DNA of 64,000 nt from Rhodococcus spelaei (lineage in GTDB: Bacteria > Actinomycetota > Actinomycetes > Mycobacteriales > Mycobacteriaceae): positions 445,529 to 509,528 of the forward strand of contig NZ_VIGH01000004.1 in the NCBI RefSeq assembly GCF_006704125.1. Reading direction: 5' to 3'. The number at the start of each line of letters is the position of its first letter. Within the stretch, counting starts at the first letter, position 1. A program made the position numbers and the translations under genes. Shown in pieces: positions 1-64,000 of the stretch. The notes beneath the pieces are model-generated. The model was given only the letters and a program-made list of their open reading frames with translations, did not search any database and was not told the origin of the DNA.

Positions 1-82
1 GAGTCCCGGCGGACGCGGGGCTGAGAGGGGGCTCGCGAGCCCCGACCGTCATACCTGACCCGGATCATGCCGGCGCAGGGAG
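1..82 (+). promoter_or_regulatory. TPP riboswitch (THI element) upstream of thiO
   Basis: The conserved THI-box blocks are readable: GGGGCTGAGAGG near 17-28, then ATACCTGACCCGGAT at 51-65 and ATGCCGGCGCAGGGAG at 67-82. The 5' strand of the outer helix probably starts just outside the window. Elements of this family bind thiamine pyrophosphate and switch off downstream thiamine genes. It ends about a dozen bases before the thiO start, so inhibition of translation initiation is the likely mode. Confidence 0.93.
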
Positions 83-94
83 TGAGGTGGAAGT

Positions 95-1183
95 GTGAGC
101 AGAACAGTCGCGGTGATCGGTGGCGGTGCCATCGGACTGTCCGTCGCGTGGCGCGCGGCCCAGGCGGGGTGGACCGTCACCGTCCACGATCCGGCGGTCG
201 CGTCGGGCGCGTCCTGGGTGGCGGGCGGCATGCTCGCACCGCTGTCCGAGGGCTGGCCCGGTGAGGATGCGGTGCTGGCGGCCGGGGCCGCCTCGCTGCA
301 GCGGTGGCCGGACTTCGGCCGCGAGCTCGAAGCACTGTCCGGGGAGTCCCTGTTCACCTCCGACGGTTCGCTGACGGTCGCGCGGGACGCCGCCGACGCC
401 GCCGACCTGCGCCGTGTCGCGGAATGGCTGGAGACACAGGGGTACCGGCTGGACCTGCTCTCGCGGGCCGAGATTCGCGCGGCCGAGCCGTCACTGGCCC
501 CGGGCATCCGGCTGGCGCTGCTCGCCGCCACCGAGTCCGCCGTCGACAACCGCGCCCTCGTGCGTGCACTGCGCCGGGCCACCGTCGACGCCGGGGTGGC
601 GTTCACCCCGCAGGCCGTCACCGATGTCGACGCGCTCGACGCCGACCAGGTGGTGATCGCCGCGGGCACCGCCGCCGCGCGACTGTGGCCCGGACTGCCG
701 GTTCGACCGGTCAAGGGTGAGATCCTGCGCCTGCACCACCGGCCCGGCGTCGCGCCCGCCCCGACCCGGACCATCCGCGGCAGCGTGCACGGCAGGCCCG
801 TGTACCTGGTGCCGCGCGGCGACGGGATCGTCGTGGGTGCGACGCAGCACGAGTCCGGCGAGGACACCCAGGTCACCGTGGCGGGAGTCCGCGACCTGAT
901 CGCGGACGCGGGGGCGCTCATGCCGAGCATCGGGGAGTACGAGCTGTACGAGACCGCGGCCGGGCTGCGGCCGATGAGCCCGGACAATCTGCCGATCCTC
1001 GGCCGGGTGTCCGACAAGGTGGTGTTGGCCGCGGGGGCCGGACGCAACGGCATCCTGTTGACGCCGCTGTCCGCGGACGCGGTGGTCGCCGAGCTGTCGG
1101 GCACGCCGCTGGCCGAGGCGAAGACCTGTTCCCCCGACCGGTTCGACGGGCTCGGGGCTTCGATCGATCGAGTGAGGAAGTAG
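95..1183 (+). CDS. thiO: Glycine oxidase ThiO (thiamine biosynthesis)
   Basis: FAD-dependent amine oxidase of 362 residues that oxidises glycine to iminoglycine for formation of the thiazole ring. The N-terminus carries the dinucleotide-binding motif VIGGGAIGLSVAW (residues 6-18). The C-terminus has the family segment AAGLRPMSPDNLPILG and GAGRNGILLTP. The GTG start at 95 follows the purine-rich GAGGTGGAAG. It is the first gene of thiO-thiS-thiG; thiS begins at the base after its stop codon. Control is expected from the TPP riboswitch just upstream. Length and motifs are normal for the family. Confidence 0.93.
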   Translation: MSRTVAVIGGGAIGLSVAWRAAQAGWTVTVHDPAVASGASWVAGGMLAPLSEGWPGEDAVLAAGAASLQRWPDFGRELEALSGESLFTSDGSLTVARDAADAADLRRVAEWLETQGYRLDLLSRAEIRAAEPSLAPGIRLALLAATESAVDNRALVRALRRATVDAGVAFTPQAVTDVDALDADQVVIAAGTAAARLWPGLPVRPVKGEILRLHHRPGVAPAPTRTIRGSVHGRPVYLVPRGDGIVVGATQHESGEDTQVTVAGVRDLIADAGALMPSIGEYELYETAAGLRPMSPDNLPILGRVSDKVVLAAGAGRNGILLTPLSADAVVAELSGTPLAEAKTCSPDRFDGLGASIDRVRK

Positions 1184-2165
<982 letters not shown>

Positions 2166-2191
2166 CCCGGATCCGGAGGTAGTCTCGACAG

Positions 2192-3196
2192 GTGGACGAT
2201 CTTCGGAACTCCGACAGCAAGGACGCCGGCCCCGATTTCGAGATGGCGCAGCCGCAGCAGATCGACGTCACGCCCGAAATCGACGAGATCGGCGAACTGC
2301 TCCGCAAGTCCGGGCGGGTGCGCAGCGACGACGGTCCGGACGCGCCGTGGCGGCATGGGTACCCGTACGACAAGAAGATGACCCGCCGCCAGTACGAGCG
2401 GCGCAAGCGGACCCTGCAGATCGAGTTGCTCAAGCTGCAGGCCTGGGTCAAGGAGAACGACGAGAAGATCGTCATCATCTTCGAGGGGCGCGACGCGGCG
2501 GGCAAGGGTGGCGCGATCAAGCGGCTCACCGAACATCTCAACCCTCGTGGCGCCCGGGTGATGGCGCTGGAGAAGCCCACCGAACGCGAGCGGAAGCAGT
2601 GGTACTTCCAGCGGTACGTCGAGCACCTCCCGTCGGGCGGGGAGATCGTGCTGATGGACCGGTCCTGGTACAACCGGGCGGGCGTCGAGCGCGTGATGGG
2701 GTACTGCACGCCGCACGAGTACCTCGAATTCACCCGCTCTGCACCGGAATTCGAGCGGATGCTGGTGCAGTCGGGAATCCACCTGGTCAAGTTCTGGTTC
2801 TCGGTCGGACGCGAGGAGCAGCACGCCCGGTTCGTCGCTCGCAGCACCGACCCGGTCAAACGGTGGAAGCTGTCGCCGACCGACCTCGCCAGCCTCGACA
2901 AGTGGGACGCCTACACCGAGGCGAAGGAGGACATGCTCTTCTACACCGACACCCCGCACGCGCCGTGGACGATCGTCAAGTCGAACGACAAGAAGCGGGC
3001 GCGGCTCGAGGCGATGCGCTGGCTGCTGGCGCGGTTCGACTACACGGACAAGAACGAGCGGGTGGTCGGCACCCCCGACCCGCTGCTGATCGGTCCGGCC
3101 GCAACCGTGTACGACGAGGGCGAGCAGCCCACCAACCACTTCCCGGAGACGACGAACTGGCCCGTCCCGGGCGGCGACGGTCATCGGGCCATCTGA
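2192..3196 (+). CDS. ppk2: Polyphosphate kinase 2 (PPK2 family)
   Basis: Cytosolic PPK2-family kinase of 334 residues, transferring phosphate between polyphosphate and nucleoside diphosphates. Walker A is FEGRDAAGKGG (residues 98-107 region). The lid/Walker B region is EIVLMDRSWYNRAGVERVMG (residues 151-170). The helical TRRQYERRKRTLQIELLKLQ before the P-loop is also characteristic. A charged, disordered extension of about 60 residues precedes the core. GTG at 2192 follows GGAGGT at 2175-2180. Exact subclass and preferred nucleotide cannot be read from the sequence. Confidence 0.9.
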   Translation: MDDLRNSDSKDAGPDFEMAQPQQIDVTPEIDEIGELLRKSGRVRSDDGPDAPWRHGYPYDKKMTRRQYERRKRTLQIELLKLQAWVKENDEKIVIIFEGRDAAGKGGAIKRLTEHLNPRGARVMALEKPTERERKQWYFQRYVEHLPSGGEIVLMDRSWYNRAGVERVMGYCTPHEYLEFTRSAPEFERMLVQSGIHLVKFWFSVGREEQHARFVARSTDPVKRWKLSPTDLASLDKWDAYTEAKEDMLFYTDTPHAPWTIVKSNDKKRARLEAMRWLLARFDYTDKNERVVGTPDPLLIGPAATVYDEGEQPTNHFPETTNWPVPGGDGHRAI

Positions 3197-3287
3197 CCGG
3201 ACTCGGGGTCGCGTCATCCCCAGGGATGACGGACGTCGCGACCTGGGGGCGATGCGCGACGGCACATACTGGTGAATCCTTGACCTC

Positions 3288-4235
3288 ATGATTGAAGTGA
3301 GGGGTTTGACAAAGATATACGGGCCCACGAAGGCGGTCGACGACCTGACCTTCACGGTGAAGCCCGGTATCGTCACCGGATTCCTGGGCCCGAACGGTGC
3401 GGGCAAGTCCACGACCATGCGGATGATCCTCGGCCTCGACCGTCCCACGTCGGGCACCGCGCTGATCGACGGGAAGCCGTACCACGACCTCAAACAGCCG
3501 CTGCGGACGGTCGGCGCGCTACTGGACGCGAAGTGGGTGCACCCCAACAGGTCTGCCAAGGCGCACCTGCAGTGGATGGCCGCCTCCAACGGGCTCCCGT
3601 CGTCGCGTGTCGACGAGGTGCTGCGGTTGGTCGGGCTGACCGAGGTCGCGGGAAAGAAGGCAGGGGGCTTCTCGCTCGGCATGTCGCAGCGGTTGGGACT
3701 CGCGGGCGCACTGCTCGGCGACCCCAAGGTGCTGCTGTTCGACGAACCGGTCAACGGCCTCGACCCCGAGGGCATCGTCTGGATTCGAAAGTTCATGCAG
3801 CGCTTGGCCGCCGAGGGACGGACGGTCCTGGTGTCCAGTCACCTGCTCTCCGAGATGGCGCTCACTGCAGAGCATCTCGTGGTGATCGGCCGGGGACGGC
3901 TGATCTCGGACACCTCGGTCCAGGAGTTCGTCGACCGATCCTCCGAGTCGAGCGTGCGGGTGCGCAGCCCCCAACTCGACGCGCTGCGCAGCCTGCTCAC
4001 CTCGCAGGGGCTGACGGTCCGTGAGGACGGCCGGGACCCGCTCGACGGCCAGGCGCTGGTGGTGCTCGACTCCACCACGGACGCGATCGGTCACCTCGCG
4101 GGTAGCAACGGAATCATCCTGCACGAGTTGTCATCTCAGCGCGGATCGCTCGAAGAGGCGTTCATGAAGCTGACCGGTGACGACGTGCAGTACCACGCTG
4201 CGGGCGTCGAAGAAGTGATGGGAGGGGCGCTCTGA
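3288..4235 (+). CDS. ABC transporter ATP-binding protein (ABC-2 exporter type)
   Basis: ATPase subunit of 315 residues. Walker A is GPNGAGKST (residues 34-42), the signature region is FSLGMSQRLGLAGALL, and Walker B is VLLFDEPVNGLDPEG near residue 150, followed by the switch region VSSHLL. The C-terminal 90 residues form the extra domain common in DrrA/NatA-like ATPases. The permease gene overlaps its stop codon (TGATG), so the two form one transporter. The ligand is unknown; such pairs often serve drug export or resistance. Confidence 0.88.
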   Translation: MIEVRGLTKIYGPTKAVDDLTFTVKPGIVTGFLGPNGAGKSTTMRMILGLDRPTSGTALIDGKPYHDLKQPLRTVGALLDAKWVHPNRSAKAHLQWMAASNGLPSSRVDEVLRLVGLTEVAGKKAGGFSLGMSQRLGLAGALLGDPKVLLFDEPVNGLDPEGIVWIRKFMQRLAAEGRTVLVSSHLLSEMALTAEHLVVIGRGRLISDTSVQEFVDRSSESSVRVRSPQLDALRSLLTSQGLTVREDGRDPLDGQALVVLDSTTDAIGHLAGSNGIILHELSSQRGSLEEAFMKLTGDDVQYHAAGVEEVMGGAL

Positions 4236-5029
4236 TGGGTGTCATGGCAGCGGAACGAATCAAGCTCACTTCGACCAGGTCGCCCTGGTGGTGCACGGTC
4301 GCGATCGTGGTGCTCGGCCTCGGTCTGGCCGCGGTGGTCGGCCTGTCGTCCAAGGCGAGTCTGAACTCGTTCAACTCCCAGGCCGCGGATGGCAAGGAGC
4401 CGGACTTCAAGCCCTTCCTGCCGACAGTCGCCGACTCGATCAACGGGGTGACCGGGTTCGGCGTGCTGGTGCTGATGATCCTGGCCGCCCTGGCGGTGAC
4501 CAGCGAGTACCGCTTCGGCATCATCCGCACCACCTTCCAGGCCGTGCCCAAGCGGGATTCGGTGCTCGTGACCAAGGCCGGACTGATCGGCGCCTTCGGT
4601 GCCGTGCTGACCTTCGTTCTGGCGCTGGGCGCCTTCGCGATCGCCAAGGCGACCGCGGGCAGCGCCGCAGGGGCGGACCTGCACCTGTCCGGCGGCGACG
4701 ACTGGCGGTCCGTCTACGGCGTCCCGATCTTCGCCCTGCTGTGCGTCGTCCTCGCGGTGGCGGTGGGGTCGCTGATCCGGCAGTCGGCCGGCGCGATCAC
4801 CTTGCTGCTGCTGTGGCCGCTGCTGCTCGAGAGCCTGTTCAGCCTGTTCGGGACCTTCGGCGAGAAGGTCCGGCCGTTCCTGCCGTTCGCCAACGCGAAC
4901 CACTTCCTCGGCCAGGACCAGGGCATCGACTGGCATTGGGGTCCGTGGGGCTCGCTGGTGTACTTCGCGGTGGTCGTACTCGCGATCTTCGGTGCGGCGC
5001 TGGTGATGGTGAACCGACGCGACGCGTGA
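4235..5029 (+). CDS. ABC transporter permease (ABC-2 type)
   Basis: Membrane protein of 264 residues with about six predicted hydrophobic segments: residues 15-35, around 70-90, 110-135, 160-180, 185-205 and 238-260. It is the partner of the preceding ATPase, sharing the A of its stop codon. The N-terminal stretch MAAERIKLTSTRSPWW is typical of ABC-2 permeases. There is no separate substrate-binding protein, consistent with an exporter. Confidence 0.82.
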   Translation: MGVMAAERIKLTSTRSPWWCTVAIVVLGLGLAAVVGLSSKASLNSFNSQAADGKEPDFKPFLPTVADSINGVTGFGVLVLMILAALAVTSEYRFGIIRTTFQAVPKRDSVLVTKAGLIGAFGAVLTFVLALGAFAIAKATAGSAAGADLHLSGGDDWRSVYGVPIFALLCVVLAVAVGSLIRQSAGAITLLLLWPLLLESLFSLFGTFGEKVRPFLPFANANHFLGQDQGIDWHWGPWGSLVYFAVVVLAIFGAALVMVNRRDA

Positions 5030-5047
5030 GGCAGCTGCGGCGCCCGT

Positions 5048-5083
5048 GCGCGGTTGACGGGTCCAGGGACCCTCACACCGCGC
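5048..5083. terminator. Bidirectional hairpin between convergent genes
   Basis: The arms GCGCGGT (5048-5054) and ACCGCGC (5077-5083) enclose an inner stem GGGTCC/GGACCC. The structure lies between the ABC permease stop and the end of the minus-strand aminotransferase. No T-tract is present, as is common in high-GC actinobacteria. Confidence 0.5.
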
Positions 5084-6233
5084 TCGAGCGCGCAGCGCTT
5101 TCGGCGATCGCGGTGACCGCCTGCTCGAGCAGTGGTCGCGGCATCGCGAGGTTCAGCCGCACGTGGCCCTGTCCGACGGAGCCGAAGCCGACTCCGTCGG
5201 ACAGGGCCACCTGTGCGTGGTGGAGGAAGTAGGACCGCGGGTCGTCGAGTCGCAACGGGCGCACGTCGAGCCATGAGAAGTAGGTGGCGGCGGGGTGGCT
5301 GAAGCCGATCTCCGGCGCGATCTCAGGCAGCATGCGGGCGACGAGGTCACGATTGCCTTCGAGATACGAGACCACTTCGTCGAGCCACAGCCGGCCTTCT
5401 CGGTAGGCGGCGACCGTCGCGATCGCTCCGAGGGTGGCACAGCCGTGCGTGATGTAGTCGTGCAGCCGGCCGAGTGTTCTGCGGTCGGCGTCGTTGCCGA
5501 CGACGATCTGGGCGCACTTGAGGCCCGCCAGGTTGAAGCCCTTCGATGCGGAGGTCGCGGTCAAAGCGTGGGCGGCGGCGATCTCGCTGATCGACGCGTA
5601 GGGGATGTGGCGCCCGCCGCCGTACATCACCGGCGCGTGGATCTCGTCGGCGAAGACCCTACCGCCGTGATAGTCGACGATCTCGGCGATCGCGTCCAAT
5701 TCTGCGCGGGTGTACACCTTGCCGATCGGGTTGTGAGGATTGCACAGGACCAGGATTCCGCCCCCGGCGCGGAAGGCCGCGGCGATACCGTCGAGGTCCA
5801 CGGCCCACGACTGCCGGTCCCGGATCATCGGCACCTCGATCACCTCACGCCCGAGCACGGCGGACAGCCCGAAGAACGGACCGTATGCCGGCGTCATCAC
5901 GACGACCTTCGCTTCCGGCGGGGTGAGCACGCGCAACGCGAGCTCGCAGGCGAGGATCACATCCGCGGTGGGTAGCACGTCCTCCGGCGGAATCGTCCAG
6001 TCGTAGCGGGTGGACATCCATTCGCTCGTCGCGCATTGCAGTTCCTGCTCGAGCCACGACGGTAGATATCCGAGCAGTCCACTGCCTACGCTGCCGTGCA
6101 GTGCACGGGTCACCGCTGGCGGCACCCCGAAGTCCATCTCGGCGACGAAGGCGCCCAGCGCCTCGGGGTACTTGCTCCACTTCAGCCCGCCGGTGGCGCG
6201 GAGTTGGGTGGCGGTGACAGTGTCGAAACTCAT
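5073..6233 (-). CDS. MalY/PatB-type PLP enzyme (aminotransferase class I/II fold, possible C-S lyase)
   Basis: PLP-dependent fold-type I protein of 386 residues. The cofactor lysine is K231 in SASKGFNLAGLK. NPHNPIGK (165-172) and FADEIHAP (194-201) are the other cofactor and substrate signatures; the DEIH form is typical of the MalY/PatB cystathionine beta-lyase-like branch. ATG at 6233 overlaps the stop codon of the regulator gene (ATGA), so the two are co-transcribed and divergent from the permease gene. The reaction could be C-S lysis of a sulfur amino acid or transamination; sequence alone does not decide. Confidence 0.82.
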   Translation of the reverse strand: MSFDTVTATQLRATGGLKWSKYPEALGAFVAEMDFGVPPAVTRALHGSVGSGLLGYLPSWLEQELQCATSEWMSTRYDWTIPPEDVLPTADVILACELALRVLTPPEAKVVVMTPAYGPFFGLSAVLGREVIEVPMIRDRQSWAVDLDGIAAAFRAGGGILVLCNPHNPIGKVYTRAELDAIAEIVDYHGGRVFADEIHAPVMYGGGRHIPYASISEIAAAHALTATSASKGFNLAGLKCAQIVVGNDADRRTLGRLHDYITHGCATLGAIATVAAYREGRLWLDEVVSYLEGNRDLVARMLPEIAPEIGFSHPAATYFSWLDVRPLRLDDPRSYFLHHAQVALSDGVGFGSVGQGHVRLNLAMPRPLLEQAVTAIAESAARSSAV

Positions 6234-7009
6234 CTGCCGGCCCCGTCTGTGTCCTGGTCCGTGCTGTTGTCCGGCTCGCCGAGTTCGTTGAGATAGTTGT
6301 AGACGGTGAACCGCGAGACATGGAGGGCGTCGGCGACCTGCCGGACCGCGCCGCGCAGTTCGAACACGCCGCGTTCCTTCAGCGCAGCCACCACCGCGAC
6401 CTTGTGTGCCTTGCGCATGGCCTCGACCGGGACCTCGGCGGCGGCGACCTGCCTGCCGATCATCATCGCCGCGAACGAGTCGACATCCTCGGTGAAGTTG
6501 GCCTGCTCGTAGCTGCGGCTCGTCGCGGGCACCCGCGGGGCGGCCGGGGCGGGGGACCTCACGGGCTCGCGCGGTTCGTGGCCGAGCATCGAGGAGACCA
6601 CTCGCTCGACCGACTGCCAGAGGGACAGTTCGGTGTTGACACACAGGGCGGCGACCGCGGTGCCCGCGATGTCGCGCACCACCAGGGCGGAGGAGCGGAT
6701 CCACCGGCCGTCGGACAGCGTGCTCTCGTACCCGTAGATGCGGTCGTCCTCGGCGCCAGTGATCCGTTCGACGAGGATGTCCGCGGCCGTGCCGCCGACG
6801 GTGCGACCGGTGACGGAGCCGCTCACCGCGATGACGGAATTGGGAAGACGTGAGAGGTCGTGCAGCACGACCTCGGTGCCGAACGGCAGTGCGTGACCGA
6901 GCACGTCGACGATGCCCTCGAGTACGACGAGTAATCGCTCGCCGTCGAGTGTGCGGCCGAGGGCGCCGAGATCGGCACCGAGATCGGACTGTCCGGTCCA
7001 CTCCGTCAT
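6230..7009 (-). CDS. YheO/DauR-family transcriptional regulator (PAS-like sensor plus HTH)
   Basis: Regulator of 259 residues. The N-terminal PAS-like YheO domain (about residues 20-130, containing LGHALPFGTEVVLHDLS and VAALCVNTELS) is followed by a linker and a C-terminal helix-turn-helix (GAVRQVADALHVSRFTVYNYL, about 219-239). Related proteins such as DauR of Pseudomonas respond to amino acids and control amino-acid catabolism. Here it is coupled to the PLP enzyme and lies next to an 11-bp inverted repeat (7068-7102) that is a natural operator candidate. Confidence 0.85.
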   Translation of the reverse strand: MTEWTGQSDLGADLGALGRTLDGERLLVVLEGIVDVLGHALPFGTEVVLHDLSRLPNSVIAVSGSVTGRTVGGTAADILVERITGAEDDRIYGYESTLSDGRWIRSSALVVRDIAGTAVAALCVNTELSLWQSVERVVSSMLGHEPREPVRSPAPAAPRVPATSRSYEQANFTEDVDSFAAMMIGRQVAAAEVPVEAMRKAHKVAVVAALKERGVFELRGAVRQVADALHVSRFTVYNYLNELGEPDNSTDQDTDGAGR

Positions 7010-7067
7010 GGCGATTCCACTCCTGTCGGGGGCGCGCGTGTCAGCGATGCGCGAAGCTAAACAAATC

Positions 7068-7102
7068 TCAACATGAAGAGGAGGAACTCGACTTCATGTT
7101 GA
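7068..7102. promoter_or_regulatory. Inverted-repeat operator candidate in divergent promoter region
   Basis: Perfect 11-bp arms TCAACATGAAG (7068-7078) and CTTCATGTTGA (7092-7102) are separated by 13 bases. The sequence is markedly AT-richer than its surroundings. It sits between the divergent regulator and permease genes, upstream of the permease promoter, so it is likely bound by the YheO-type regulator. Confidence 0.6.
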
Positions 7103-7136
7103 AGAACGTAGCAAATCGAGGCAAATTATGTGGCCC

Positions 7137-7166
7137 TTGACACATTCCGAGGGCACTGCTCATACT
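7137..7166 (+). promoter_or_regulatory. Putative sigma-70-type promoter of the APC permease
   Basis: TTGACA (7137-7142) and CATACT (7161-7166) are spaced by 18 bases, about 40 bases upstream of the permease start. This is the best -35/-10 pair in the divergent region. Confidence 0.5.
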
Positions 7167-7206
7167 TCACGCAACATTCCTCCACTGAATTCAACAAGGA
7201 GTTGAG

Positions 7207-8610
7207 ATGATGGGTGCTCCGTCCGCTGCCACCACAGCGGAATCCAACCTGAAGCGCTCGATCACCCTGCCGCAGGCGCTGGGCATCACGTTCCACCAGA
7301 TCGTCGGTGCCGGGATCCTTGCCATCCTCGGCTCCGCCATCTCGCTCACCGGCGGGGGCGTACCGCTGGCCATCGTGATCACCGCGGTGGCGCTGCCCCT
7401 GGCGAGCATGCCCTACGCCGCCATGGCGTCCGCGCTGCCCACCGCAGGCGGCATGTACCGCTACGCCGCGCGGGTCGTCCACCCCGCCCTCGGCTTCCTG
7501 AACCTGAGCTTCGTCGTGCTCGGCCAGATCACGGTCGGCGTCTTCGGTCTCACCGCGGGCATCTACCTGGAGAGCCTCAACTCGTGGTTCAACCCACGGT
7601 GGGTCGCGGTCACCTTGATCCTGGTGTTCTTCGTCGTCAACCTGCTCGGGGCCTCATTCTCCGCCCGGGTCGGGATCGCACTCGCGGGCGTCATGCTCGC
7701 CGCCTACGCGGTCTTCGTGGTCGCGGGCTTCCTCGACATCGACTGGGCCGACTATCCCGCCGTCCTGCCCGACGGCATCGGCGGCCTGCTCCAGACGTCC
7801 GCGCTGCTGACCTTCGTGCTCGGCGGAGGCACGTTCATCGCCGAACTCGGCGGCGAGATGAAGAACCCCGGGCGGGCCATCCCGATCTCGATCGTCGGCG
7901 GCACCCTCTTCGCCGGGGTCATCTACATCCTGCTCGCCATTCCGGCAGTCGGTGTGCTGCCGATTCCCGAGGTCGCAGGCAAGCCGCTGTCCGTGGTGGC
8001 GAGCGAGGTGCTTCCGCACCCGATGTTCGTCTTCTTCGTCATCGGTGGCAGCCTCGTCGCCGCGGTCGGCAGTATGAACGCGTCCATGACCTGGGGTACC
8101 AAGGGGCTGCTGATCGCGATCGGGGACGGCTGGTTCCCGGCCGGGTTCGGGGCCGTGAACAAGCGCTTCGGCACACCGCACTACCTGCTCGTAGCGGTGA
8201 CGCTGGTCGGGCTCGCACCCGTCGTGCTCGGATACGGCATCGAGGACATCGCCAAAGGGGTGTCGGCTTTCCTTGCGCTGGCGATCATCATCCTGGTCGG
8301 CGCATCCCTGCGACTGCGACGCCGGCGTCCGGACCTGTTCGAGGCGGCGCCCTTCCGGCTGCCGTGGGCGGTGCATGTCGGGCTGTCGATCTTCTCGGTA
8401 CCGGTACTCGGCATCACCACGTACCTGTTGCTCACCCACCTGTCCCCGGTTGCCGCGATCGGCCTGCTCGTGTGGCTCGCGGCCTGCGGGATCTGGTTCT
8501 GCGTGCGCTACCCGCGAATTCGGCCGATGCTGATGGAACGCTCGCGTGTGCTCCTGACGCCGCCGGGCGTGCCTGCCATCGGCGATGTCGCCGTTGCCGT
8601 GGCGAACTGA
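7207..8610 (+). CDS. APC-superfamily amino acid permease
   Basis: Polytopic inner-membrane transporter of 467 residues with about 12 hydrophobic segments. The N-terminal GITFHQIVGAGILAILG is the first APC helix with its unwound glycine motif. GGGTFIAELGGEMKNPGRAIP is the conserved segment after helix 6. ATG at 7207 (or 7210) follows AAGGAG. It is the first gene of the rightward arm of the regulated locus, so uptake of the amino acid or amine handled by the neighbouring enzymes is the likely role. Substrate unknown. Confidence 0.87.
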   Translation: MMGAPSAATTAESNLKRSITLPQALGITFHQIVGAGILAILGSAISLTGGGVPLAIVITAVALPLASMPYAAMASALPTAGGMYRYAARVVHPALGFLNLSFVVLGQITVGVFGLTAGIYLESLNSWFNPRWVAVTLILVFFVVNLLGASFSARVGIALAGVMLAAYAVFVVAGFLDIDWADYPAVLPDGIGGLLQTSALLTFVLGGGTFIAELGGEMKNPGRAIPISIVGGTLFAGVIYILLAIPAVGVLPIPEVAGKPLSVVASEVLPHPMFVFFVIGGSLVAAVGSMNASMTWGTKGLLIAIGDGWFPAGFGAVNKRFGTPHYLLVAVTLVGLAPVVLGYGIEDIAKGVSAFLALAIIILVGASLRLRRRRPDLFEAAPFRLPWAVHVGLSIFSVPVLGITTYLLLTHLSPVAAIGLLVWLAACGIWFCVRYPRIRPMLMERSRVLLTPPGVPAIGDVAVAVAN

Positions 8611-8671
8611 TCCCTCGAATCCCTTGACACCAACATTTTTCGGTAACAACAACCCATGAAGGAGTATCGCC

Positions 8672-8962
8672 ATGTGGATCGTCCGGATGCGATTCGAGAC
8701 CGCCCTCGACGAGGCCGAACAGGAGAAGCTGTCCCGCGCGGGGCTGCCGAAGTTCCGTGCCCTCGAAGGGCTACTGCAGAAGTACTACGTGCGCAACCGT
8801 GACGCGGGTGTGGTCGGCGGCGTCTACCTGTTCGAATCGAAAGAGGCCGCCCAGGCGTACATCGACGGCCCGATCGTCGCCAGCGTCGGCGAGCGGTTCC
8901 GGGTGGTCGGCGACGTCGAGATCGAACTCCTCGAAGTGGAAATGACCCTCGACGAGGCCTGA
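8672..8962 (+). CDS. YdhR-like / antibiotic biosynthesis monooxygenase-fold small protein
   Basis: Protein of 96 residues with the alternating strand pattern of the dimeric alpha/beta barrel fold: MWIVRMRFET at the start, FRALEGLLQKYYVRN, GGVYLFESKEAAQAYIDGP, and a final strand before ELLEVEM. It resembles YdhR-type putative monooxygenases. AAGGAG precedes the ATG. It lies between permease and CoA ligase on the same strand. An enzymatic role (oxygenation or isomerisation of a small substrate) is inference; no cofactor motif is visible. Confidence 0.7.
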   Translation: MWIVRMRFETALDEAEQEKLSRAGLPKFRALEGLLQKYYVRNRDAGVVGGVYLFESKEAAQAYIDGPIVASVGERFRVVGDVEIELLEVEMTLDEA

Positions 8963-8974
8963 CGGCCGGGCGGC

Positions 8975-9003
8975 GACGGCGCGGGCAACGGGCCCGCGCC
9001 GTC
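8975..9003. terminator. GC-rich hairpin after the YdhR-like gene
   Basis: The arms GACGGCGCGGGC (8975-8986) and GCCCGCGCCGTC (8992-9003) are perfectly complementary around a 5-base loop. The hairpin separates the small gene from the CoA ligase and may attenuate or terminate transcription. No T-run follows. Confidence 0.5.
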
Positions 9004-9043
9004 ACCGCCGTTCACCGATCCTGCACGGAAGAAGGACCCGACG

Positions 9044-10585
9044 ATGTCTCTCAATCTGGCGCTCATCCTGCGTGAGTCCGTCCGTGCCGACCCGGATGCC
9101 GCGCTGCTGCATTTCGGCGGCCGGACCTGGACCCGCCGCGAGGTCGACGCGGTCTCGGATCGCGTCGCGGCCGGACTGCTCGCCGGCGGCCTGGGCAGCG
9201 GCGACCGTGTCGCCGTGCAACTGCCGAACATTCCCGAGTTCGTGTTCGCGTACTTCGGCATACTCAAGGCCGGGCTGGTGATGGTTCCGATGAACCCGTT
9301 GCTGCGGCCGCCGGAGATCGCCCACCAACTTGCCCGCAGCGATGCTCGGGTGATGATCACCGAGCGTGGACTGCTCGAGCAGGCCCTCGCCGGCGCAAGC
9401 GATCTGCCGGACCTGGTGCTGGTGGTGGTCGGCGACGCCGAGGTCGTGACCGAGCGCCCCGTTCTCGGCTTCGAGGACCTGCACGTCGACGGCGCCGAAC
9501 CGATGCTGGAACCCACCGACGCCGAGGCCACGGCCGTCGTCATCTTCACCAGTGGTACCACCGGCAGGCCGAAGGGCGCCGAGCTCACCCACGTGCAGCT
9601 GTACATGAACTGCACCCACGCCGGCCGACTCGGCGGCCTTGGCGTCGACGACGTCGTTGTCGGGGTGCTGCCGCTGTTCCACGTCTTCGGTCTCTCGAGC
9701 GTCCTCGACGCGGCGGTCCGGTGGGGGTCGGCGCTGGTGCTGGTACCGCGCTTCGACGCGGACGCGGTCCTCGACGCGATCGAACGTCACCGCGCCACCG
9801 TCCTGCCGGGAGTCCCGACGGTCTTCGTCTCGTTGCTGGCCGCGAACATCGCCGGGCGGGACGTGTCCTCCCTGCGGCTCGGCCTCTCCGGTGGTGCGGC
9901 GCTGTCACCCACCCATCTGAACGCCTTCGAGGCAGCCGTCCCGTCCGCGACCATCCTGGAGGGCTACGGCCTGACGGAATGCGCGAGTGTTGCGACCTTC
10001 AACACCGGACGCGGTGCCCGCAAGATCGGTTCGATCGGAACCCCGTTGTGGGGCACCGAAGTCCGTCTAGTCGACAGCGCCGGTGAGGTGCTGCGGGCGA
10101 CCGGGCCCGATCACGTCGGTGAACTCGAGATTCGGGGCCATCACGTGATGAAGGGCTACATCGGCCAACCCGAGGCAACGGCCGCGGTCCTGCGTGCCGG
10201 CTGGCTTGCCACCGGTGATCTCGGGTACGTCGACGGCGACGGCTACTACTTCATCGTCGACCGCAAGAAGGACGTGATCCTGCGGGGCGGCTACAACGTC
10301 TATCCGCGCGAAGTGGAAGAAGCACTGCTGCAACATCCCTCGGTGATGGAGGCCGCGGTGGTCGGACGCGCCGACGATCGGCTCGGTGAGGAGGTCGTCG
10401 CCTTCGTCGTCACCGAGCCCGGCCTTCGACTGGACCCGGACGAACTGATCGCGTTCGCCAGGGAGCGGGTCGCGGCCTACAAGTACCCACGGGCGGTCAC
10501 CGTCCTCGACGCCCTTCCGCAGGGGGCGACCGGCAAGGTCCTCAAGCGGGTCCTGGCCGGCGCGCCCGACCCCGTATCCCATTGA
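9044..10585 (+). CDS. AMP-forming acyl-CoA synthetase (fatty-acid/aromatic-acid CoA ligase type)
   Basis: ANL-superfamily ligase of 513 residues activating a carboxylic acid through an acyl-adenylate. The phosphate loop TSGTTGRPKG is at residues 169-178, followed by the A5-type motif EGYGLTE. The hinge motif is GDLGYVDGDGYYFIVDRKKD, with GGYNVYPREVEEAL near residue 415. The C-terminal catalytic lysine lies in PQGATGKVLKRVL. ATG at 9044 follows GAAGAAGGA. It probably converts the deaminated product of the locus into a CoA thioester, but the substrate cannot be read from the sequence. Confidence 0.88.
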   Translation: MSLNLALILRESVRADPDAALLHFGGRTWTRREVDAVSDRVAAGLLAGGLGSGDRVAVQLPNIPEFVFAYFGILKAGLVMVPMNPLLRPPEIAHQLARSDARVMITERGLLEQALAGASDLPDLVLVVVGDAEVVTERPVLGFEDLHVDGAEPMLEPTDAEATAVVIFTSGTTGRPKGAELTHVQLYMNCTHAGRLGGLGVDDVVVGVLPLFHVFGLSSVLDAAVRWGSALVLVPRFDADAVLDAIERHRATVLPGVPTVFVSLLAANIAGRDVSSLRLGLSGGAALSPTHLNAFEAAVPSATILEGYGLTECASVATFNTGRGARKIGSIGTPLWGTEVRLVDSAGEVLRATGPDHVGELEIRGHHVMKGYIGQPEATAAVLRAGWLATGDLGYVDGDGYYFIVDRKKDVILRGGYNVYPREVEEALLQHPSVMEAAVVGRADDRLGEEVVAFVVTEPGLRLDPDELIAFARERVAAYKYPRAVTVLDALPQGATGKVLKRVLAGAPDPVSH

Positions 10586-10620
10586 TCGGCAACACTATCC
10601 ACCCGAAAGGCATTCGCACT

Positions 10621-11400
10621 GTGAACACCACGTCGCACCGCACCCTCGAAGGCAAGACGGCCGTCGTCACCGGCGGTGGCCGCGGCATCGGAAGGATGAT
10701 CACAGAGGGGCTCCTCCGCGAGGGAGCCTCGGTGATCATCAGCAGCCGCAAGCAGGACGATCTCGATGCGGCGGTCGCGGAACTGTCCCCGCTCGGGGAG
10801 ATCTCCTCCTTCGCGGCCGACCTAGGCGCCACCGGCGGAGTCGAGGCGTTGGCCGCCCACGTCGCGGAGCAGGTCGATGCCCTGCACGTCCTGGTCAACA
10901 ATGCGGGAGCGAACTGGGGTGCACCGGTCGAGGACTTCCCGGCGTCGGCATGGGACAAGGTGCTCTCGGTCAACGTCAAGGCGATGTTCGGGTTGACCCA
11001 GGCGCTGCTGCCGCAACTGCGGGCGGCGTCCACCGACGACGACCCCGCCCGCGTCGTCAACATCGGGAGTATCGACGGACTCCGGGCGCCGCAGCCCGGC
11101 ATCAACAACTTCTCCTACAGCGCCAGCAAGGCCGCGGTGCACATGCTCACCCAGCAGCTGGCGACCACCCTCGCGCCGGACATCCTGGTCAACGCGATCG
11201 CGCCGGGACTGTTCGAGTCGAAGATGACCACCGGTCTGCTCGCGTTCGGTGAGGATGCGGTGGCCGCGCAGATTCCCCTGCGCCGGATCGGCCGCCCCGC
11301 TGACATGGCGGGCATCGCGGCCTTCCTCGCCGGACCGTCGAGCACCTATATCACCGGAGCGGTCATCCCCGTCGACGGTGGCGTGGTCGCCTCCCGCTGA
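10621..11400 (+). CDS. Short-chain dehydrogenase/reductase
   Basis: SDR of 259 residues. The NAD(P)-binding motif TGGGRGIG is at residues 17-24, LVNNAGAN follows mid-protein, the catalytic serine lies in NIGSIDG, and YSASK places Tyr166 and Lys170. GTG at 10621, preceded by AAAGG, is preferred over an in-frame TTG at 10582 inside the previous gene's end. It closes the rightward arm of the locus and fits a hydroxyacyl or alcohol oxidation step downstream of the CoA ligase. Confidence 0.85.
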   Translation: MNTTSHRTLEGKTAVVTGGGRGIGRMITEGLLREGASVIISSRKQDDLDAAVAELSPLGEISSFAADLGATGGVEALAAHVAEQVDALHVLVNNAGANWGAPVEDFPASAWDKVLSVNVKAMFGLTQALLPQLRAASTDDDPARVVNIGSIDGLRAPQPGINNFSYSASKAAVHMLTQQLATTLAPDILVNAIAPGLFESKMTTGLLAFGEDAVAAQIPLRRIGRPADMAGIAAFLAGPSSTYITGAVIPVDGGVVASR

Positions 11401-11417
11401 GGCACGGGTGCCTTCCT

Positions 11418-12269
11418 GTGACGGACGGTTACACTTTGCCGGTGACCGAGGAGCCGGGAGGCGATGCGCGGGTGTCAGCAGGCCGCATCGTGTCCGTGCT
11501 GGCCTGGATACGTGCGGTCGACAGCGCGCCGGCCGTGGTCGACACGGTGCGGCGTGCGCGACGGGCATTGCCCGGCGACCCCTCCTTCGGTGACCCCCTC
11601 TCCACGGCCGGCCCGGGCGGGGTGCGGGCGATGGCCCGGGCCGCCGACCGCCTGCTCGACGACGGCCCCGGCGCCTCCCGCGAGGTCAGCCTCGGTGCGC
11701 TGCAGGTCTGGCAGGCGCTGCTCGAGCGCACCGGCCGTGGCCGCGGCACCCGCGAGGTCACCATCGTCTTCACCGACCTGATCGGGTTCTCCGACTGGGC
11801 GCTCGCCGCGGGCGACGAGGCCACCCTCGACCTGTTGCGGGACGTCGCCAGGGCCATCGAACCCCCTGTCGCGGACCTCGGCGGCCATGTCGTCAAACGG
11901 ATGGGCGACGGCATGATGGCCGTGTTCACCCGGCCCGACCGCGCGATCGAAGCGGCGTTCGCCGCGCGCACCGCCCTTGCCGAGGTGCGAAACGGCGGCT
12001 ACCGGCCACGCATGCGGGTGGGCATCCACACCGGCGTGCCCCGTCAGATCGGGGCGGACTGGCTCGGCGTCGACGTCAACGTCGCAGCCCGGGTGATGCA
12101 GGCGGGCGGCGACGCCAACGTGATGGCCTCCTCGGTCACCCTGGACGCGCTCGAACCCGGACTGCTCGACGACCTCGGTGTCCGCGCCAAGGCCTACCGT
12201 CGTGGGCTGTTCGCCGCGCCGCTGCGCGGTGTGCCCGACGACCTGCGACTGTTCACCCTCACGCACTGA
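11418..12269 (+). CDS. Class III adenylate/guanylate cyclase
   Basis: Cytosolic protein of 283 residues. An N-terminal helical region of about 110 residues precedes a class III cyclase homology domain. Visible catalytic features are the metal-binding FTDLIGFSDWA, GGHVVKRMGDGMMAVF (substrate-specifying lysine and second metal aspartate), and DVNVAARVMQ (transition-state Asn/Arg). The Lys/Asp pattern favours ATP as substrate. The GTG start lies 17 bases after the SDR stop. The N-terminal domain is not a recognised sensor. Confidence 0.85.
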   Translation: MTDGYTLPVTEEPGGDARVSAGRIVSVLAWIRAVDSAPAVVDTVRRARRALPGDPSFGDPLSTAGPGGVRAMARAADRLLDDGPGASREVSLGALQVWQALLERTGRGRGTREVTIVFTDLIGFSDWALAAGDEATLDLLRDVARAIEPPVADLGGHVVKRMGDGMMAVFTRPDRAIEAAFAARTALAEVRNGGYRPRMRVGIHTGVPRQIGADWLGVDVNVAARVMQAGGDANVMASSVTLDALEPGLLDDLGVRAKAYRRGLFAAPLRGVPDDLRLFTLTH

Positions 12270-12325
12270 CCGGACGGCGGAAGTCAACCCTCCCGCTCGC
12301 GCACCGAGGCGCGCACACTGGAGAC

Positions 12326-12505
12326 ATGACTGATAGGGAGCAGCGCACCCCCTTCTACGGGGTCTTGATGATTCTCGTGGCACTCGGCGCCGCGATGGCG
12401 GTCAGTTACTACGGTCCGGCCTGGTTCCGCGTCACCGTCTACCTGCTGGCGGTCATGTTGATCGTCGTCGGGGGCGTCATGACCTTCCGGGACTATTCGC
12501 GCTGA
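12326..12505 (+). CDS. Small two-helix membrane protein
   Basis: Protein of 59 residues beginning MTDREQRTPFYGVLMILVAL and ending FRDYSR. It has two hydrophobic segments (about residues 11-29 and 37-54) and charged ends, giving a hairpin topology. ATG at 12326 is preceded by GGAGAC. It lies 56 bases after the cyclase gene on the same strand, before a strong terminator. Not recognised as a named family; small membrane proteins of this kind are common in actinobacteria. Confidence 0.65.
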   Translation: MTDREQRTPFYGVLMILVALGAAMAVSYYGPAWFRVTVYLLAVMLIVVGGVMTFRDYSR

Positions 12506-12513
12506 CACCGGCG

Positions 12514-12550
12514 CTGTGCGCGTCCTCGACCCGGGCGAGGACGCGCACAG
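12514..12550. terminator. Strong bidirectional hairpin terminator
   Basis: The perfect 15-bp arms CTGTGCGCGTCCTCG (12514-12528) and CGAGGACGCGCACAG (12536-12550) enclose a 7-base loop. The hairpin lies between the convergent small membrane protein gene and thiD. No T-tract. Confidence 0.75.
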
Positions 12551-12557
12551 GTGTGTG

Positions 12558-15147
<2,590 letters not shown>

Positions 15148-15306
15148 GTGTAGTTGTCGGCGCCGACCCTAGACCGTGTCCGGCGCGCTGCGCCAGTCCC
15201 GGATGTCTCCGACGCGAATCTGAGTGATCCCGCTCACAATGTCCCCCGTTTGACCTATAGTGGCGTGGGTCACATTTTGGTCACGGGTGGGTAGGGAGAC
15301 GGGTTC

Positions 15307-15651
15307 ATGATTGCGCATTCACCGACCGCGGAGGTGTCGAACAATGCTGGTCAGAGTCGTTTCGAGCTCCGCCTGAACGGCGACCTGGTCGGCATTCTCG
15401 GTTACTACGAGTTGGACACGAACGCGGCGTCAGGGGTTCGTGCCGGACGCCGGTCCGGGCCGCCGATCGTCTCCTTCATGCACACCGTGATCGTCGAGGA
15501 CTTCGGTCATCGCGGCCTCGCCGCGGTGATGGTGCGGCGCGCGCTCGACGCGGCCCGCGGATACGGCTGGAAGGTCCGCCCGGTCTGCACATACCTGCAG
15601 CGATTCATCGCCGACAATCCCGAGTACCGGGACCTGATCGTCCCGGTGTGA
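15307..15651 (+). CDS. YidJ/YjdJ-like GNAT-family N-acetyltransferase, copy 1
   Basis: Mini-GNAT of 114 residues. RFELRLNGDLVGILGYYEL forms the first strands, MHTVIVEDFGHRGLAAVMVRRALDAAR is the acetyl-CoA-binding V-x-x-x-x-R/G-x-G/A region, and VRPVCTYLQRFIADNPEYRDLI is the usual end. ATG at 15307 follows GGGAGACGG. The next gene is a paralogue with the same architecture. Upstream (about 15248-15290) are TTGACC and a repeated GGTCAC. Substrate unknown. Confidence 0.78.
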   Translation: MIAHSPTAEVSNNAGQSRFELRLNGDLVGILGYYELDTNAASGVRAGRRSGPPIVSFMHTVIVEDFGHRGLAAVMVRRALDAARGYGWKVRPVCTYLQRFIADNPEYRDLIVPV

Positions 15652-15814
15652 GGCTCGGCGGTCGGCCGGGGAGATGCCGATTCGGCCACGATTCGAAGAA
15701 GTCTGGGCGACAAATCGGCGAGAGCCTCGCCGTCGGGCGGCGTGATGCCGAGGGGGCTGCTTGCATGGCGGTGTGGATCACATCTTCAAGCGGCACCACG
15801 TCCAGGCTGTGGCG

Positions 15815-16183
15815 GTGAGTACACCCGTCGCCGAGCCGGCAGACCCGGCACTCGCGCGCGTCGAGGACAACCCGTCGCACTCGCGCTTCGACCTGTGGGT
15901 CGGCGACGAGTTGGTGGGGATCCTCGGCTACCGGACCGCGAGCGACGACCTCGATGCGTCGCCGGCGGGGGATGTGCCCGGCGGCGATCCGCAGGTGGTC
16001 GCGTTGATGCACACCGTGGTCAAGGAGGACTTCGGCGGTCGCGGGTGGGCCGCGATCCTGGTCCGCGAGGTGCTCGAGGAGTCGCGGGTGCGGGGCTGGC
16101 GACTGCGGCCGGTCTGCACCTATGTCCAGCGGTACCTCGGCACTCACACCGAGTTCCTGGCGCTGGTCGACGACGCCGCCTGA
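15815..16183 (+). CDS. YidJ/YjdJ-like GNAT-family N-acetyltransferase, copy 2
   Basis: Second mini-GNAT, 122 residues from the GTG at 15815 (MSTPVAEP). In-frame starts at 15761 (TTG, after AGGGGG) and 15773 (GTG) would add an N-terminal extension. It shares with copy 1 the DLWVGDELVGILGYR-type start, MHTVVKEDFGGRGWAAILVREVLEE and LRPVCTYVQRYL. The two copies are tandem on the same strand, separated by about 110-160 bases, and look like an old duplication. Start choice is uncertain. Confidence 0.72.
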   Translation: MSTPVAEPADPALARVEDNPSHSRFDLWVGDELVGILGYRTASDDLDASPAGDVPGGDPQVVALMHTVVKEDFGGRGWAAILVREVLEESRVRGWRLRPVCTYVQRYLGTHTEFLALVDDAA

Positions 16184-16198
16184 CGGTCCCACCTAAAG

Positions 16199-16266
16199 TG
16201 AGAGCACTGCTCTTGTTATTTCATTCACGTGAGTGAATACTGCTCCCAATAGAGAGCGCCGCTCTC
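16199..16266. promoter_or_regulatory. Three clustered palindromes upstream of a membrane protein gene
   Basis: Three inverted repeats lie within 68 bases: AGAGCACTGCTCT (16201-16213, arms AGAGC/GCTCT), ATTCACGTGAGTGAAT (16223-16238) and GAGAGCGCCGCTCTC (16252-16266). The outer two share the GAGC...GCTC half-site and resemble TetR-type operators. The central one covers the likely promoter. No regulator gene is adjacent. Confidence 0.6.
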
Positions 16267-16285
16267 GTTTGGTGAGGAGTGAGTC

Positions 16286-16972
16286 ATGATCGACACGACC
16301 ATCCGGCAAGGCGCCCGCCGCGGGGCCGCAACGGCCGCGGCCGCACTGTTCGGGGCATCGGGACTGCTGTTCCTGCTGTATCCCGCGGTCCGGCCGTACT
16401 CGGACTATCTGAACGAGACCACCCTGGAAGGGGCGCGCGCCTACGCGTCTGGAGGCTGGGTCGCTGCCCACGTCTTCGGAATGCTCGGCTTCCTGCTACT
16501 GGGGTTGGCGGTGCAAGCGCTTCGCGAGATCCTCCGCGGCACGCCCTCCGACCGGGCCGCGATCGCTGCCACCGCGGCGACTTGGATCGGAGTCTGCCTC
16601 TCCCTCCCGTACTACGGTGCCGAGGACTTCGGGTTGCACGCGATCGGGGCACGGGCGCTGGCCGACGGCTCACCGAACCTGCTCGGCCTGGTCGAGCAGG
16701 TGCGCGGCGGCGGCACTCAAATGGCGATGTTCGCGGTCGGGCTGGTGCTGGTCGCGGTGGGCGTGATCATCGCCGCGGTCGCGATCTGGCGCTCGGGCGC
16801 GTTGGACCGGTGGAGCGGGGTCCCGCTGGCCGTCGGGTTCGCGCTGTTCGTCCCGCAGTTCTTCGGCCCGCCGTGGATGCGTGTCGCGCACGGTCTCGTG
16901 CTGGCCGCAGGTGGACTGCGGCTCGCCACCGCCCTCCTGCGGACCCGCCGAGACGGCGCCGACCCGAACTAG
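16286..16972 (+). CDS. Multi-pass membrane protein of unknown function
   Basis: Protein of 228 residues with about six hydrophobic segments: around residues 14-34, 56-80, 90-108, 140-165, 175-195 and 200-215. No catalytic motif is recognised. ATG at 16286 follows GAGGAG. Its stop TAG shares the palindromic CTAG with the stop codon of the convergent xthA gene. Clustered palindromes upstream suggest tight repression. Confidence 0.7.
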   Translation: MIDTTIRQGARRGAATAAAALFGASGLLFLLYPAVRPYSDYLNETTLEGARAYASGGWVAAHVFGMLGFLLLGLAVQALREILRGTPSDRAAIAATAATWIGVCLSLPYYGAEDFGLHAIGARALADGSPNLLGLVEQVRGGGTQMAMFAVGLVLVAVGVIIAAVAIWRSGALDRWSGVPLAVGFALFVPQFFGPPWMRVAHGLVLAAGGLRLATALLRTRRDGADPN

Positions 16973-17784
16973 TCGAGTTCGACGACCACCGGCGCATGAT
17001 CGCTGGCGCCCTTGCCCTTTCGTTCCTCACGGTCGATCGAGGCGCCGGTCACCCGGGCGGCCAGCGCGGGCGACGCGAGGGCGAAGTCGATCCGCATGCC
17101 CTGGCGCTTCGGGAAACGCAGCTGCGTGTAGTCCCAGTAGGTGTAGACGCCAGGGCCGGGGGTGTGCGGCCGGACCACGTCGGCGAAGCCGGCGTCGACG
17201 AAGGCGTGGAACGCATCGCGCTCCGGCTGCGAGGTGTGCGTCTTGCCCTCGAACAGCGCCGGATCCCACACATCCTCGTCGGTCGGCGCGACGTTCCAGT
17301 CGCCGACCAGGGCAACCTGTGCGTTCGGGTCCTCGGCGAGCCACTTGGCGGCGTCGTCGCGCAGCGTCGCGAGCCAGTCCAGCTTGTACGTGTAGTGCGG
17401 GTCGGACAGCTCGCGGCCGTTCGGCACGTACAGGCTCCACACCCGCACCCCGCCGCAGGTCGCGCCGATCGCGCGAGCCTCGACGACCGGAGTGGCGATG
17501 TCCAGGCTGTCGGCGGCGGCCTTCGCGAACCCCGGCTGGCCCTCGAACCCGACTTGCACGTCCTCGAGTCCGACCCGCGAGATGATCGCGACCCCGTTCC
17601 ACTGGCTCAGCCCGACGTGAGCGACCTCGTAGCCGAGATCGGTGAACCGCTCGGTGGGGAACTGGTCGTCACGACACTTGGTCTCCTGGATCGCGAGCAC
17701 GTCCGTCTCCGTCCGCACCAGCCAGTCCACGATCCGGTCCGTCCGGGCCCGCACCGAGTTCACATTCCACGTCGCCAGTCGCAT
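16969..17784 (-). CDS. xthA: Exodeoxyribonuclease III / AP endonuclease
   Basis: Endonuclease/exonuclease/phosphatase-fold DNA repair enzyme of 271 residues. The N-terminal MRLATWNVNSVRAR carries the first metal-site asparagine, AIQETKC places Glu34, GDWNVAPTDEDVWD is the Asp/Asn pair, and SDHAPV near the C-terminus supplies the catalytic Asp-His. ATG at 17784 is chosen because homologues start at MRLATWN. Orthologous by context to M. tuberculosis Rv0427c; the next genes on this strand are the Rv0428c-like gene and def. Confidence 0.9.
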   Translation of the reverse strand: MRLATWNVNSVRARTDRIVDWLVRTETDVLAIQETKCRDDQFPTERFTDLGYEVAHVGLSQWNGVAIISRVGLEDVQVGFEGQPGFAKAAADSLDIATPVVEARAIGATCGGVRVWSLYVPNGRELSDPHYTYKLDWLATLRDDAAKWLAEDPNAQVALVGDWNVAPTDEDVWDPALFEGKTHTSQPERDAFHAFVDAGFADVVRPHTPGPGVYTYWDYTQLRFPKRQGMRIDFALASPALAARVTGASIDREERKGKGASDHAPVVVELD

Positions 17785-17826
17785 GCCAGGCAGCGTAGTT
17801 CCGCGGCATGGATGCCGCCCCGCCCG

Positions 17827-17875
17827 GGTGAGGGGAACCTTCAGCCAGGTAGACCGGGTGAAGGTTCCCCTCACC
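17827..17875. terminator. 17-bp inverted repeat between acetyltransferase and xthA genes
   Basis: The arms GGTGAGGGGAACCTTCA (17827-17843) and TGAAGGTTCCCCTCACC (17859-17875) are perfectly complementary around a 15-base loop. The repeat sits after the acetyltransferase stop and before the xthA start on the minus strand. It may terminate transcription or be a dispersed palindromic element. Confidence 0.55.
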
Positions 17876-17890
17876 GTGGTGCGGCGGGGG

Positions 17891-18841
17891 TCAGTCGGGG
17901 GCAGTCGCGTACCGGTAGCGGTGGTGATCGACGAGCCCCAGGGTGCGGTAGAGCGCGATGGCAGGCTCGTTGTCCGCAGCCACCTGGATGTACGCGTGGG
18001 TGGCGCCGTTGTCGCGTCCCCAGCGGATCATCTCCGCGCACATCAGCAGCCCGAGCCCGCGTCGTCGATGCTCGGGCGCGACCTCGACCGCGGACAGGCC
18101 CACCCAGTACCGCCCGTCCGGAGCCTCGGTGACCGCGGCTCGGGCGATCGCGAGCAGTTCGGTGTCCGGGCTTCCGAGCGCCCCGAAACCGAGCCGGCCC
18201 TCGCGGACCGCGCCGAGCACCGCCGACGCGCCTTCGGGCAGCGACTCGCCTCGGTAGTGGTAGAGCGGCAGCCAGCGCTCGTCCGGCGTGTCCGCCACGG
18301 TCACCAGCGAATCGCCCTCGGGCAGAGTCAGATTCGCGATGTCGGCGGCCATCACCTGCACCTCGTCGGACACCTCCCAGCCGTCGGGCGCGGCGCCGAG
18401 CCGGTCGGGCAGCAGTAGTCGCAGCCGCTGGCCGCGCTCGGCGTACCAGGCACGCAACCGCTCCGCGGTGTCGCCGGTGTAGAGGTCGCCGATCCGGTCC
18501 GCCTTGCCCAGCGGGGTGGCGGAATTCGCTCGTCGGGTGAAGCCGTCGCCGAAGCGGGCCAGCCACCCGTTCACCCAGGTCTGCTCGGTGCCCGGCCAGC
18601 CGTCGGCCGCCGCCAGTTCCAGGGCGCGGATTTCCCGCGTCACGACCGGTCGCGCGCCGAGGGCCTTGAGCGCGACCACCTGGTCGGGGGAGACCTGGAC
18701 GACCCGGCCGTCCGGGGCACGCACGACGACCGCCGGAGTGAGTGAGACCAGCTCGCCGATGATGTCGGTCAGCGGCTGCGGATAGCCCGGCGGAAGCTTG
18801 TAGCGCAGGACGACCCGGCTCCCGAGGGCAGCCTCAGTCAT
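17891..18841 (-). CDS. GNAT acetyltransferase, Rv0428c-like (SH3-like N-domain plus GNAT)
   Basis: Protein of 316 residues. The N-terminal beta-rich SH3-like segment (about 5-65, with [10 protein letters not shown] and [22 protein letters not shown]) is followed by a C-terminal GNAT domain with [31 protein letters not shown] (acetyl-CoA pyrophosphate loop R-R-x-G-L-G) and [16 protein letters not shown] at 18841 overlaps the def end by 8 bases. Its position beside def and xthA matches Rv0428c. The acceptor substrate is not evident. Confidence 0.83.
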
Positions 18842-19424
18842 CGTGGCCGAACGGGTCCTCGACCGTGCCGGGGATCCAGCTCTGCCCGGGCACGCCCCAG
18901 CCCGCCCGCTTGATCGTCTTCTTCGCCGCGCGCGCATTGCGGCCGATCAACATGTCCGTGTACAGGAAACCGTCGAGGTGGCCGACCTCGTGCTGCAGCA
19001 TCCGGGCGAAGAATCCGTTGCCCTGGATGTCGACGGGGTCGCCGTTGACGTCGATGCCGGTGACTCGGGCCCAGTCCGCGCGACCGGTCGGGAACTGCTC
19101 GCCCGGCACCGACAGGCAGCCCTCCTCGTCGTCGTCGGGATCGGGCATGGTCTCGGGGAGTGCGGAGGTCTCGAGCACCGGGTTGATGACCTCGCCGCGG
19201 CGTCGGGCGCCGTCACCGTCGCCGTCGTAGTCGGGGCAGTCGTAGACGAACAGCCGCAGCGCGACGCCCACCTGGTTGGCGGCCAGACCGACGCCGTTCG
19301 CGGCGTCCATCGTGTCGTACATGTCGGCGATGAGCTCGGCCACCTCGGACACGGGTTGCGTCACCGGTTGGGTCGGCTCGTGCAGCACCGGGTCGCCAAC
19401 GATCCGGATGGGAAGAATTGCCAT
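18834..19424 (-). CDS. def: Peptide deformylase
   Basis: Metalloenzyme of 196 residues removing the formyl group from nascent N-terminal methionine. All three motifs are intact: [10 protein letters not shown] (44-53), EGCLSVP (101-107, metal ligand Cys103) and QHEVGH (144-149, HEXXH). An acidic insert of about 15 residues ([11 protein letters not shown] and DPDDDEE) is typical of the mycobacterial enzymes. ATG at 19424 is preferred over upstream in-frame starts. It is followed by the overlapping acetyltransferase gene. Confidence 0.94.
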
Positions 19425-19646
19425 GGTGAGAAGAATAGTGGGGGGCTCGCGGGTGACTCGGGCGGTGTGCCGGAGGGCGACGCGCCAGCACACCGAACCC
19501 GGGCCCTGACGTGGCGACCATGGTTGAATCACTCACTGAAGAACAACTGTGTAATTTCGTTGCTCGGTCATGTGAAGCCGACCGGGTGTCCGGGGAACTT
19601 TAGGTTTCGCTGAAATTTGGGCGAGAGCTCGAAGTTGAGGAGTGAG

Positions 19647-19973
19647 ATGGACGGCGCAGCAGCGCGTAGCCGGAATTCCGAGCACACCGACCCGCAGGAA
19701 TCCAACGAGGCAGGCGCGGACGGACTCACCCGCCGCGACCACGACATCCTGTCCTTCGAACGCCAGTGGTGGAAATACGCGGGCGCCAAGGAAGAGGCCA
19801 TCAAGGAACTCTTCGACATGTCCGCGACCCGCTACTACCAGGTCCTGAACGCGCTGGTCGACCGGCCGGAAGCCCTCGCGGCGGATCCGATGCTGGTGAA
19901 GCGACTGCGCCGGCTGCGGGCCAGTAGGCAGAAGGCGCGGGCGGCCCGCCGGCTCGGATTCGACATCACCTAG
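19647..19973 (+). CDS. DUF3263 protein (Rv0430-like)
   Basis: Protein of 108 residues with a disordered N-terminal 30 residues and a helical core LTRRDHDILSFERQWWKYAGAKEEAI. KELFDMSATRYYQVLNALVD resembles a helix-turn-helix, and a basic tail RRLRASRQKARAARR follows. ATG at 19647 is preceded by GAGGAG. By order it corresponds to Rv0430, between def and virR. DNA binding is plausible from the basic HTH-like character but not established here. Confidence 0.8.
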   Translation: MDGAAARSRNSEHTDPQESNEAGADGLTRRDHDILSFERQWWKYAGAKEEAIKELFDMSATRYYQVLNALVDRPEALAADPMLVKRLRRLRASRQKARAARRLGFDIT

Positions 19974-20011
19974 GTGCCTGCGATGACTCCGCGGCCTCTA
20001 AGGTCAATGGC

Positions 20012-20572
20012 GTGAGTACCCCGCAGCCTGCACCGTCAGGACCGCCGCTTCGCGCGCTCGCGATGGTCCTCATCGCGCTCGCGATCGCCTTCGCGGGCAT
20101 CGGCGCGATGGCCCTGTCCGGCTCGGATTCCGATTCGCAGTCGACCGAGGTCGTCCCCAGCGTGGCGCCCGTCAAGGCGAGTCCGAACAGTCCCGCCGCC
20201 TCGGCACGGCCGACCGTCCCGACCACGGCGCCCGTGGCCTCCCCGACGACGGCCGCGTCGAGCGCAGTCGCCTCCGCCTCGACCGTCGACAAGTCGGCCG
20301 TGTCGGTACGGGTGTTCAACAACAGCACCGTCAGCGGTCTCGCCGCGCAGACCGCGAGCACGCTCGAGTCCGACGGCTGGACGGTGTCCGAGACCGGCAA
20401 CTACAGCACCGGGAACGTCGCCAAGACGACCGTCTTCTACTCGACGTCCTCCGCCGCCGAGAAGCAGGCGGCGGTCGAGATCGCGTCGAAGTTGGGTGTC
20501 ACCGCGGAGCCGCGCTTCTCGGGGATCCAGTCGTCCTCGCCGGGCGTCATCGTGATCGTCACCTCGCCCTAG
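20012..20572 (+). CDS. virR: LytR_C-domain membrane protein, VirR-like (Rv0431)
   Basis: Protein of 186 residues with one N-terminal membrane anchor (about residues 14-36). A Ser/Thr/Ala/Pro-rich linker leads to an extracytoplasmic LytR C-terminal domain ([22 protein letters not shown] through VIVIVTSP). In M. tuberculosis the syntenic VirR/Rv0431 acts at the cell wall and limits vesicle release; the same role here is inferred from domain and position. The GTG start at 20012 fits the anchor. Confidence 0.83.
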
Positions 20573-20696
20573 GGATTCGACGGTCGGGCAGGGGGCCGCG
20601 TGGTCAACTATCGGGCGTCGTAGACCACCGGTCGGCCGGATCGCCCGGCTGGCTATGATCAGAGCACTTTCAGCCCCATCTCGAAGGAGCGGTTTG

Positions 20697-21407
20697 ATGG
20701 CCTTGCTTACCCGACGCGACACGAACACTGCCGGCCGCGTGTCCTGGCGCGTCGTCGCCCCGATGGTCGCGATCGCGGCCGTTGGCCTCACCGCCTGCAG
20801 CAACGGCCAGGAGCCGAGCTCGGTTCCCGGCACCACGCCTGCCGTGTGGACCGGCGTGCCCGCGCCCGCCGGTGCCCCCGGTTCGGGTGGCGGCCCCGGT
20901 GAGGGCGCCTCCGCCGCCGACCGGATCACCTCCCCGCTCAAGGACTCGCACGGCGACGCGGCGGGCACCGTGAGCTTCGTGCAGTCCGGCGACCACCTGG
21001 TGGTCACCGTGTCCGCGCACGGTCTCACCCCCGGCTTCCACGGACTGCACGTCCACTCGGTGGGCAAGTGCGAGACCAACTCGGTGGCCCCCACCGGCGG
21101 CGCGCCCGGCGACTTCCTTTCCGCGGGTGGACATTTCCAGGCCTCGGGCCACACCGGCCACCCGTCCAGCGGCGACCTCGCCTCGCTGCAGGTGCGTCAG
21201 GACGGCTCCGCGGACCTGATGACCACCACCGACACGATCACCATCGAGGAGCTGCGCAACAACGGCGCGGGCACCGCGATCGTCGTGCACGCCGGCGCCG
21301 ACAACTTCGGCAACATCCCGGCCCGGTACGCCCCCGGCGGGCCGGACGAGGAGACGATGAAGACCGGTGACGCCGGTGCTCGCGTCGCCTGTGCAGTCCT
21401 GAAGTAG
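20697..21407 (+). CDS. sodC: Cu,Zn superoxide dismutase lipoprotein
   Basis: Exported lipoprotein of 236 residues; the lipobox LTAC places the lipidated Cys34. The SOD domain shows [10 protein letters not shown] (copper histidines), GGHF and [16 protein letters not shown], and the second disulphide cysteine in ARVACAVL. It would detoxify extracellular superoxide at the cell surface. ATG at 20697 follows AAGGAG; TATGAT at 20653-20658 is a good -10 candidate. Syntenic with Rv0432. Confidence 0.92.
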
Positions 21408-21526
21408 TCGCCCGCGCGGCGCCCGCCGCCGCGTTGTCGTGCCCGACGCCGTGACCGTCGAGATGCTGGCCACATGCCAGTTCCCGGTCGCGGCGTCGGT
21501 GCGTTCGCTGTGGTTGGATCTGCACT

Positions 21527-22651
21527 GTGGCAGTCCACTTCGCCGGTTCACCCCGGCCCACGATCGGCGTCGAGTGGGAGATCGCACTGGTCGACCCGAC
21601 CACCCGCGACCTCTCCAACTCCGCCGCCCAGGTGCTGGCCGCCGCCGACTCCCTCGCCGGGGCGACGCCGCCGCGGCTGCACAAGGAATTCCTGCGCAAC
21701 ACCGTCGAACTCGTCACCGGGATCTGTGCGACCACCGCCGAGGCGATGGACGACCTGGACGAGACCATGCGACTGCTGCGCCGCGCCGCCGCCCGCGAGG
21801 GCGTCGAGTTGATGTGCGCGGGCACTCACCCGTTCGCGCAGTGGTCCGCGCAGCAGGTCACCCCGAACCCGCACTACGACGAGATGATCGAGCGCACCCA
21901 GTGGTGGGGTCGCCAGATGCTGATCTGGGGAGTGCACGTGCACGTCGGGGTGTCCTCGGTGGACCGGGTCTTCCCGATCATCAACGCGCTGCTGGTCAAG
22001 TACCCGCACCTGCTCGCGCTGTCGGCGTCCTCGCCGATGTGGGCGGGCGTCGATACCGGGTACGCCAGCAACCGCGCGCTGATGTTCCAGCAACTGCCCA
22101 CCGCCGGACTGCCGTTCCAGTTCGAAACCTGGTCTCAGTTCGAGGGATTCGTGCACGACCAGATGAAGACCGGTGTCATCGAGCGACTCGGCGCGCTGCA
22201 CTGGGACATTCGCCCGGCGCCGCAGTGGGGCACGATCGAGGTGCGGGTCTGCGACGGTGTCTCCACGGCCGCCGAACTCAGCGCACTCGTCGCGCTGACC
22301 CATTGCCTGGTCGTGCATTTCGACAGGCAGCTCGACGCGGGACTGGAGCTGCCGGGGATGCCGCCGTGGCACGTGCAGGAGAACAAGTGGCGGGCCGCGC
22401 GGTACGGACTGGACGCGGAGATCATCCTCGACGCCGACAGCAACGAGCGCCTCGTGACCGAGGACCTCTACGACCTGCTCGAGCAGCTGCAGCCGATCGC
22501 GCGCGAGCTCGGCTGCGCGGACGAGCTGGCCGCGGTCGCCGACATCCCGCGCCGCGGCGCGTCGTACCAACGCCAGCGCGCGGTCGCGGCGGCCGCGGAC
22601 GGCGACCTGACCGCCGTCGTCGACGCGCTCGTGCGTGAGCTCGACAGTTAA
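21527..22651 (+). CDS. ybdK: Carboxylate-amine ligase, YbdK / GCS2 family
   Basis: ATP-grasp-like glutamate-cysteine ligase family 2 protein of 374 residues. The start TIGVEWEIALVDP carries the metal/substrate glutamates. LHKEFLRNTVELVTGIC, WGVHVHVGV and GTIEVRVCDG are family motifs. Weak glutamate-cysteine ligase activity is known for E. coli YbdK; the physiological substrate is uncertain. GTG at 21527 is the start that preserves the N-terminal strand. Syntenic with Rv0433. Confidence 0.87.
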   Translation: MAVHFAGSPRPTIGVEWEIALVDPTTRDLSNSAAQVLAAADSLAGATPPRLHKEFLRNTVELVTGICATTAEAMDDLDETMRLLRRAAAREGVELMCAGTHPFAQWSAQQVTPNPHYDEMIERTQWWGRQMLIWGVHVHVGVSSVDRVFPIINALLVKYPHLLALSASSPMWAGVDTGYASNRALMFQQLPTAGLPFQFETWSQFEGFVHDQMKTGVIERLGALHWDIRPAPQWGTIEVRVCDGVSTAAELSALVALTHCLVVHFDRQLDAGLELPGMPPWHVQENKWRAARYGLDAEIILDADSNERLVTEDLYDLLEQLQPIARELGCADELAAVADIPRRGASYQRQRAVAAAADGDLTAVVDALVRELDS

Positions 22652-22683
22652 GTCCCTGTTCACGCACCGTTTACTATGTACAG

Positions 22684-24012
22684 GTGCTGATCGACGACTC
22701 GCCCGCCGCTGCGCCGTGGCGACCGTCCCGGAACGGCCGCCCGACCCTGGTCACCATTGCCGTCGTCGTGTTCGTCGCCGTGCTGGTCGCACTTCAGGTC
22801 GTGGCATCGAACAACGGATTCGAGGGTCCGCTGGAGTCGCTCGCCCGGGACTTCGTGGGCACCCCCAAATCGATGTCCGTGCCCTGGGCCGGACTGGCGC
22901 TCGCCCTGGTCGGGCTGACCAACCGGCAGCGGCTGTTCGCGCTCGGCGCGGCGCTGGGACTGGACGTGGCGTTCCTGGTCGGCCGGCTGGCGGCCGACGG
23001 TCCGGTGGCGATCGGTAACGGACCGACCCTGGTGCTCACCGGGATCGGTGTGGTCGCCGCCGTCCGGTGGGCGGGGGAGCGTCGCGCGAGCGCCCTGCGC
23101 GGCGTCGCGCTCGGCGCCCTGCTGATCGTCGCGACGAAGGTCGGGGACGTCTGGCTGCAGATCACCGTGATGACGCGGCCGGCGGTGCTCGACCAGTACG
23201 TCGAGCTGGCCGATCGGGCGCTGGGCAGCCCGTCGTGGGTGATGGGGCAGGTCGTCGACGCGCTCGGCAGTGTCGGTTACGGCGTGCTGCACTGGGTGTA
23301 CATCGAGCTGCCGGTCGCCGCGATCGTGGTCGCGCTCTACCAGCTCCGGAACGGCTTTCCGTCGCACTACCTGGTGCGGACCTTCCTCGCGATCGGGCTG
23401 ATCGGCCCGATCTTCTACCTGCTGTTCCCGGTGGTCGGGCCGGACTTCGCGTACGGCACCGCGGGCGACGGCTCCCAGCTGGCCAACCTGTGGCCGACCA
23501 TCGTGCCGACCGGGACCGACCCGTCGTCGTTCGTGTTCGACAGCCCCGCGCCGCGCAACTGCATGCCCAGCCTGCACACCGCCTGGGCGATGTCGATCTT
23601 CATCCACTCCCGTCGCGGTCCGCGGTGGCTGCGCTGGGGTGGCGCCTTCTGGCTGGCGTGCACGCTGATGGCGACACTCGGCTTCGGCTACCACTACGGC
23701 GTCGACCTCGTCGCCGGCGCAGTGCTGTGCCTGACCCTCGAGTCGGCGCTGCGCGACCCCGAGCGGGGCTGGGGCCGGTTCCGGGTGCGGCTGGTGGTCG
23801 GCGGGGCGGTCGCGTTCGCTGCCCTGCTCGCGAGTTACCGGTACCTGGCCGTCCCGATCGCGGCGTACCCGGTGATCTCGGCGCCGCTGATCCTCGGGTT
23901 GCTCGTCGGTGTGTCCGTCGCGTTCTATGCGAGCTTCTTCGCGGCCCCGGAGTCCGCGTTGGGGCGCTGGGGCGGGCAACGCGCTCAGGAGCCGGCTCCC
24001 GTCGCGAGTTAG
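22684..24012 (+). CDS. PAP2-superfamily membrane phosphatase
   Basis: Integral membrane protein of 442 residues with roughly ten hydrophobic segments. The C-terminal half carries PAP2 motifs NCMPSLHTAWAMS (catalytic Ser-x-x-His) and FGYHYGVDLVAGAVL (last catalytic His-x-x-x-Asp). The N-terminal half is an additional membrane domain. Such proteins act on lipid-linked phosphates or transfer phospho-head groups at the outer membrane face. GTG at 22684. A degenerate palindromic element overlaps its stop codon. Confidence 0.82.
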   Translation: MLIDDSPAAAPWRPSRNGRPTLVTIAVVVFVAVLVALQVVASNNGFEGPLESLARDFVGTPKSMSVPWAGLALALVGLTNRQRLFALGAALGLDVAFLVGRLAADGPVAIGNGPTLVLTGIGVVAAVRWAGERRASALRGVALGALLIVATKVGDVWLQITVMTRPAVLDQYVELADRALGSPSWVMGQVVDALGSVGYGVLHWVYIELPVAAIVVALYQLRNGFPSHYLVRTFLAIGLIGPIFYLLFPVVGPDFAYGTAGDGSQLANLWPTIVPTGTDPSSFVFDSPAPRNCMPSLHTAWAMSIFIHSRRGPRWLRWGGAFWLACTLMATLGFGYHYGVDLVAGAVLCLTLESALRDPERGWGRFRVRLVVGGAVAFAALLASYRYLAVPIAAYPVISAPLILGLLVGVSVAFYASFFAAPESALGRWGGQRAQEPAPVAS

Positions 24013-24063
24013 TTGTTCTGGTAGGAATTGTTGCGAAGATCGCCTGAAAACGACTAGCGCGCG
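24003..24063. repeat. Palindromic element, copy A (degenerate)
   Basis: The arms GCGAGTTAGTTGTT (24004-24017) and AACGACTAGCGCGC (24049-24062) are complementary at 11 of 14 positions and overlap the PAP2 gene stop. Its right half shares TGAAAACGACTAGC with copy B at 24511-24571, and the overall layout is the same. Confidence 0.6.
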
Positions 24064-24145
24064 GCTAGGTTGCCGCGATGGGCCACGAATCGAAGCCGCC
24101 GTTCGGTCCGATCCGACGGTCGACCCTGCTGCAATCGGTGACGCC

Positions 24146-24505
24146 ATGGCAGATCTCCCGCGGGGTGCCGAGTCGCCGTGGGAGACCCGTACTCGACTAC
24201 TCGTGGTGCGCGCGGGATTCGACAAACCGGACACCCAGTTCCTTCTCGTGGACGACAGGGGCCGGCTGGTCGCCCAGGTGGACATGGCCTGGCCGGAGTA
24301 TCGGGTGGTGCTCGAGTACGACGGCGACCTTCACCGTGAGCGCGACCGGTACGCCCGGGACGTCAGGCGTCGCAACAGCATTCGTCGCCTCGGCTGGGAC
24401 GTGGTGGTCGCAACGAAGGAGTTGGTCGTGCGGCACCCGGACGAACTGCTCGAACGGGTGGCGTCGGCGTTGCTGGCCGGGGGCGCGACCGACCTGCCGA
24501 TCTGA
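24146..24505 (+). pseudogene. C-terminal fragment of a DUF559-type (Vsr-like nuclease fold) protein
   Basis: From ATG 24146 there are 119 codons. ETRTRLLVVRAGFDKPDTQF, VDMAWPEYRVVLEYDGDLH and RNSIRRLGWDVVVATKELV match the end of actinobacterial DUF559 proteins, with the conserved E-Y-D nuclease-like core. Full-length relatives are about 270-310 residues and carry an N-terminal domain missing here. The open frame runs back into the PAP2 gene without recognisable homology. Flanking palindromic repeats suggest a deletion or rearrangement. A functional short protein cannot be excluded. Confidence 0.6.
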
Positions 24506-24510
24506 GTCTC

Positions 24511-24571
24511 CGCGAGCTAGTCGTTGTGATGTGGTTCCGTGTCGAAATCGTGTGAAAACGACTAGCTCGCG
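24511..24571. repeat. Palindromic element, copy B (perfect arms)
   Basis: The 15-bp perfect arms CGCGAGCTAGTCGTT (24511-24525) and AACGACTAGCTCGCG (24557-24571) enclose 31 bases. It lies between the convergent DUF559 fragment and mrpG, so it may also work as a terminator. It matches copy A in length and arm sequence. Confidence 0.75.
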
Positions 24572-24577
24572 ACGCGA

Positions 24578-24919
24578 CTACTCGCGCTCGTCGGGGCGCT
24601 CGAGCTCCCCGACGATTCCCAACCCGTCCCGGCCGCGCTGCTCCCGGTACGCCACCCGACCGACGGTGTGTGCGATCACCGGCGCGGTCAGCAAGGTGAA
24701 CAGTCCGACCAGGATCAGCATCCAGATGTCGACGTTGCCGCGCAGCCGGATCACCGCGCCGATCAGCACCAGCACCAGGCCGATCACCTGCGGCTTGGTC
24801 GCGGCGTGCATGCGCGAGAGGGTGTCCGGGAAGCGCACGATCCCGATCGCGGCGGTCATGGCGAGGAGCGCGCCGAGCAGGATCGCGACGGCGGCGACGA
24901 CGTCCAGCACGGCGCTCAC
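24578..24919 (-). CDS. mrpG: Mrp cation/proton antiporter subunit G
   Basis: Membrane protein of 113 residues with three hydrophobic helices; the segment IGIVRFPDTLSRMHAATKPQVIG is the hallmark of MnhG/MrpG. GTG start overlaps the mrpF stop. Last gene of the minus-strand mrpA-C-D-E-F-G operon, which encodes the multi-subunit Na+(Li+)/H+ antiporter of the cytoplasmic membrane. Confidence 0.92.
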   Translation of the reverse strand: MSAVLDVVAAVAILLGALLAMTAAIGIVRFPDTLSRMHAATKPQVIGLVLVLIGAVIRLRGNVDIWMLILVGLFTLLTAPVIAHTVGRVAYREQRGRDGLGIVGELERPDERE

Positions 24920-25176
24920 TGGTCGTCACGCACCCGGAAGCGGGCCACCGACACCGAGCCGACGAAGCCGACCAGGGACAGTGCGACGATGGCCGGTACC
25001 AGCGTGGTGTCCATGCTGAACGCCGCCCACACGGACAGCCCGCAGATCGCGACCGCGACCAGGGTGTCCATCGCGACCAGCCGGTCCAGCGTGGCCGGGC
25101 CGGCGAGCAGCCGGTACGAGGTCATCACCGCGGCGACGGAGAGCATCACCCCGGCGATCACGAGCACTGTCGTCAT
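24916..25176 (-). CDS. mrpF: Mrp antiporter subunit F
   Basis: Protein of 86 residues with three membrane helices. YRLLAGPATLDRLVAMDTLVAVAI is the MnhF/MrpF signature, including the conserved aspartate pair. It is coupled by 4-base overlaps to mrpE upstream and mrpG downstream. Confidence 0.92.
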   Translation of the reverse strand: MTTVLVIAGVMLSVAAVMTSYRLLAGPATLDRLVAMDTLVAVAICGLSVWAAFSMDTTLVPAIVALSLVGFVGSVSVARFRVRDDQ

Positions 25177-25745
25177 GGCTGGTCCTCCCTGGCGGTGGGG
25201 TCGAAGGCGGGGTTGTGCTCGTGCCAGGGCGAGGGCTGCCACTCGTCGTCCCGCTCGAACGAGGCGATGAACAGCCGCTCCAGTTGGCGCACCGTGCGGT
25301 AGAACTGGTCGACGGCCTTGTCGGTGCCGACGTCCAGCACGTGCACGTACACGGTCCGCTTGACCTGGTCGACCTCGAGCACCATGGTGCCGGGGATCAG
25401 GTTGAGCACGTCGATGCACAGGGTCAGCACCAGGTCCGACTTGATCGCGAGCCGGCACCGCAACACCCCGGTCATCGGGGCCGGACCGGGCCGCACCGCG
25501 AGCCACGCGACCTGCGCGCTGGACTGGGCGGCGTACACGATGCACAGTCCGACCAGCTTGACGATCGACCACGGGTGGATACGTCCCTCGACCGGCACCC
25601 GCGGCAGTGGCAGCAGGGCCATGATCAGCAGTCCGACGCCGAGGCCGCCGAGAATGTTCGCGACGGAGACGTTTCCCCACAACAGCACCCAGACGACGGT
25701 CAGCCAGATCAGCACCCCGACCCGGACCACGCGTTCGCGGTTCAC
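25173..25745 (-). CDS. mrpE: Mrp antiporter subunit E
   Basis: Protein of 190 residues. Two or three N-terminal helices include WGNVSVANILGGLGVG. The conserved cytoplasmic segment VLRCRLAIKSDLVLTLCIDVLNLIPGTMVLEV is diagnostic of MrpE. A hydrophilic tail of about 50 residues (QFYRTVRQLERLFIASFE onward) is longer than the minimal family. The GTG start overlaps mrpD (GTGA). Confidence 0.9.
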   Translation of the reverse strand: MNRERVVRVGVLIWLTVVWVLLWGNVSVANILGGLGVGLLIMALLPLPRVPVEGRIHPWSIVKLVGLCIVYAAQSSAQVAWLAVRPGPAPMTGVLRCRLAIKSDLVLTLCIDVLNLIPGTMVLEVDQVKRTVYVHVLDVGTDKAVDQFYRTVRQLERLFIASFERDDEWQPSPWHEHNPAFDPTAREDQP

Positions 25746-27364
25746 CGGCCACCTCCCGCCGCGGTCGGCGTCTCGCCGTGGCCGGGGCCGAGCACCGCGT
25801 CGATGTAGATCGAGCGGTCCTGCAGGTCCACCGCGGCCCGGTCGGTGATGTCGATGATCTGGCCGGCGAACACGGTCAGGGCGATCCCGACCGCGACCAG
25901 CGCGATGGTGGGCACCAGCATCAGCATGGGCATCTTCCCGACGTCGGCGCGGTCGTCGAACGCGATGTCCTCCTCGGACTCGTCGATCAGCGCGGACGGG
26001 CTGACGTCGGCCAGGTCGCCCTCGGGGGCGTCGGCGCGCGCCCGCCAGAATGCCTTGGTCCAGACCCGGGCCACCACGTACAGGGTGAGCAGGCTGGTGA
26101 CGGTGCCGCCCGCGACCAGCACCCAGGACAGCACGCTCGGGTGCGCGGCGCCGGCCTGCAGCAGCGCGATCTTGCCGATGAACCCGGAGAACGGCGGGAT
26201 GCCGCCCAGGTTCAGCGCGGGCACCAGGAACACGATGGCCAGCACCGGGCTCGCCGCGGCCAGCCCGCCGAGCCGGCGCAGCGAGGACGAGCCGGCCTGC
26301 CGTTCGATCAGCCCGACCACCAGGAACAGGGTGGTCTGCACGAGGATGTGGTGCGCGACGTAGAAGATCGCGCCGGACAGCCCCTGCTCGGTGGACAGGG
26401 CGATGCCGAACACCATGTACCCGATGTGGCTGACCAGGGTGAACGAGAGCAGTCGCTTGATGTCGGACTGGGCGATCGCGCCGAGGATGCCGACCACCAT
26501 GGTCAGCAGGCCGCACACCATCAGCACGTTGTCGAGTTCGCCGTTCGGGAACAGTAGTGAGTGTGCCCGGATGATCGCGTACACACCGACCTTGGTGAGC
26601 AGGCCGGCGAAGACCGCGGTAACCGGCGCAGGCGCGGTCGGGTACGAGTCGGGCAGCCACGTCGACAGCGGGAACACCGCGGCCTTGATGCCGAACGCAA
26701 CGAGCAGCACGCCGAAGATCGCGGTCCGCGTGCCGGTCGGGATGTCGTCCAGGCGCAGCGCCATCTGGGCCAGGTTCAGCGTGCCGGTCGCGCCGTACGC
26801 GAACGCGATGCCGACCAGGAAGATCAGCGACGAGACCATCGAGACCATCACGTACGAGACACCGGCGCGCACCCGGTCGGCACTGGCACCGAGGGTCAGC
26901 AACACGAACGACGCGGCGAGCAGCACCTCGAACCCGACGTACAGGTTGAACAGGTCCCCGGCGAGGAACGCGTTGGAGATGCCCGCGGTCAGGGCCAGAT
27001 ACGTCGGCAGGAAGATCGACACCGGTTGGCGTTCGGTGCCGTCGTGGATGCCCTGCCCGACCGCGAAGCCCATGACGGCGAGCAGCACGATGTACGAGAC
27101 GACCAGCATGATCGCCGACAGCCGGTCCACGACCAGGGTGATCCCGATCGGCGAGTCCCAGCCACCGACCTGCAGCGCCGAGATGCCGTCCCGGTCGGCG
27201 AGGTAGAGCAGCGCGCAGGACACGATCAGTCCGAGCACCAGCGCGAGCATGGTGACCGCGCGCTGGAACCGGGGCTTGCGCCCGCCGACCAGGGTCACGG
27301 CGGCGGCCAGCATCGGGATGAGCACGGGCAGCGGGGTCAGCGTGCTGATGTCGGGCAGCGTCAC
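25742..27364 (-). CDS. mrpD: Mrp antiporter subunit D
   Basis: Proton-translocating subunit of 540 residues, homologous to complex I NuoM/NuoN. It has about 14 helices, with GLLTKVGVYAIIR, SHIGYMVFGIAL and a lysine-containing discontinuous helix in GIKAAVFPLSTWLPDSYPTAP. A charged loop (residues about 440-470, rich in Asp/Glu) interrupts the last helices. The GTG start overlaps mrpC. Confidence 0.93.
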   Translation of the reverse strand: MTLPDISTLTPLPVLIPMLAAAVTLVGGRKPRFQRAVTMLALVLGLIVSCALLYLADRDGISALQVGGWDSPIGITLVVDRLSAIMLVVSYIVLLAVMGFAVGQGIHDGTERQPVSIFLPTYLALTAGISNAFLAGDLFNLYVGFEVLLAASFVLLTLGASADRVRAGVSYVMVSMVSSLIFLVGIAFAYGATGTLNLAQMALRLDDIPTGTRTAIFGVLLVAFGIKAAVFPLSTWLPDSYPTAPAPVTAVFAGLLTKVGVYAIIRAHSLLFPNGELDNVLMVCGLLTMVVGILGAIAQSDIKRLLSFTLVSHIGYMVFGIALSTEQGLSGAIFYVAHHILVQTTLFLVVGLIERQAGSSSLRRLGGLAAASPVLAIVFLVPALNLGGIPPFSGFIGKIALLQAGAAHPSVLSWVLVAGGTVTSLLTLYVVARVWTKAFWRARADAPEGDLADVSPSALIDESEEDIAFDDRADVGKMPMLMLVPTIALVAVGIALTVFAGQIIDITDRAAVDLQDRSIYIDAVLGPGHGETPTAAGGGR

Positions 27365-27945
27365 CGGCGGTCACCGCCCGGCGTCCGCACCGGGTCGTCG
27401 CCGTCCGGGTCGAACTCGTCGAAGTCGCCTTCGCGCAGGTCCTCGTACACCTCGAGGTCTTCGAGGTTGGTGAGCTGTTCGAGGGGGATGGGGTTGCCCT
27501 TGTCGTCGAAGGCGTCACCGCTGAAGGTGGAGTCGCCGGTGATCGGGTCGTCGGAGCGGTCGTGGTCCGGGGCCTCGGCGGGGGACCGCCGACGCAGCAC
27601 CTTGGTGTCCTCGGGGTCGTTGTCGACGGCGTCCTTGGTGTTGATCTTGTAGGACCGGTACGCCAAGGCCAGCACGAACGCGGCGATGCCCATCGTGATG
27701 ACGATCGCGGTCAGGACCATCGCCTGCGCCAACGGGTCGGCCATGCTGTCGTAGACGGCATTGGACCGGCCGACGATCGGCGCGCTGCCGGGCGGCCCGC
27801 CGACCGTGAGGATCAGCAGGTTCACGCCGTTGCCGAACAGCAGCAGGCCCAGCAGCATCTTGGTGATACTGCGTTCGAGCAGCAGGTACACCCCGCACGC
27901 GACGAGGATGCCGACCACGACCAGGAAGCCGAGGTTCGCGTTCAT
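27361..27945 (-). CDS. mrpC: Mrp antiporter subunit C with long acidic tail
   Basis: NuoK-like subunit. Residues 1-105 carry three helices with VYLLLERSITKMLLGLLLFGNGVNLL and AMVLTAIVITMGIAAFVLAL, the MnhC signature. Residues 106-194 are a hydrophilic, strongly acidic extension (LEDLEVYEDLREGDFDEF) absent from short MnhC proteins, possibly an actinobacterial cytoplasmic regulatory tail. ATG overlaps the mrpA stop. Confidence 0.9.
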   Translation of the reverse strand: MNANLGFLVVVGILVACGVYLLLERSITKMLLGLLLFGNGVNLLILTVGGPPGSAPIVGRSNAVYDSMADPLAQAMVLTAIVITMGIAAFVLALAYRSYKINTKDAVDNDPEDTKVLRRRSPAEAPDHDRSDDPITGDSTFSGDAFDDKGNPIPLEQLTNLEDLEVYEDLREGDFDEFDPDGDDPVRTPGGDRR

Positions 27946-30803
27946 CGTGTCGTCACCTCCGGTCCGCCGGCGCTCCGGGCGGGTGCGGTCTCGACCTCCG
28001 CGTCGAGTCGCGCGCCGAGGCTGCGCAACACGTCGAGGACGAGGCCGACGACGATCAGGTAGACGCCGAGGTCGAAGAAGATCGCGGTCACCATCTTGAT
28101 GTGCCCGAGCAGCGGGAGGGTGACCTCGAGGGTGGCCGAGGACAGCGCGGGTGCGCCGAGGAACAGCGATGCCAGCGCGGTGCCCGCCGAGAAGATCAGA
28201 CCGAGGCCCAGGATCTTGCCGGCGTCGATCGGGACCGTCTCGCCGAGTTCGTACCGTCCGCCTGCCAGGTACCGGAGCACCAGCGCCAGGCCCGCGGTCA
28301 GGCCGCCGGCGAACCCGCCGCCGGGCGCGTTGTGGCCGGAGAAGAAGAAGTACACCGACAGCACCATCATCGTCGGGAAGATCATCCGGGTGGTGACCTC
28401 GAGGACCAACGACCGGTGCCGGGGGTCGATCAGATCGCCCCCGCGCAGCCAGGTGGTCTCCGAGCTCGACGCGGCGTCCTCGGCCCCCGGTGCGTCGGAC
28501 ACGCGCGGTGCGCTGCCGAACCGGCGGTTCCGGAACACCAGCGACGCGACGCCGGTCGCGGCGACCAGCAGCACCGAGATCTCGCCGAGGGTGTCCCAGG
28601 CGCGGATGTCGACCAGCAGGACGTTGACCACGTTCTTGCCGTTGCCCAGGTGGTACGCGAGGTCGGGCAGCTGCAGAGCGATCGGGTCGGTGCTGCGGGC
28701 GTTCATCGCGTAGGCGCCGATGACGGTGACGGTCAGGCCGACCGCGATGCCGAGCAGTGCGCGGGGCAGCTTGAACCCGACCGACTGCCGTTCGTCGATC
28801 TCGGCGGGCAGCTTGCGCAGCACCAGCACGAAGATCACCAGCGTCAGGGTCTCCACCAGGAACTGGGTCAGTGCCAGGTCCGGGGCGCCGTCGAGGGCGA
28901 AGATGACGCCGCAGCCGTAGCCGGTGACGCCCACCAGGATGACGGCTGCCAGGCGGTTGCGCATCACGGTCGCGGCCAGCGCGCCCGCGATCATGATCAG
29001 CCCGACCGCGAACTGGATCGGCGACTCCCACAGGCGCAGGGAGATTCCGGTGTCGGTGCCGAGGATCAGCAGGATCGTCGGCAGCAGCACGAGGGTGACG
29101 AGGATCGATGCCTGGGTCAGCGGCAGCGAACCGCGCTGGGTGGTGCCGGTCAGGCGCATCGACAGGGTGTCCATCGCCCGCAGCGTCGCGTCGTACATCC
29201 GGTCCGCGTTGCCCAGTGGCGAGTGCTCGAAGCGCAGCCTGCTGATCCGGCGGTGGGCGAAGTACAGCGCGACACCGCCGGCGATCACGAGGACCGTCAG
29301 CCAGAGCGCGAGGCCGAAGCCGTGCCAGAGCGCGAGGTGATAGTCGGCGTGCTCGCCCGCCGGCAGGGTCCGCGAGTACGGGGTGAGCAGTCGGTCCATG
29401 ACCGGGGCGGCGAGGCCGGCCGCGAGTCCGCCGGCGGCGAGGAGGGTCGGCACGAACATGAACAGCGGCCCGGCCGGGTGCATGCCGGCCACCGCAGGGC
29501 TCGGGCTGCTGAGCTGCTTGCGGCCGAACGCGCCCCAGATCAGGCGGACGCTGTAGGCGACGGTGAGGATCGAGCCGGCCACGATCGCGGCGAGAACCAG
29601 CACGCGGACCGGTGGTGCGAGCACGTCGGTGGTCGCGATCGCCTCCAGTGCGCCCTCCTTGCCGACGAACCCGAGGAACGGCGGCAGCCCGGCCATGCTC
29701 GCCGCCGCGGCGATCGCGACCGCACACAGCACCGGGGCACGCTTCCCGAGGTGCGCGAGTTTGCGGAGGTCGCGGGTGCCGGTGGTGTGGTCGATGATGC
29801 CGACCACCATGAACAGCGCGGCCTTGAACATCGCGTGCGCGACGACCAGCGTCATGCCGGCCAGGGCGGCGTCGCGACTGCCGGTCCCGACCAGGGTGAC
29901 CAGGAAGCCGAGTTGGCTGACGGTGCCGAACGCCAGGATCAGTTTCAGGTCGAACGCGCGCATGGCCCGCCACCCGCCGAGCAGCATGGTGGCGAGGCCG
30001 AGGGTCATGACGGTGATCCGCCACGGGCCGGAGTCTGCGAAGCCGGGCGCGAGCCGCGCGACCAGGTAGACGCCGGCCTTGACCATCGCGGCGGCGTGCA
30101 GGTACGCGCTGACCGGGGTCGGGGCGGCCATCGCGCCGGGCAGCCAGAAGTGCATCGGGACGATCGCGGACTTGGACAGCGCACCGATCAGCACCAGCAC
30201 CACGGCGATGCCGGCGAGCCAGCCGCCGGGCGGGTCCGCGAGCAGTTCGGAGATCCGGTAGCTGCCGCCGACCTGGCCGAGGATGATGAACCCGACGAGC
30301 ATCGCCAGGCCGCCCGCGGTGGTCACGAGTAGGGCCTGGGTGGCGGCGCGCCTGCTCGTCGCGCGTTCGGCGTAGTGACCGACCAGCAGGAACGACAGGA
30401 TCGTGGTCAGTTCCCAGAAGGTGTAGAGGATCAGCATGTTGTCACTGGTCACCAGGCCGAACATGGCGCCCGCGAACGCGACCATCTCGGCGGCGAAGAT
30501 GCCGAGGCGCGGTTCGTCGTCGGTGAAGTAGCGCGAGCAGTAGACCAGGACCAGGCTGCCGATGCCGAGGACCAGCGCCGACATGATCGCGGCCAGGGCG
30601 TCGAAGCGCATGTCGATGTCCATCGACAGGGCGGGCGCCCACTGGATGTGCAGGGACTGCTCGGTGCCCCAGTTCCGGATCACCCAGACCAGGGAGGCCA
30701 GCGGCACCAGCGACAGTGGGAGGAATGCGTTGCGCCCCATTGCTCGCACGACAAGCGGCGCCAGGACGGCGGCGATCGCGTGGGCGAACAAAATGGTGAG
30801 CAA
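27942..30803 (-). CDS. mrpA: Mrp antiporter subunit A, fused with MrpB-type domain
   Basis: Membrane protein of 953 residues and first gene of the operon. The N-terminal two thirds are NuoL-like (GVYLVARLAPGF, SKSAIVPMHFWLPGAMAAPTP). The C-terminal third contains a DUF4040-like region (GVTGYGCGVIFALDGAPDLALTQFL) and an MnhB-type region (FFFSGHNAPGGGFAGGL), which explains the lack of a separate mrpB. A TTG start at 30803 with GGAG six bases upstream is preferred; no ATG or GTG fits the first helix LLTILFAHAIAAVLAPL. Confidence 0.9.
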   Translation of the reverse strand: MLTILFAHAIAAVLAPLVVRAMGRNAFLPLSLVPLASLVWVIRNWGTEQSLHIQWAPALSMDIDMRFDALAAIMSALVLGIGSLVLVYCSRYFTDDEPRLGIFAAEMVAFAGAMFGLVTSDNMLILYTFWELTTILSFLLVGHYAERATSRRAATQALLVTTAGGLAMLVGFIILGQVGGSYRISELLADPPGGWLAGIAVVLVLIGALSKSAIVPMHFWLPGAMAAPTPVSAYLHAAAMVKAGVYLVARLAPGFADSGPWRITVMTLGLATMLLGGWRAMRAFDLKLILAFGTVSQLGFLVTLVGTGSRDAALAGMTLVVAHAMFKAALFMVVGIIDHTTGTRDLRKLAHLGKRAPVLCAVAIAAAASMAGLPPFLGFVGKEGALEAIATTDVLAPPVRVLVLAAIVAGSILTVAYSVRLIWGAFGRKQLSSPSPAVAGMHPAGPLFMFVPTLLAAGGLAAGLAAPVMDRLLTPYSRTLPAGEHADYHLALWHGFGLALWLTVLVIAGGVALYFAHRRISRLRFEHSPLGNADRMYDATLRAMDTLSMRLTGTTQRGSLPLTQASILVTLVLLPTILLILGTDTGISLRLWESPIQFAVGLIMIAGALAATVMRNRLAAVILVGVTGYGCGVIFALDGAPDLALTQFLVETLTLVIFVLVLRKLPAEIDERQSVGFKLPRALLGIAVGLTVTVIGAYAMNARSTDPIALQLPDLAYHLGNGKNVVNVLLVDIRAWDTLGEISVLLVAATGVASLVFRNRRFGSAPRVSDAPGAEDAASSSETTWLRGGDLIDPRHRSLVLEVTTRMIFPTMMVLSVYFFFSGHNAPGGGFAGGLTAGLALVLRYLAGGRYELGETVPIDAGKILGLGLIFSAGTALASLFLGAPALSSATLEVTLPLLGHIKMVTAIFFDLGVYLIVVGLVLDVLRSLGARLDAEVETAPARSAGGPEVTTR

Positions 30804-30948
30804 AGGGCACTCCGTCGTGTCGTGTTTCGGGTGGCGGCGGGGTGTCGATACGCCCGGGAGTACCCGGGCGACCGGAGTCCAGTTTAGGGGATGCGAACTC
30901 GCCGGTCGGAGGCGGCTTCGGCCGTGTCGGCGCCTGTAGCCTGTGGGG

Positions 30949-31356
30949 ATGGCCGAGATCAGGACCGTCGCCCTCGCCCACATTCGCGGCCGCCGGATGC
31001 TGCAGGCGCGGTCCGCGGGCAAGTCCGCCTTCTACATGGCGGGCGGGAAGATCGACCCCGGGGAGAGCCCGGAAGAGGCCCTGCACAGGGAGATTCGCGA
31101 GGAACTCGACGCCGGGATCGTGGCCGGGACGCTCGAGACGTTGGGGGTGTTCGAGGCCGAGGCGTTCGGGCATCCGCCGGGCACCCGGTTGCACATGACC
31201 TGCTACCTCGCGGACCTGACCACCGAGCCGACCGCAACCAGTGAGATCGCGGAGCTCCGCTACTTCACCACCGACGAGTACGCGGCGATGCCGGAGTCGG
31301 CCCCCGGTTCGCGGCTGGTGTTCGAGCGGCTGCGGGCCCTCGGCCTGGTGGACTGA
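30949..31356 (+). CDS. Nudix hydrolase
   Basis: Protein of 135 residues with a near-complete Nudix box, GGKIDPGESPEEALHREIREELD (residues about 29-51); the last glycine of the motif is replaced by aspartate. It should hydrolyse a nucleoside diphosphate linked to another moiety. ATG at 30949 follows GTGGGG; a GTG six bases earlier is possible. Divergent from mrpA with a 145-base gap. Confidence 0.83.
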   Translation: MAEIRTVALAHIRGRRMLQARSAGKSAFYMAGGKIDPGESPEEALHREIREELDAGIVAGTLETLGVFEAEAFGHPPGTRLHMTCYLADLTTEPTATSEIAELRYFTTDEYAAMPESAPGSRLVFERLRALGLVD

Positions 31357-31806
31357 CAATCGAGGTCGCCGCGGCAAGGGTCACCGACGCGGATGGACGC
31401 CAACGGCACTGGACCGAGGCCGCCCTGCGCCTGATGGGTGACCGGCCCGGCCTGTGGCATGGCGGCTGTCGAGACATGCTGGAGGGGTGCAACATTCGCG
31501 GAAGCATCCGGTCACCTCCTTCGAGACGGCCGAATGTCACATCCGCTCAGTCAGCCCAGTGAATGAAGGTGACATTCGGTCGAACGATGTGGTGAGTCAG
31601 GCGGGTTTGGCGATTCGGGTCCACGCGGTGCCGGGCACCGAGCTGTTCATTGTGTTTAGCGAATTGATTAGTGCCGCAGCATATATGGATTCGTGTATCG
31701 GACCGGCTTGTGGGCAGTAGGGTGACGCGACAGCGTATTCAGGATCGGCGAAAGCCTCGCTTGCGACGCGTCCCCATCTGATCACCTGCTGAACGGAGCT
31801 TGATAC
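31357..31806. other. 450-base intergenic region with hairpin and AT-rich tract
   Basis: No convincing gene: a plus-strand 88-codon frame (31454-31720) has no family features. The stretch holds an 11-bp inverted repeat (CCGAATGTCAC 31530-31540, GTGACATTCGG 31569-31579) and an unusually AT-rich segment (about 31645-31700, ATTGTGTTTAGCGAATTGAT). The latter is probably the promoter region of the downstream secreted-protein gene. Confidence 0.55.
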
Positions 31807-32076
31807 ATGCGCGGTCCAACGATCGGTCGTATCGCATCCATGGTCGTCGCGTCGGCCGTGCTCGCCGGTGGCCTCGCCGCTGGATCTGGCGTTGCGGGCG
31901 CCACCCCCTCCGAATCCACCGTGACCGCCGGTTCCCTCGGCGTCACTTCCGTGGCCGGATCCACCGAGGCGGCCGGATCCAGTGACGTCGCCAACGATCT
32001 CCTCTTGGCTGTCTACCTCAAGCTCAATCCGGGCAGCTGCCTCAACCATCCCGGCGGCCTCTGCTGGGGAATGTGA
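31807..32076 (+). CDS. Small secreted protein of unknown function
   Basis: Precursor of 89 residues. Residues 1-33 form a classical Sec signal (GRIASMVVASAVLAGGLAAG, cleavage expected after AGA near 32). The mature part is about 57 residues, rich in Ser/Ala/Gly/Thr, ending with a short motif containing two cysteines (SCLNHPGGLCWGM), which could form a disulphide. ATG at 31807; GGAG lies about 11 bases upstream. Not recognised; it precedes the cholesterol oxidase gene on the same strand. Confidence 0.65.
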   Translation: MRGPTIGRIASMVVASAVLAGGLAAGSGVAGATPSESTVTAGSLGVTSVAGSTEAAGSSDVANDLLLAVYLKLNPGSCLNHPGGLCWGM

Positions 32077-32193
32077 TCCGTCCCGAGAAGTGAGCCCGCG
32101 GGGCAGGCGGGTGCTCGACACTGCGTTCGTGGACGGCGCGGGCGCCTGACGATTCCCCCTCCCGCCCGCGGCGGTGAGGGCTAGATTCCGGAG

Positions 32194-33816
32194 ATGGACT
32201 CGCCTCGCTTGTCCCGTCGTACCGTTCTGCGCGGTGCCGCGCTCGGCCTTGGCGCCGCGGCGCTCGGCCCGCTCGCCACCCACACCGCTGCGGCACAGGC
32301 CGCGCCGCCCGGCGGCAGGACCGCGATCGTGATCGGCAGCGGGTTCGCGGGTGCGGTCTCGGCGCTGCGGCTCGGACTCGCGGGCATCGAGACCACCGTC
32401 GTCGAGCGTGGTCGTCGATGGCCGATCGACCCGGCGGGCAACACCTTCGCCACGCTCGACGCGCCGGACGGGCGGTCGGCGTGGTTCAGCGACCGGCCGT
32501 ACATCAACCCGCTCACCCAGTTCCAGCCGATTCAGCGCTACGCCGGGGTGGTCGACCAGGTGAACGGCAACGGCATCAACGCGGTCTACGGGGCGGGCGT
32601 CGGCGGCGGGTCGCTGGTGTTCGGGGCCTACACCCCGCAGCCGCGCAGGCAGGATTTCGAACAGATCTTCCCCCGGCAGATCGACTACGGCGAACTGGAC
32701 CGGGTGTACTACCCGCGGGCTCGGGCGATGCTGGGCACCTCGCCGCTGCCCGCCGACCTGCTGGCGAACCCGAAGTACGTGGGTGCGCGGTCCTGGCTGG
32801 CCGACGTCGCGGACTTCGGCGGCACGCCCACTTTTCACGACTTCTGCGTCGACTGGGACCTGGTGCGGGCCGAGCTCGCGGGCACCCGGCGACCGTCGGT
32901 GACGGTCGGCGAGGGCCCGTACGGCATCAACTCCGGTGCGAAGAACAGCGTCGACCACAACTACCTGCCGCGCGCCGAGGCCACCGGGAACGTCACCGTG
33001 CTGCCCCTGCACGAGGTGATCGAGATGCGGGAAGTGGAGGGCGGCACCAAGTTCGAGGTCACCGCCCGGCACATCGACGAGTACGGGACGGTGCTCGAGA
33101 CCAAGCGCCTGGTCGCGGACTACCTGTTCGTGGCGGCCGGGTCGTTCCACACCAGCGCGCTGATGGTCACCGCGAAGGCGAAGGGCTGGCTGCCGCGGCT
33201 GAACGAGCACGCTGGCAAGGGATTCGGCAACAACGGCGACTTCCTCATCTCGCGGACTCTCACTCACCGCGAGTACGGCAGCAAGCAGGCCGGGCCGGGT
33301 GTGGCGCTGCTCTACGACGACGAGTTCCCTGACGGGCCGATCTCGATGTCCTGGCAGGCTGCGCCGTTCCCGGACATCGCGGGCGGAAACACCAGCACCA
33401 ACCTGATCCAGGCCATCACGCGGGATCGCGGCTCGATCGACTACAACGTCGCGACCGGGCAGGCGGAGCTGAACTATCCCTTCGGTGAGGGCAGCGACCT
33501 GGACACCCGGGCGCGACGGTTCGCGGGCACGTTTCACGACCGGGCCGACGTCGCACACGGCTTCCCCGCCAACGGGATTCCGGTGTACACCCGGCTGGCC
33601 GGGTTCGGCAGTGCGTCGACCTATCACGGCCTCGGCGGGATGGTGATGGGTAAGGCCTGCGACTACGAGGGCCGGGTCGAGGGGTACGAGAACCTTTACG
33701 TCGTCGACGGTGCGTTGATCCCGGGGTCGGTGGGGCTGGTGAACCCGTCGCTGACGATCACCGCGATCGCCGAGCGGTGCCTGGATCACTTCCTCGCCGG
33801 CGTCGGCGGCGGGTGA
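32194..33816 (+). CDS. choE: Secreted cholesterol oxidase (GMC family, class I)
   Basis: Flavoenzyme of 540 residues oxidising and isomerising cholesterol to cholest-4-en-3-one. The N-terminal Tat signal SRRTVLRG (7-14) precedes the FAD motif GSGFAG (48-53). Catalytic-region matches to class I oxidases are TYHGLGG (His478) and VNPSLTITA (Asn517); LYVVDGALIPGSVG is the family C-terminal flavin segment. ATG at 32194 follows GGAG closely. Rhodococcus equi makes the exported oxidase ChoE, which this closely resembles in type; the symbol is assigned by recognition of family and host group. Confidence 0.86.
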   Translation: MDSPRLSRRTVLRGAALGLGAAALGPLATHTAAAQAAPPGGRTAIVIGSGFAGAVSALRLGLAGIETTVVERGRRWPIDPAGNTFATLDAPDGRSAWFSDRPYINPLTQFQPIQRYAGVVDQVNGNGINAVYGAGVGGGSLVFGAYTPQPRRQDFEQIFPRQIDYGELDRVYYPRARAMLGTSPLPADLLANPKYVGARSWLADVADFGGTPTFHDFCVDWDLVRAELAGTRRPSVTVGEGPYGINSGAKNSVDHNYLPRAEATGNVTVLPLHEVIEMREVEGGTKFEVTARHIDEYGTVLETKRLVADYLFVAAGSFHTSALMVTAKAKGWLPRLNEHAGKGFGNNGDFLISRTLTHREYGSKQAGPGVALLYDDEFPDGPISMSWQAAPFPDIAGGNTSTNLIQAITRDRGSIDYNVATGQAELNYPFGEGSDLDTRARRFAGTFHDRADVAHGFPANGIPVYTRLAGFGSASTYHGLGGMVMGKACDYEGRVEGYENLYVVDGALIPGSVGLVNPSLTITAIAERCLDHFLAGVGGG

Positions 33817-33873
33817 GCAACGGACGACTGACGAGGTCTGCTCCTCGCGACCAGGGACTGTCCGGCCGGGTCC

Positions 33874-34074
33874 CTACGAGAACACCCAGCCACGCAGTGC
33901 GAGAAACCGGAACACACCGACACCGGCGCTCACCGCGACGACCAGGATCGCTCGCGTGATGTTGCTCGACCCGCCGACGAGAACGAACCGGACGAACTGT
34001 GCGAGTGCCCCGTCGCCCCGCAGGCGACCACTCCCGGTCCGGCTCCTGATCCGAATGACGACCACGTCCGCCAC
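33874..34074 (-). pseudogene. GtrA-like membrane protein remnant with internal deletion
   Basis: Open frame of 66 codons. It contains AQFVRFVLVGGSSNITRAIL, the first helix of GtrA-family flippase-like proteins, and directly afterwards GVGVFRFLALRGWVFS, their last helix. Normal GtrA proteins are about 120-150 residues with four helices, so the two middle helices seem deleted. The deletion joins in frame. No sugar transferase gene is nearby. Confidence 0.5.
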
Positions 34075-34114
34075 GGGTGTGGGGACGTGGTCGCCGTCGT
34101 CGGACCGGGCGGGC

Positions 34115-35617
34115 TCAGTGGGCCATCGCGAGCTGACCCTCCTGGCCCTCGGCGGGTGCGGGCAGCTTGCCGCCGGGCAGCAGGAACACCGAGATCACTG
34201 CCCCCGCGGCGAAGATCGCGGCCGCCCACCAGAAGGTGGTGGTGTAGCTGTGTACCGCGGCGAGTGCCTGCAGCTGCGGGGTCGGCACCGTGCCGGACAG
34301 GTAGTTCGACGCGGCGGTCGCGGCGATGGTGCTCAGCAGTGCGGTACCGATCGAGCCGCCGACCTGCTGCATGGTGTTGACAGTCGCCGAGGCCACTCCT
34401 GCGTCCTCGGGGTCAACGCCGGTGATCGCGCCCTGCATGCCGGGAGCGAAGACCATGCCCATGCCGAAACCGACCAGGACCAGGCCGGGCAGGATGTGCA
34501 GGGCGTAGGTGCTGTCGACCGTCAATTGCGTGAGCACGACCATGCCGATCGCGACAATGGCCAGGCCGGTGCTCATCAGCGGCCGCGGCCCGATCCGCGG
34601 CAGCAGCACCGCTGTCGAGGTTGTTGCCGCGGTGACCATGCCCACCACCATCGGAAGGTAGGCCACTCCGGTGACGATCGGGCTGTACTGCAGCACGGTC
34701 TGCATGTAGAAGGTCAGGAACAGGAACACCGCGAACATGCCGGTTCCGGCGATGAACATCGCCAGGTAGGCCCCGCCGCGGGTGCGGTCGAGGACGATGC
34801 GCAGCGGCAGCAACGGGTGCGCGACGCGGGTCTCGATGACGACGAACACCGCCAGCAGGACCGCGCCCGCGACCAGCCAGGCGAGGGTGGCCGGGTTGGA
34901 CCAGCCGTGCGACTCGGCGTGCGAGAAGCCGTAGACGATGCTGAACAGCGCCGCCGAGACCGAGATGGTGCCGGGGAGGTCGAGCTTGGGTCGGTGCTCG
35001 GCCTTGTGCGGTGCCATCATCGTCAACGCCCCGACCAACGCGACGGCCGCGAAGATCAGGTTGACGTACATGCTCCAGCGCCACGAGGTCCACTCGGTGA
35101 GCATGCCGCCGAGCAGCAGTCCCACCGCGCCGCCGGCGCCGGCGACCGCGCCGAAGATGCCGAACGCCTTGGCTCGCTCGTCGGGCTTGGTGAAGGTGGT
35201 CGCCAGCAGGGACAGTGCGGCTGGGGCGAGCAGGGCCGCGAAGACGCCCTGGCCGGCGCGCGCGGCGACGAGCATCGGGAAGTTCACCGCGGCACCGCCG
35301 ACCGCGGACATCGTAGCGAAGCCGACGAGGCCGATGACGAAGGTGTTGCGACGGCCGAACAGGTCCGAGAGTCGGCCGCCGAGCAGCAGGAGGCTGCCGA
35401 ACGCGAGCGCGTAGGCGGTGACCACCCATTGCCGGTCGCCGTCGGAGAACTCGAGCGACTTCTGCGCGGCGGGCAGTGCGATGTTCACGATGGTCGCGTC
35501 GAGCACGACCATCAGCTGGGCCAAGGCGATGACCGCCATGACGAACCAGCGCAGGCGGTGTTCCCTTTCGGTCGAACCCGGGGCCGCCTCCGGGCGGTCG
35601 AGTGTGGTGGTGGTCAT
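34115..35617 (-). CDS. MFS drug efflux transporter (DHA2/EmrB-QacA type)
   Basis: Protein of 500 residues with 14 predicted helices. LDATIVNIALPA is DHA2 motif D1, GGRLSDLFGRRNTFVIG is motif A, and GAVAGAGGAVGLLLGG is motif C of proton-coupled drug exporters. ATG at 35617 is preceded by AAGGGG. It is divergent from a TetR gene, with a palindromic operator between them, so it is a repressor-controlled multidrug or toxin efflux pump. Confidence 0.88.
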   Translation of the reverse strand: MTTTTLDRPEAAPGSTEREHRLRWFVMAVIALAQLMVVLDATIVNIALPAAQKSLEFSDGDRQWVVTAYALAFGSLLLLGGRLSDLFGRRNTFVIGLVGFATMSAVGGAAVNFPMLVAARAGQGVFAALLAPAALSLLATTFTKPDERAKAFGIFGAVAGAGGAVGLLLGGMLTEWTSWRWSMYVNLIFAAVALVGALTMMAPHKAEHRPKLDLPGTISVSAALFSIVYGFSHAESHGWSNPATLAWLVAGAVLLAVFVVIETRVAHPLLPLRIVLDRTRGGAYLAMFIAGTGMFAVFLFLTFYMQTVLQYSPIVTGVAYLPMVVGMVTAATTSTAVLLPRIGPRPLMSTGLAIVAIGMVVLTQLTVDSTYALHILPGLVLVGFGMGMVFAPGMQGAITGVDPEDAGVASATVNTMQQVGGSIGTALLSTIAATAASNYLSGTVPTPQLQALAAVHSYTTTFWWAAAIFAAGAVISVFLLPGGKLPAPAEGQEGQLAMAH

Positions 35618-35683
35618 GAGTGGAACCCCTTCGACGTGGGTCGGGTTTCGGTGCACGAGATCGATTGGAAGCGGAGGAGTAAG

Positions 35684-35732
35684 CTCCACTTAGGTCACCG
35701 TACGCCTAAGTGGAGGGCATGTCTCCACTTAA
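35684..35732. promoter_or_regulatory. TetR-type operator between efflux gene and regulator
   Basis: The perfect arms CTCCACTTAGG (35684-35694) and CCTAAGTGGAG (35705-35715) are separated by 10 bases. A third half-site, CTCCACTTAA, follows at 35723-35732. The position in the divergent promoter region fits repression of both genes by the adjacent TetR protein. Confidence 0.78.
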
Positions 35733-35786
35733 TTTTCAGGAGCGGTGCGGTTTGTCCGGGTATGTCGCAATTTCTGGGATGGCAGA

Positions 35787-36452
35787 ATGAATATCGTGAG
35801 CACCGTCACAGGAGGGCGCCGGCTGCGGGCCGACGCCGAGCGCAATCGCCGCAAGATTCTCGACGCCGCGGCGGACCTGTTCGCCACCCGCGGCATCGAC
35901 ATCACCCTCGACGACGTCGCGCGGCACGCCAAGGTCGGAGTCGGCACCGTCTATCGCCGCTTCACCTGCAAGCAGGAACTGGTCGACGGGGTGTTCCAGC
36001 AGCACATGGACGACATGGTCGATGCCGCGACCGGGGCGATGCAGTGCGCGGATCCGTGGGACGGTCTGGTCGAATTCGTCGCCCTCACCTGCGAGCGGAT
36101 GGCGCTCAACCGCGGCATGGGTGACGTCTTCTTCACCTCCGACGACGGTCGCGAACAGATCGCGTGCGCGCGCGAGCGGGTGACGCCCATCGTCGACGCC
36201 CTCATCGTGAGGGCCCAGGACGCCGGCGAACTTCGCCCGGACGTCACGGTCAACGACCTGTTCACCGTCAGTCGGATGATCGAGTCCGTCATCGACTTCA
36301 CGCGGCCGGTCGCGCCCGAGGCATGGCGCCGCTACCTCGGGCTGGTGCTCGACGGGATGCGGGCCGAGGGCGCGGCGCGCACACCGCTGTCCGCGCCGTC
36401 GTTGACCGACGAGCAGGTCGAGGAGGCCAAGGCCGCCTGCGTGCGGCGGTAG
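35787..36452 (+). CDS. TetR-family transcriptional repressor
   Basis: Protein of 221 residues. The N-terminal HTH reads ILDAAADLFATRGIDITLDDVARHAKVGVGTVYRRF (about residues 22-57), followed by the ligand-binding helical domain. ATG at 35787 is chosen; a GTG at 35796 is possible. It lies next to the MFS pump and its operator, so induction by a pump substrate is expected. Confidence 0.88.
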   Translation: MNIVSTVTGGRRLRADAERNRRKILDAAADLFATRGIDITLDDVARHAKVGVGTVYRRFTCKQELVDGVFQQHMDDMVDAATGAMQCADPWDGLVEFVALTCERMALNRGMGDVFFTSDDGREQIACARERVTPIVDALIVRAQDAGELRPDVTVNDLFTVSRMIESVIDFTRPVAPEAWRRYLGLVLDGMRAEGAARTPLSAPSLTDEQVEEAKAACVRR

Positions 36453-36504
36453 TCCCCGTCGGTTTACCGACCCTTGACTTTCGTTCGGCGACCGTGTGAC
36501 CCTG

Positions 36505-36532
36505 ACCTTTCACTACTTCACTAGTGAAAGGT
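36505..36532. promoter_or_regulatory. Operator palindrome overlapping the leader of the GntR/ABC operon
   Basis: ACCTTTCACTA (36505-36515) and TAGTGAAAGGT (36522-36532) form 11-bp perfect arms. The centre also contains TTCACTAGTGAA (36517-36528). The right arm covers the ribosome-binding region of the regulator gene, and TTGACT at 36474-36479 may be its -35. This fits autoregulation by the YtrA-type repressor. Confidence 0.7.
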
Positions 36533-36539
36533 GGGTGAG

Positions 36540-36938
36540 ATGGACTTCCGGATCAACCGCGGTTCGGGTATCCCCACCTACGTTCAGCTCGTCCTGCAGG
36601 TCAAGCAGGCCCTGCGCCGGGGAGATCTCGCGCCGGGGGACCGGTTGCCCACCGCGAAGGACGTCGTCGGCGCGCTCGCCATCAACCCCAACACCGTGCA
36701 CAAGGCCTACCGGGAGCTCGAACACGACAGCCTGGTCGAGGCGCGACCGGGACTGGGCACCTTCGTGATTCGCTCCCTCGCCAAGGCCGGCATGGCCGAG
36801 CGGGTGGCGCTCGAGTCCGAACTGGCGCGGTGGGTGGGGCACGCCGTCGCGACCGGGTTGGACCGCGGCGACCTCGAGGCGTTGACGGCCGCCGCGCTGG
36901 ATGCGGAGTTCGGCTACGAAACTGGGGAGGGTCGATGA
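36540..36938 (+). CDS. GntR-family regulator, YtrA/YhcF subfamily
   Basis: Short GntR protein of 132 residues. The winged helix (YVQLVLQVKQALRRGDLAPGDRLPTAKDVVGALAINPNTVHKAYRELEHDSLV, about residues 14-66) is followed by a short helical tail rather than a full effector domain. It overlaps the ABC ATPase gene (ATGA). YtrA-type regulators usually control adjacent ABC transporters responding to cell-wall-active compounds. ATG 36540 is preferred to GTG 36531. Confidence 0.87.
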   Translation: MDFRINRGSGIPTYVQLVLQVKQALRRGDLAPGDRLPTAKDVVGALAINPNTVHKAYRELEHDSLVEARPGLGTFVIRSLAKAGMAERVALESELARWVGHAVATGLDRGDLEALTAAALDAEFGYETGEGR

Positions 36939-37783
36939 CCGCGCTGTCGATGAGGGGCGTGCACAAGAGCTTTCGGGGCAGGAGTGCGCTCCACGACTGC
37001 ACCTTCGAGGTCGGCCGCGGGAGCGTCACCGCGCTGGTCGGGGCGAACGGGGCGGGCAAGTCGACGCTGATGTCGATCGCGGTCGGGATGCTCGCGGCGG
37101 ACTCGGGCGAGGTCGCGGTGCTCGGACACGCCCGCAGTCGCGCGGGCATCAGCCCGGGCCTGGCCTATGTGGCGCAACACAAGCCGCTGTACCGGTCGTT
37201 CACCGTCGCCGACATGCTCCGCTTCGGCGAGCACGCCAACTCCCACTGGGATCACGACTACGCGCGAGGCCTCGTCGCGGACGCGGACGTGCCGGAGGAA
37301 GCACGGGTCAAGACCCTCTCGCCCGGCCAGCGCACCCGGGTCGCGCTCGCCCTCGCCCTCGGAAGGCGGCCGGAGGTGCTGCTGCTCGACGAACCGCTCG
37401 CAGACCTCGACCCGCTGGCCCGCAAAGCGGTCGCGCGCACACTGATGGCAGACGTCGCCGAGCGGGGCACCGCCGTCCTGCTCTCCTCGCACGTGCTGGC
37501 GGAGGTCGACGAGATGGCCGACCGGTTGCTGGTGTTGGGCCACGGCCGGATTCGCCTGTCCGGGGCCCTCGACGACCTGCTCGCCGAGCACTACCTCCTG
37601 ATCGGCTCCGGTGACCCGGCCACCGTCATCGGCGCCGGGGAGGTGGTCGAGACGCGGCCCGGAGGTCGAACGCATCTCGTCCGGGGGCCGCGCGCAGCGG
37701 CCGGCGGCGACTGGCTCACCGAGGCCGCGAGCCTCGACGACATCGTGCTGGCTCATCTGGCCGCGCCGGAGGAGGTCGCATGA
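36935..37783 (+). CDS. ABC transporter ATP-binding protein (GntR-linked)
   Basis: ATPase of 282 residues. Walker A is GANGAGKST (36-44), Walker B is VLLLDEPLADLDP, and the H-loop lies in LLSSHVLAEVDEMADR. The signature reads LSPGQ instead of LSGGQ. It is coupled by ATGA overlaps to both the regulator and the permease. A C-terminal extension of about 70 residues follows the core. Confidence 0.87.
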   Translation: MTALSMRGVHKSFRGRSALHDCTFEVGRGSVTALVGANGAGKSTLMSIAVGMLAADSGEVAVLGHARSRAGISPGLAYVAQHKPLYRSFTVADMLRFGEHANSHWDHDYARGLVADADVPEEARVKTLSPGQRTRVALALALGRRPEVLLLDEPLADLDPLARKAVARTLMADVAERGTAVLLSSHVLAEVDEMADRLLVLGHGRIRLSGALDDLLAEHYLLIGSGDPATVIGAGEVVETRPGGRTHLVRGPRAAAGGDWLTEAASLDDIVLAHLAAPEEVA

Positions 37784-38841
37784 TCTGGGTGACGTGGCGG
37801 CGGTACCGGACCACGCTCGTCGTGGCGACGACGGTGATCGCACTGCTCGCCGTCGCGACGTTCGCTTGCGGGTCGATTGTTCGGAATGCCGAGGGCGCCA
37901 GGGCGTTCGGCACCTTCTTCGGGTGCTACGGCACGTCGGTGACGGTGTGCCGGGCCGAGTCGGCGCTCAGTGCGACGGCGGTGCTCGCGGCGGTGCTGCC
38001 GGTCCTGCTCGGTGTGATCGTCGGGGTGACGGCGTTCTCCCGTGACATCGAGCAGGGCACCCACGTGCTCGGGCTGACCCAGTCGGTGAGCCGGTCTCGG
38101 TGGTTCTGGATGCGGGTGCTGGTGGTGTTCGTACCGATCAGTGTCGCGATGGCGGTGCTCGGGGCAGTGTTGGAGTGGACCCGATCGGCCGCGCCCCGAG
38201 GCAATTTCGGGTACGTGAGCGGATCGCCGTTCGACTACTCGCGTCTCGAGTTTCCGCTCTTCCCGGCATCGGGGGCGACCGCGGGCACCTACACACTCTT
38301 CGCGCTGATCCTGGGCAGCGCGTTCGCGCTCGTGATCCGGCACACGGTGGGGGCGATGGTGCTGACGCTGATCGTCGCGACCGCGGGCATGGTCGGACTG
38401 CAGGTCGGGGCGCGTCCGCACTACGCACCGGCGAGCATCGAGGCCCGACCGCTCGACGGGAGCGCGCAATACGTGGCCTACGCGTCCAGCGGTGCGTCGT
38501 TCCCGGGGTGGACGATCGGCTCGGGCTACGTGAACACGGCGGGCGACCCGGTGGCGGTCGACTACGCGTCGTGCGAGCAGGCCTACGCCGTCGACTACGT
38601 CGAGGGTCGTCCCGACGAGACCGTCGCCGAGTACGAGGCCCGCAGCGACGAACTGTTCGAGGAACAGCAGCGGGCCTTCACCGACTGCCTGCGCGGCCAG
38701 GGCGCCGACCACCTCGAGGTCCGGTACCACGCCGACAGTCAGTTCCGGCGGTTCCAGCTCACCGAGGCCGCCCTGGTGTTGCTAGTGACCGGGCTCGTCC
38801 TGCTGCCCTCCCTCTGGGGGTTGCGTCGGCTGCGACCGTAG
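37780..38841 (+). CDS. ABC transporter permease with large extracytoplasmic loop
   Basis: Protein of 353 residues. About five helices lie in residues 1-210, then a roughly 125-residue hydrophilic region (SIEARPLDGSAQYVAYASSG onward, with two cysteines in ASCEQAY and TDCLRGQ), then a final helix near the C-terminus. The last 60 bases overlap the convergent membrane protein gene. It is the membrane partner of the preceding ATPase; the extracytoplasmic part could sense a ligand. Confidence 0.8.
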   Translation: MIWVTWRRYRTTLVVATTVIALLAVATFACGSIVRNAEGARAFGTFFGCYGTSVTVCRAESALSATAVLAAVLPVLLGVIVGVTAFSRDIEQGTHVLGLTQSVSRSRWFWMRVLVVFVPISVAMAVLGAVLEWTRSAAPRGNFGYVSGSPFDYSRLEFPLFPASGATAGTYTLFALILGSAFALVIRHTVGAMVLTLIVATAGMVGLQVGARPHYAPASIEARPLDGSAQYVAYASSGASFPGWTIGSGYVNTAGDPVAVDYASCEQAYAVDYVEGRPDETVAEYEARSDELFEEQQRAFTDCLRGQGADHLEVRYHADSQFRRFQLTEAALVLLVTGLVLLPSLWGLRRLRP

Positions 38842-40191
38842 CAGGCCGCGAATCCCGAACGCGCAGAAGGCGACCGCGACGGCCAGTGCGATGCCGGCGC
38901 TGCGGTGGTCGTAGTGCGGGTAGTCGAAGAAGTCGCTGTAGGCGGTCCATCCGAAGTCGTCGCGACCCACCGAGTCCGGGACGAGTGCTGTGGCCCCGCG
39001 CAGCGGTTCGTACGAGCCGCTGTAGGTGAAGGTGCTCGTCACGGCGGTCGCCGCGGCAGAGAACACCATCGACACGAACGGGATCGCCAACCCCGCGGCC
39101 GCGACCGCTGCGAGTCCCGGCAGCGTCGACCCGACCGCCAGGCCCGCGCCGACGCCGATCACCCCGAGTCGCACCAGCAGCCACGGTCCGTCGTGCCCGA
39201 AGTCCGGCCAGATCGCGGCCACCAGCGGGACCAGTCCCGCCACCCCGAGCCCGACGACCGGTGTCCGCCACCGCGCCGACAGTCGCAGCCCGACCGCCAC
39301 CGCGACCGCCGCCACCGCGATCGCGGGCCACGGTCCGACGTCCCGGAACGGGTAGCGCAGGTCCACCAGCACCGGCATCGCGGCCGCCGCGACGCCGGTG
39401 GTCGCCAACAGGAACCCGCCGCCGCCGGACTCGCGCTCGACCAGTCGCGCGCACACCTCGATGGCCACCAGTACGACCACCATTGCGACCCCGATGACGA
39501 CCCCGAGGTGCAGTCGGGAGTGGTTGTCCTGCTGGTTGATCCACGACAGCTGCAGTCGGTTCACCACCGCTAGCGCGACGATCGTCAGCAGGGCGCCGCC
39601 CGCGTCCCGTCCACCCACCCGCTGAATCCGCATCCCGGCGTCGGCGGTAACCGCGCTCGCGAGCGCGAGAACCGCTGCGGGCCAGAGCAGCCACCAGGAC
39701 GGCTCCCCGATCGACGAGGTGGTGAACGTCAACGTCGCCATCCCGGACACCTGCACCGACAGGAATCCCGCGATCGCGCCGAGGGCCGTCGCCCACTGCC
39801 CGGCCCGACCGCCCCACGAAGTCGCGACCACCGATCCGAGCAGTACTCCGGCGGCGGCGGTCTTGAGGTAGTGCAGCGCGGTGAGCGCGTCGAAGCTCGT
39901 CGAGGCGGGGACCGCGACCCGTGCACCGATCAGGACCACGACGGCCAGTGTCGCCGCCGACCAGCCGAGGCGACGAGAACCGCTGCGCTGCAGGAGCACA
40001 CAGGCAACCACCGCGACCACCGCGCCGACCGCGACACCGGTTGGCTGCGCGGCCAGCCAGCTGTCGAGTTGACGGTCGGACGCGTAGACCGACCAGTGCC
40101 CGCCGGGCGGTGTGGTCAGTACGAAGGCCGCCAGGGCCGCGCCGAGCAGTGCGGCGAGCGAGGCGACGGTAGTGCGGATGTCGACGGGCAT
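38782..40191 (-). CDS. Polytopic membrane protein of unknown function
   Basis: Protein of 469 residues with about 11-12 hydrophobic segments throughout. A near-C-terminal extracytoplasmic stretch is rich in aromatic and acidic residues (SVGRDDFGWTAYSDFFDYPHY), and the tail is hydrophilic and Gln/Pro-rich. No enzyme motif is recognised. It overlaps the ABC permease end by 60 bases tail to tail. The start at 40191 is the first ATG before the first helix. Confidence 0.68.
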   Translation of the reverse strand: MPVDIRTTVASLAALLGAALAAFVLTTPPGGHWSVYASDRQLDSWLAAQPTGVAVGAVVAVVACVLLQRSGSRRLGWSAATLAVVVLIGARVAVPASTSFDALTALHYLKTAAAGVLLGSVVATSWGGRAGQWATALGAIAGFLSVQVSGMATLTFTTSSIGEPSWWLLWPAAVLALASAVTADAGMRIQRVGGRDAGGALLTIVALAVVNRLQLSWINQQDNHSRLHLGVVIGVAMVVVLVAIEVCARLVERESGGGGFLLATTGVAAAAMPVLVDLRYPFRDVGPWPAIAVAAVAVAVGLRLSARWRTPVVGLGVAGLVPLVAAIWPDFGHDGPWLLVRLGVIGVGAGLAVGSTLPGLAAVAAAGLAIPFVSMVFSAAATAVTSTFTYSGSYEPLRGATALVPDSVGRDDFGWTAYSDFFDYPHYDHRSAGIALAVAVAFCAFGIRGLLRSQPTQPPEGGQQDEPGH

Positions 40192-40288
40192 TTGTCGACG
40201 CTAACGGAAATGTCGTGATTCGAAGGATGGGGCGAGGTGCGTCGGCGTGCCACGATGTACGCGACACTCCACGAGGCGAGGAACCACC

Positions 40289-41041
40289 ATGGCATCGATC
40301 ACCGAGAAGGCAACCACCCTGCTGGCACTGCACAAGCCCGGCAATCCCGTGATCCTCCCGACCGTCTGGGACGCGTGGTCGGCGAACCTGGCCGCCGAGG
40401 CCGGTTTCGCGGCGCTGACCGTCGGCAGTCACCCGGTCGCCGACTCGGTCGGCAAGCCCGACAACGAGGGTATGACGTTCGCGGAGCTGACGACCCGGGT
40501 CGCGCAGATCACCGCGGCGGTGGACCTGCCGGTCTCCGTCGACATCGAGTCGGGTTACGGCCTCGACCCGCGGCGGCTGATCGACGGCCTCGTCGAGGTC
40601 GGTGCGGTGGGCCTGAACATCGAGGACACAGTGCACAGCGAGGGCGGTCGGCTGCGTGAGGCGCAGGAGCACGCGGACTTCGTCGGCGGGCTGCGTCGCG
40701 CCGCGGACGCGGTGGGTATCCACGTGGTCGTGAACGCGCGCACCGACCTGTTCATCAAGCAGGTCGGCGACGAGGCGGACCGTGTCCAGCGGGCCATCGC
40801 CCGGCTGACCCTGGCGGCGGAGGCGGGGGCGGACGTGCTGTACCCGGTCGGGTTCCACAGCGACGAGGTGTATCGGCAGCTGACGTCGGCACTGCCGTTG
40901 CCCGTCAACGCGATTGCCGATCCGGTGCGCGGCGAGAAGGCGAACTACGCGTCCATCGGCGTGGGCCGGGTCAGCTTCGGCCCGCTGCTGCAGGCCGCCC
41001 TGGCCGTCCGCGCGAACGAACTCCTCGCCCGCTGGAAGTAG
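40289..41041 (+). CDS. PEP mutase / isocitrate lyase superfamily enzyme
   Basis: TIM-barrel protein of 250 residues. PTVWDAWSANLAAEAGFAAL, SVDIESGYGLD (metal-binding acidic cluster) and VGLNIEDT are superfamily signatures, with VVNARTDLF later. The KKCGH motif of true isocitrate lyases is absent, so oxaloacetate decarboxylase, carboxyvinyl-phosphonate-type or 2-methylisocitrate-lyase-like chemistry is possible. ATG at 40289 is preceded by GAGGAACCACC. Confidence 0.82.
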   Translation: MASITEKATTLLALHKPGNPVILPTVWDAWSANLAAEAGFAALTVGSHPVADSVGKPDNEGMTFAELTTRVAQITAAVDLPVSVDIESGYGLDPRRLIDGLVEVGAVGLNIEDTVHSEGGRLREAQEHADFVGGLRRAADAVGIHVVVNARTDLFIKQVGDEADRVQRAIARLTLAAEAGADVLYPVGFHSDEVYRQLTSALPLPVNAIADPVRGEKANYASIGVGRVSFGPLLQAALAVRANELLARWK

Positions 41042-41056
41042 GCGCCTTCGGCGCCC

Positions 41057-41096
41057 GTGCGCGCCGTTCACCCCAGCTGGGGTGAACGGCGCGCAC
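41057..41096. terminator. Loopless 40-nt perfect palindrome
   Basis: GTGCGCGCCGTTCACCCCAG (41057-41076) is followed immediately by its exact reverse complement to 41096. It lies 15 bases after the PEP mutase family gene and serves as a terminator candidate. Central bases AGCT would form the loop. Confidence 0.75.
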
Positions 41097-41104
41097 AGTG
41101 CGCG

Positions 41105-41215
41105 TCAGCGCAGGTAGGCCGCGCTCTGCGTGCCGACGAGGTCGACCAGGTCCCGCTGCGCGAGGTTCACGTCGAGCGGGTGCAGGCCCCAGTTCGGGCG
41201 AGGCGTCGATGCCAG
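41105..41215 (-). pseudogene. Orphan C-terminal tail, possibly of a lipase/hydrolase
   Basis: On the minus strand about 37 codons read as protein-like sequence (PRPNWGLHPLDVNLAQRDLV then DLVGTQSAAYLR) ending at a TAA-free TGA at 41105. No start or upstream homologous part is present; the frame upstream is a shadow of the AAA ATPase gene. It resembles the last helix of secreted DUF3089-like lipases, but this is a weak match by eye. A decayed gene end is the likeliest explanation. Confidence 0.3.
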
Positions 41216-41234
41216 CGGGCGCGACCCGCTCCCG

Positions 41235-43412
41235 TCAACGGTTGTCGGCGTAGGCCTGCAGGTGCGCGACCTGCGCGGGGTCGAGCGACGGCCGCACCGA
41301 CTCGCGCGCGGCCGCGACGTCGGCAGCAGTGACGTCGGCGGCGTCGACGCTGCGCCGCATCGCGGCCAGCGCCGCCTCCCGCAGCAGCGCCGAGCAGTCT
41401 GCGGCGGAGTACCCGTCCAGTTCCTCGGCCAGCGCGTCGAGGTCCACCTCTTCGGCCAGCGGCACCGACCGCCCCGAGGTTCGCAGGATCTCCCGGCGCG
41501 CCTGCGCATCCGGCGGCGGCACGAACACCAGTCGCTCGAGCCGACCAGGTCGCAGCAGCGCCGGGTCGATCAGGTCGGGGCGGTTGGTCGCGCCGAGGAC
41601 CACCACGTCGCGCAGTGGTTCGACGCCGTCGAGTTCGGTGAGCAACGCGGCGACCACCCGGTCGCTCACACCCGAGTCCGCGCTCTGCCCGCGTCGCGGT
41701 GCCAGCGCGTCCACCTCGTCGAGGAAGATCATCGACGGCGCCGAATCGCGTGCCCGCTGGAACAGTTCGCGCACCGCCTTCTCCGACGCGCCGACCCACT
41801 TGTCCATCAGCTCGGCGCCCTTGACCGCGTGCACGCTCAGCTGCCCGGAACTGGCGAGCGCCCGGACGAGGTACGTCTTGCCGCACCCGGGCGGGCCGTA
41901 CAGCAGCACCCCGCGCGGCGGGTCCACCCCAAGGCGCGCAAACGAATCCGGATGCTGCAGCGGCCACAGCACCGCCTCGGTCAGCGCCTGCTTGGTCTCC
42001 ACCATGTCGCCGACGTCGTCGAGGGTGACGCTGCCGACTGCCAGTTCCTCGGTGCCCGACCGCGACAGCGGCCGGATCACCTCGAGCGCCCCAGTCAGGT
42101 CGGACTGCGCGAGCTTCGGCGCCTCGCCACTGCTGCTGGCCCGCGAGGCCGCCCGCAGCGCGGCCTCCCGAACCAGGGCCGCGAGGTCGGCCGCGACGAA
42201 TCCCGGTGCCCGCGAGGCCACTTCGCCGAGGTCGAGGTCGGCGGTCGGGACCTTGCGCAGCAGCAGTTCCAGGATCGCGCGCCGGGTCGCACCGTCCGGC
42301 AACGCGATCGTCAGCTCGCGGTCGCACAGGTCCTGGCCCCGGACCCGGGTGTCGAGGGAGTCGGGGTGCGCGGTGGTCGCGACGAACGCGACGCCGGGTG
42401 TCTCCACCGCGCGGCGCAGCTCGTCGAGGATCAGGGTGGACACCGGCTCCGGCTCGGCCGGCAGCAGCGCGTCCACGTCCGTGATCAGCAGCACGCCACG
42501 CTCGTGCGCCATGCGGGCGACCGCGTCCGACACCCGCTGCAGCCGCGTGGCAGAGTCCAGCGCGCCGACCCCCGGTCCGTCCAGTTCGGCGACTGTGCGA
42601 CCGGCGAGGACCGCGCGCGCCAGCGTCGCCTTGCCTACCCCGGCGGGCCCGGTGATCAGCACGCCGAGGTGCGGCGAGGCCCCGAGGGTGTGCAACAGTT
42701 CCGGCTCGTCGAGCGCCAGCTTGAGCCATTCGGTGAGCTTGGCGGACTGGGCGCCGACCCCGACCAGGTCCTGCACGGGCAGCGGTGCGGGTCGCATCGG
42801 TGCCGGTGCCGGGGCGGACTCGGGGGCCGGTGCGGGCACGGTCGCCGTGGTCGGCGCGGTTCCCCAGCCGACCGCCGAATTGGGTTGCACGCTCACGGGT
42901 CCGGCGGGGTCGACGGCGGTGACGGTGAGCAGTTCGGAGGTCCAGGCCACGCCGAAGGTGCGTGAGAGGGACTGGGTGGCGCTCGCCGTGCTGGTACCCG
43001 GGCCGAGGTCGCGCGGCAGCAGGGAGACCGTGTCGCCGACGGTGAGCACCTTGCCGAGCAGCGCCTGTCGCAGGGTGGTCTCGGAGATGGAGCCGGTGGC
43101 GAGGGCGGATCCGCTCAGCGTCGCGGTCCTGGCGCCGTACACCGTCACCGGCGAGACGACCACCCGCGCATCCTCTTTGAGTCCGGCGTTGGAGAGCGTG
43201 ACGTCGTCGAACAGCGCAGTCCCGGTGGGGGTGTCCGTGGGCGCGACGGCGACGACCGCGGCGGTGCGCCGGGCCCCGATCACCGCGATGCCGTCCCACT
43301 CACGCAGCCCCAGCGCGGCCAGCGCCTCGGGATGCAGGCGCACCACCCCACGGCGGGCGTCGGCGGCGGAGGTGTTGAGCCGGGCGGTGAGCGCGAGTTC
43401 CGGGGAGGTCAC
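41235..43412 (-). CDS. CDC48/p97-like AAA ATPase with two AAA domains (Rv0435c-like)
   Basis: Protein of 725 residues. A double-psi-barrel-like N-domain (LTARLNTSAADARRGVVRLHP onward) precedes two AAA modules. D1 has Walker A GPAGVGKAT and a Walker B-like LLITDVDALL (Asp in place of the usual Glu). D2 is canonical with GPPGCGKTYLVRAL, MIFLDEVDALAPRRGQ and GATNRPDLIDPALLRPGRLER. GTG at 43412 gives the homologous N-terminus; an ATG at 43448 is less likely. Probably a protein-unfolding machine. Syntenic with Rv0435c, followed by pssA/psd. Confidence 0.87.
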   Translation of the reverse strand: MTSPELALTARLNTSAADARRGVVRLHPEALAALGLREWDGIAVIGARRTAAVVAVAPTDTPTGTALFDDVTLSNAGLKEDARVVVSPVTVYGARTATLSGSALATGSISETTLRQALLGKVLTVGDTVSLLPRDLGPGTSTASATQSLSRTFGVAWTSELLTVTAVDPAGPVSVQPNSAVGWGTAPTTATVPAPAPESAPAPAPMRPAPLPVQDLVGVGAQSAKLTEWLKLALDEPELLHTLGASPHLGVLITGPAGVGKATLARAVLAGRTVAELDGPGVGALDSATRLQRVSDAVARMAHERGVLLITDVDALLPAEPEPVSTLILDELRRAVETPGVAFVATTAHPDSLDTRVRGQDLCDRELTIALPDGATRRAILELLLRKVPTADLDLGEVASRAPGFVAADLAALVREAALRAASRASSSGEAPKLAQSDLTGALEVIRPLSRSGTEELAVGSVTLDDVGDMVETKQALTEAVLWPLQHPDSFARLGVDPPRGVLLYGPPGCGKTYLVRALASSGQLSVHAVKGAELMDKWVGASEKAVRELFQRARDSAPSMIFLDEVDALAPRRGQSADSGVSDRVVAALLTELDGVEPLRDVVVLGATNRPDLIDPALLRPGRLERLVFVPPPDAQARREILRTSGRSVPLAEEVDLDALAEELDGYSAADCSALLREAALAAMRRSVDAADVTAADVAAARESVRPSLDPAQVAHLQAYADNR

Positions 43413-43453
43413 GGAGCCCAGCCTAGTGGGGCTGGCGCACATGGGCATTGACG

Positions 43454-43495
43454 CGAGACGGGCACCGGTTCCACGTGGAACCGGTGCCCGTCTCG
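43454..43495. terminator. Loopless 42-nt perfect palindrome
   Basis: The left arm starts CGAGACGGGCACCGGTT at 43454 and reaches CCAC at 43474; the right arm to 43495 is its exact reverse complement. It sits after pssA and before the AAA ATPase start on the minus strand, so it probably separates these transcription units. Confidence 0.75.
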
Positions 43496-43523
43496 TCGGA
43501 AGTGGCGTGTCGCCCGGAAAGCG

Positions 43524-44384
43524 CTAGCGGGGCCTGCGCAGGCCGAGCCGGGCCGAGGAGAGCCGGCCGCCCGCCGGTGCGCGCCGAATCGCCCGCCGCT
43601 CGGAGGGTTTGGCGTCCCACACCTCGGGCCGCGCGGCCACCCAGCGCTTGGATCGGACCGCGAACGGGATGTGTGCGAGGTACGCGAAGACCAGCACGAT
43701 CAGCAGCACGTACGGATAGGTGATCAGTGCGGCCGCGGCCAGCGCGACACCCACGAGCAGCAGGGCGGCCATCCGCTTGGGCACCGAGAACGTCTTCATC
43801 GCGAGCGTCGGGATCCGGCTGACGATCAGCGCCGCCGACAGCACCGTCCAGATGCCCACCACCACGAACGACGACCACCAGCCGTCGCCCCACTGTTCGT
43901 AGGCGGCGATCGGCATCAGCGCGATCAACGCGCCCGCGGGCGCGGGCACCCCGACGAAGAACTCACTGGTGTAGGCGGGGGCCGTGTCGTCGTCGAGCAG
44001 GGTGTTGAAGCGGGCCAGCCGCAGCACGATGCTCACCGCGAAGACCAAGGCGATGATCCAGCCTGCGCTCCCCGCGTCGAGCAGGGTCACGTACAGCACC
44101 AGCGCCGGTGCGACGCCGAACGAGATCGCGTCGGACAACGAGTCCAGTTCGGCACCGATCTTGGTGGTCGCGTCGAGCAGTCGCGCGATCCGGCCGTCCA
44201 GCGAGTCGAGCACCGCGGCCGCGCCGATCATTGCCAGTGCCACGCCGAGCTGACCCTCCAGCGCGAACTTCACCGCGGACAGTCCCGCGCACAGCGCGAG
44301 GATCGTGATCGTGCTCGGCAGCAGGAGCAGCCCGCTGGTCGCGACGCGCCGGGACGTGCTGGGGACCACGTCGCGGGGGCTCAC
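43524..44384 (-). CDS. pssA: CDP-diacylglycerol--serine O-phosphatidyltransferase
   Basis: Membrane enzyme of 286 residues making phosphatidylserine from CDP-diacylglycerol and serine. The CDP-alcohol phosphotransferase motif is complete: D63-G-x2-A67-R68-x8-G77-x3-D81-x3-D85. About eight hydrophobic helices and a basic C-terminal tail (residues 250-286) follow. The GTG start overlaps the psd stop (GTGA), coupling the two steps of phosphatidylethanolamine synthesis. Syntenic with Rv0436c. Confidence 0.93.
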
Positions 44385-45094
44385 GGAAGCTGTGCGAGGA
44401 CGGTCTCGGCGCCGACGGCGCGCTGTCCTCGCTCCACCATGAGCGTGGTGCCGGCCGGGAAGTAGGTGTCGACGCGCGAACCGAACCGGATCAGTCCGTA
44501 GGTGTCGCCGATCGGCAGCATGTCGCCGACCTTGGCGTCGCACACGATCCGGCGGGCGAGCAGCCCGGCGATCTGCACGACCGCGATCTCGTGACCGTCG
44601 ACGGTGCGCAGCAGCATGGAGTTGCGCTCGTTCGCGTCGCTGGCCTCGGCGAGGTCGGCGGAGAGGAACTTGCCGGACTTGTGCACGACCTGCAGGACCT
44701 CGCCGGCGACGGGCGAGCGCTGCACATGCACGTCGAGCACGGACAGGAAGATGCTCACCCGCGGGACCGGGGCGTCGCCCATGTTCAGCTCGGCGGGCGG
44801 GACCGCGTTGTCGACCAGTGCGACCTCGCCGTCGGCGGGGGAGACCACCACGTTCGGGCGGTTCGGCGGGACCCGGTGCGGGTGCCGGAAGAACGCCGCA
44901 CTGGCGCCCGCCGCGGCGAGGCCGGTGCGCCGGATCCACGGATGCTTGCGGCCGAGCACGGCGGCAGCGAGGGGGGGCAGGACGAACGGCAGCCCGGCCG
45001 GATGAAGCGGCGGGATCGTGGTCCGGACCAGGTCGGCGATGTGCGCGAGGCCGGTCGGTTGCGGGGTGCCAAGCGGGGTGGGGCGGCGGGCCAC
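44381..45094 (-). CDS. psd: Phosphatidylserine decarboxylase proenzyme
   Basis: Protein of 237 residues of the short soluble-type family. Self-cleavage is expected between Gly205 and Ser206 in IRFGSRVD, giving the pyruvoyl prosthetic group on the alpha chain. [14 protein letters not shown] and HKSGKF are conserved family segments. It converts phosphatidylserine to phosphatidylethanolamine and is coupled to pssA. Syntenic with Rv0437c. Confidence 0.93.
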
Positions 45095-45220
45095 GAGCTC
45101 CTCTTACTGTCGGTGACGGCAGGTACCCGGGCTCGGCATGGGCCGTGTGCGGGCACTCACAGGCTAGCCGAGGTGGGCCCCCGAGCGGGACCCCCGACGC
45201 CCGGCACCACCGCCGACCTG

Positions 45221-45673
45221 CTAACCGAGCTGTTCCCGGAGCCGGGAGATGCCCCCTCGAATGGTGGCACCGTAGCCGTCGTCGGCCAGCGCGGAGCTCA
45301 CGGATTCGGCGGCGTCGAGGTGGGCGCGGGCCGCGTCCTCGTCACCGACCTTGACGTAGTCGGCTGCGAGGTTCAGGTGCAGCGACGGGTAGAAGCCCCG
45401 GACCTGCAGCGAGGAGTGGTGGGCCTGGGCCCGCTCGTCGGTCAGGGAGTCCGCCGCATCCAGGGCACGCAGGTCCCAGGCCAGTTCCTCTGCCGGATCG
45501 TCCTGGACGTCGGCCATGTAGTGGGCGAGGGTGACGCGGTGCAGCGGATCGCCGTCGGGCCCGACCCGCTCCCACAGCTCCGCGAACGCGGTGCGGGCAC
45601 CGGCCCGGTCGCCGCCGTTCGCCAGTTCCTGTGCCGCCGCCACATCGGCCATGACCTGGTCTGTCGCGCTCAT
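45221..45673 (-). CDS. TPR-like alpha-helical protein of unknown function
   Basis: Protein of 150 residues. Repeating helical pairs such as AAAQELANGGDRAGARTAFA and LHLNLAADYVKVGDEDAARAHL have the spacing of tetratricopeptide units. ATG at 45673 is preceded by GGAAGGGCG. It lies downstream of the response regulator gene on the same strand, 51 bases away. A role in protein-protein contact is inferred from the repeats only. Confidence 0.72.
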   Translation of the reverse strand: MSATDQVMADVAAAQELANGGDRAGARTAFAELWERVGPDGDPLHRVTLAHYMADVQDDPAEELAWDLRALDAADSLTDERAQAHHSSLQVRGFYPSLHLNLAADYVKVGDEDAARAHLDAAESVSSALADDGYGATIRGGISRLREQLG

Positions 45674-45724
45674 CGGATCGCCCTTCCGTCGGTGGGGAGG
45701 GACGCTAGCGCCACCCACCGACAG

Positions 45725-46351
45725 TCAGCGGATCCCGTCGCGCCGCAGTGCCACCGACACCGCGGCGGCCCGGGTGTCGACGCCGAGTTTGGCGTAGATG
45801 TGTGCCAGGTGCGTCTTGACGGTCGCCTCGCTGATGAACAGCCGTTTGCCGAGTTCCCTGTTGGTCAGGCCCTCGGCGAGCAGGGTGAGCAGTTCGGCCT
45901 CGCGGGCCGTCAGCGTCTCCGCGGGCCGACGCATCTGCTGCATCAGCCGCGACGCGACCGGCGGGGACAGCACGCTGCGGCCGGCGACCGCGCCCCGTAC
46001 GGCCGCGAAGATCTCCTGCGGGGCAGAGTCCTTGAGCAGGTAGCCGATCGCCCCGGCGTCGACGGCGCGGACCACGTCGGCGTCGGTGTCGTAGGTGGTG
46101 AAGACGAGTACCGGCAGGTCGGGGCGGGCGGCGCGGATCCGCCGGATCGCCTCGATGCCGTCGATGCCGTCGCCGAGCGCGAGGTCCATCATCACCAGCT
46201 GCGGGGTGAGCGAGCCGACCAACGCGACCGCCTCCTCACCGGTGCCGGCCTCGCCGACCACCTCGAGGTCGGGCTGGGAGGCGAGCAGCGCGCGCAGGCC
46301 GGCCCGGACCACCAGGTGGTCGTCGACGAGGACGACGGCGATCGCGCTCAT
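45725..46351 (-). CDS. NarL/LuxR-family response regulator
   Basis: Protein of 208 residues. The receiver domain has the acidic pair VDDH (10-11), phospho-acceptor Asp56 in MMDLALG, and the TTYDTD/Lys region. The LuxR HTH (LTAREAELLTLLAEGLTNREL to ATVKTHLAHIYAKLGV) occupies about residues 140-205. It overlaps the kinase gene by 4 bases (ATGA). Likely target: the divergent lipoprotein genes. Confidence 0.9.
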   Translation of the reverse strand: MSAIAVVLVDDHLVVRAGLRALLASQPDLEVVGEAGTGEEAVALVGSLTPQLVMMDLALGDGIDGIEAIRRIRAARPDLPVLVFTTYDTDADVVRAVDAGAIGYLLKDSAPQEIFAAVRGAVAGRSVLSPPVASRLMQQMRRPAETLTAREAELLTLLAEGLTNRELGKRLFISEATVKTHLAHIYAKLGVDTRAAAVSVALRRDGIR

Positions 46352-47523
46352 TCGGCGCCCCGGTCGTAGGGGACCTGCGCGGCGACGACGGTGCCCTCGC
46401 CGGGAGCGCTCTCCACGGTCAGCTGCCCGCCCAGCGCCACGGTCCGCTGGCGCATCGCCCGGAGTCCGAAACCGCCTTCCGTCGTGGGGTTTCCGACCAC
46501 GTTCGGATCGAAGCCGACGCCATCGTCGAAGACGTCCAGCGCCACCGCCGAGGGCAGGTAGGTCAGGGTCACCCCCACAGTCTGAGCCGCGGCGTGCCGC
46601 ACCACGTTCGAGACCGCGCTCTGGGTGATCCGCAGCAGCGCGTGCCCGACCTCGGCGGAGACCGGCCGGGGGGTGCCGACCACCCGGACCTGCGCGGTCG
46701 GGACGTAGCCGCGGGCCGCGTCGAGGAGTGCGGCGTCCAGCGACTGGGTGTCGAGGTTCGGTGAGGACAGGTAGTGCACCAGGTTCCGGGTCTCGGCGAG
46801 GTTCTCACGCAGCGACGCGGTGGCGATCCGGATCTCTGCCCGCGCCGGCGAGGACGGCAGGTCCCAGGCTGCGTCGGCGGCCTCGAGGTGCAGCAACGCG
46901 CTGGTCAGTCCCTGGGTGACGGTGTCGTGGATCTCGCGGGCCAGGCGCTCGCGTTCGGACAGCACGCCCGCGGCCCGCTCGGTCTCGGCGAGCCGGGACC
47001 GAGCCTCCGCGACCTGCTCGACCAGTCGCACCCGCTCTCGGCCGTCGCGTTCGATCTGGCCGTAGGCGATGACGACGAGGGCGCCCGTGCAGATCGGGCC
47101 GATGAGCACAGCCCACTCGGTACGGCCGCTGAAGTTGAAGAAGGCGACGCTGGTGAGGACGGCGAGCACCGCGACGACCAGGTACGCCGTCCCGCTGGCG
47201 AACGCGCGCGTGCAGAGGAAGAACATCGGGAACGCGCACCACGCGAAGCTCGGTGCCAGCCAGACCAGCACCGCCCAGGTGGTCAGCACCGGCCATACCC
47301 AGGGCTGCCACGCACCCGCGCGGCGGGAGAGCGTCGCGGTCACCGCGTAGAGGGCGGCCAGCGCGACGATCAGGGCCGCGACCACCACGAACCGGCCGCT
47401 GACGCCGTGATAGGTCAGGTACCGGGCCGTCGAGGTCGCCAGCAGCACGTAGAACGAGACGTGGATCGCGACGTCGATCGGGCCGGGCGCCGGCGCGGCG
47501 CGGTCGATGTCGGGGCTGGCCAT
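46348..47523 (-). CDS. NarL-type sensor histidine kinase
   Basis: Protein of 391 residues. About five or six membrane helices lie in residues 17-155, a coiled coil (about 160-190) follows, and the HisKA_3 dimerisation motif EIHDTVTQG has phospho-acceptor His199. The ATPase domain shows QSAVSNVVRHA (N box), DDGVGFDP (G1) and GFGLRAMRQR (G2). The sensing part is nearly all membrane-embedded, so it may detect its signal through a partner protein; an HbpS-like lipoprotein is encoded divergently. Confidence 0.9.
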   Translation of the reverse strand: MASPDIDRAAPAPGPIDVAIHVSFYVLLATSTARYLTYHGVSGRFVVVAALIVALAALYAVTATLSRRAGAWQPWVWPVLTTWAVLVWLAPSFAWCAFPMFFLCTRAFASGTAYLVVAVLAVLTSVAFFNFSGRTEWAVLIGPICTGALVVIAYGQIERDGRERVRLVEQVAEARSRLAETERAAGVLSERERLAREIHDTVTQGLTSALLHLEAADAAWDLPSSPARAEIRIATASLRENLAETRNLVHYLSSPNLDTQSLDAALLDAARGYVPTAQVRVVGTPRPVSAEVGHALLRITQSAVSNVVRHAAAQTVGVTLTYLPSAVALDVFDDGVGFDPNVVGNPTTEGGFGLRAMRQRTVALGGQLTVESAPGEGTVVAAQVPYDRGAE

Positions 47524-47690
47524 CGGCCCGATCTTACGGAGAGGGCGATCCGGGGGGATCGGCCGTTCGGATGATCTCGGCGACCCCGGACGGGGGAGGG
47601 GAGGGCAGTCGTCCGCCCGATGCGTGTGGGTGGGTGCGGGCGCCAGGCTGGATCGCAGTCAACGTCAGTCCCTGCCGAAAGGTCTCCACG

Positions 47691-48278
47691 ATGAACACCT
47701 CCCGCCGCCTGCCCCGCGTCCTCGCCCTGGCCGTCCCCCTCGCCGCGGTCCTGGCGACCGCCGCGTGCGGCGACGCAGGCGACAGCGCCGCGTCGGCCTC
47801 CGCCGTCAGCACCGCCGTGGTCTCCGCGCAGGCTCCCGCCGACCAGGCGGCGAAGGGGACGGTCGCGTCGAACCGGCTGACGGTCGCCACCGCCGGCAAG
47901 GCCGCGCAGGCGGCCCTTGCGAAGTGCCAGGCCGACGGCCTCGGCTTCGTCACCGTCTCGGTGGTCGACCGGGCGGGCAACGTGCAGGCGATGCTCCGCG
48001 GCGACAACGCGGCCCAGCACACGGTCGAGGCGTCTCGCCAGAAGGGTTACACCGCAGCGGCTTTCGGTGCGAACACCAGTGACCTGACCGACCGAACCAA
48101 GGGTGACGGCGCCACAGTCGCCGACCTGCCGGGTACGTTGTTCCTGGCCGGCGGGGTCTCGGTGAAGTCCGCCAACGCCTCCATCGCTGGCATCGGCGTC
48201 GGTGGCGCCCCGGACGGTCGTGCCGACCAGGCTTGCGCCGCAGCGGGTCTCGACGCCATCGCGGGTTCGCTCCAGTGA
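47691..48278 (+). CDS. HbpS/GlcG-like heme-binding-family lipoprotein
   Basis: Precursor of 195 residues with a lipoprotein signal (LALAVPLAAVLATAAC, lipidated Cys26). The GlcG/HbpS domain is VATAGKAAQAALAKCQADGL, VTVSVVDRAGNVQAMLRGD, SRQKGYTAAAF, GTLFLAGGVSV and IGVGGAPDGRADQACAAAGL. Streptomyces HbpS is exported, binds heme and modulates the SenS-SenR two-component system, which is encoded next to it. The same neighbour arrangement occurs here. ATG at 47691 follows GAAAGG. Confidence 0.82.
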   Translation: MNTSRRLPRVLALAVPLAAVLATAACGDAGDSAASASAVSTAVVSAQAPADQAAKGTVASNRLTVATAGKAAQAALAKCQADGLGFVTVSVVDRAGNVQAMLRGDNAAQHTVEASRQKGYTAAAFGANTSDLTDRTKGDGATVADLPGTLFLAGGVSVKSANASIAGIGVGGAPDGRADQACAAAGLDAIAGSLQ

Positions 48279-48448
48279 GGTCCGCGCTGCCGGGCGCGCT
48301 CCTCGTTGCCGTGGTCGCGGGGTGCGCCGCGTGCGGTGGGCCGGGTGCGGCGGGCGGCGCGAGCGAGTCGTCCCCGACCTCGGTGACCGCATCCGCGCCG
48401 GCCACGTCGGATGTGTTCGCCACCAACATGTTCGGGGCACCGCACTGA
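48275..48448 (+). CDS. Mini-lipoprotein coupled to the HbpS-like gene
   Basis: Precursor of 57 residues. MRSALPGALLVAVVAGC has a signal with lipobox VAGC (Cys17, or Cys20 in CAAC), followed by a Gly/Ser/Ala/Thr linker and the end SDVFATNMFGAPH. GTG at 48275 overlaps the preceding stop (GTGA), so it is translated with the HbpS-like protein. Not recognised as a family; the short C-terminal segment after the linker could contact a partner. Confidence 0.6.
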   Translation: MRSALPGALLVAVVAGCAACGGPGAAGGASESSPTSVTASAPATSDVFATNMFGAPH

Positions 48449-48509
48449 TCCCGGAGAGCGAGCACGCGCACGTGGATTCGGTGCGCACCCTGACGGTCGG
48501 GGAGAATGC

Positions 48510-48544
48510 GGAGAGCCGCGACCAGCACGAGGTCGCGGCTCTCC
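48510..48544. terminator. Hairpin terminator after the lipoprotein operon
   Basis: GGAGAGCCGCGACC (48510-48523) and GGTCGCGGCTCTCC (48531-48544) form a 14-bp perfect stem with a 7-base loop. It lies between the mini-lipoprotein gene and the convergent SRPBCC gene. Confidence 0.75.
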
Positions 48545-48577
48545 TGTCGAGAAGGCGCTGAGCGCTGACGGGCAGGG

Positions 48578-49048
48578 TCAGCGGGAGGTGGCGGTCGCGG
48601 ACTCCACCTCGGACTTGATCCGGGCGAGGGTGGTGTTCATGCCCCGGATCATGTCCACCTCGAAGTCCGCGGTGCCGCCCATGAACTTGTCGACGAGGAA
48701 CGACGAGATCTTGGTGGTGCCGGTCGGGGCCTCGCGCCGTTCGGTGACCTTCGTGCCGGTCGCGGTGGCGACCAGTTCGTACGTCCAGATGGTGTGGTTG
48801 TCGAGGACGCGCCACGCGATGGCGGTGTTCGGCTCGAACCGGATCACCTTGGCGTTGGTGGGCCACACCAGCAGGCCCTTCTTGTTGATGTTGAAGGTGC
48901 GGGTGCCCTGCTTGACGTCGCCGCCGAAGATCACCATCTTCTTGCACTGCGGGCTCCACCGGCCCATCCGCTGGAGGTCGGAGACCACCGTCCACACCGC
49001 CGCGGGGGTGGCGTCGATCTCGATGCTCGCTTCGAGGGTGTTCGTCAC
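48578..49048 (-). CDS. SRPBCC (polyketide cyclase/dehydrase-like) family protein
   Basis: Protein of 156 residues with the START-like helix-grip fold. SIEIDATPAAVWTVVSDLQRMGRWSPQCKKM is the typical N-terminal part, and DMIRGMNTTLARIKSEVE is the long C-terminal helix closing the cavity. It probably binds a hydrophobic small molecule. The GTG start at 49048 gives the normal family N-terminus; upstream in-frame codons look non-coding. Confidence 0.8.
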   Translation of the reverse strand: MTNTLEASIEIDATPAAVWTVVSDLQRMGRWSPQCKKMVIFGGDVKQGTRTFNINKKGLLVWPTNAKVIRFEPNTAIAWRVLDNHTIWTYELVATATGTKVTERREAPTGTTKISSFLVDKFMGGTADFEVDMIRGMNTTLARIKSEVESATATSR

Positions 49049-49222
49049 TGGTTCGTCTCCGGTTCGTCTGTGTGTGATACCAAGCGTCACGCATATCTTG
49101 CCGGATCGCGCGCGCGCGTCAAGGGCGATCGCCTGCCGGTGTAATGCGGAGAGCGGGACTGGCGATGAACAGGGTATCCACACCAGCATCGATCAGTAGT
49201 TGCACCGGAGCCAGTCGTGAAG

Positions 49223-49381
49223 ATGTCAGACGTTCTGCGTCACCCCCGCCACCAGTCCCTTCCCCTCCTGCCCTCCGCGCGACTGAAGGGTCGGCCGGAG
49301 AGTTGGTCGGGCGAGCAACTCGAACGACTGCTGACGCCGCGCGAGATCGACGACCTCTTCCACGGGCACTTCGCGCACTGA
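49223..49381 (+). CDS. Small hypothetical protein (52 residues)
   Basis: It starts MSDVLRHPRHQ and ends LERLLTPREIDDLFHGHFAH. The C-terminal half is a strongly amphipathic helix, and the composition is protein-like. ATG at 49223; an in-frame GTG at 49217 is possible. It is followed 28 bases later by a rare U-tract terminator, which supports a real short transcription unit. Function unknown. Confidence 0.5.
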   Translation: MSDVLRHPRHQSLPLLPSARLKGRPESWSGEQLERLLTPREIDDLFHGHFAH

Positions 49382-49409
49382 GCGCCGCACCGTTCCTCCC
49401 GCAGTAGGG

Positions 49410-49443
49410 AGCCCGGGCCGGATCCGTCGACCCGGGCTTTTTT
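49410..49443 (+). terminator. Intrinsic terminator with U-tract
   Basis: AGCCCGGG (49410-49417) and CCCGGGCT (49431-49438) form the stem and are followed by TTTTTT (to 49443). This is the only hairpin in the window I saw with a clear T-run. Confidence 0.8.
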
Positions 49444-49514
49444 GCGCGTCACCCGGGGCGGCGGATCCCGGTTCACCGTGACCGTCGACGGGGCCGAAGA
49501 GGCTGCGGCCGTGC

Positions 49515-50225
49515 TCAATTCGCTCGCTGCGCGGGGCCGGGCCCCGCGCTGACCCCGAGCCGGTCAGTCAGGCGGTCGCGCACGGCCGGCCAGTCGTCGA
49601 CGGTGATCGAGAACAGCACGCTGTCGCGCACCGTGCCGTCCTCGCGGCGGAAGCTGCGCCGCAGTGTTCCCTCGTACTGTGCGCCGAGTCGGGAGATGGC
49701 CTGCTGGGAGCGGGTGTTGCGGACGTCGGTCTTGAGCTGCACCCGACCGACCGACAGAGCCTCGAACGCGTACTGGAGCAGGAGCAGCTTGGCCTCCGGG
49801 TTGACGGCGGTGCTCCACACGCCGGGGTTGTAGAGCGTCATGCCGATCTCGAGCCGGGCGTCGCGCGGGACGACGTCGAGGTACGACGTGATCCCGACCA
49901 CCGCGCCCGCGGGCAGGTCGCCGACGGGCCGGGCGGTCCGGACGGTCCACAGGTGCCAGGCGGGCTCGGCGCCGCGCACGCGGAGGAACTGCTCGAACGA
50001 CTCGGGGTCGGTCGGACGCCACGGCACATGCGCCCACACCCGGTCGTGGTCGAGGGCGTGGAACAGTTCACGCGCGTCGGCCGCCGGGTCGAGCGTGGTC
50101 AGGCGCACGGAGGTGCCGGACAGGGCGGTGCCGTCGGGAATCGGCCAGACCATCTCCGGCCACGGGGCATCCGTGGGGCGGGGGTCGGGGACGGGGGTGA
50201 ACGGCGCGGGATCCGAGGTCGGCAC
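49515..50225 (-). CDS. RimJ/RimL-type GNAT N-acetyltransferase
   Basis: Protein of 236 residues. VRLTTLDPAADARELFHAL begins the GNAT domain, followed by VVGITSYLDVVPRDARLEIGMTLY, NPEAKLLLLQYAFEAL (the cofactor helix) and VQLKTDVRNTRSQQAISRLGA. The final strands are LRRSFRREDGTVRDSVLFSI. The pattern fits the protein-N-terminus or small-molecule acetyltransferases of the RimJ/RimL group. GTG start at 50225; a Pro-rich N-terminal extension precedes the domain. Confidence 0.83.
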   Translation of the reverse strand: MPTSDPAPFTPVPDPRPTDAPWPEMVWPIPDGTALSGTSVRLTTLDPAADARELFHALDHDRVWAHVPWRPTDPESFEQFLRVRGAEPAWHLWTVRTARPVGDLPAGAVVGITSYLDVVPRDARLEIGMTLYNPGVWSTAVNPEAKLLLLQYAFEALSVGRVQLKTDVRNTRSQQAISRLGAQYEGTLRRSFRREDGTVRDSVLFSITVDDWPAVRDRLTDRLGVSAGPGPAQRAN

Positions 50226-50280
50226 GCTACGAGTATCACCCGGCAGGGCAAGCGGATTACGGTCGCCGCCCTATCCTTGG

Positions 50281-51066
50281 ATGATGGCGCGGATCGACGG
50301 CGTGCTGTTCGACATCGACGGGGTGCTGGTCACCTCGTGGCAACCGATCGAGGGTGCCGCACGAACCCTCGAGGCGGTGCGCGACCTCGGCGTCGGCCGG
50401 GCCTTCCTCACCAACACCACCTCGCGTACCCGCCGCGACATCGCCGCGGCGCTACGCGACTGCGGGATGGACGTCGACGCCACCGAGGTCGTCACGGCCA
50501 CGGCGCTGACCGCGGAGTACCTCCGGTCGACGCATCCTGGCGCGCGGTGCCTGCTGATCAACCACGGCGACATTGCCGAGGACATGGACGGGATCGTGTT
50601 CGACGACCGGCGACCGGACGTGGTGGTGCTCGGCGGCGCCGGACCCGAGTTCGACCACGCCACCCTGAGCCGGGTCGTCGAGCTGATGCTGGACGGGGTG
50701 CCGGTCGTCGCCATGCAGGGCGGACTGACCTGGGCGACCTCGGGCGGCACCAGTATCGACACCGGTGCCTACCTGCCGGGCCTGGAGGCGGCGGGCAACG
50801 GCCACATCGTGGTGATCGGCAAACCGTCGCCGACAGGGTTCGTCGCGGCCGCCGAGTTGATGGGCACGGCACCCGGCCGGGCGGTGATGATCGGTGACGA
50901 CCTTCGTGGGGACGTGCTCGCCGCTCAACACACCGGCTTCGTGGGCGTGCTGGTGCGGACCGGCAAGTTCCGTCAGGGGGTTCTCGACGAGGTGGACGAG
51001 GACCCCGACCACGTCGTCGACTCGGTGGCCGACCTCCCCGAACTGCTCGGCGAATTGATCGAGTGA
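50281..51066 (+). CDS. HAD-superfamily IIA hydrolase
   Basis: Phosphatase of 261 residues. Motif I is VLFDIDGVL (nucleophile and acid aspartates), motif II is AFLTNTTSRT, the motif III lysine lies in VVIGKPSPTGF, and motif IV is VMIGDDLRGDVLAA. The C2-type cap lies between motifs II and III, as in NagD-like sugar or nucleotide phosphatases. ATG at 50281 (or 50284). Confidence 0.87.
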   Translation: MMARIDGVLFDIDGVLVTSWQPIEGAARTLEAVRDLGVGRAFLTNTTSRTRRDIAAALRDCGMDVDATEVVTATALTAEYLRSTHPGARCLLINHGDIAEDMDGIVFDDRRPDVVVLGGAGPEFDHATLSRVVELMLDGVPVVAMQGGLTWATSGGTSIDTGAYLPGLEAAGNGHIVVIGKPSPTGFVAAAELMGTAPGRAVMIGDDLRGDVLAAQHTGFVGVLVRTGKFRQGVLDEVDEDPDHVVDSVADLPELLGELIE

Positions 51067-51177
51067 CGGCCGGGACAAACCGGTGCCGAATCGAGATCTG
51101 CCGATCCCCCCGCGGGGTCCCGACTCTTGGGTAGCGTCGCGTCGGTATTTCCGTTCGTTCCTTACTCGAGGAGTTCT

Positions 51178-51702
51178 GTGTCGATCCAGCCCCGCACCCG
51201 CGTCCTGTCCATTTCTCGTACCCGGATCGCCCGCGCGGGCGCGAGTATTGCGCTCGGTGTGGCGGCGATCGGCGGCCTCGCGGTAGCGGGCACCGGCGTC
51301 GCCTCGGCCGCGCGGGTCGACTGCGTCTCGCCCCCGGCCGCCAACGACATCCACGTCATCGGTGACGCGTCCTGCGGCGCGACCGCGACCGGCGCCGGCG
51401 GCGTCGCCAACGCGGGGGCCATGGACAGCGGCACCGCGGTCAGCGTTGCGGACGGCGGTACGGCCAACACCTTCGCGACCGGGTTCGGTGTCGCGCTGAG
51501 CGGGGCGAAGGCAGCCGGTCAGGCGCACGCCTACGCGATCGGCGGCGGCATCGCGCACGCCCGCACCGACAACGGCAACACCACCTTCGCGATCGCGGGC
51601 TGGGGTTCGGGCGCGACCGCGGAGTCGGCGGGCGTGAACTGCGTCGGCCCGCTCTCGTTCGCGATCAACCTGAACACCGGCGCGGTCTGCGCGATGCGGT
51701 AG
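51178..51702 (+). CDS. Secreted DUF6764-type protein
   Basis: Precursor of 174 residues. The signal peptide (ARAGASIALGVAAIGGLAVA, cleavage after VASA near residue 45) is preceded by a basic N-region. The mature part has Cys in VDCVSPPA, ASCGATA, VNCVGPL and GAVCAMR and is dominated by Gly/Ala/Thr/Asn repeats of beta-rich character (SGTAVSVADGGTANTFATGF). GTG at 51178 follows GAGGAG. Function unknown; a cell-surface or secreted role is inferred. Confidence 0.75.
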   Translation: MSIQPRTRVLSISRTRIARAGASIALGVAAIGGLAVAGTGVASAARVDCVSPPAANDIHVIGDASCGATATGAGGVANAGAMDSGTAVSVADGGTANTFATGFGVALSGAKAAGQAHAYAIGGGIAHARTDNGNTTFAIAGWGSGATAESAGVNCVGPLSFAINLNTGAVCAMR

Positions 51703-51731
51703 TCGAGGTGCACACGCTCGGTGCCCGCGAC

Positions 51732-51758
51732 CTTGCACTCGTCACACCTGAGTGCTAA
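51732..51758. promoter_or_regulatory. CIRCE element 1 (HrcA operator)
   Basis: CTTGCACTC (51732-51740), nine bases, GAGTGCTAA (51750-51758). Matches the CIRCE consensus TTAGCACTC-N9-GAGTGCTAA except in the first positions of the left arm. Expected to bind the HrcA repressor in front of groEL2. Confidence 0.88.
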
Positions 51759-51766
51759 AAAGGCAC

Positions 51767-51793
51767 TTGGCACTCGCAATAGGTGAGTGCCAG
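51767..51793. promoter_or_regulatory. CIRCE element 2 (HrcA operator)
   Basis: TTGGCACTC (51767-51775), nine bases, GAGTGCCAG (51785-51793). A second CIRCE copy eight bases after the first; dual elements give tight heat-shock control. Confidence 0.85.
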
Positions 51794-51806
51794 GTCGGGA
51801 CGGTGA

Positions 51807-53591
<1,785 letters not shown>

Positions 53592-53625
53592 GTCCGGCTA
53601 CCCCGCTTCACCAGTTCGACCGGAA

Positions 53626-53655
53626 GGCCCGGCTCCGCACGTGCGGAGCCGGGCC
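53626..53655. terminator. 30-nt perfect palindrome after groEL2
   Basis: GGCCCGGCTCCGCAC (53626-53640) is followed directly by its reverse complement (53641-53655). It lies 34 bases after the groEL2 stop. Confidence 0.78.
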
Positions 53656-53795
53656 ATCCCGGTTTCGGACGCGATCCGCGATTCGCGCGGATGTCGTCCG
53701 GACGGATGAAGCGCTGGATGAATCCGTTCGCTACTTTTATGATTCTTGGGACAGCTCGCTGCTGCGCGGGTGACACTGTCCACGCAGCAATTACG

Positions 53796-53828
53796 TCCTG
53801 GCCCCACGAGGTAACGGTGGGGCCAGGA
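53796..53828 (+). promoter_or_regulatory. 12-bp hairpin in the esterase leader
   Basis: TCCTGGCCCCAC (53796-53807) pairs with GTGGGGCCAGGA (53817-53828) around a 9-base loop. It lies about 100 bases upstream of the start codon and could be an mRNA structure or terminator-like element. Confidence 0.5.
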
Positions 53829-53844
53829 TGCTGTATACACACGG

Positions 53845-53889
53845 TTGAAGTACATGCAGTTGAAACGCATGCAGTTGAAGTACACGCAG
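53845..53889 (+). repeat. 15-base tandem repeat, three units plus partial fourth
   Basis: Units TTGAAGTACATGCAG, TTGAAACGCATGCAG and TTGAAGTACACGCAG run head to tail, and TTGATCAG continues the pattern to 53897. The repeat ends about 40 bases before the esterase ATG. Confidence 0.75.
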
Positions 53890-53934
53890 TTGATCAGTTC
53901 TCTGGCACGCAGTCGACAGTCAAGGTGGGAATAC

Positions 53935-54966
53935 ATGCCCAAGTTTCGAGGATCGGGTCGTCGCGCAGGTCGCATCGCGCTTGCAACCGCTGCGCTGACG
54001 GTCCTGCCGCTGCTCGGTGCGGGCGGGCTCGCCAACGCCGACGACGCCAACCCGGCCGCGACGTCGCCGAATGGCTCGAAGCTCGAGCGTATCGACGGCA
54101 CCGGCCGCCAGGTGACGGCGTACGTGTACTCGGCCTCGATGGGCAAGACCATTCCGCTCAAGATCCAGCGTCCGGCGGACACCAACGCCAAGGCGCCCAC
54201 GCTGTACCTGCTCAACGGTGCCGGTGGCGGCGAGGACAGCGCCACCTGGCAGCGACGCACCGACGTCGCGCAGTTCTTCCAGGACAAGAACGTCAACGTG
54301 GTCACCCCGGTCGGCGGTGCGTTCAGCTACTACACCGACTGGCAGAAGGACGACCCGAAGCTGGGTCGCAACAAGTGGACGACCTTCCTGACCAAGGAAC
54401 TGCCGCCCATCATCGACACCGCGCTCAATGCCAACGGCGTGAACTCCCTCGCCGCGATCTCCATGACCGGCACCAGCGTGCTGAACCTGGCCATCGCCGC
54501 GCCCGGCCTCTACAAGAGCGTCGCAGGGTACAGCGGATGCGCCGAGACCAGCACCCCGGCCGGCCGCGCGTACATCGATCTCGTCGTCGCCTCCCGTGGC
54601 GGCGGGGACCTCGACAACATGTGGGGCCCCAAGAACGACCCGGCGTGGATCGCGAACGACCCGGTCGTCAACGCCGAGAAGCTGCGCGGCACCAAGATCT
54701 ACGTCTCCTCCGGTAACGGACTGCCCGGCCCGCACGAGAACCTGGCGGAGACCGGCGGCACGAGCGCGCTGGCGAACCAGGTGCTTGTCGGCGGCGCGAT
54801 CGAGGGTGCCACCCTGCTGTGCACCAACAACCTGTTCAAGCGCCTGAACGAGCTGAAGATCCCGGCGACCTTCGACTTCCGTCCGAACGGCACCCACTCG
54901 TGGGGCTACTGGCAGGACGACCTGCACAAGTCCTGGCCGTTCCTGGCCGAGTCGCTCGGCATCTGA
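53935..54966 (+). CDS. Secreted mycolyltransferase-like esterase (antigen 85 superfamily)
   Basis: Precursor of 343 residues. The signal peptide (residues 1-35, LGAGGLANA cleavage region) is followed by an alpha/beta-hydrolase esterase domain. TLYLLNGAGGGEDSATW is the oxyanion/first loop, SLAAISMTGTSVLNLA holds the putative nucleophile serine, and NGTHSWGYWQDDL matches the catalytic histidine region of antigen 85 proteins (HSWxYW). Such enzymes attach mycolic acids to trehalose or arabinogalactan. The elbow has Ala in place of the usual Gly. ATG 53935. Confidence 0.85.
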   Translation: MPKFRGSGRRAGRIALATAALTVLPLLGAGGLANADDANPAATSPNGSKLERIDGTGRQVTAYVYSASMGKTIPLKIQRPADTNAKAPTLYLLNGAGGGEDSATWQRRTDVAQFFQDKNVNVVTPVGGAFSYYTDWQKDDPKLGRNKWTTFLTKELPPIIDTALNANGVNSLAAISMTGTSVLNLAIAAPGLYKSVAGYSGCAETSTPAGRAYIDLVVASRGGGDLDNMWGPKNDPAWIANDPVVNAEKLRGTKIYVSSGNGLPGPHENLAETGGTSALANQVLVGGAIEGATLLCTNNLFKRLNELKIPATFDFRPNGTHSWGYWQDDLHKSWPFLAESLGI

Positions 54967-54982
54967 CCGACTGATCGAGTAG

Positions 54983-55019
54983 ACGGCGCCGATCCCGCGA
55001 GCAGCGGGGTCGGCGCCGT
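54983..55019. terminator. Hairpin terminator after the esterase gene
   Basis: ACGGCGCCGATCCC (54983-54996) pairs with GGGGTCGGCGCCGT (55006-55019), 14 bp with one G-T pair and a 9-base loop; TTCG follows. Confidence 0.72.
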
Positions 55020-55138
55020 TCGTCGTCTCCGGCACACGAAACTGCTCGTCCCACCGAAATGTCCTGGCGTGCGTAATATCCGAGCCATCCGGGGTCGGCC
55101 CGCGGGTCGTCGCCCGGCGTCGGACAAGGTGGTCCCAC

Positions 55139-56473
55139 GTGGATGCGGTGAAGATCGTTCTCGAGTTGGTCGTGGTGCTCGGCGCCATCGTGATGGGTAC
55201 CCGGTCGAGCGGTGTGGCACTCGGTCTGTGGGGCGGCGCGGGCGTCGCGGTGCTGGTGTTCGTCTTCCGGGAGCCGGTCGGCAGCCCGCCGGTGGATGCG
55301 CTACTGATCGTCCTGTCGGTCGTACTGGCGTCGTCGATGATGCAGGCTGCCGGCGGCATCGACTGGATGGTGTCGATCGCGGCGAACCTGATTGCCAAGC
55401 GGCCCAAGCAGATCACGCTGATCGCACCGCTCGTCTCGTTCCTGTTCTCGGTGGGCGCGGGCACCTCGAACATCCTGTACCCGCTGCTGCCGGTGATCTA
55501 CGACGCCTCCTACCGCAACGGCATTCGACCGTCGCGGCCGCTGTCACTGTCGGTGGTCGCGACCGGTGTCGCCCTCGCCTGCAGCCCCGTGTCGGCGGCG
55601 ATGGCGGCGATGGTCACCCTCACCGACGTCGCGCCCTACAACTTCGAGCTGATCGACATCATCAAGATCACGTTGCCCGCTGCCATCATCGGCATCGTGT
55701 TGTCCTCGATCGTCGTCAATCGGCTCGGCAAGGACATCGACGAGGATCCGGAGATCCAGGCGCGCATAGCTTCCGGGGAACTCGCAGCTCCCGCGGGCGG
55801 GATGAGCAAGGTCGAGTTGAAGGCGTCGACGCAGGGACGCAACGCAGCCCTGATCTTCCTCGCGGGTGTCCTCGCGATCGTGGTATTCGGACTGTTCAAG
55901 GGAATTCGCCCGGACGCGTCCGACGGATCGCCCATGGGGATGACCCCGATCATCGAGATGATCATGTTCGTGGTCGGCACCGCGATCCTGATGGTGAGCA
56001 AGCCGAAGGTCGCCGACATCCCGACCATGTCGGTGTTCAAGGCCGGTATGGTCTCGGCCATCGCGCTTTTCGGCCTGGCCTGGCTCACCGACACCTTCAT
56101 CAGTGCGCACCTGGAACTGATCACCAATTCGGTCGGTGACTGGGTCGACGCGGCGCCGTGGATCTTCGCGCTGGGCGTGTTCCTGGTCTGCGTGCTGACC
56201 ACCAGTCAGTCGACCGCGACCCGGACGATCGTGCCGATCGGCCTGACCGCGGGTCTGGCACCGGGCCTGATCAGCGGTATGTGGGCCGGCGCGTTCGCCG
56301 GCGTCTATCTGTTGCCCACCAACGGATCTCAGATCGCTGCGGCGAACTTCGACGAGTCGGGCAGCACCAAGCTCGGCACCAAACTGGTGGACCACTCGTT
56401 CTTCGTCCCCACCCTCGTACTCGCGGTGACGACCATCGCGGCCGGTTCGGTGCTGGGCGTGATCCTGGGCTGA
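55139..56473 (+). CDS. dcuA: Dcu-type C4-dicarboxylate transporter
   Basis: Polytopic membrane protein of 444 residues with about 11-12 helices. SVGAGTSNILYPLLPVIYD and ACSPVSAAMAAM are conserved in the anaerobic C4-dicarboxylate (fumarate/succinate, aspartate) antiporter family; LTTSQSTATRTIVPIG and YLLPTNGSQIAAANFD are the C-terminal half equivalents. GTG at 55139 is used. DcuA versus DcuB cannot be told with certainty, and the substrate direction in an aerobic host is unknown. Confidence 0.83.
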   Translation: MDAVKIVLELVVVLGAIVMGTRSSGVALGLWGGAGVAVLVFVFREPVGSPPVDALLIVLSVVLASSMMQAAGGIDWMVSIAANLIAKRPKQITLIAPLVSFLFSVGAGTSNILYPLLPVIYDASYRNGIRPSRPLSLSVVATGVALACSPVSAAMAAMVTLTDVAPYNFELIDIIKITLPAAIIGIVLSSIVVNRLGKDIDEDPEIQARIASGELAAPAGGMSKVELKASTQGRNAALIFLAGVLAIVVFGLFKGIRPDASDGSPMGMTPIIEMIMFVVGTAILMVSKPKVADIPTMSVFKAGMVSAIALFGLAWLTDTFISAHLELITNSVGDWVDAAPWIFALGVFLVCVLTTSQSTATRTIVPIGLTAGLAPGLISGMWAGAFAGVYLLPTNGSQIAAANFDESGSTKLGTKLVDHSFFVPTLVLAVTTIAAGSVLGVILG

Positions 56474-56480
56474 GGGAGCG

Positions 56481-57593
56481 TCAGGCTCGGGTGCGGTACC
56501 GGTCCCAGCTCGCCTTGCAGGCCCGAGCCAGCAGGTCGACACGGTCGATGTCGGGATCGGGCCACCCCACCCCGGGCGCAGTCAGTTCGCGGGTCAGCTC
56601 GGGTCCGAGCAGGAACTCGCGGCGGAACTCGGCCTGCACCGCACCGAGCGCCACGCCCGCCACCGCCGCGCGCGGCGCCAGTTCGCGGAACAGGGCACCG
56701 GCTTCGATGATCTCCTGGCTGCCCAGGTACGGCTGGTTCAGCGCAACCGCTTCGGGGCGTCCCACGTCGAAACCCGTGCGGTGGGCCGCGGCCAGCGCCC
56801 GCAGCGCGTCGGGGGCCATGGTCACCGGGTTGTCCCCGCGCGGGTTGCCCTGGTGGTCGCCCCGGTTCGACAGCGCGACCACATCCGGCAGCCGGTCCGC
56901 GGGGGCGCGCTCGACGTTCACCGCACCGTCCCGGGTGGTCGTGTGATTCATCGTGTCGTGGAACGAGAGCGTGTTGAAGTCCACGGCCGCACCCGACCGG
57001 TCCGCCTCGGCGAAGGCGAGGTCGACCATGCGCCCGATCAGTTCGGTGCGGGTGCGCTGGTACACCTCGAGGCCACGGTCGGCGACCTCGGCGAAGGCCG
57101 CCGCGAGCCGGCGCAATCCGGCCTCGTCGTCCGGCTCGACGAGCAGTGGGTAGAACGAGAACGTCACCGGTCGGATCGCCTCCACCCCGGTCAGGTCCAC
57201 CTTGTTGTACGGCCCCGCTGCCCGGACCCGGGCGAACGCCTCGCGCAGGGTCTCGTACAGGTCGTCGGGCTTGGCCCGGTTGGGGTCACGGACCATCCGT
57301 GGGTGCGGGTTCTCCACGTACACGATGCGCGGGTCGATCTGCGCCCAGCGCCGCACGATCGGGCTGGTCGAGCAGTCGGTGAAGTCGAACTGCAGCCGCT
57401 TGGTGAACTCGGGCGCGAGGAACTGTGCGAGTTCGGCCGGGATCGCGGAGCCCGAGTGCGGGCAACTGACGAGCAGGTCGGCCTCCGCGAGCGCCTCGTC
57501 GAGGCTCCGACGGTCGGGATCGGCGTAGAAGATCAGGTCCTCGGGGGTGAAGACGGTTCCGGCGGGCAGGAGCAGCGGGTCAGCAGGCGCCAT
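56481..57593 (-). CDS. N-formylglutamate amidohydrolase family protein
   Basis: Protein of 370 residues. LLVSCPHSGSAIP carries the metal-binding H-S motif near residue 45; NPHPRMVRDPNR and VDFNTLSFHDTMNH follow, and GDNPVTM and LNQPYLGSQEI lie later, as in FGase-type hydrolases. It would deformylate or deacylate an amino acid derivative. It is tail to tail with the Dcu transporter (8-base gap). Its ATG at 57593 overlaps the start codon of the divergent hydrolase gene. Confidence 0.82.
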   Translation of the reverse strand: MAPADPLLLPAGTVFTPEDLIFYADPDRRSLDEALAEADLLVSCPHSGSAIPAELAQFLAPEFTKRLQFDFTDCSTSPIVRRWAQIDPRIVYVENPHPRMVRDPNRAKPDDLYETLREAFARVRAAGPYNKVDLTGVEAIRPVTFSFYPLLVEPDDEAGLRRLAAAFAEVADRGLEVYQRTRTELIGRMVDLAFAEADRSGAAVDFNTLSFHDTMNHTTTRDGAVNVERAPADRLPDVVALSNRGDHQGNPRGDNPVTMAPDALRALAAAHRTGFDVGRPEAVALNQPYLGSQEIIEAGALFRELAPRAAVAGVALGAVQAEFRREFLLGPELTRELTAPGVGWPDPDIDRVDLLARACKASWDRYRTRA

Positions 57594-58473
57594 GAGCGAA
57601 CCCTATCGGCTGGGGCGTTCGGTGGCGGAGTATGGAGCCGTGGAGACGATTCCGATTCAGGTGCCCGACGGCAGCACGCTCCCGGTCCGGCTCTTCCCCG
57701 GACGCGAGGGGGCGCCGGTGGTGGTGGTCTTTCCCGGTCTCGGGGTACCGGGCGGGTTCTACGATCCGGTCGCGCAGGCGTTGGTCGAGGGCGGGTTCAA
57801 TGCGGCGATCGGTGAGCTACGCGGTCAGGGCGACAGCAGGCCCCGGCCCGGCCCGAACAGTGGATACGGGTACCAGGAGTTGGTGTCGGTGGACTACCCG
57901 GCGACCTTCGAGGTGGTGCGGGAGCGGTTTCCCGACAGCACGCCGTACCTGCTCGGACACAGCATGGGCGGCCAGCTCGGGGTGATGTACGCCGCGCGTG
58001 CTCGGGGACGCCTCGGCGGGCTGATCCTGGTGGCCTCGGGCTCGCCCTTCCACCGCGGGCACGGTCCGGTGCGCGGCGCCGGCCTGCTGCTCGGGTCGGC
58101 GGCGATGTCGGTGACCGCGAACGTGGCGGGATTCTGGCCGGGTGACCGCCTGGACGTCGGTGGGTTCGGCAGGCAGTCCCGGGTGCTGATCTCCGACTGG
58201 TCGAGGTTCGCGCGCACCGGCACGATCGAGCCCGCGGGCGCGGACATCGACTACGAGGAGCGCATCGGCAGGCTGACACTGCCGGTGCTCTCGATATCGG
58301 TCGAGGGCGACGACCTGGCGCCGAAACCGGCCATCGCGAACCTGGTCCGCAAGCTTCCGAAGGCGGACCTGACGACGTGGCACCAGTCGGAACCGTTGGG
58401 CCACAACGGTTGGATCCGCAAGCCCGACAGCACGGTCGAGCGGATCGTGACGTGGTTGCGCGACCGCGAGTGA
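57592..58473 (+). CDS. Alpha/beta hydrolase (serine aminopeptidase S33-like)
   Basis: Protein of 293 residues. VVVVFPGLGVPGGFYD is the oxyanion loop, YLLGHSMGGQLGVMYA has the nucleophile serine (G-H-S-M-G), LSISVEGDDLAPK holds the acid aspartate, and EPLGHNGWI the histidine. ATG 57592 overlaps the divergent start; a GTG at 57640 with an upstream GGAG is an alternative. It ends 9 bases before the kinase gene, so the two are probably co-transcribed. Confidence 0.82.
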   Translation: MSEPYRLGRSVAEYGAVETIPIQVPDGSTLPVRLFPGREGAPVVVVFPGLGVPGGFYDPVAQALVEGGFNAAIGELRGQGDSRPRPGPNSGYGYQELVSVDYPATFEVVRERFPDSTPYLLGHSMGGQLGVMYAARARGRLGGLILVASGSPFHRGHGPVRGAGLLLGSAAMSVTANVAGFWPGDRLDVGGFGRQSRVLISDWSRFARTGTIEPAGADIDYEERIGRLTLPVLSISVEGDDLAPKPAIANLVRKLPKADLTTWHQSEPLGHNGWIRKPDSTVERIVTWLRDRE

Positions 58474-58482
58474 GAGACGGTC

Positions 58483-60858
58483 ATGGACCCCCCAGCACGT
58501 CCCGCGAGTGACGAGACCGTGATCGGCGGCCCCCCGACGGAGCTGGGTCCACCGACGGAGCTGGGTCCACCGACGGAGCTGGGTGTCCGGACGGAACTGG
58601 GGCAGGACACGGGGACGCCGTCCACCACGACCACGGGGCCGAGCGCCGGGTTCGTCGTCGACACCGGTGTCGGGAGGTTGGTAGCGGACTGGGAGGACTC
58701 CGGTGTCCCATCCGATCTGCGGGACTACCTGCCGGACACGGACGCCGTCCGGCGGGCGGCGTTGGTCGAGTTGATCATGGTCGACCTCGCCTACCGCTGG
58801 CTCCGGGTCGGTCGGCCGAAGCGGATCGCCGACTACTGCCTCGAGTTCCCGGAACTGCTGGCCGAGCCGCTGCCACCGGAGCTCGTCTACGAGGAGTACC
58901 GGGTGCGGAGGCTGAGCGGGGCGGAGGTCGACCCGAACGACTACGTGGCGGAGTTCCCGTATCAGGCCGACCGGTTCGACTGGCTGCGCGAACACGATCC
59001 GCGCACCGCGGGCGCCGAGCAGTTGAGCCTGCCGGGCAGCGACGACCTCGCCGCGGGGCACCGGCTCGACGACTTCGACCTCGTGACCGAGCTCGGGCGC
59101 GGGGCGTTCGCCCGCGTATTCCTGGCCCGTCAGCGTTCGATGCAGCGCTGGGTGGCGTTGAAGATCTCCCGCAACGTCGGCACCGAGGCGCAGACCCTCG
59201 CCCAGCTCGACCACCCGTACATCGTGCGGGTCTTCGATCAGCGGGTGCTCGAGGACCGACAGCTGCGAATGCTGTTCATGGAGTACGTGTCCGGCGGCAC
59301 CCTGCTGGACGTGGTGCGCCGGGTTCGCGACGCCCCGCCCGAATCGTGGGGCGGGCAGCTGCTGCTCGACTCCATCGACCGGACCCTCGCACGCAAGGGG
59401 GAGATGCGGCCGGCGGAATCCGGGGTGCGCACCGAGATCGCCGCGCTGTCCTGGCCGGAGACCGTCGCCTGGATAGGGCTGCGGTTGGCCGAGGCGCTCG
59501 AGTACGCGCGCGAGCACGGGGTGCTGCACCGCGACATCAAGCCGGCGAACGTGCTCCTCACTGTCGAGGGTGTCCCCAAGCTCGCCGACTTCAACGTCAG
59601 TTCCAGCGACGTCGTCTCCGTGCCCGGCGCGGCCGGGTCGGTCGCAGGGTCGGTCGCCTACATGTCGCCCGAGCAGTTGGCGGCGGCGTCCGCACCCGCG
59701 TCGGCGGCCGCCGCGCGGATCGACACCCGCAGCGACATCTACTCGCTGGGCGTGATGCTCTGGGAGCTGCTGACCGGTTCGCGGCCCTTCGCCGACGCCA
59801 AGGCCGGTGAGTCGCTTGAGGTGCCGCTCGCGCAGCGTCGCCGCGGCGTGGACGAGGAGATGCTGGCGAGGTTGCCCGCCGACTGCCCGGCGGCGCTGCG
59901 CCGGGTGCTGCTGCGCTCGCTCGAACCCGACCCGGACGACCGGTGGTCGGACGGACGGAAGCTGGCGCGGCAGTTCGCCCTGTGTCTGGATCCGCACGCG
60001 CGTGACCTGGTCGACCCGCGGCCCGGCACGGTGCGGGCGAGGCTGTGGCGGTGGGCGCTGCCGGTGCTGTTGGCGGCGATCGGAATCCCCAACGTGCTGG
60101 CGGCGGGCTACAACTACTACTACAACAAGGAACTGATCATCTCGACACTTTCGGCCGAGGCGCAGCAGCACCTCGAGCAGGTGCACCTGGTGATCGCCGC
60201 GCTGGCGTTCCCGCTCGGGGCCGTGCTGATCGTCGCGTGGTGCAGGCTCGCGCTCACCGTGCCGCGGGGCCTGCGGAAGGGGCAGACCTACGACGGTGCT
60301 GTGCTCGGTCGCGCGCGAGCGGCGACGCTGAACCTCGGGCACCGCACCGTCGTGGTCAGTTTCGCGCTGTGGGTGGTGGCGGGGGTCGCGTACCCGGTCG
60401 CGTTGCAGATCGCGGCGGGCGGCATCCCGCTGCGGGCCTACACCCACCTGCTCGCCTCACTGGCCGTGTGCGGAGCGGTCGCGGTGGCCTACCCGTACTT
60501 CATCCTCACCTATTACTCGGTCCGGTGCCTCTATCCGATCCTGTTGTCGCACGGGGAGATCCGCAGTGGCGACGGACGTGACATCCGTGCCCAACGCAGG
60601 CTCGGCACCCGCTACCTCGCCGTCGCGGCGTCGGTTCCGCTGATCGGGGTCGCGGGTCTGAGCTTCGTCGGCGCCGACCGGGGCGGCGCCGTGAACGTGA
60701 CGGTCCGGGTGCTGTGCCTCGGCGGCATCGCCGCGTTCATCGGTGTGTACCAACTGTTCCGGCGGATCGAGTCCGACCTGCGCGCGCTCTCGCGGGTGGC
60801 GACCCTCGGCGTGCCGGGTGGTGGTCAGCCGCCGAGCACCTCCCAGAGGAACGTGTAG
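58483..60858 (+). CDS. Membrane Ser/Thr protein kinase with DFN motif and N-terminal planctomycete-type domain
   Basis: Protein of 791 residues. Residues 1-40 include the six-residue repeat PPTELG (three times). Residues about 75-180 form a helical domain (ALVELIMVDLAYRWLRVGRP, YCLEFPELL). The kinase domain (about 200-505) has ELGRGAFARVFLARQ, Lys227 in VALKIS, HRDIKPANVLL (Asp351), DFN at 369-371 instead of DFG, SPEQL, and DIYSLGVMLWELLTGSRPF. The C-terminal 270 residues carry about six membrane helices. Metal- and ATP-binding residues are kept, so activity is likely. The layout resembles kinases common in Planctomycetes. Confidence 0.85.
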   Translation: MDPPARPASDETVIGGPPTELGPPTELGPPTELGVRTELGQDTGTPSTTTTGPSAGFVVDTGVGRLVADWEDSGVPSDLRDYLPDTDAVRRAALVELIMVDLAYRWLRVGRPKRIADYCLEFPELLAEPLPPELVYEEYRVRRLSGAEVDPNDYVAEFPYQADRFDWLREHDPRTAGAEQLSLPGSDDLAAGHRLDDFDLVTELGRGAFARVFLARQRSMQRWVALKISRNVGTEAQTLAQLDHPYIVRVFDQRVLEDRQLRMLFMEYVSGGTLLDVVRRVRDAPPESWGGQLLLDSIDRTLARKGEMRPAESGVRTEIAALSWPETVAWIGLRLAEALEYAREHGVLHRDIKPANVLLTVEGVPKLADFNVSSSDVVSVPGAAGSVAGSVAYMSPEQLAAASAPASAAAARIDTRSDIYSLGVMLWELLTGSRPFADAKAGESLEVPLAQRRRGVDEEMLARLPADCPAALRRVLLRSLEPDPDDRWSDGRKLARQFALCLDPHARDLVDPRPGTVRARLWRWALPVLLAAIGIPNVLAAGYNYYYNKELIISTLSAEAQQHLEQVHLVIAALAFPLGAVLIVAWCRLALTVPRGLRKGQTYDGAVLGRARAATLNLGHRTVVVSFALWVVAGVAYPVALQIAAGGIPLRAYTHLLASLAVCGAVAVAYPYFILTYYSVRCLYPILLSHGEIRSGDGRDIRAQRRLGTRYLAVAASVPLIGVAGLSFVGADRGGAVNVTVRVLCLGGIAAFIGVYQLFRRIESDLRALSRVATLGVPGGGQPPSTSQRNV
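58534..58603 (+). repeat. 18-base in-frame tandem repeat in the kinase gene
   Basis: Units CCGACGGAGCTGGGTCCA at 58534 and 58552 are followed by a third differing at its 3' end and a diverged fourth (CGGACGGAACTGGGG). They encode the repeated PPTELG segment near the kinase N-terminus. Confidence 0.8.
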
Positions 60859-62867
60859 GTCAGCGCCGACTTGAACGCCAGCTGCGCGTTGTCGGCGGCG
60901 CCGCCGTGGCCGCCCTCGATGTTCTCGTAGTACCAGGCTCGATGCCCCTGCTCCTCGAGCAGTGCCGCCATCTTGCGGGCGTGCCCGGGATGCACCCGGT
61001 CGTCGCGGGTGGAGGTCGCGATCAGCACGGGCGGGTAGGCGCGGTCGGGATCGGTGTTCTGGTACGGCGAGTACTTCGAGATGAACTCCCACTGGTCCGG
61101 GTCGTCCGGGTCGCCGTACTCCGCCATCCAGGACGCACCCGCCAGCAGCAGGTGGTACCGCCGCATGTCGAGCAGTGGGACCTGGCAGACGATGGCGCCG
61201 AACAGTTCCGGGTAGCGGGTGAGCATGACGCCCATCAGCAGGCCGCCGTTGCTACCGCCCTGCGCGCCGAGCTGCGCGGCGGTGGTGACGCCGCGCGCGA
61301 CGAGATCGCGCGCGACGGCCGCGAAGTCCTCGAACGCCTTGTGCCGCCCCGCTTTCAGGGCCTGGGTGTGCCAGTCGGGACCGTACTCGCCGCCGCCGCG
61401 GATGTTCGCGACCACGTAGGTCCCGCCGCGTTCGAGCCACCCCAGGCCCATCGCACCGCTGTAGCCGGGCAGCATCGAGTTCTCGAAGCCGCCGTACCCG
61501 TACAGCAGGGTGGGACCGGGCCCGGTGCCGTCGCGGCGGACCACGAAGTACGGGATGGCGGTGCCGTCGTCGGACGTCGCGAAGTGTTGCGCGACGGACA
61601 GATTCGTCGCGTCGAAGAACGACGGCGCCTGCTTGAGTTCCTCGACCGGTTCGCCGACGTACCCGTGCAGCAGTGTGGCGGGGGTGAGGTACCCGCTGGA
61701 GTTCAGGAAGAACTCGTCGGACGAGGTGGGGTCCACGTCCAGCACGTCGGTGGAGGCGAACTCCCCGATGTCGTCCAGCGGGGTGTCCGTCCAGCCGTCC
61801 GGCCCGGGGGTGAGCACCCGCATCCGCGTCTGCACGTCCGACAGCGTCACCAGCAGCAGATGGTTGCGAGTCCACACGTACTGCTCGAGCGAGGTGTGCG
61901 GGTCGGGCGCGAACAGCACGGTCAGGTCCCGAGACCCGGCCACGTAGTCCGCGTACCGGGCGGCGAGCAGGGTGCCGGCCGGATGGGTGGTGCCGTCGAC
62001 GGTCCACGGCGACCGGGTGCGAATCAGCAGCCACTCGCGGTGCGCGGACACTCGGGCGTCCTCGGGGGCGTCGAGCCGGATCAGGGTGCCGTCGCGGGTG
62101 ATCTCGTACCGCTCGGTGGAGTAGAAGTCGATGGCGCGTTCGGCGAAATCTCGCTCGAAACCGGGGGTGCGGTCGTGCCAGGCCGAGACCGCGACATCGG
62201 TGTGCTCGCCCTCGAACACCACATCGGCGTCGCGAACGTCGGTGCCCCGGCGCCAGCGGGCCGCGATGCGCGGGTAACCGGAATCGGTGAGCGAGTCCAG
62301 GCCGGTGTCGGTGCCGACGTACACGGTGTCGAGGTCGATCCAGTCGATGTCCGTCTTGGCCTCGGGCAGGACGAACCCCCCATCGTCGACGGCGACGAAG
62401 TCGCGTCGGATCAGGTCGAATTCGCGGATCACGACGGCGTCGGCACCACCGCGGGACATGCTGATCAGGGCTCGGGTCTGGTCGGCGTCGTCCTCGGTCC
62501 GGAGCACCTGGGCGCCGGACCAGACCCAGTTCTCGCCCTCGGCGGCGGCGACGGCGTCCAGGTCGACGAGGATCTCCCAGTCCGGGGAGTCGGTGCGGTA
62601 CGAGTCCATGGACGTCCGCCGCCACAGTCCGCGGACGTGGTCGGCGTCGCGCCAGTAGTTGTACAGGTACGCGCCGCGGCGGCGGACGTAGGGAATCCGC
62701 GCATCGGTGTCGAACACGGCGCGGATGCGGTCCCGCAGATCGGTGAAGGCGGGGGTGTCCGCGAACTCGGCGACGGTGCGGTCGTTGCGCGCGCGGACCC
62801 AGTCCAGGGCGGTCTCGCCGGTGACGTCCTCGAGCCAGAGATGGGGATCGTTCGGATCGGAAGCCAT
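60825..62867 (-). CDS. Prolyl oligopeptidase family serine peptidase (Rv0457c-like)
   Basis: Protein of 680 residues. The N-terminal segment PHLWLEDVTGETALDWVRARN starts the beta-propeller; the C-terminal hydrolase domain has AQGGSNGGLLMG (nucleophile Ser539), ATSTRDDRVHPGHARKM (acid Asp) and IEGGHGGAAD (His). YGYGGFENSMLPGYSG is family specific. It cleaves short peptides in the cytoplasm. ATG 62867. Its 3' end overlaps the kinase gene by 34 bases tail to tail. Confidence 0.92.
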   Translation of the reverse strand: MASDPNDPHLWLEDVTGETALDWVRARNDRTVAEFADTPAFTDLRDRIRAVFDTDARIPYVRRRGAYLYNYWRDADHVRGLWRRTSMDSYRTDSPDWEILVDLDAVAAAEGENWVWSGAQVLRTEDDADQTRALISMSRGGADAVVIREFDLIRRDFVAVDDGGFVLPEAKTDIDWIDLDTVYVGTDTGLDSLTDSGYPRIAARWRRGTDVRDADVVFEGEHTDVAVSAWHDRTPGFERDFAERAIDFYSTERYEITRDGTLIRLDAPEDARVSAHREWLLIRTRSPWTVDGTTHPAGTLLAARYADYVAGSRDLTVLFAPDPHTSLEQYVWTRNHLLLVTLSDVQTRMRVLTPGPDGWTDTPLDDIGEFASTDVLDVDPTSSDEFFLNSSGYLTPATLLHGYVGEPVEELKQAPSFFDATNLSVAQHFATSDDGTAIPYFVVRRDGTGPGPTLLYGYGGFENSMLPGYSGAMGLGWLERGGTYVVANIRGGGEYGPDWHTQALKAGRHKAFEDFAAVARDLVARGVTTAAQLGAQGGSNGGLLMGVMLTRYPELFGAIVCQVPLLDMRRYHLLLAGASWMAEYGDPDDPDQWEFISKYSPYQNTDPDRAYPPVLIATSTRDDRVHPGHARKMAALLEEQGHRAWYYENIEGGHGGAADNAQLAFKSALTYTFLWEVLGG

Positions 62868-62935
62868 TGTTCATTGATACCCCGGCCGTCATGGCCTCGG
62901 GTGGGTGGGCGTCATCCGTAGTATCATTTGCGGGT

Positions 62936-62950
62936 CAAGCAAGCGTTAGA
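62936..62950. promoter_or_regulatory. Possible TetR operator in divergent region
   Basis: CAAGCAAGCGTTAGA lies between the divergent peptidase and TetR genes and recalls the CAAG-type half-sites bound by KstR2-like regulators. The second half is degenerate. Confidence 0.3.
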
Positions 62951-62985
62951 TAGGTGAACGCGCGACAGGTGGATGGGGGCGACGG

Positions 62986-63747
62986 GTGACCTCGGGTCGG
63001 CGAGAAGAGATTCTGTTCCACGCTGCGAAGCTGTTCGGGGCTCGCGGCGTTGCCGCGACCACGGTGCGCGACATCGCAGACGAGGTCGGGATCCTCTCCG
63101 GCAGCCTCTACCACTACTTCGGCTCGAAGGACGCGATCGTATTCGAGATCGTGACCGCGTTCCTGGGCGATCTCAACGAACGCTATTCGTCCACGCTGGT
63201 GCCGGGGCAGACCGCGCGGGAACGACTCGATCACATGGTGGCCGTTTCGTTCGAGGCCGCTGCCGACCATCCCTTCGCGACTGAGATCTACCAGAACGAA
63301 GGCGCGCTGTCGTCTCAGCCGGAGGACAGCGCGATTTCTACGGCGGTGCGCCGCGCCCACGGTTACTGGGCCGCCGCCATCGAGGAGGGCGTCGAATCGG
63401 GGGAGCTTCGCGGCGACATCGACCCCCAGCACTTCCATCGCATGCTTCGCGAGTCGGTCTGGTCCACAGTGCGTTTCAATCGGGCGTCGCTCGCGCGAGA
63501 TGCCGAGCGTCTGCGCCACGACCTGATTGCGGTGTTTCTCGACGGATTCGCGGCCGCGGGGCCCGCGGGATCGGTGTCGGCCAAGCCGTCGCCGGGTCCG
63601 GTGCGGCAGGCGGAGCTTGCGGAACGCGCCGCCGCCTCCTCCTCGACGGAGGGCGGCGTGGACGCGTCCGAGTTCGCGGACCTGCGACGCGATGTCCGTG
63701 ACCTCAAGGCCGCGATCCGCGAACTGCGTCTCCTCCAGGGGAACTGA
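62986..63747 (+). CDS. TetR-family regulator, KstR2-like, with C-terminal coiled-coil extension
   Basis: Protein of 253 residues. The HTH (ILFHAAKLFGARGVAATTVRDIADEVGILSGSLYHYFGSKD, about 8-49) closely resembles KstR2, regulator of late steroid-ring degradation in related genera. The ligand domain contains IYQNEGALSSQP. Residues about 195-253 are an unusual extension: an Ala/Ser linker, then FADLRRDVRDLKAAIRELRLLQ, a likely coiled coil. GTG 62986 with GGAT/GGGGG upstream. Divergent from the peptidase gene. Confidence 0.83.
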   Translation: MTSGRREEILFHAAKLFGARGVAATTVRDIADEVGILSGSLYHYFGSKDAIVFEIVTAFLGDLNERYSSTLVPGQTARERLDHMVAVSFEAAADHPFATEIYQNEGALSSQPEDSAISTAVRRAHGYWAAAIEEGVESGELRGDIDPQHFHRMLRESVWSTVRFNRASLARDAERLRHDLIAVFLDGFAAAGPAGSVSAKPSPGPVRQAELAERAAASSSTEGGVDASEFADLRRDVRDLKAAIRELRLLQGN

Positions 63748-63963
63748 GCTCGGCCTGTTACCGCGGGCCCCGGGTATTCGGGGTCGTCTGCGAACTCATG
63801 GCGGCACGCCCGGCGTTGTCGCCGGCACCGCGTGCCCCGATCGGCGCACCCGAGTCCGGGTATTGCCCCGCAGACTGCAGGGGATATGTGGGGCGATGAG
63901 CCGGCGCACTCTTTGATTCGACAACGTCCCGACCTGCGTATTACGCACCGACGACGGGGCGCG

Positions 63964-63993
63964 TTGACTTGCGATTGTGACCTACGGCATACT
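63964..63993 (+). promoter_or_regulatory. Putative promoter for a gene beyond the window
   Basis: TTGACT (63964-63969) and CATACT (63988-63993) are spaced by 18 bases, close to the window end. Between 63748 and here no supported gene was seen. Confidence 0.4.
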
Positions 63994-64000
63994 CTGCCTC

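Follow-up and report, generated by a model that had tools for sequence, protein, structure and literature searches.

Actinobacterial Ser/Thr kinases of the PknB/PknA type share the Hanks kinase fold with the protein described here, but they carry DFG and one membrane helix, in PknB also PASTA domains, and occupy a separate region of the kinase tree. Bacterial pseudokinase families (ActPs1-3 and others; PMC12599244) likewise comprise membrane-linked actinobacterial proteins with a kinase fold. A natural DFN motif has been described in the Leishmania MAP kinase MPK10, in which both spines are aligned and the conformation is apparently active without loop phosphorylation (PMC4169501); MPK10 is eukaryotic and related to our protein by the kinase fold alone, and likely offers an analogy of mechanism. 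The planctomycete six-helix DFN kinases (L166-L180 and L182) have, in the same order as our protein, an N-domain (in most), a DFN kinase and a six-helix domain; they differ in lacking a hydrolase neighbour and in having a YFGGS loop, which became VAGS in the lineage studied here. Three further planctomycete kinases (Singulisphaera sp. GP187 G486:C5:6164927, Paludisphaera borealis WP_076351742.1 and Isosphaera pallida WP_013555142.1) share the N-domain, the kinase subdomains with an insert before alphaE and an LDFN or LDFH motif, but have at most one membrane helix, and long C-terminal regions replace the six-helix module. A literature search on DFN and planctomycete Ser/Thr kinases, whose coverage stopped short of the 2025 atlas of bacterial Ser/Thr kinases (PMC12233097), found no paper.

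The features of the locus are collected in Table 1, with positions counted in the window, that is, the whole 64,000-nucleotide stretch of DNA that was analysed. The kinase frame is open and has a stop codon at its end, and the initial annotation had described it correctly: LAYRWLRVGRP spans residues 102-112, EFPELL and EFPYQ lie inside the N-domain, QTLAQLDHPYIVRVFDQR spans residues 237-254 of the kinase, and HRDIKPAN (349-356) and DFN were confirmed. The frame is a real gene and not a chance one, since a congener has a protein of 79% identity, full-length homologues exist in another phylum, and a survey with the window protein (P0001, E<=1e-60) found homologues in 33 of 101 genomes of its own family, to which Nocardia, Rhodococcus and Mycobacterium belong, the copy number reaching five. 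The sole Pfam domain seen was Pkinase (PF00069; residues 200-489, E 1.9e-35). In a model of the whole protein (pLDDT 70.9) the N-domain is helical, the kinase resembles PknB, and there is a bundle of helices. Our preferred reading, which we regard as reasonably probable, is that the protein is a catalytically active kinase of the Hanks Ser/Thr type, from a three-part family born in planctomycetes and transferred intact, with an input from the bilayer or a membrane partner and a bias set by DFN.

Table 1. Features of the kinase locus (positions in the window; residues numbered as in the kinase ORF)
Feature	Position	Strand	Remarks
Alpha/beta hydrolase (S33/Hydrolase_4 type)	57593..58473	+	57547 is the start of the longest ORF
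Whole gene: N-domain, DFN Ser/Thr kinase, six-helix membrane module	58483..60858	+	791 aa
Thr-rich disordered N-terminus with TELG repeats	58483..58656	+	[DE]xT[VI] at residues 10-14 kept among close relatives
N-domain, helical, two Y..EFP repeats	58678..58986	+	residues 66-168, ~105 aa; also in planctomycete kinases
Ser/Thr kinase domain, short beta3-alphaC link, insert before alphaE	59074..59991	+	residues 198-503
K227, ATP-binding beta3 lysine	59161..59163	+	in 56/58 members
HRD motif	59527..59535	+	residues 349-351; catalytic D351 in 56/58
DFN replacing DFG	59587..59595	+	residues 369-371; N in 55/58
Activation loop up to SPE motif	59587..59673	+	residues 369-397
Six-helix membrane module	60031..60804	+	residues 517-774

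The kinase domain has the marks of the Hanks type, namely the kinase fold, the VAIK lysine, the alphaC glutamate, HRD and the metal-binding aspartate. It departs from the type at the DFG glycine, a variable position that does not decide Hanks membership. K227, E235, HRD, N356, D369, E397 and R487 were retained in 56 to 58 of 58 members from two phyla, and the asparagine of DFN was missing from three: two tandem Nocardia paralogues and L182, a divergent planctomycete row with DFS. DFN in place of DFG suggests that these kinases have their own mode of switching on. By analogy with Leishmania MPK10, Asn371 probably biases the kinase towards an assembled, active-like conformation without loop phosphorylation, and control would then lie with the helices and the N-domain rather than with phosphorylation of the activation loop. 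The conformation of DFN could not be read from the model, in which pLDDT fell below 50 at residues 370-388 and 233-245. A rather unlikely alternative is that the kinase is active, DFN is a mere lineage marker and regulation follows the ordinary PknB pattern, in which the kinase dimerises and its activation loop is phosphorylated in trans. Consistent with this, the arginine of HRD is retained, the near-invariant S373 and S390 (97% of the 58 members) could be phosphorylated, and Ser/Thr are common at 375, 381 and 382. Against it, no Ser/Thr within residues 374-389 was conserved in 90% of the 58 members (the best, 375, reached 81%), the loop was rewritten in the window lineage, and the retention of DFN across two phyla argues for a role.

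The N-terminus offers another candidate for phosphorylation. Thr motifs at window positions 58510-58600 (DETVIGGP, then the TELG repeats) begin with the [DE]xT[VI] element, which together with the following GP was retained in most close relatives, unlike the remaining N-terminus. It is possibly an autophosphorylation or docking site, and autophosphorylated Thr sites of the N-terminus or the linker may dock partners. In the linker the T(x)[ILVM] motif occurred 73 times against 56 in shuffles, too small an excess for a claim.

About six membrane helices had been proposed for the C-terminal part, and hydropathy analysis gave exactly six (524-542, 569-587, 623-641, 656-674, 712-730 and 737-755). 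Arg/Lys-rich loops lay on the kinase side, in the alternating pattern expected of a cytoplasmic kinase; the predicted location of the kinase and of both termini is the cytoplasm. The external loops are short, at about 27, 15 and 7 residues, and because they are so small the input likely comes from the bilayer (lipid, hydrophobic ligand or membrane stress) or from a membrane partner. Our best guess is that the bundle reads an envelope, lipid or membrane-partner signal. Modelled alone, the module reached a pLDDT of 80.7 and a pTM of 0.79; only chance matches to it were obtained from Pfam, and a fold search against the PDB gave nothing below E 0.34. Searched with a profile of the module, 18 of 19 genomes gave 32 strong matches, every one at kinases of the six-helix DFN family, and a 576-aa ORF gave a single marginal one (E 9e-4).

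We then considered the gene neighbourhood. The hydrolase ORF ends 9 nt 5' of the kinase on the same strand, a GAGAG stretch precedes the kinase ATG, and each of the genus's six loci has the two genes side by side, 9-12 nt apart in four of them. The co-transcription proposed earlier is probable; as a conserved pair the two genes occur only within the window's genus, since the hydrolase adjoined the kinase in none of the other genera or planctomycetes examined. A scan for promoters and terminators found none. That the kinase works with, or acts on, this lipase-like hydrolase as a dedicated partner is improbable: the short gap, the GAGAG stretch, the gene order shared by the six loci and the S33/Hydrolase_4 kind of the enzyme would suit such a pairing, but its absence elsewhere means that it cannot be the general mechanism, and synteny ruled out the hydrolase as a general partner. 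The planctomycete neighbours varied by lineage, with an enolase gene in one group and synteny common to three genomes. As no universal partner was found at the loci examined, the kinase is probably a stand-alone receptor. Several neighbours were recorded in passing. In the planctomycete sister lineage (L205, L206 and L214) the immediate neighbour of the DFN membrane kinase is a gene of the Omp85/BamA type whose product has POTRA domains; on the Paludisphaera borealis plasmid PALBO1 (L053:5256-8460) a gene for a sigma-70 family factor lies directly upstream of an N-domain DFH kinase; and near the kinase in the window (55139-56473) is a gene for a DcuA/DcuB anaerobic C4-dicarboxylate transporter, above NCBIfam cut-offs and common to congeners.

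Two known kinase classes were tried and rejected. A PknB/Stk1 PASTA kinase (NF033483) was set aside on 154 bits against a cut-off of 450, the lack of a PASTA match, the six helices and the separate place in the tree. The anti-phage defence kinases MAD6 and PD-T4-6 matched essentially the kinase domain only (NCBIfam MAD6, 138 bits against 460), and the genes adjoining the kinase are metabolic or regulatory, with no defence context. The NCBIfam and PADLOC matches thus reflected generic kinase-domain similarity, those of NCBIfam lying far under their cut-offs.

To place the family, a kinase-domain tree was built from 88 rows, including six of the seven further Pfam kinase loci of the window's genome, all DFG. 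The six-helix family and the planctomycete LDFN/LDFH kinases formed one side of a 100/100 branch with a length of 0.80, and all DFG kinases, the genome's own included, lay on the opposite side. The window kinase therefore sits in the planctomycete DFN clade and not among actinobacterial DFG kinases. It belongs to the six-helix DFN family by homology over the N-domain, the kinase and the membrane module, and the DFN group is monophyletic to the exclusion of DFG kinases. The 31 actinobacterial rows formed a single clade (100/96) nested in the planctomycete rows; on full length this clade had 100/100 support, and its sisters, at 97/94, were two planctomycete proteins.

Among 396 Actinobacteria sampled phylum-wide, members of the kinase family occurred only in genomes of the window's own family; those identified by name are, among others, from Nocardia farcinica, N. 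aobensis, N. amikacinitolerans, Rhodococcus sp. H36-A4 and Mycolicibacterium tusciae. When 246 Planctomycetota genomes were swept, 19 gave matches at E<=1e-40 and 16 carried the membrane domain; in the twelve nearest homologues identity to the window protein was 38-42% across 716-799 aa. With the same query that matched in this sweep, no match was found in 445 genomes (145 Verrucomicrobiota, 151 Chloroflexota and 149 Acidobacteriota). Besides the window kinase and one paralogue, which is 61% identical and lacks the N-domain, the window's genome has seven Pfam kinase loci, and its ordinary kinases matched the window protein with at most 67.5 bits. In an alignment against genome contigs that started from Paludisphaera, the best among the matches listed were actinobacterial kinases of the family, before Singulisphaera. 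Two observations concern individual loci: three to four tandem kinase copies lie within about 20 kb in one actinobacterial genus (L191 in G408, L190 in G449, and G432:C23:105870-124133), and one copy (L010 and L012; G050:C88:115627-118004) is split over two frames, covering residues 24-405 and 443-778, by a frameshift or a sequencing error.

The N-domain, for which Pfam gave chance matches only, pointed to the same source. A consensus of it had served as a lead to the Isosphaera and Paludisphaera plasmid kinases, the first planctomycete link. An HMM built from actinobacterial rows only then matched planctomycete kinases, DFN and DFG alike, with E down to 1e-34, bearing out the earlier impression that the domain recalls kinases of that phylum. 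It occurred in 11 of 119 Planctomycetota genomes (ten copies in one Singulisphaera genome) and in 3 of 296 Actinobacteria, all three from the window's family; this spread places the home of the domain in Planctomycetota. A similar suggestion about DFN held in part: one DFN clade does exist there, but the N-domain planctomycete kinases with a readable motif are mostly DFG, all except the six-helix family and its LDFN/LDFH neighbours.

Collectively, the full-length planctomycete homologues, the tree and the N-domain distribution upheld the idea of a transferred, little-studied membrane kinase family. We conclude firmly that the gene was transferred between Planctomycetota and Actinobacteria. Contamination of the planctomycete genomes by actinobacterial DNA was ruled out by their GC of 45-67%, the synteny common to three genomes and the BamA-type neighbour. 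The kinase gene has a GC of 71% and a GC3 of 91% in a window of 70% GC, and this full adaptation of its composition indicates that the transfer is old; no near match to the operon that would indicate a plasmid route was found. A direction from planctomycete to actinobacterium is likely, resting partly on one divergent row, L182. When the planctomycete six-helix rows were constrained together, the constraint was rejected on full length (p-AU 0.0018); it was not rejected on full length without L182, the most divergent row (p 0.29), nor on the kinase domain alone (p 0.085). These last two results leave some room for the reverse transfer, or for an ancient family lost in nearly all other lineages. 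We hold both to be quite improbable, as the closest kinases that are not members come from planctomycetes and share both DFN and the N-domain, that domain is widespread in Planctomycetota and confined to one family in Actinobacteria, and ancient loss would require absence across all other Actinobacteria and the three other phyla sampled. On the preferred reading, the three-part family would have arisen among Planctomycetota, and the intact gene was then most likely acquired horizontally by an ancestor of the window's actinobacterial family, with duplication and patchy loss thereafter.

Duplication has also yielded tandem paralogues directly 3' of a DFN kinase of the same family in Nocardia farcinica (L054; downstream frame, about 8600-10892) and N. 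amikacinitolerans (L060; about 7229-9529). Both keep the N-domain and the membrane module, with the beta3 Lys changed to R, the HRD Asp to A and the DFN Asn to A. In this loss of catalytic residues they resemble pseudokinases of the ActPs1-3 type (PMC12599244), whereas the window protein keeps all of them. Judged by its sequence, each is a pseudokinase partner of a presumably active DFN kinase. The loss of the DFN asparagine together with the catalytic residues indicates that Asn is held where catalysis is held. That DFN itself disables the kinase, making the window protein a pseudokinase scaffold, is very improbable: K, D and N are indeed gone from two of the family's paralogues, but the catalytic set is kept across two phyla, K227, D351 and the invariant D369, which is the metal-binding residue, are all present in the window protein, and N371 was lost exactly where catalysis was lost.

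Multi-domain receptor kinases are usually regarded as bound to the wiring of their own lineage. Here an intact receptor kinase crossed phyla and types of cell envelope and then reached up to five copies per genome. We tentatively propose a class of receptor kinases in which the DFN asparagine would hold the kinase ready without loop phosphorylation, with a six-helix switch that has no solved relative; the class may have crossed from diderm Planctomycetota to mycolic-acid bacteria and diversified there, catalytically dead tandem partners included. The family is a natural two-phylum test of the purpose of the DFG glycine, and through it a group to which Nocardia, Rhodococcus and Mycolicibacterium belong gains a presumed membrane sensing domain with no relative in Pfam or the PDB.
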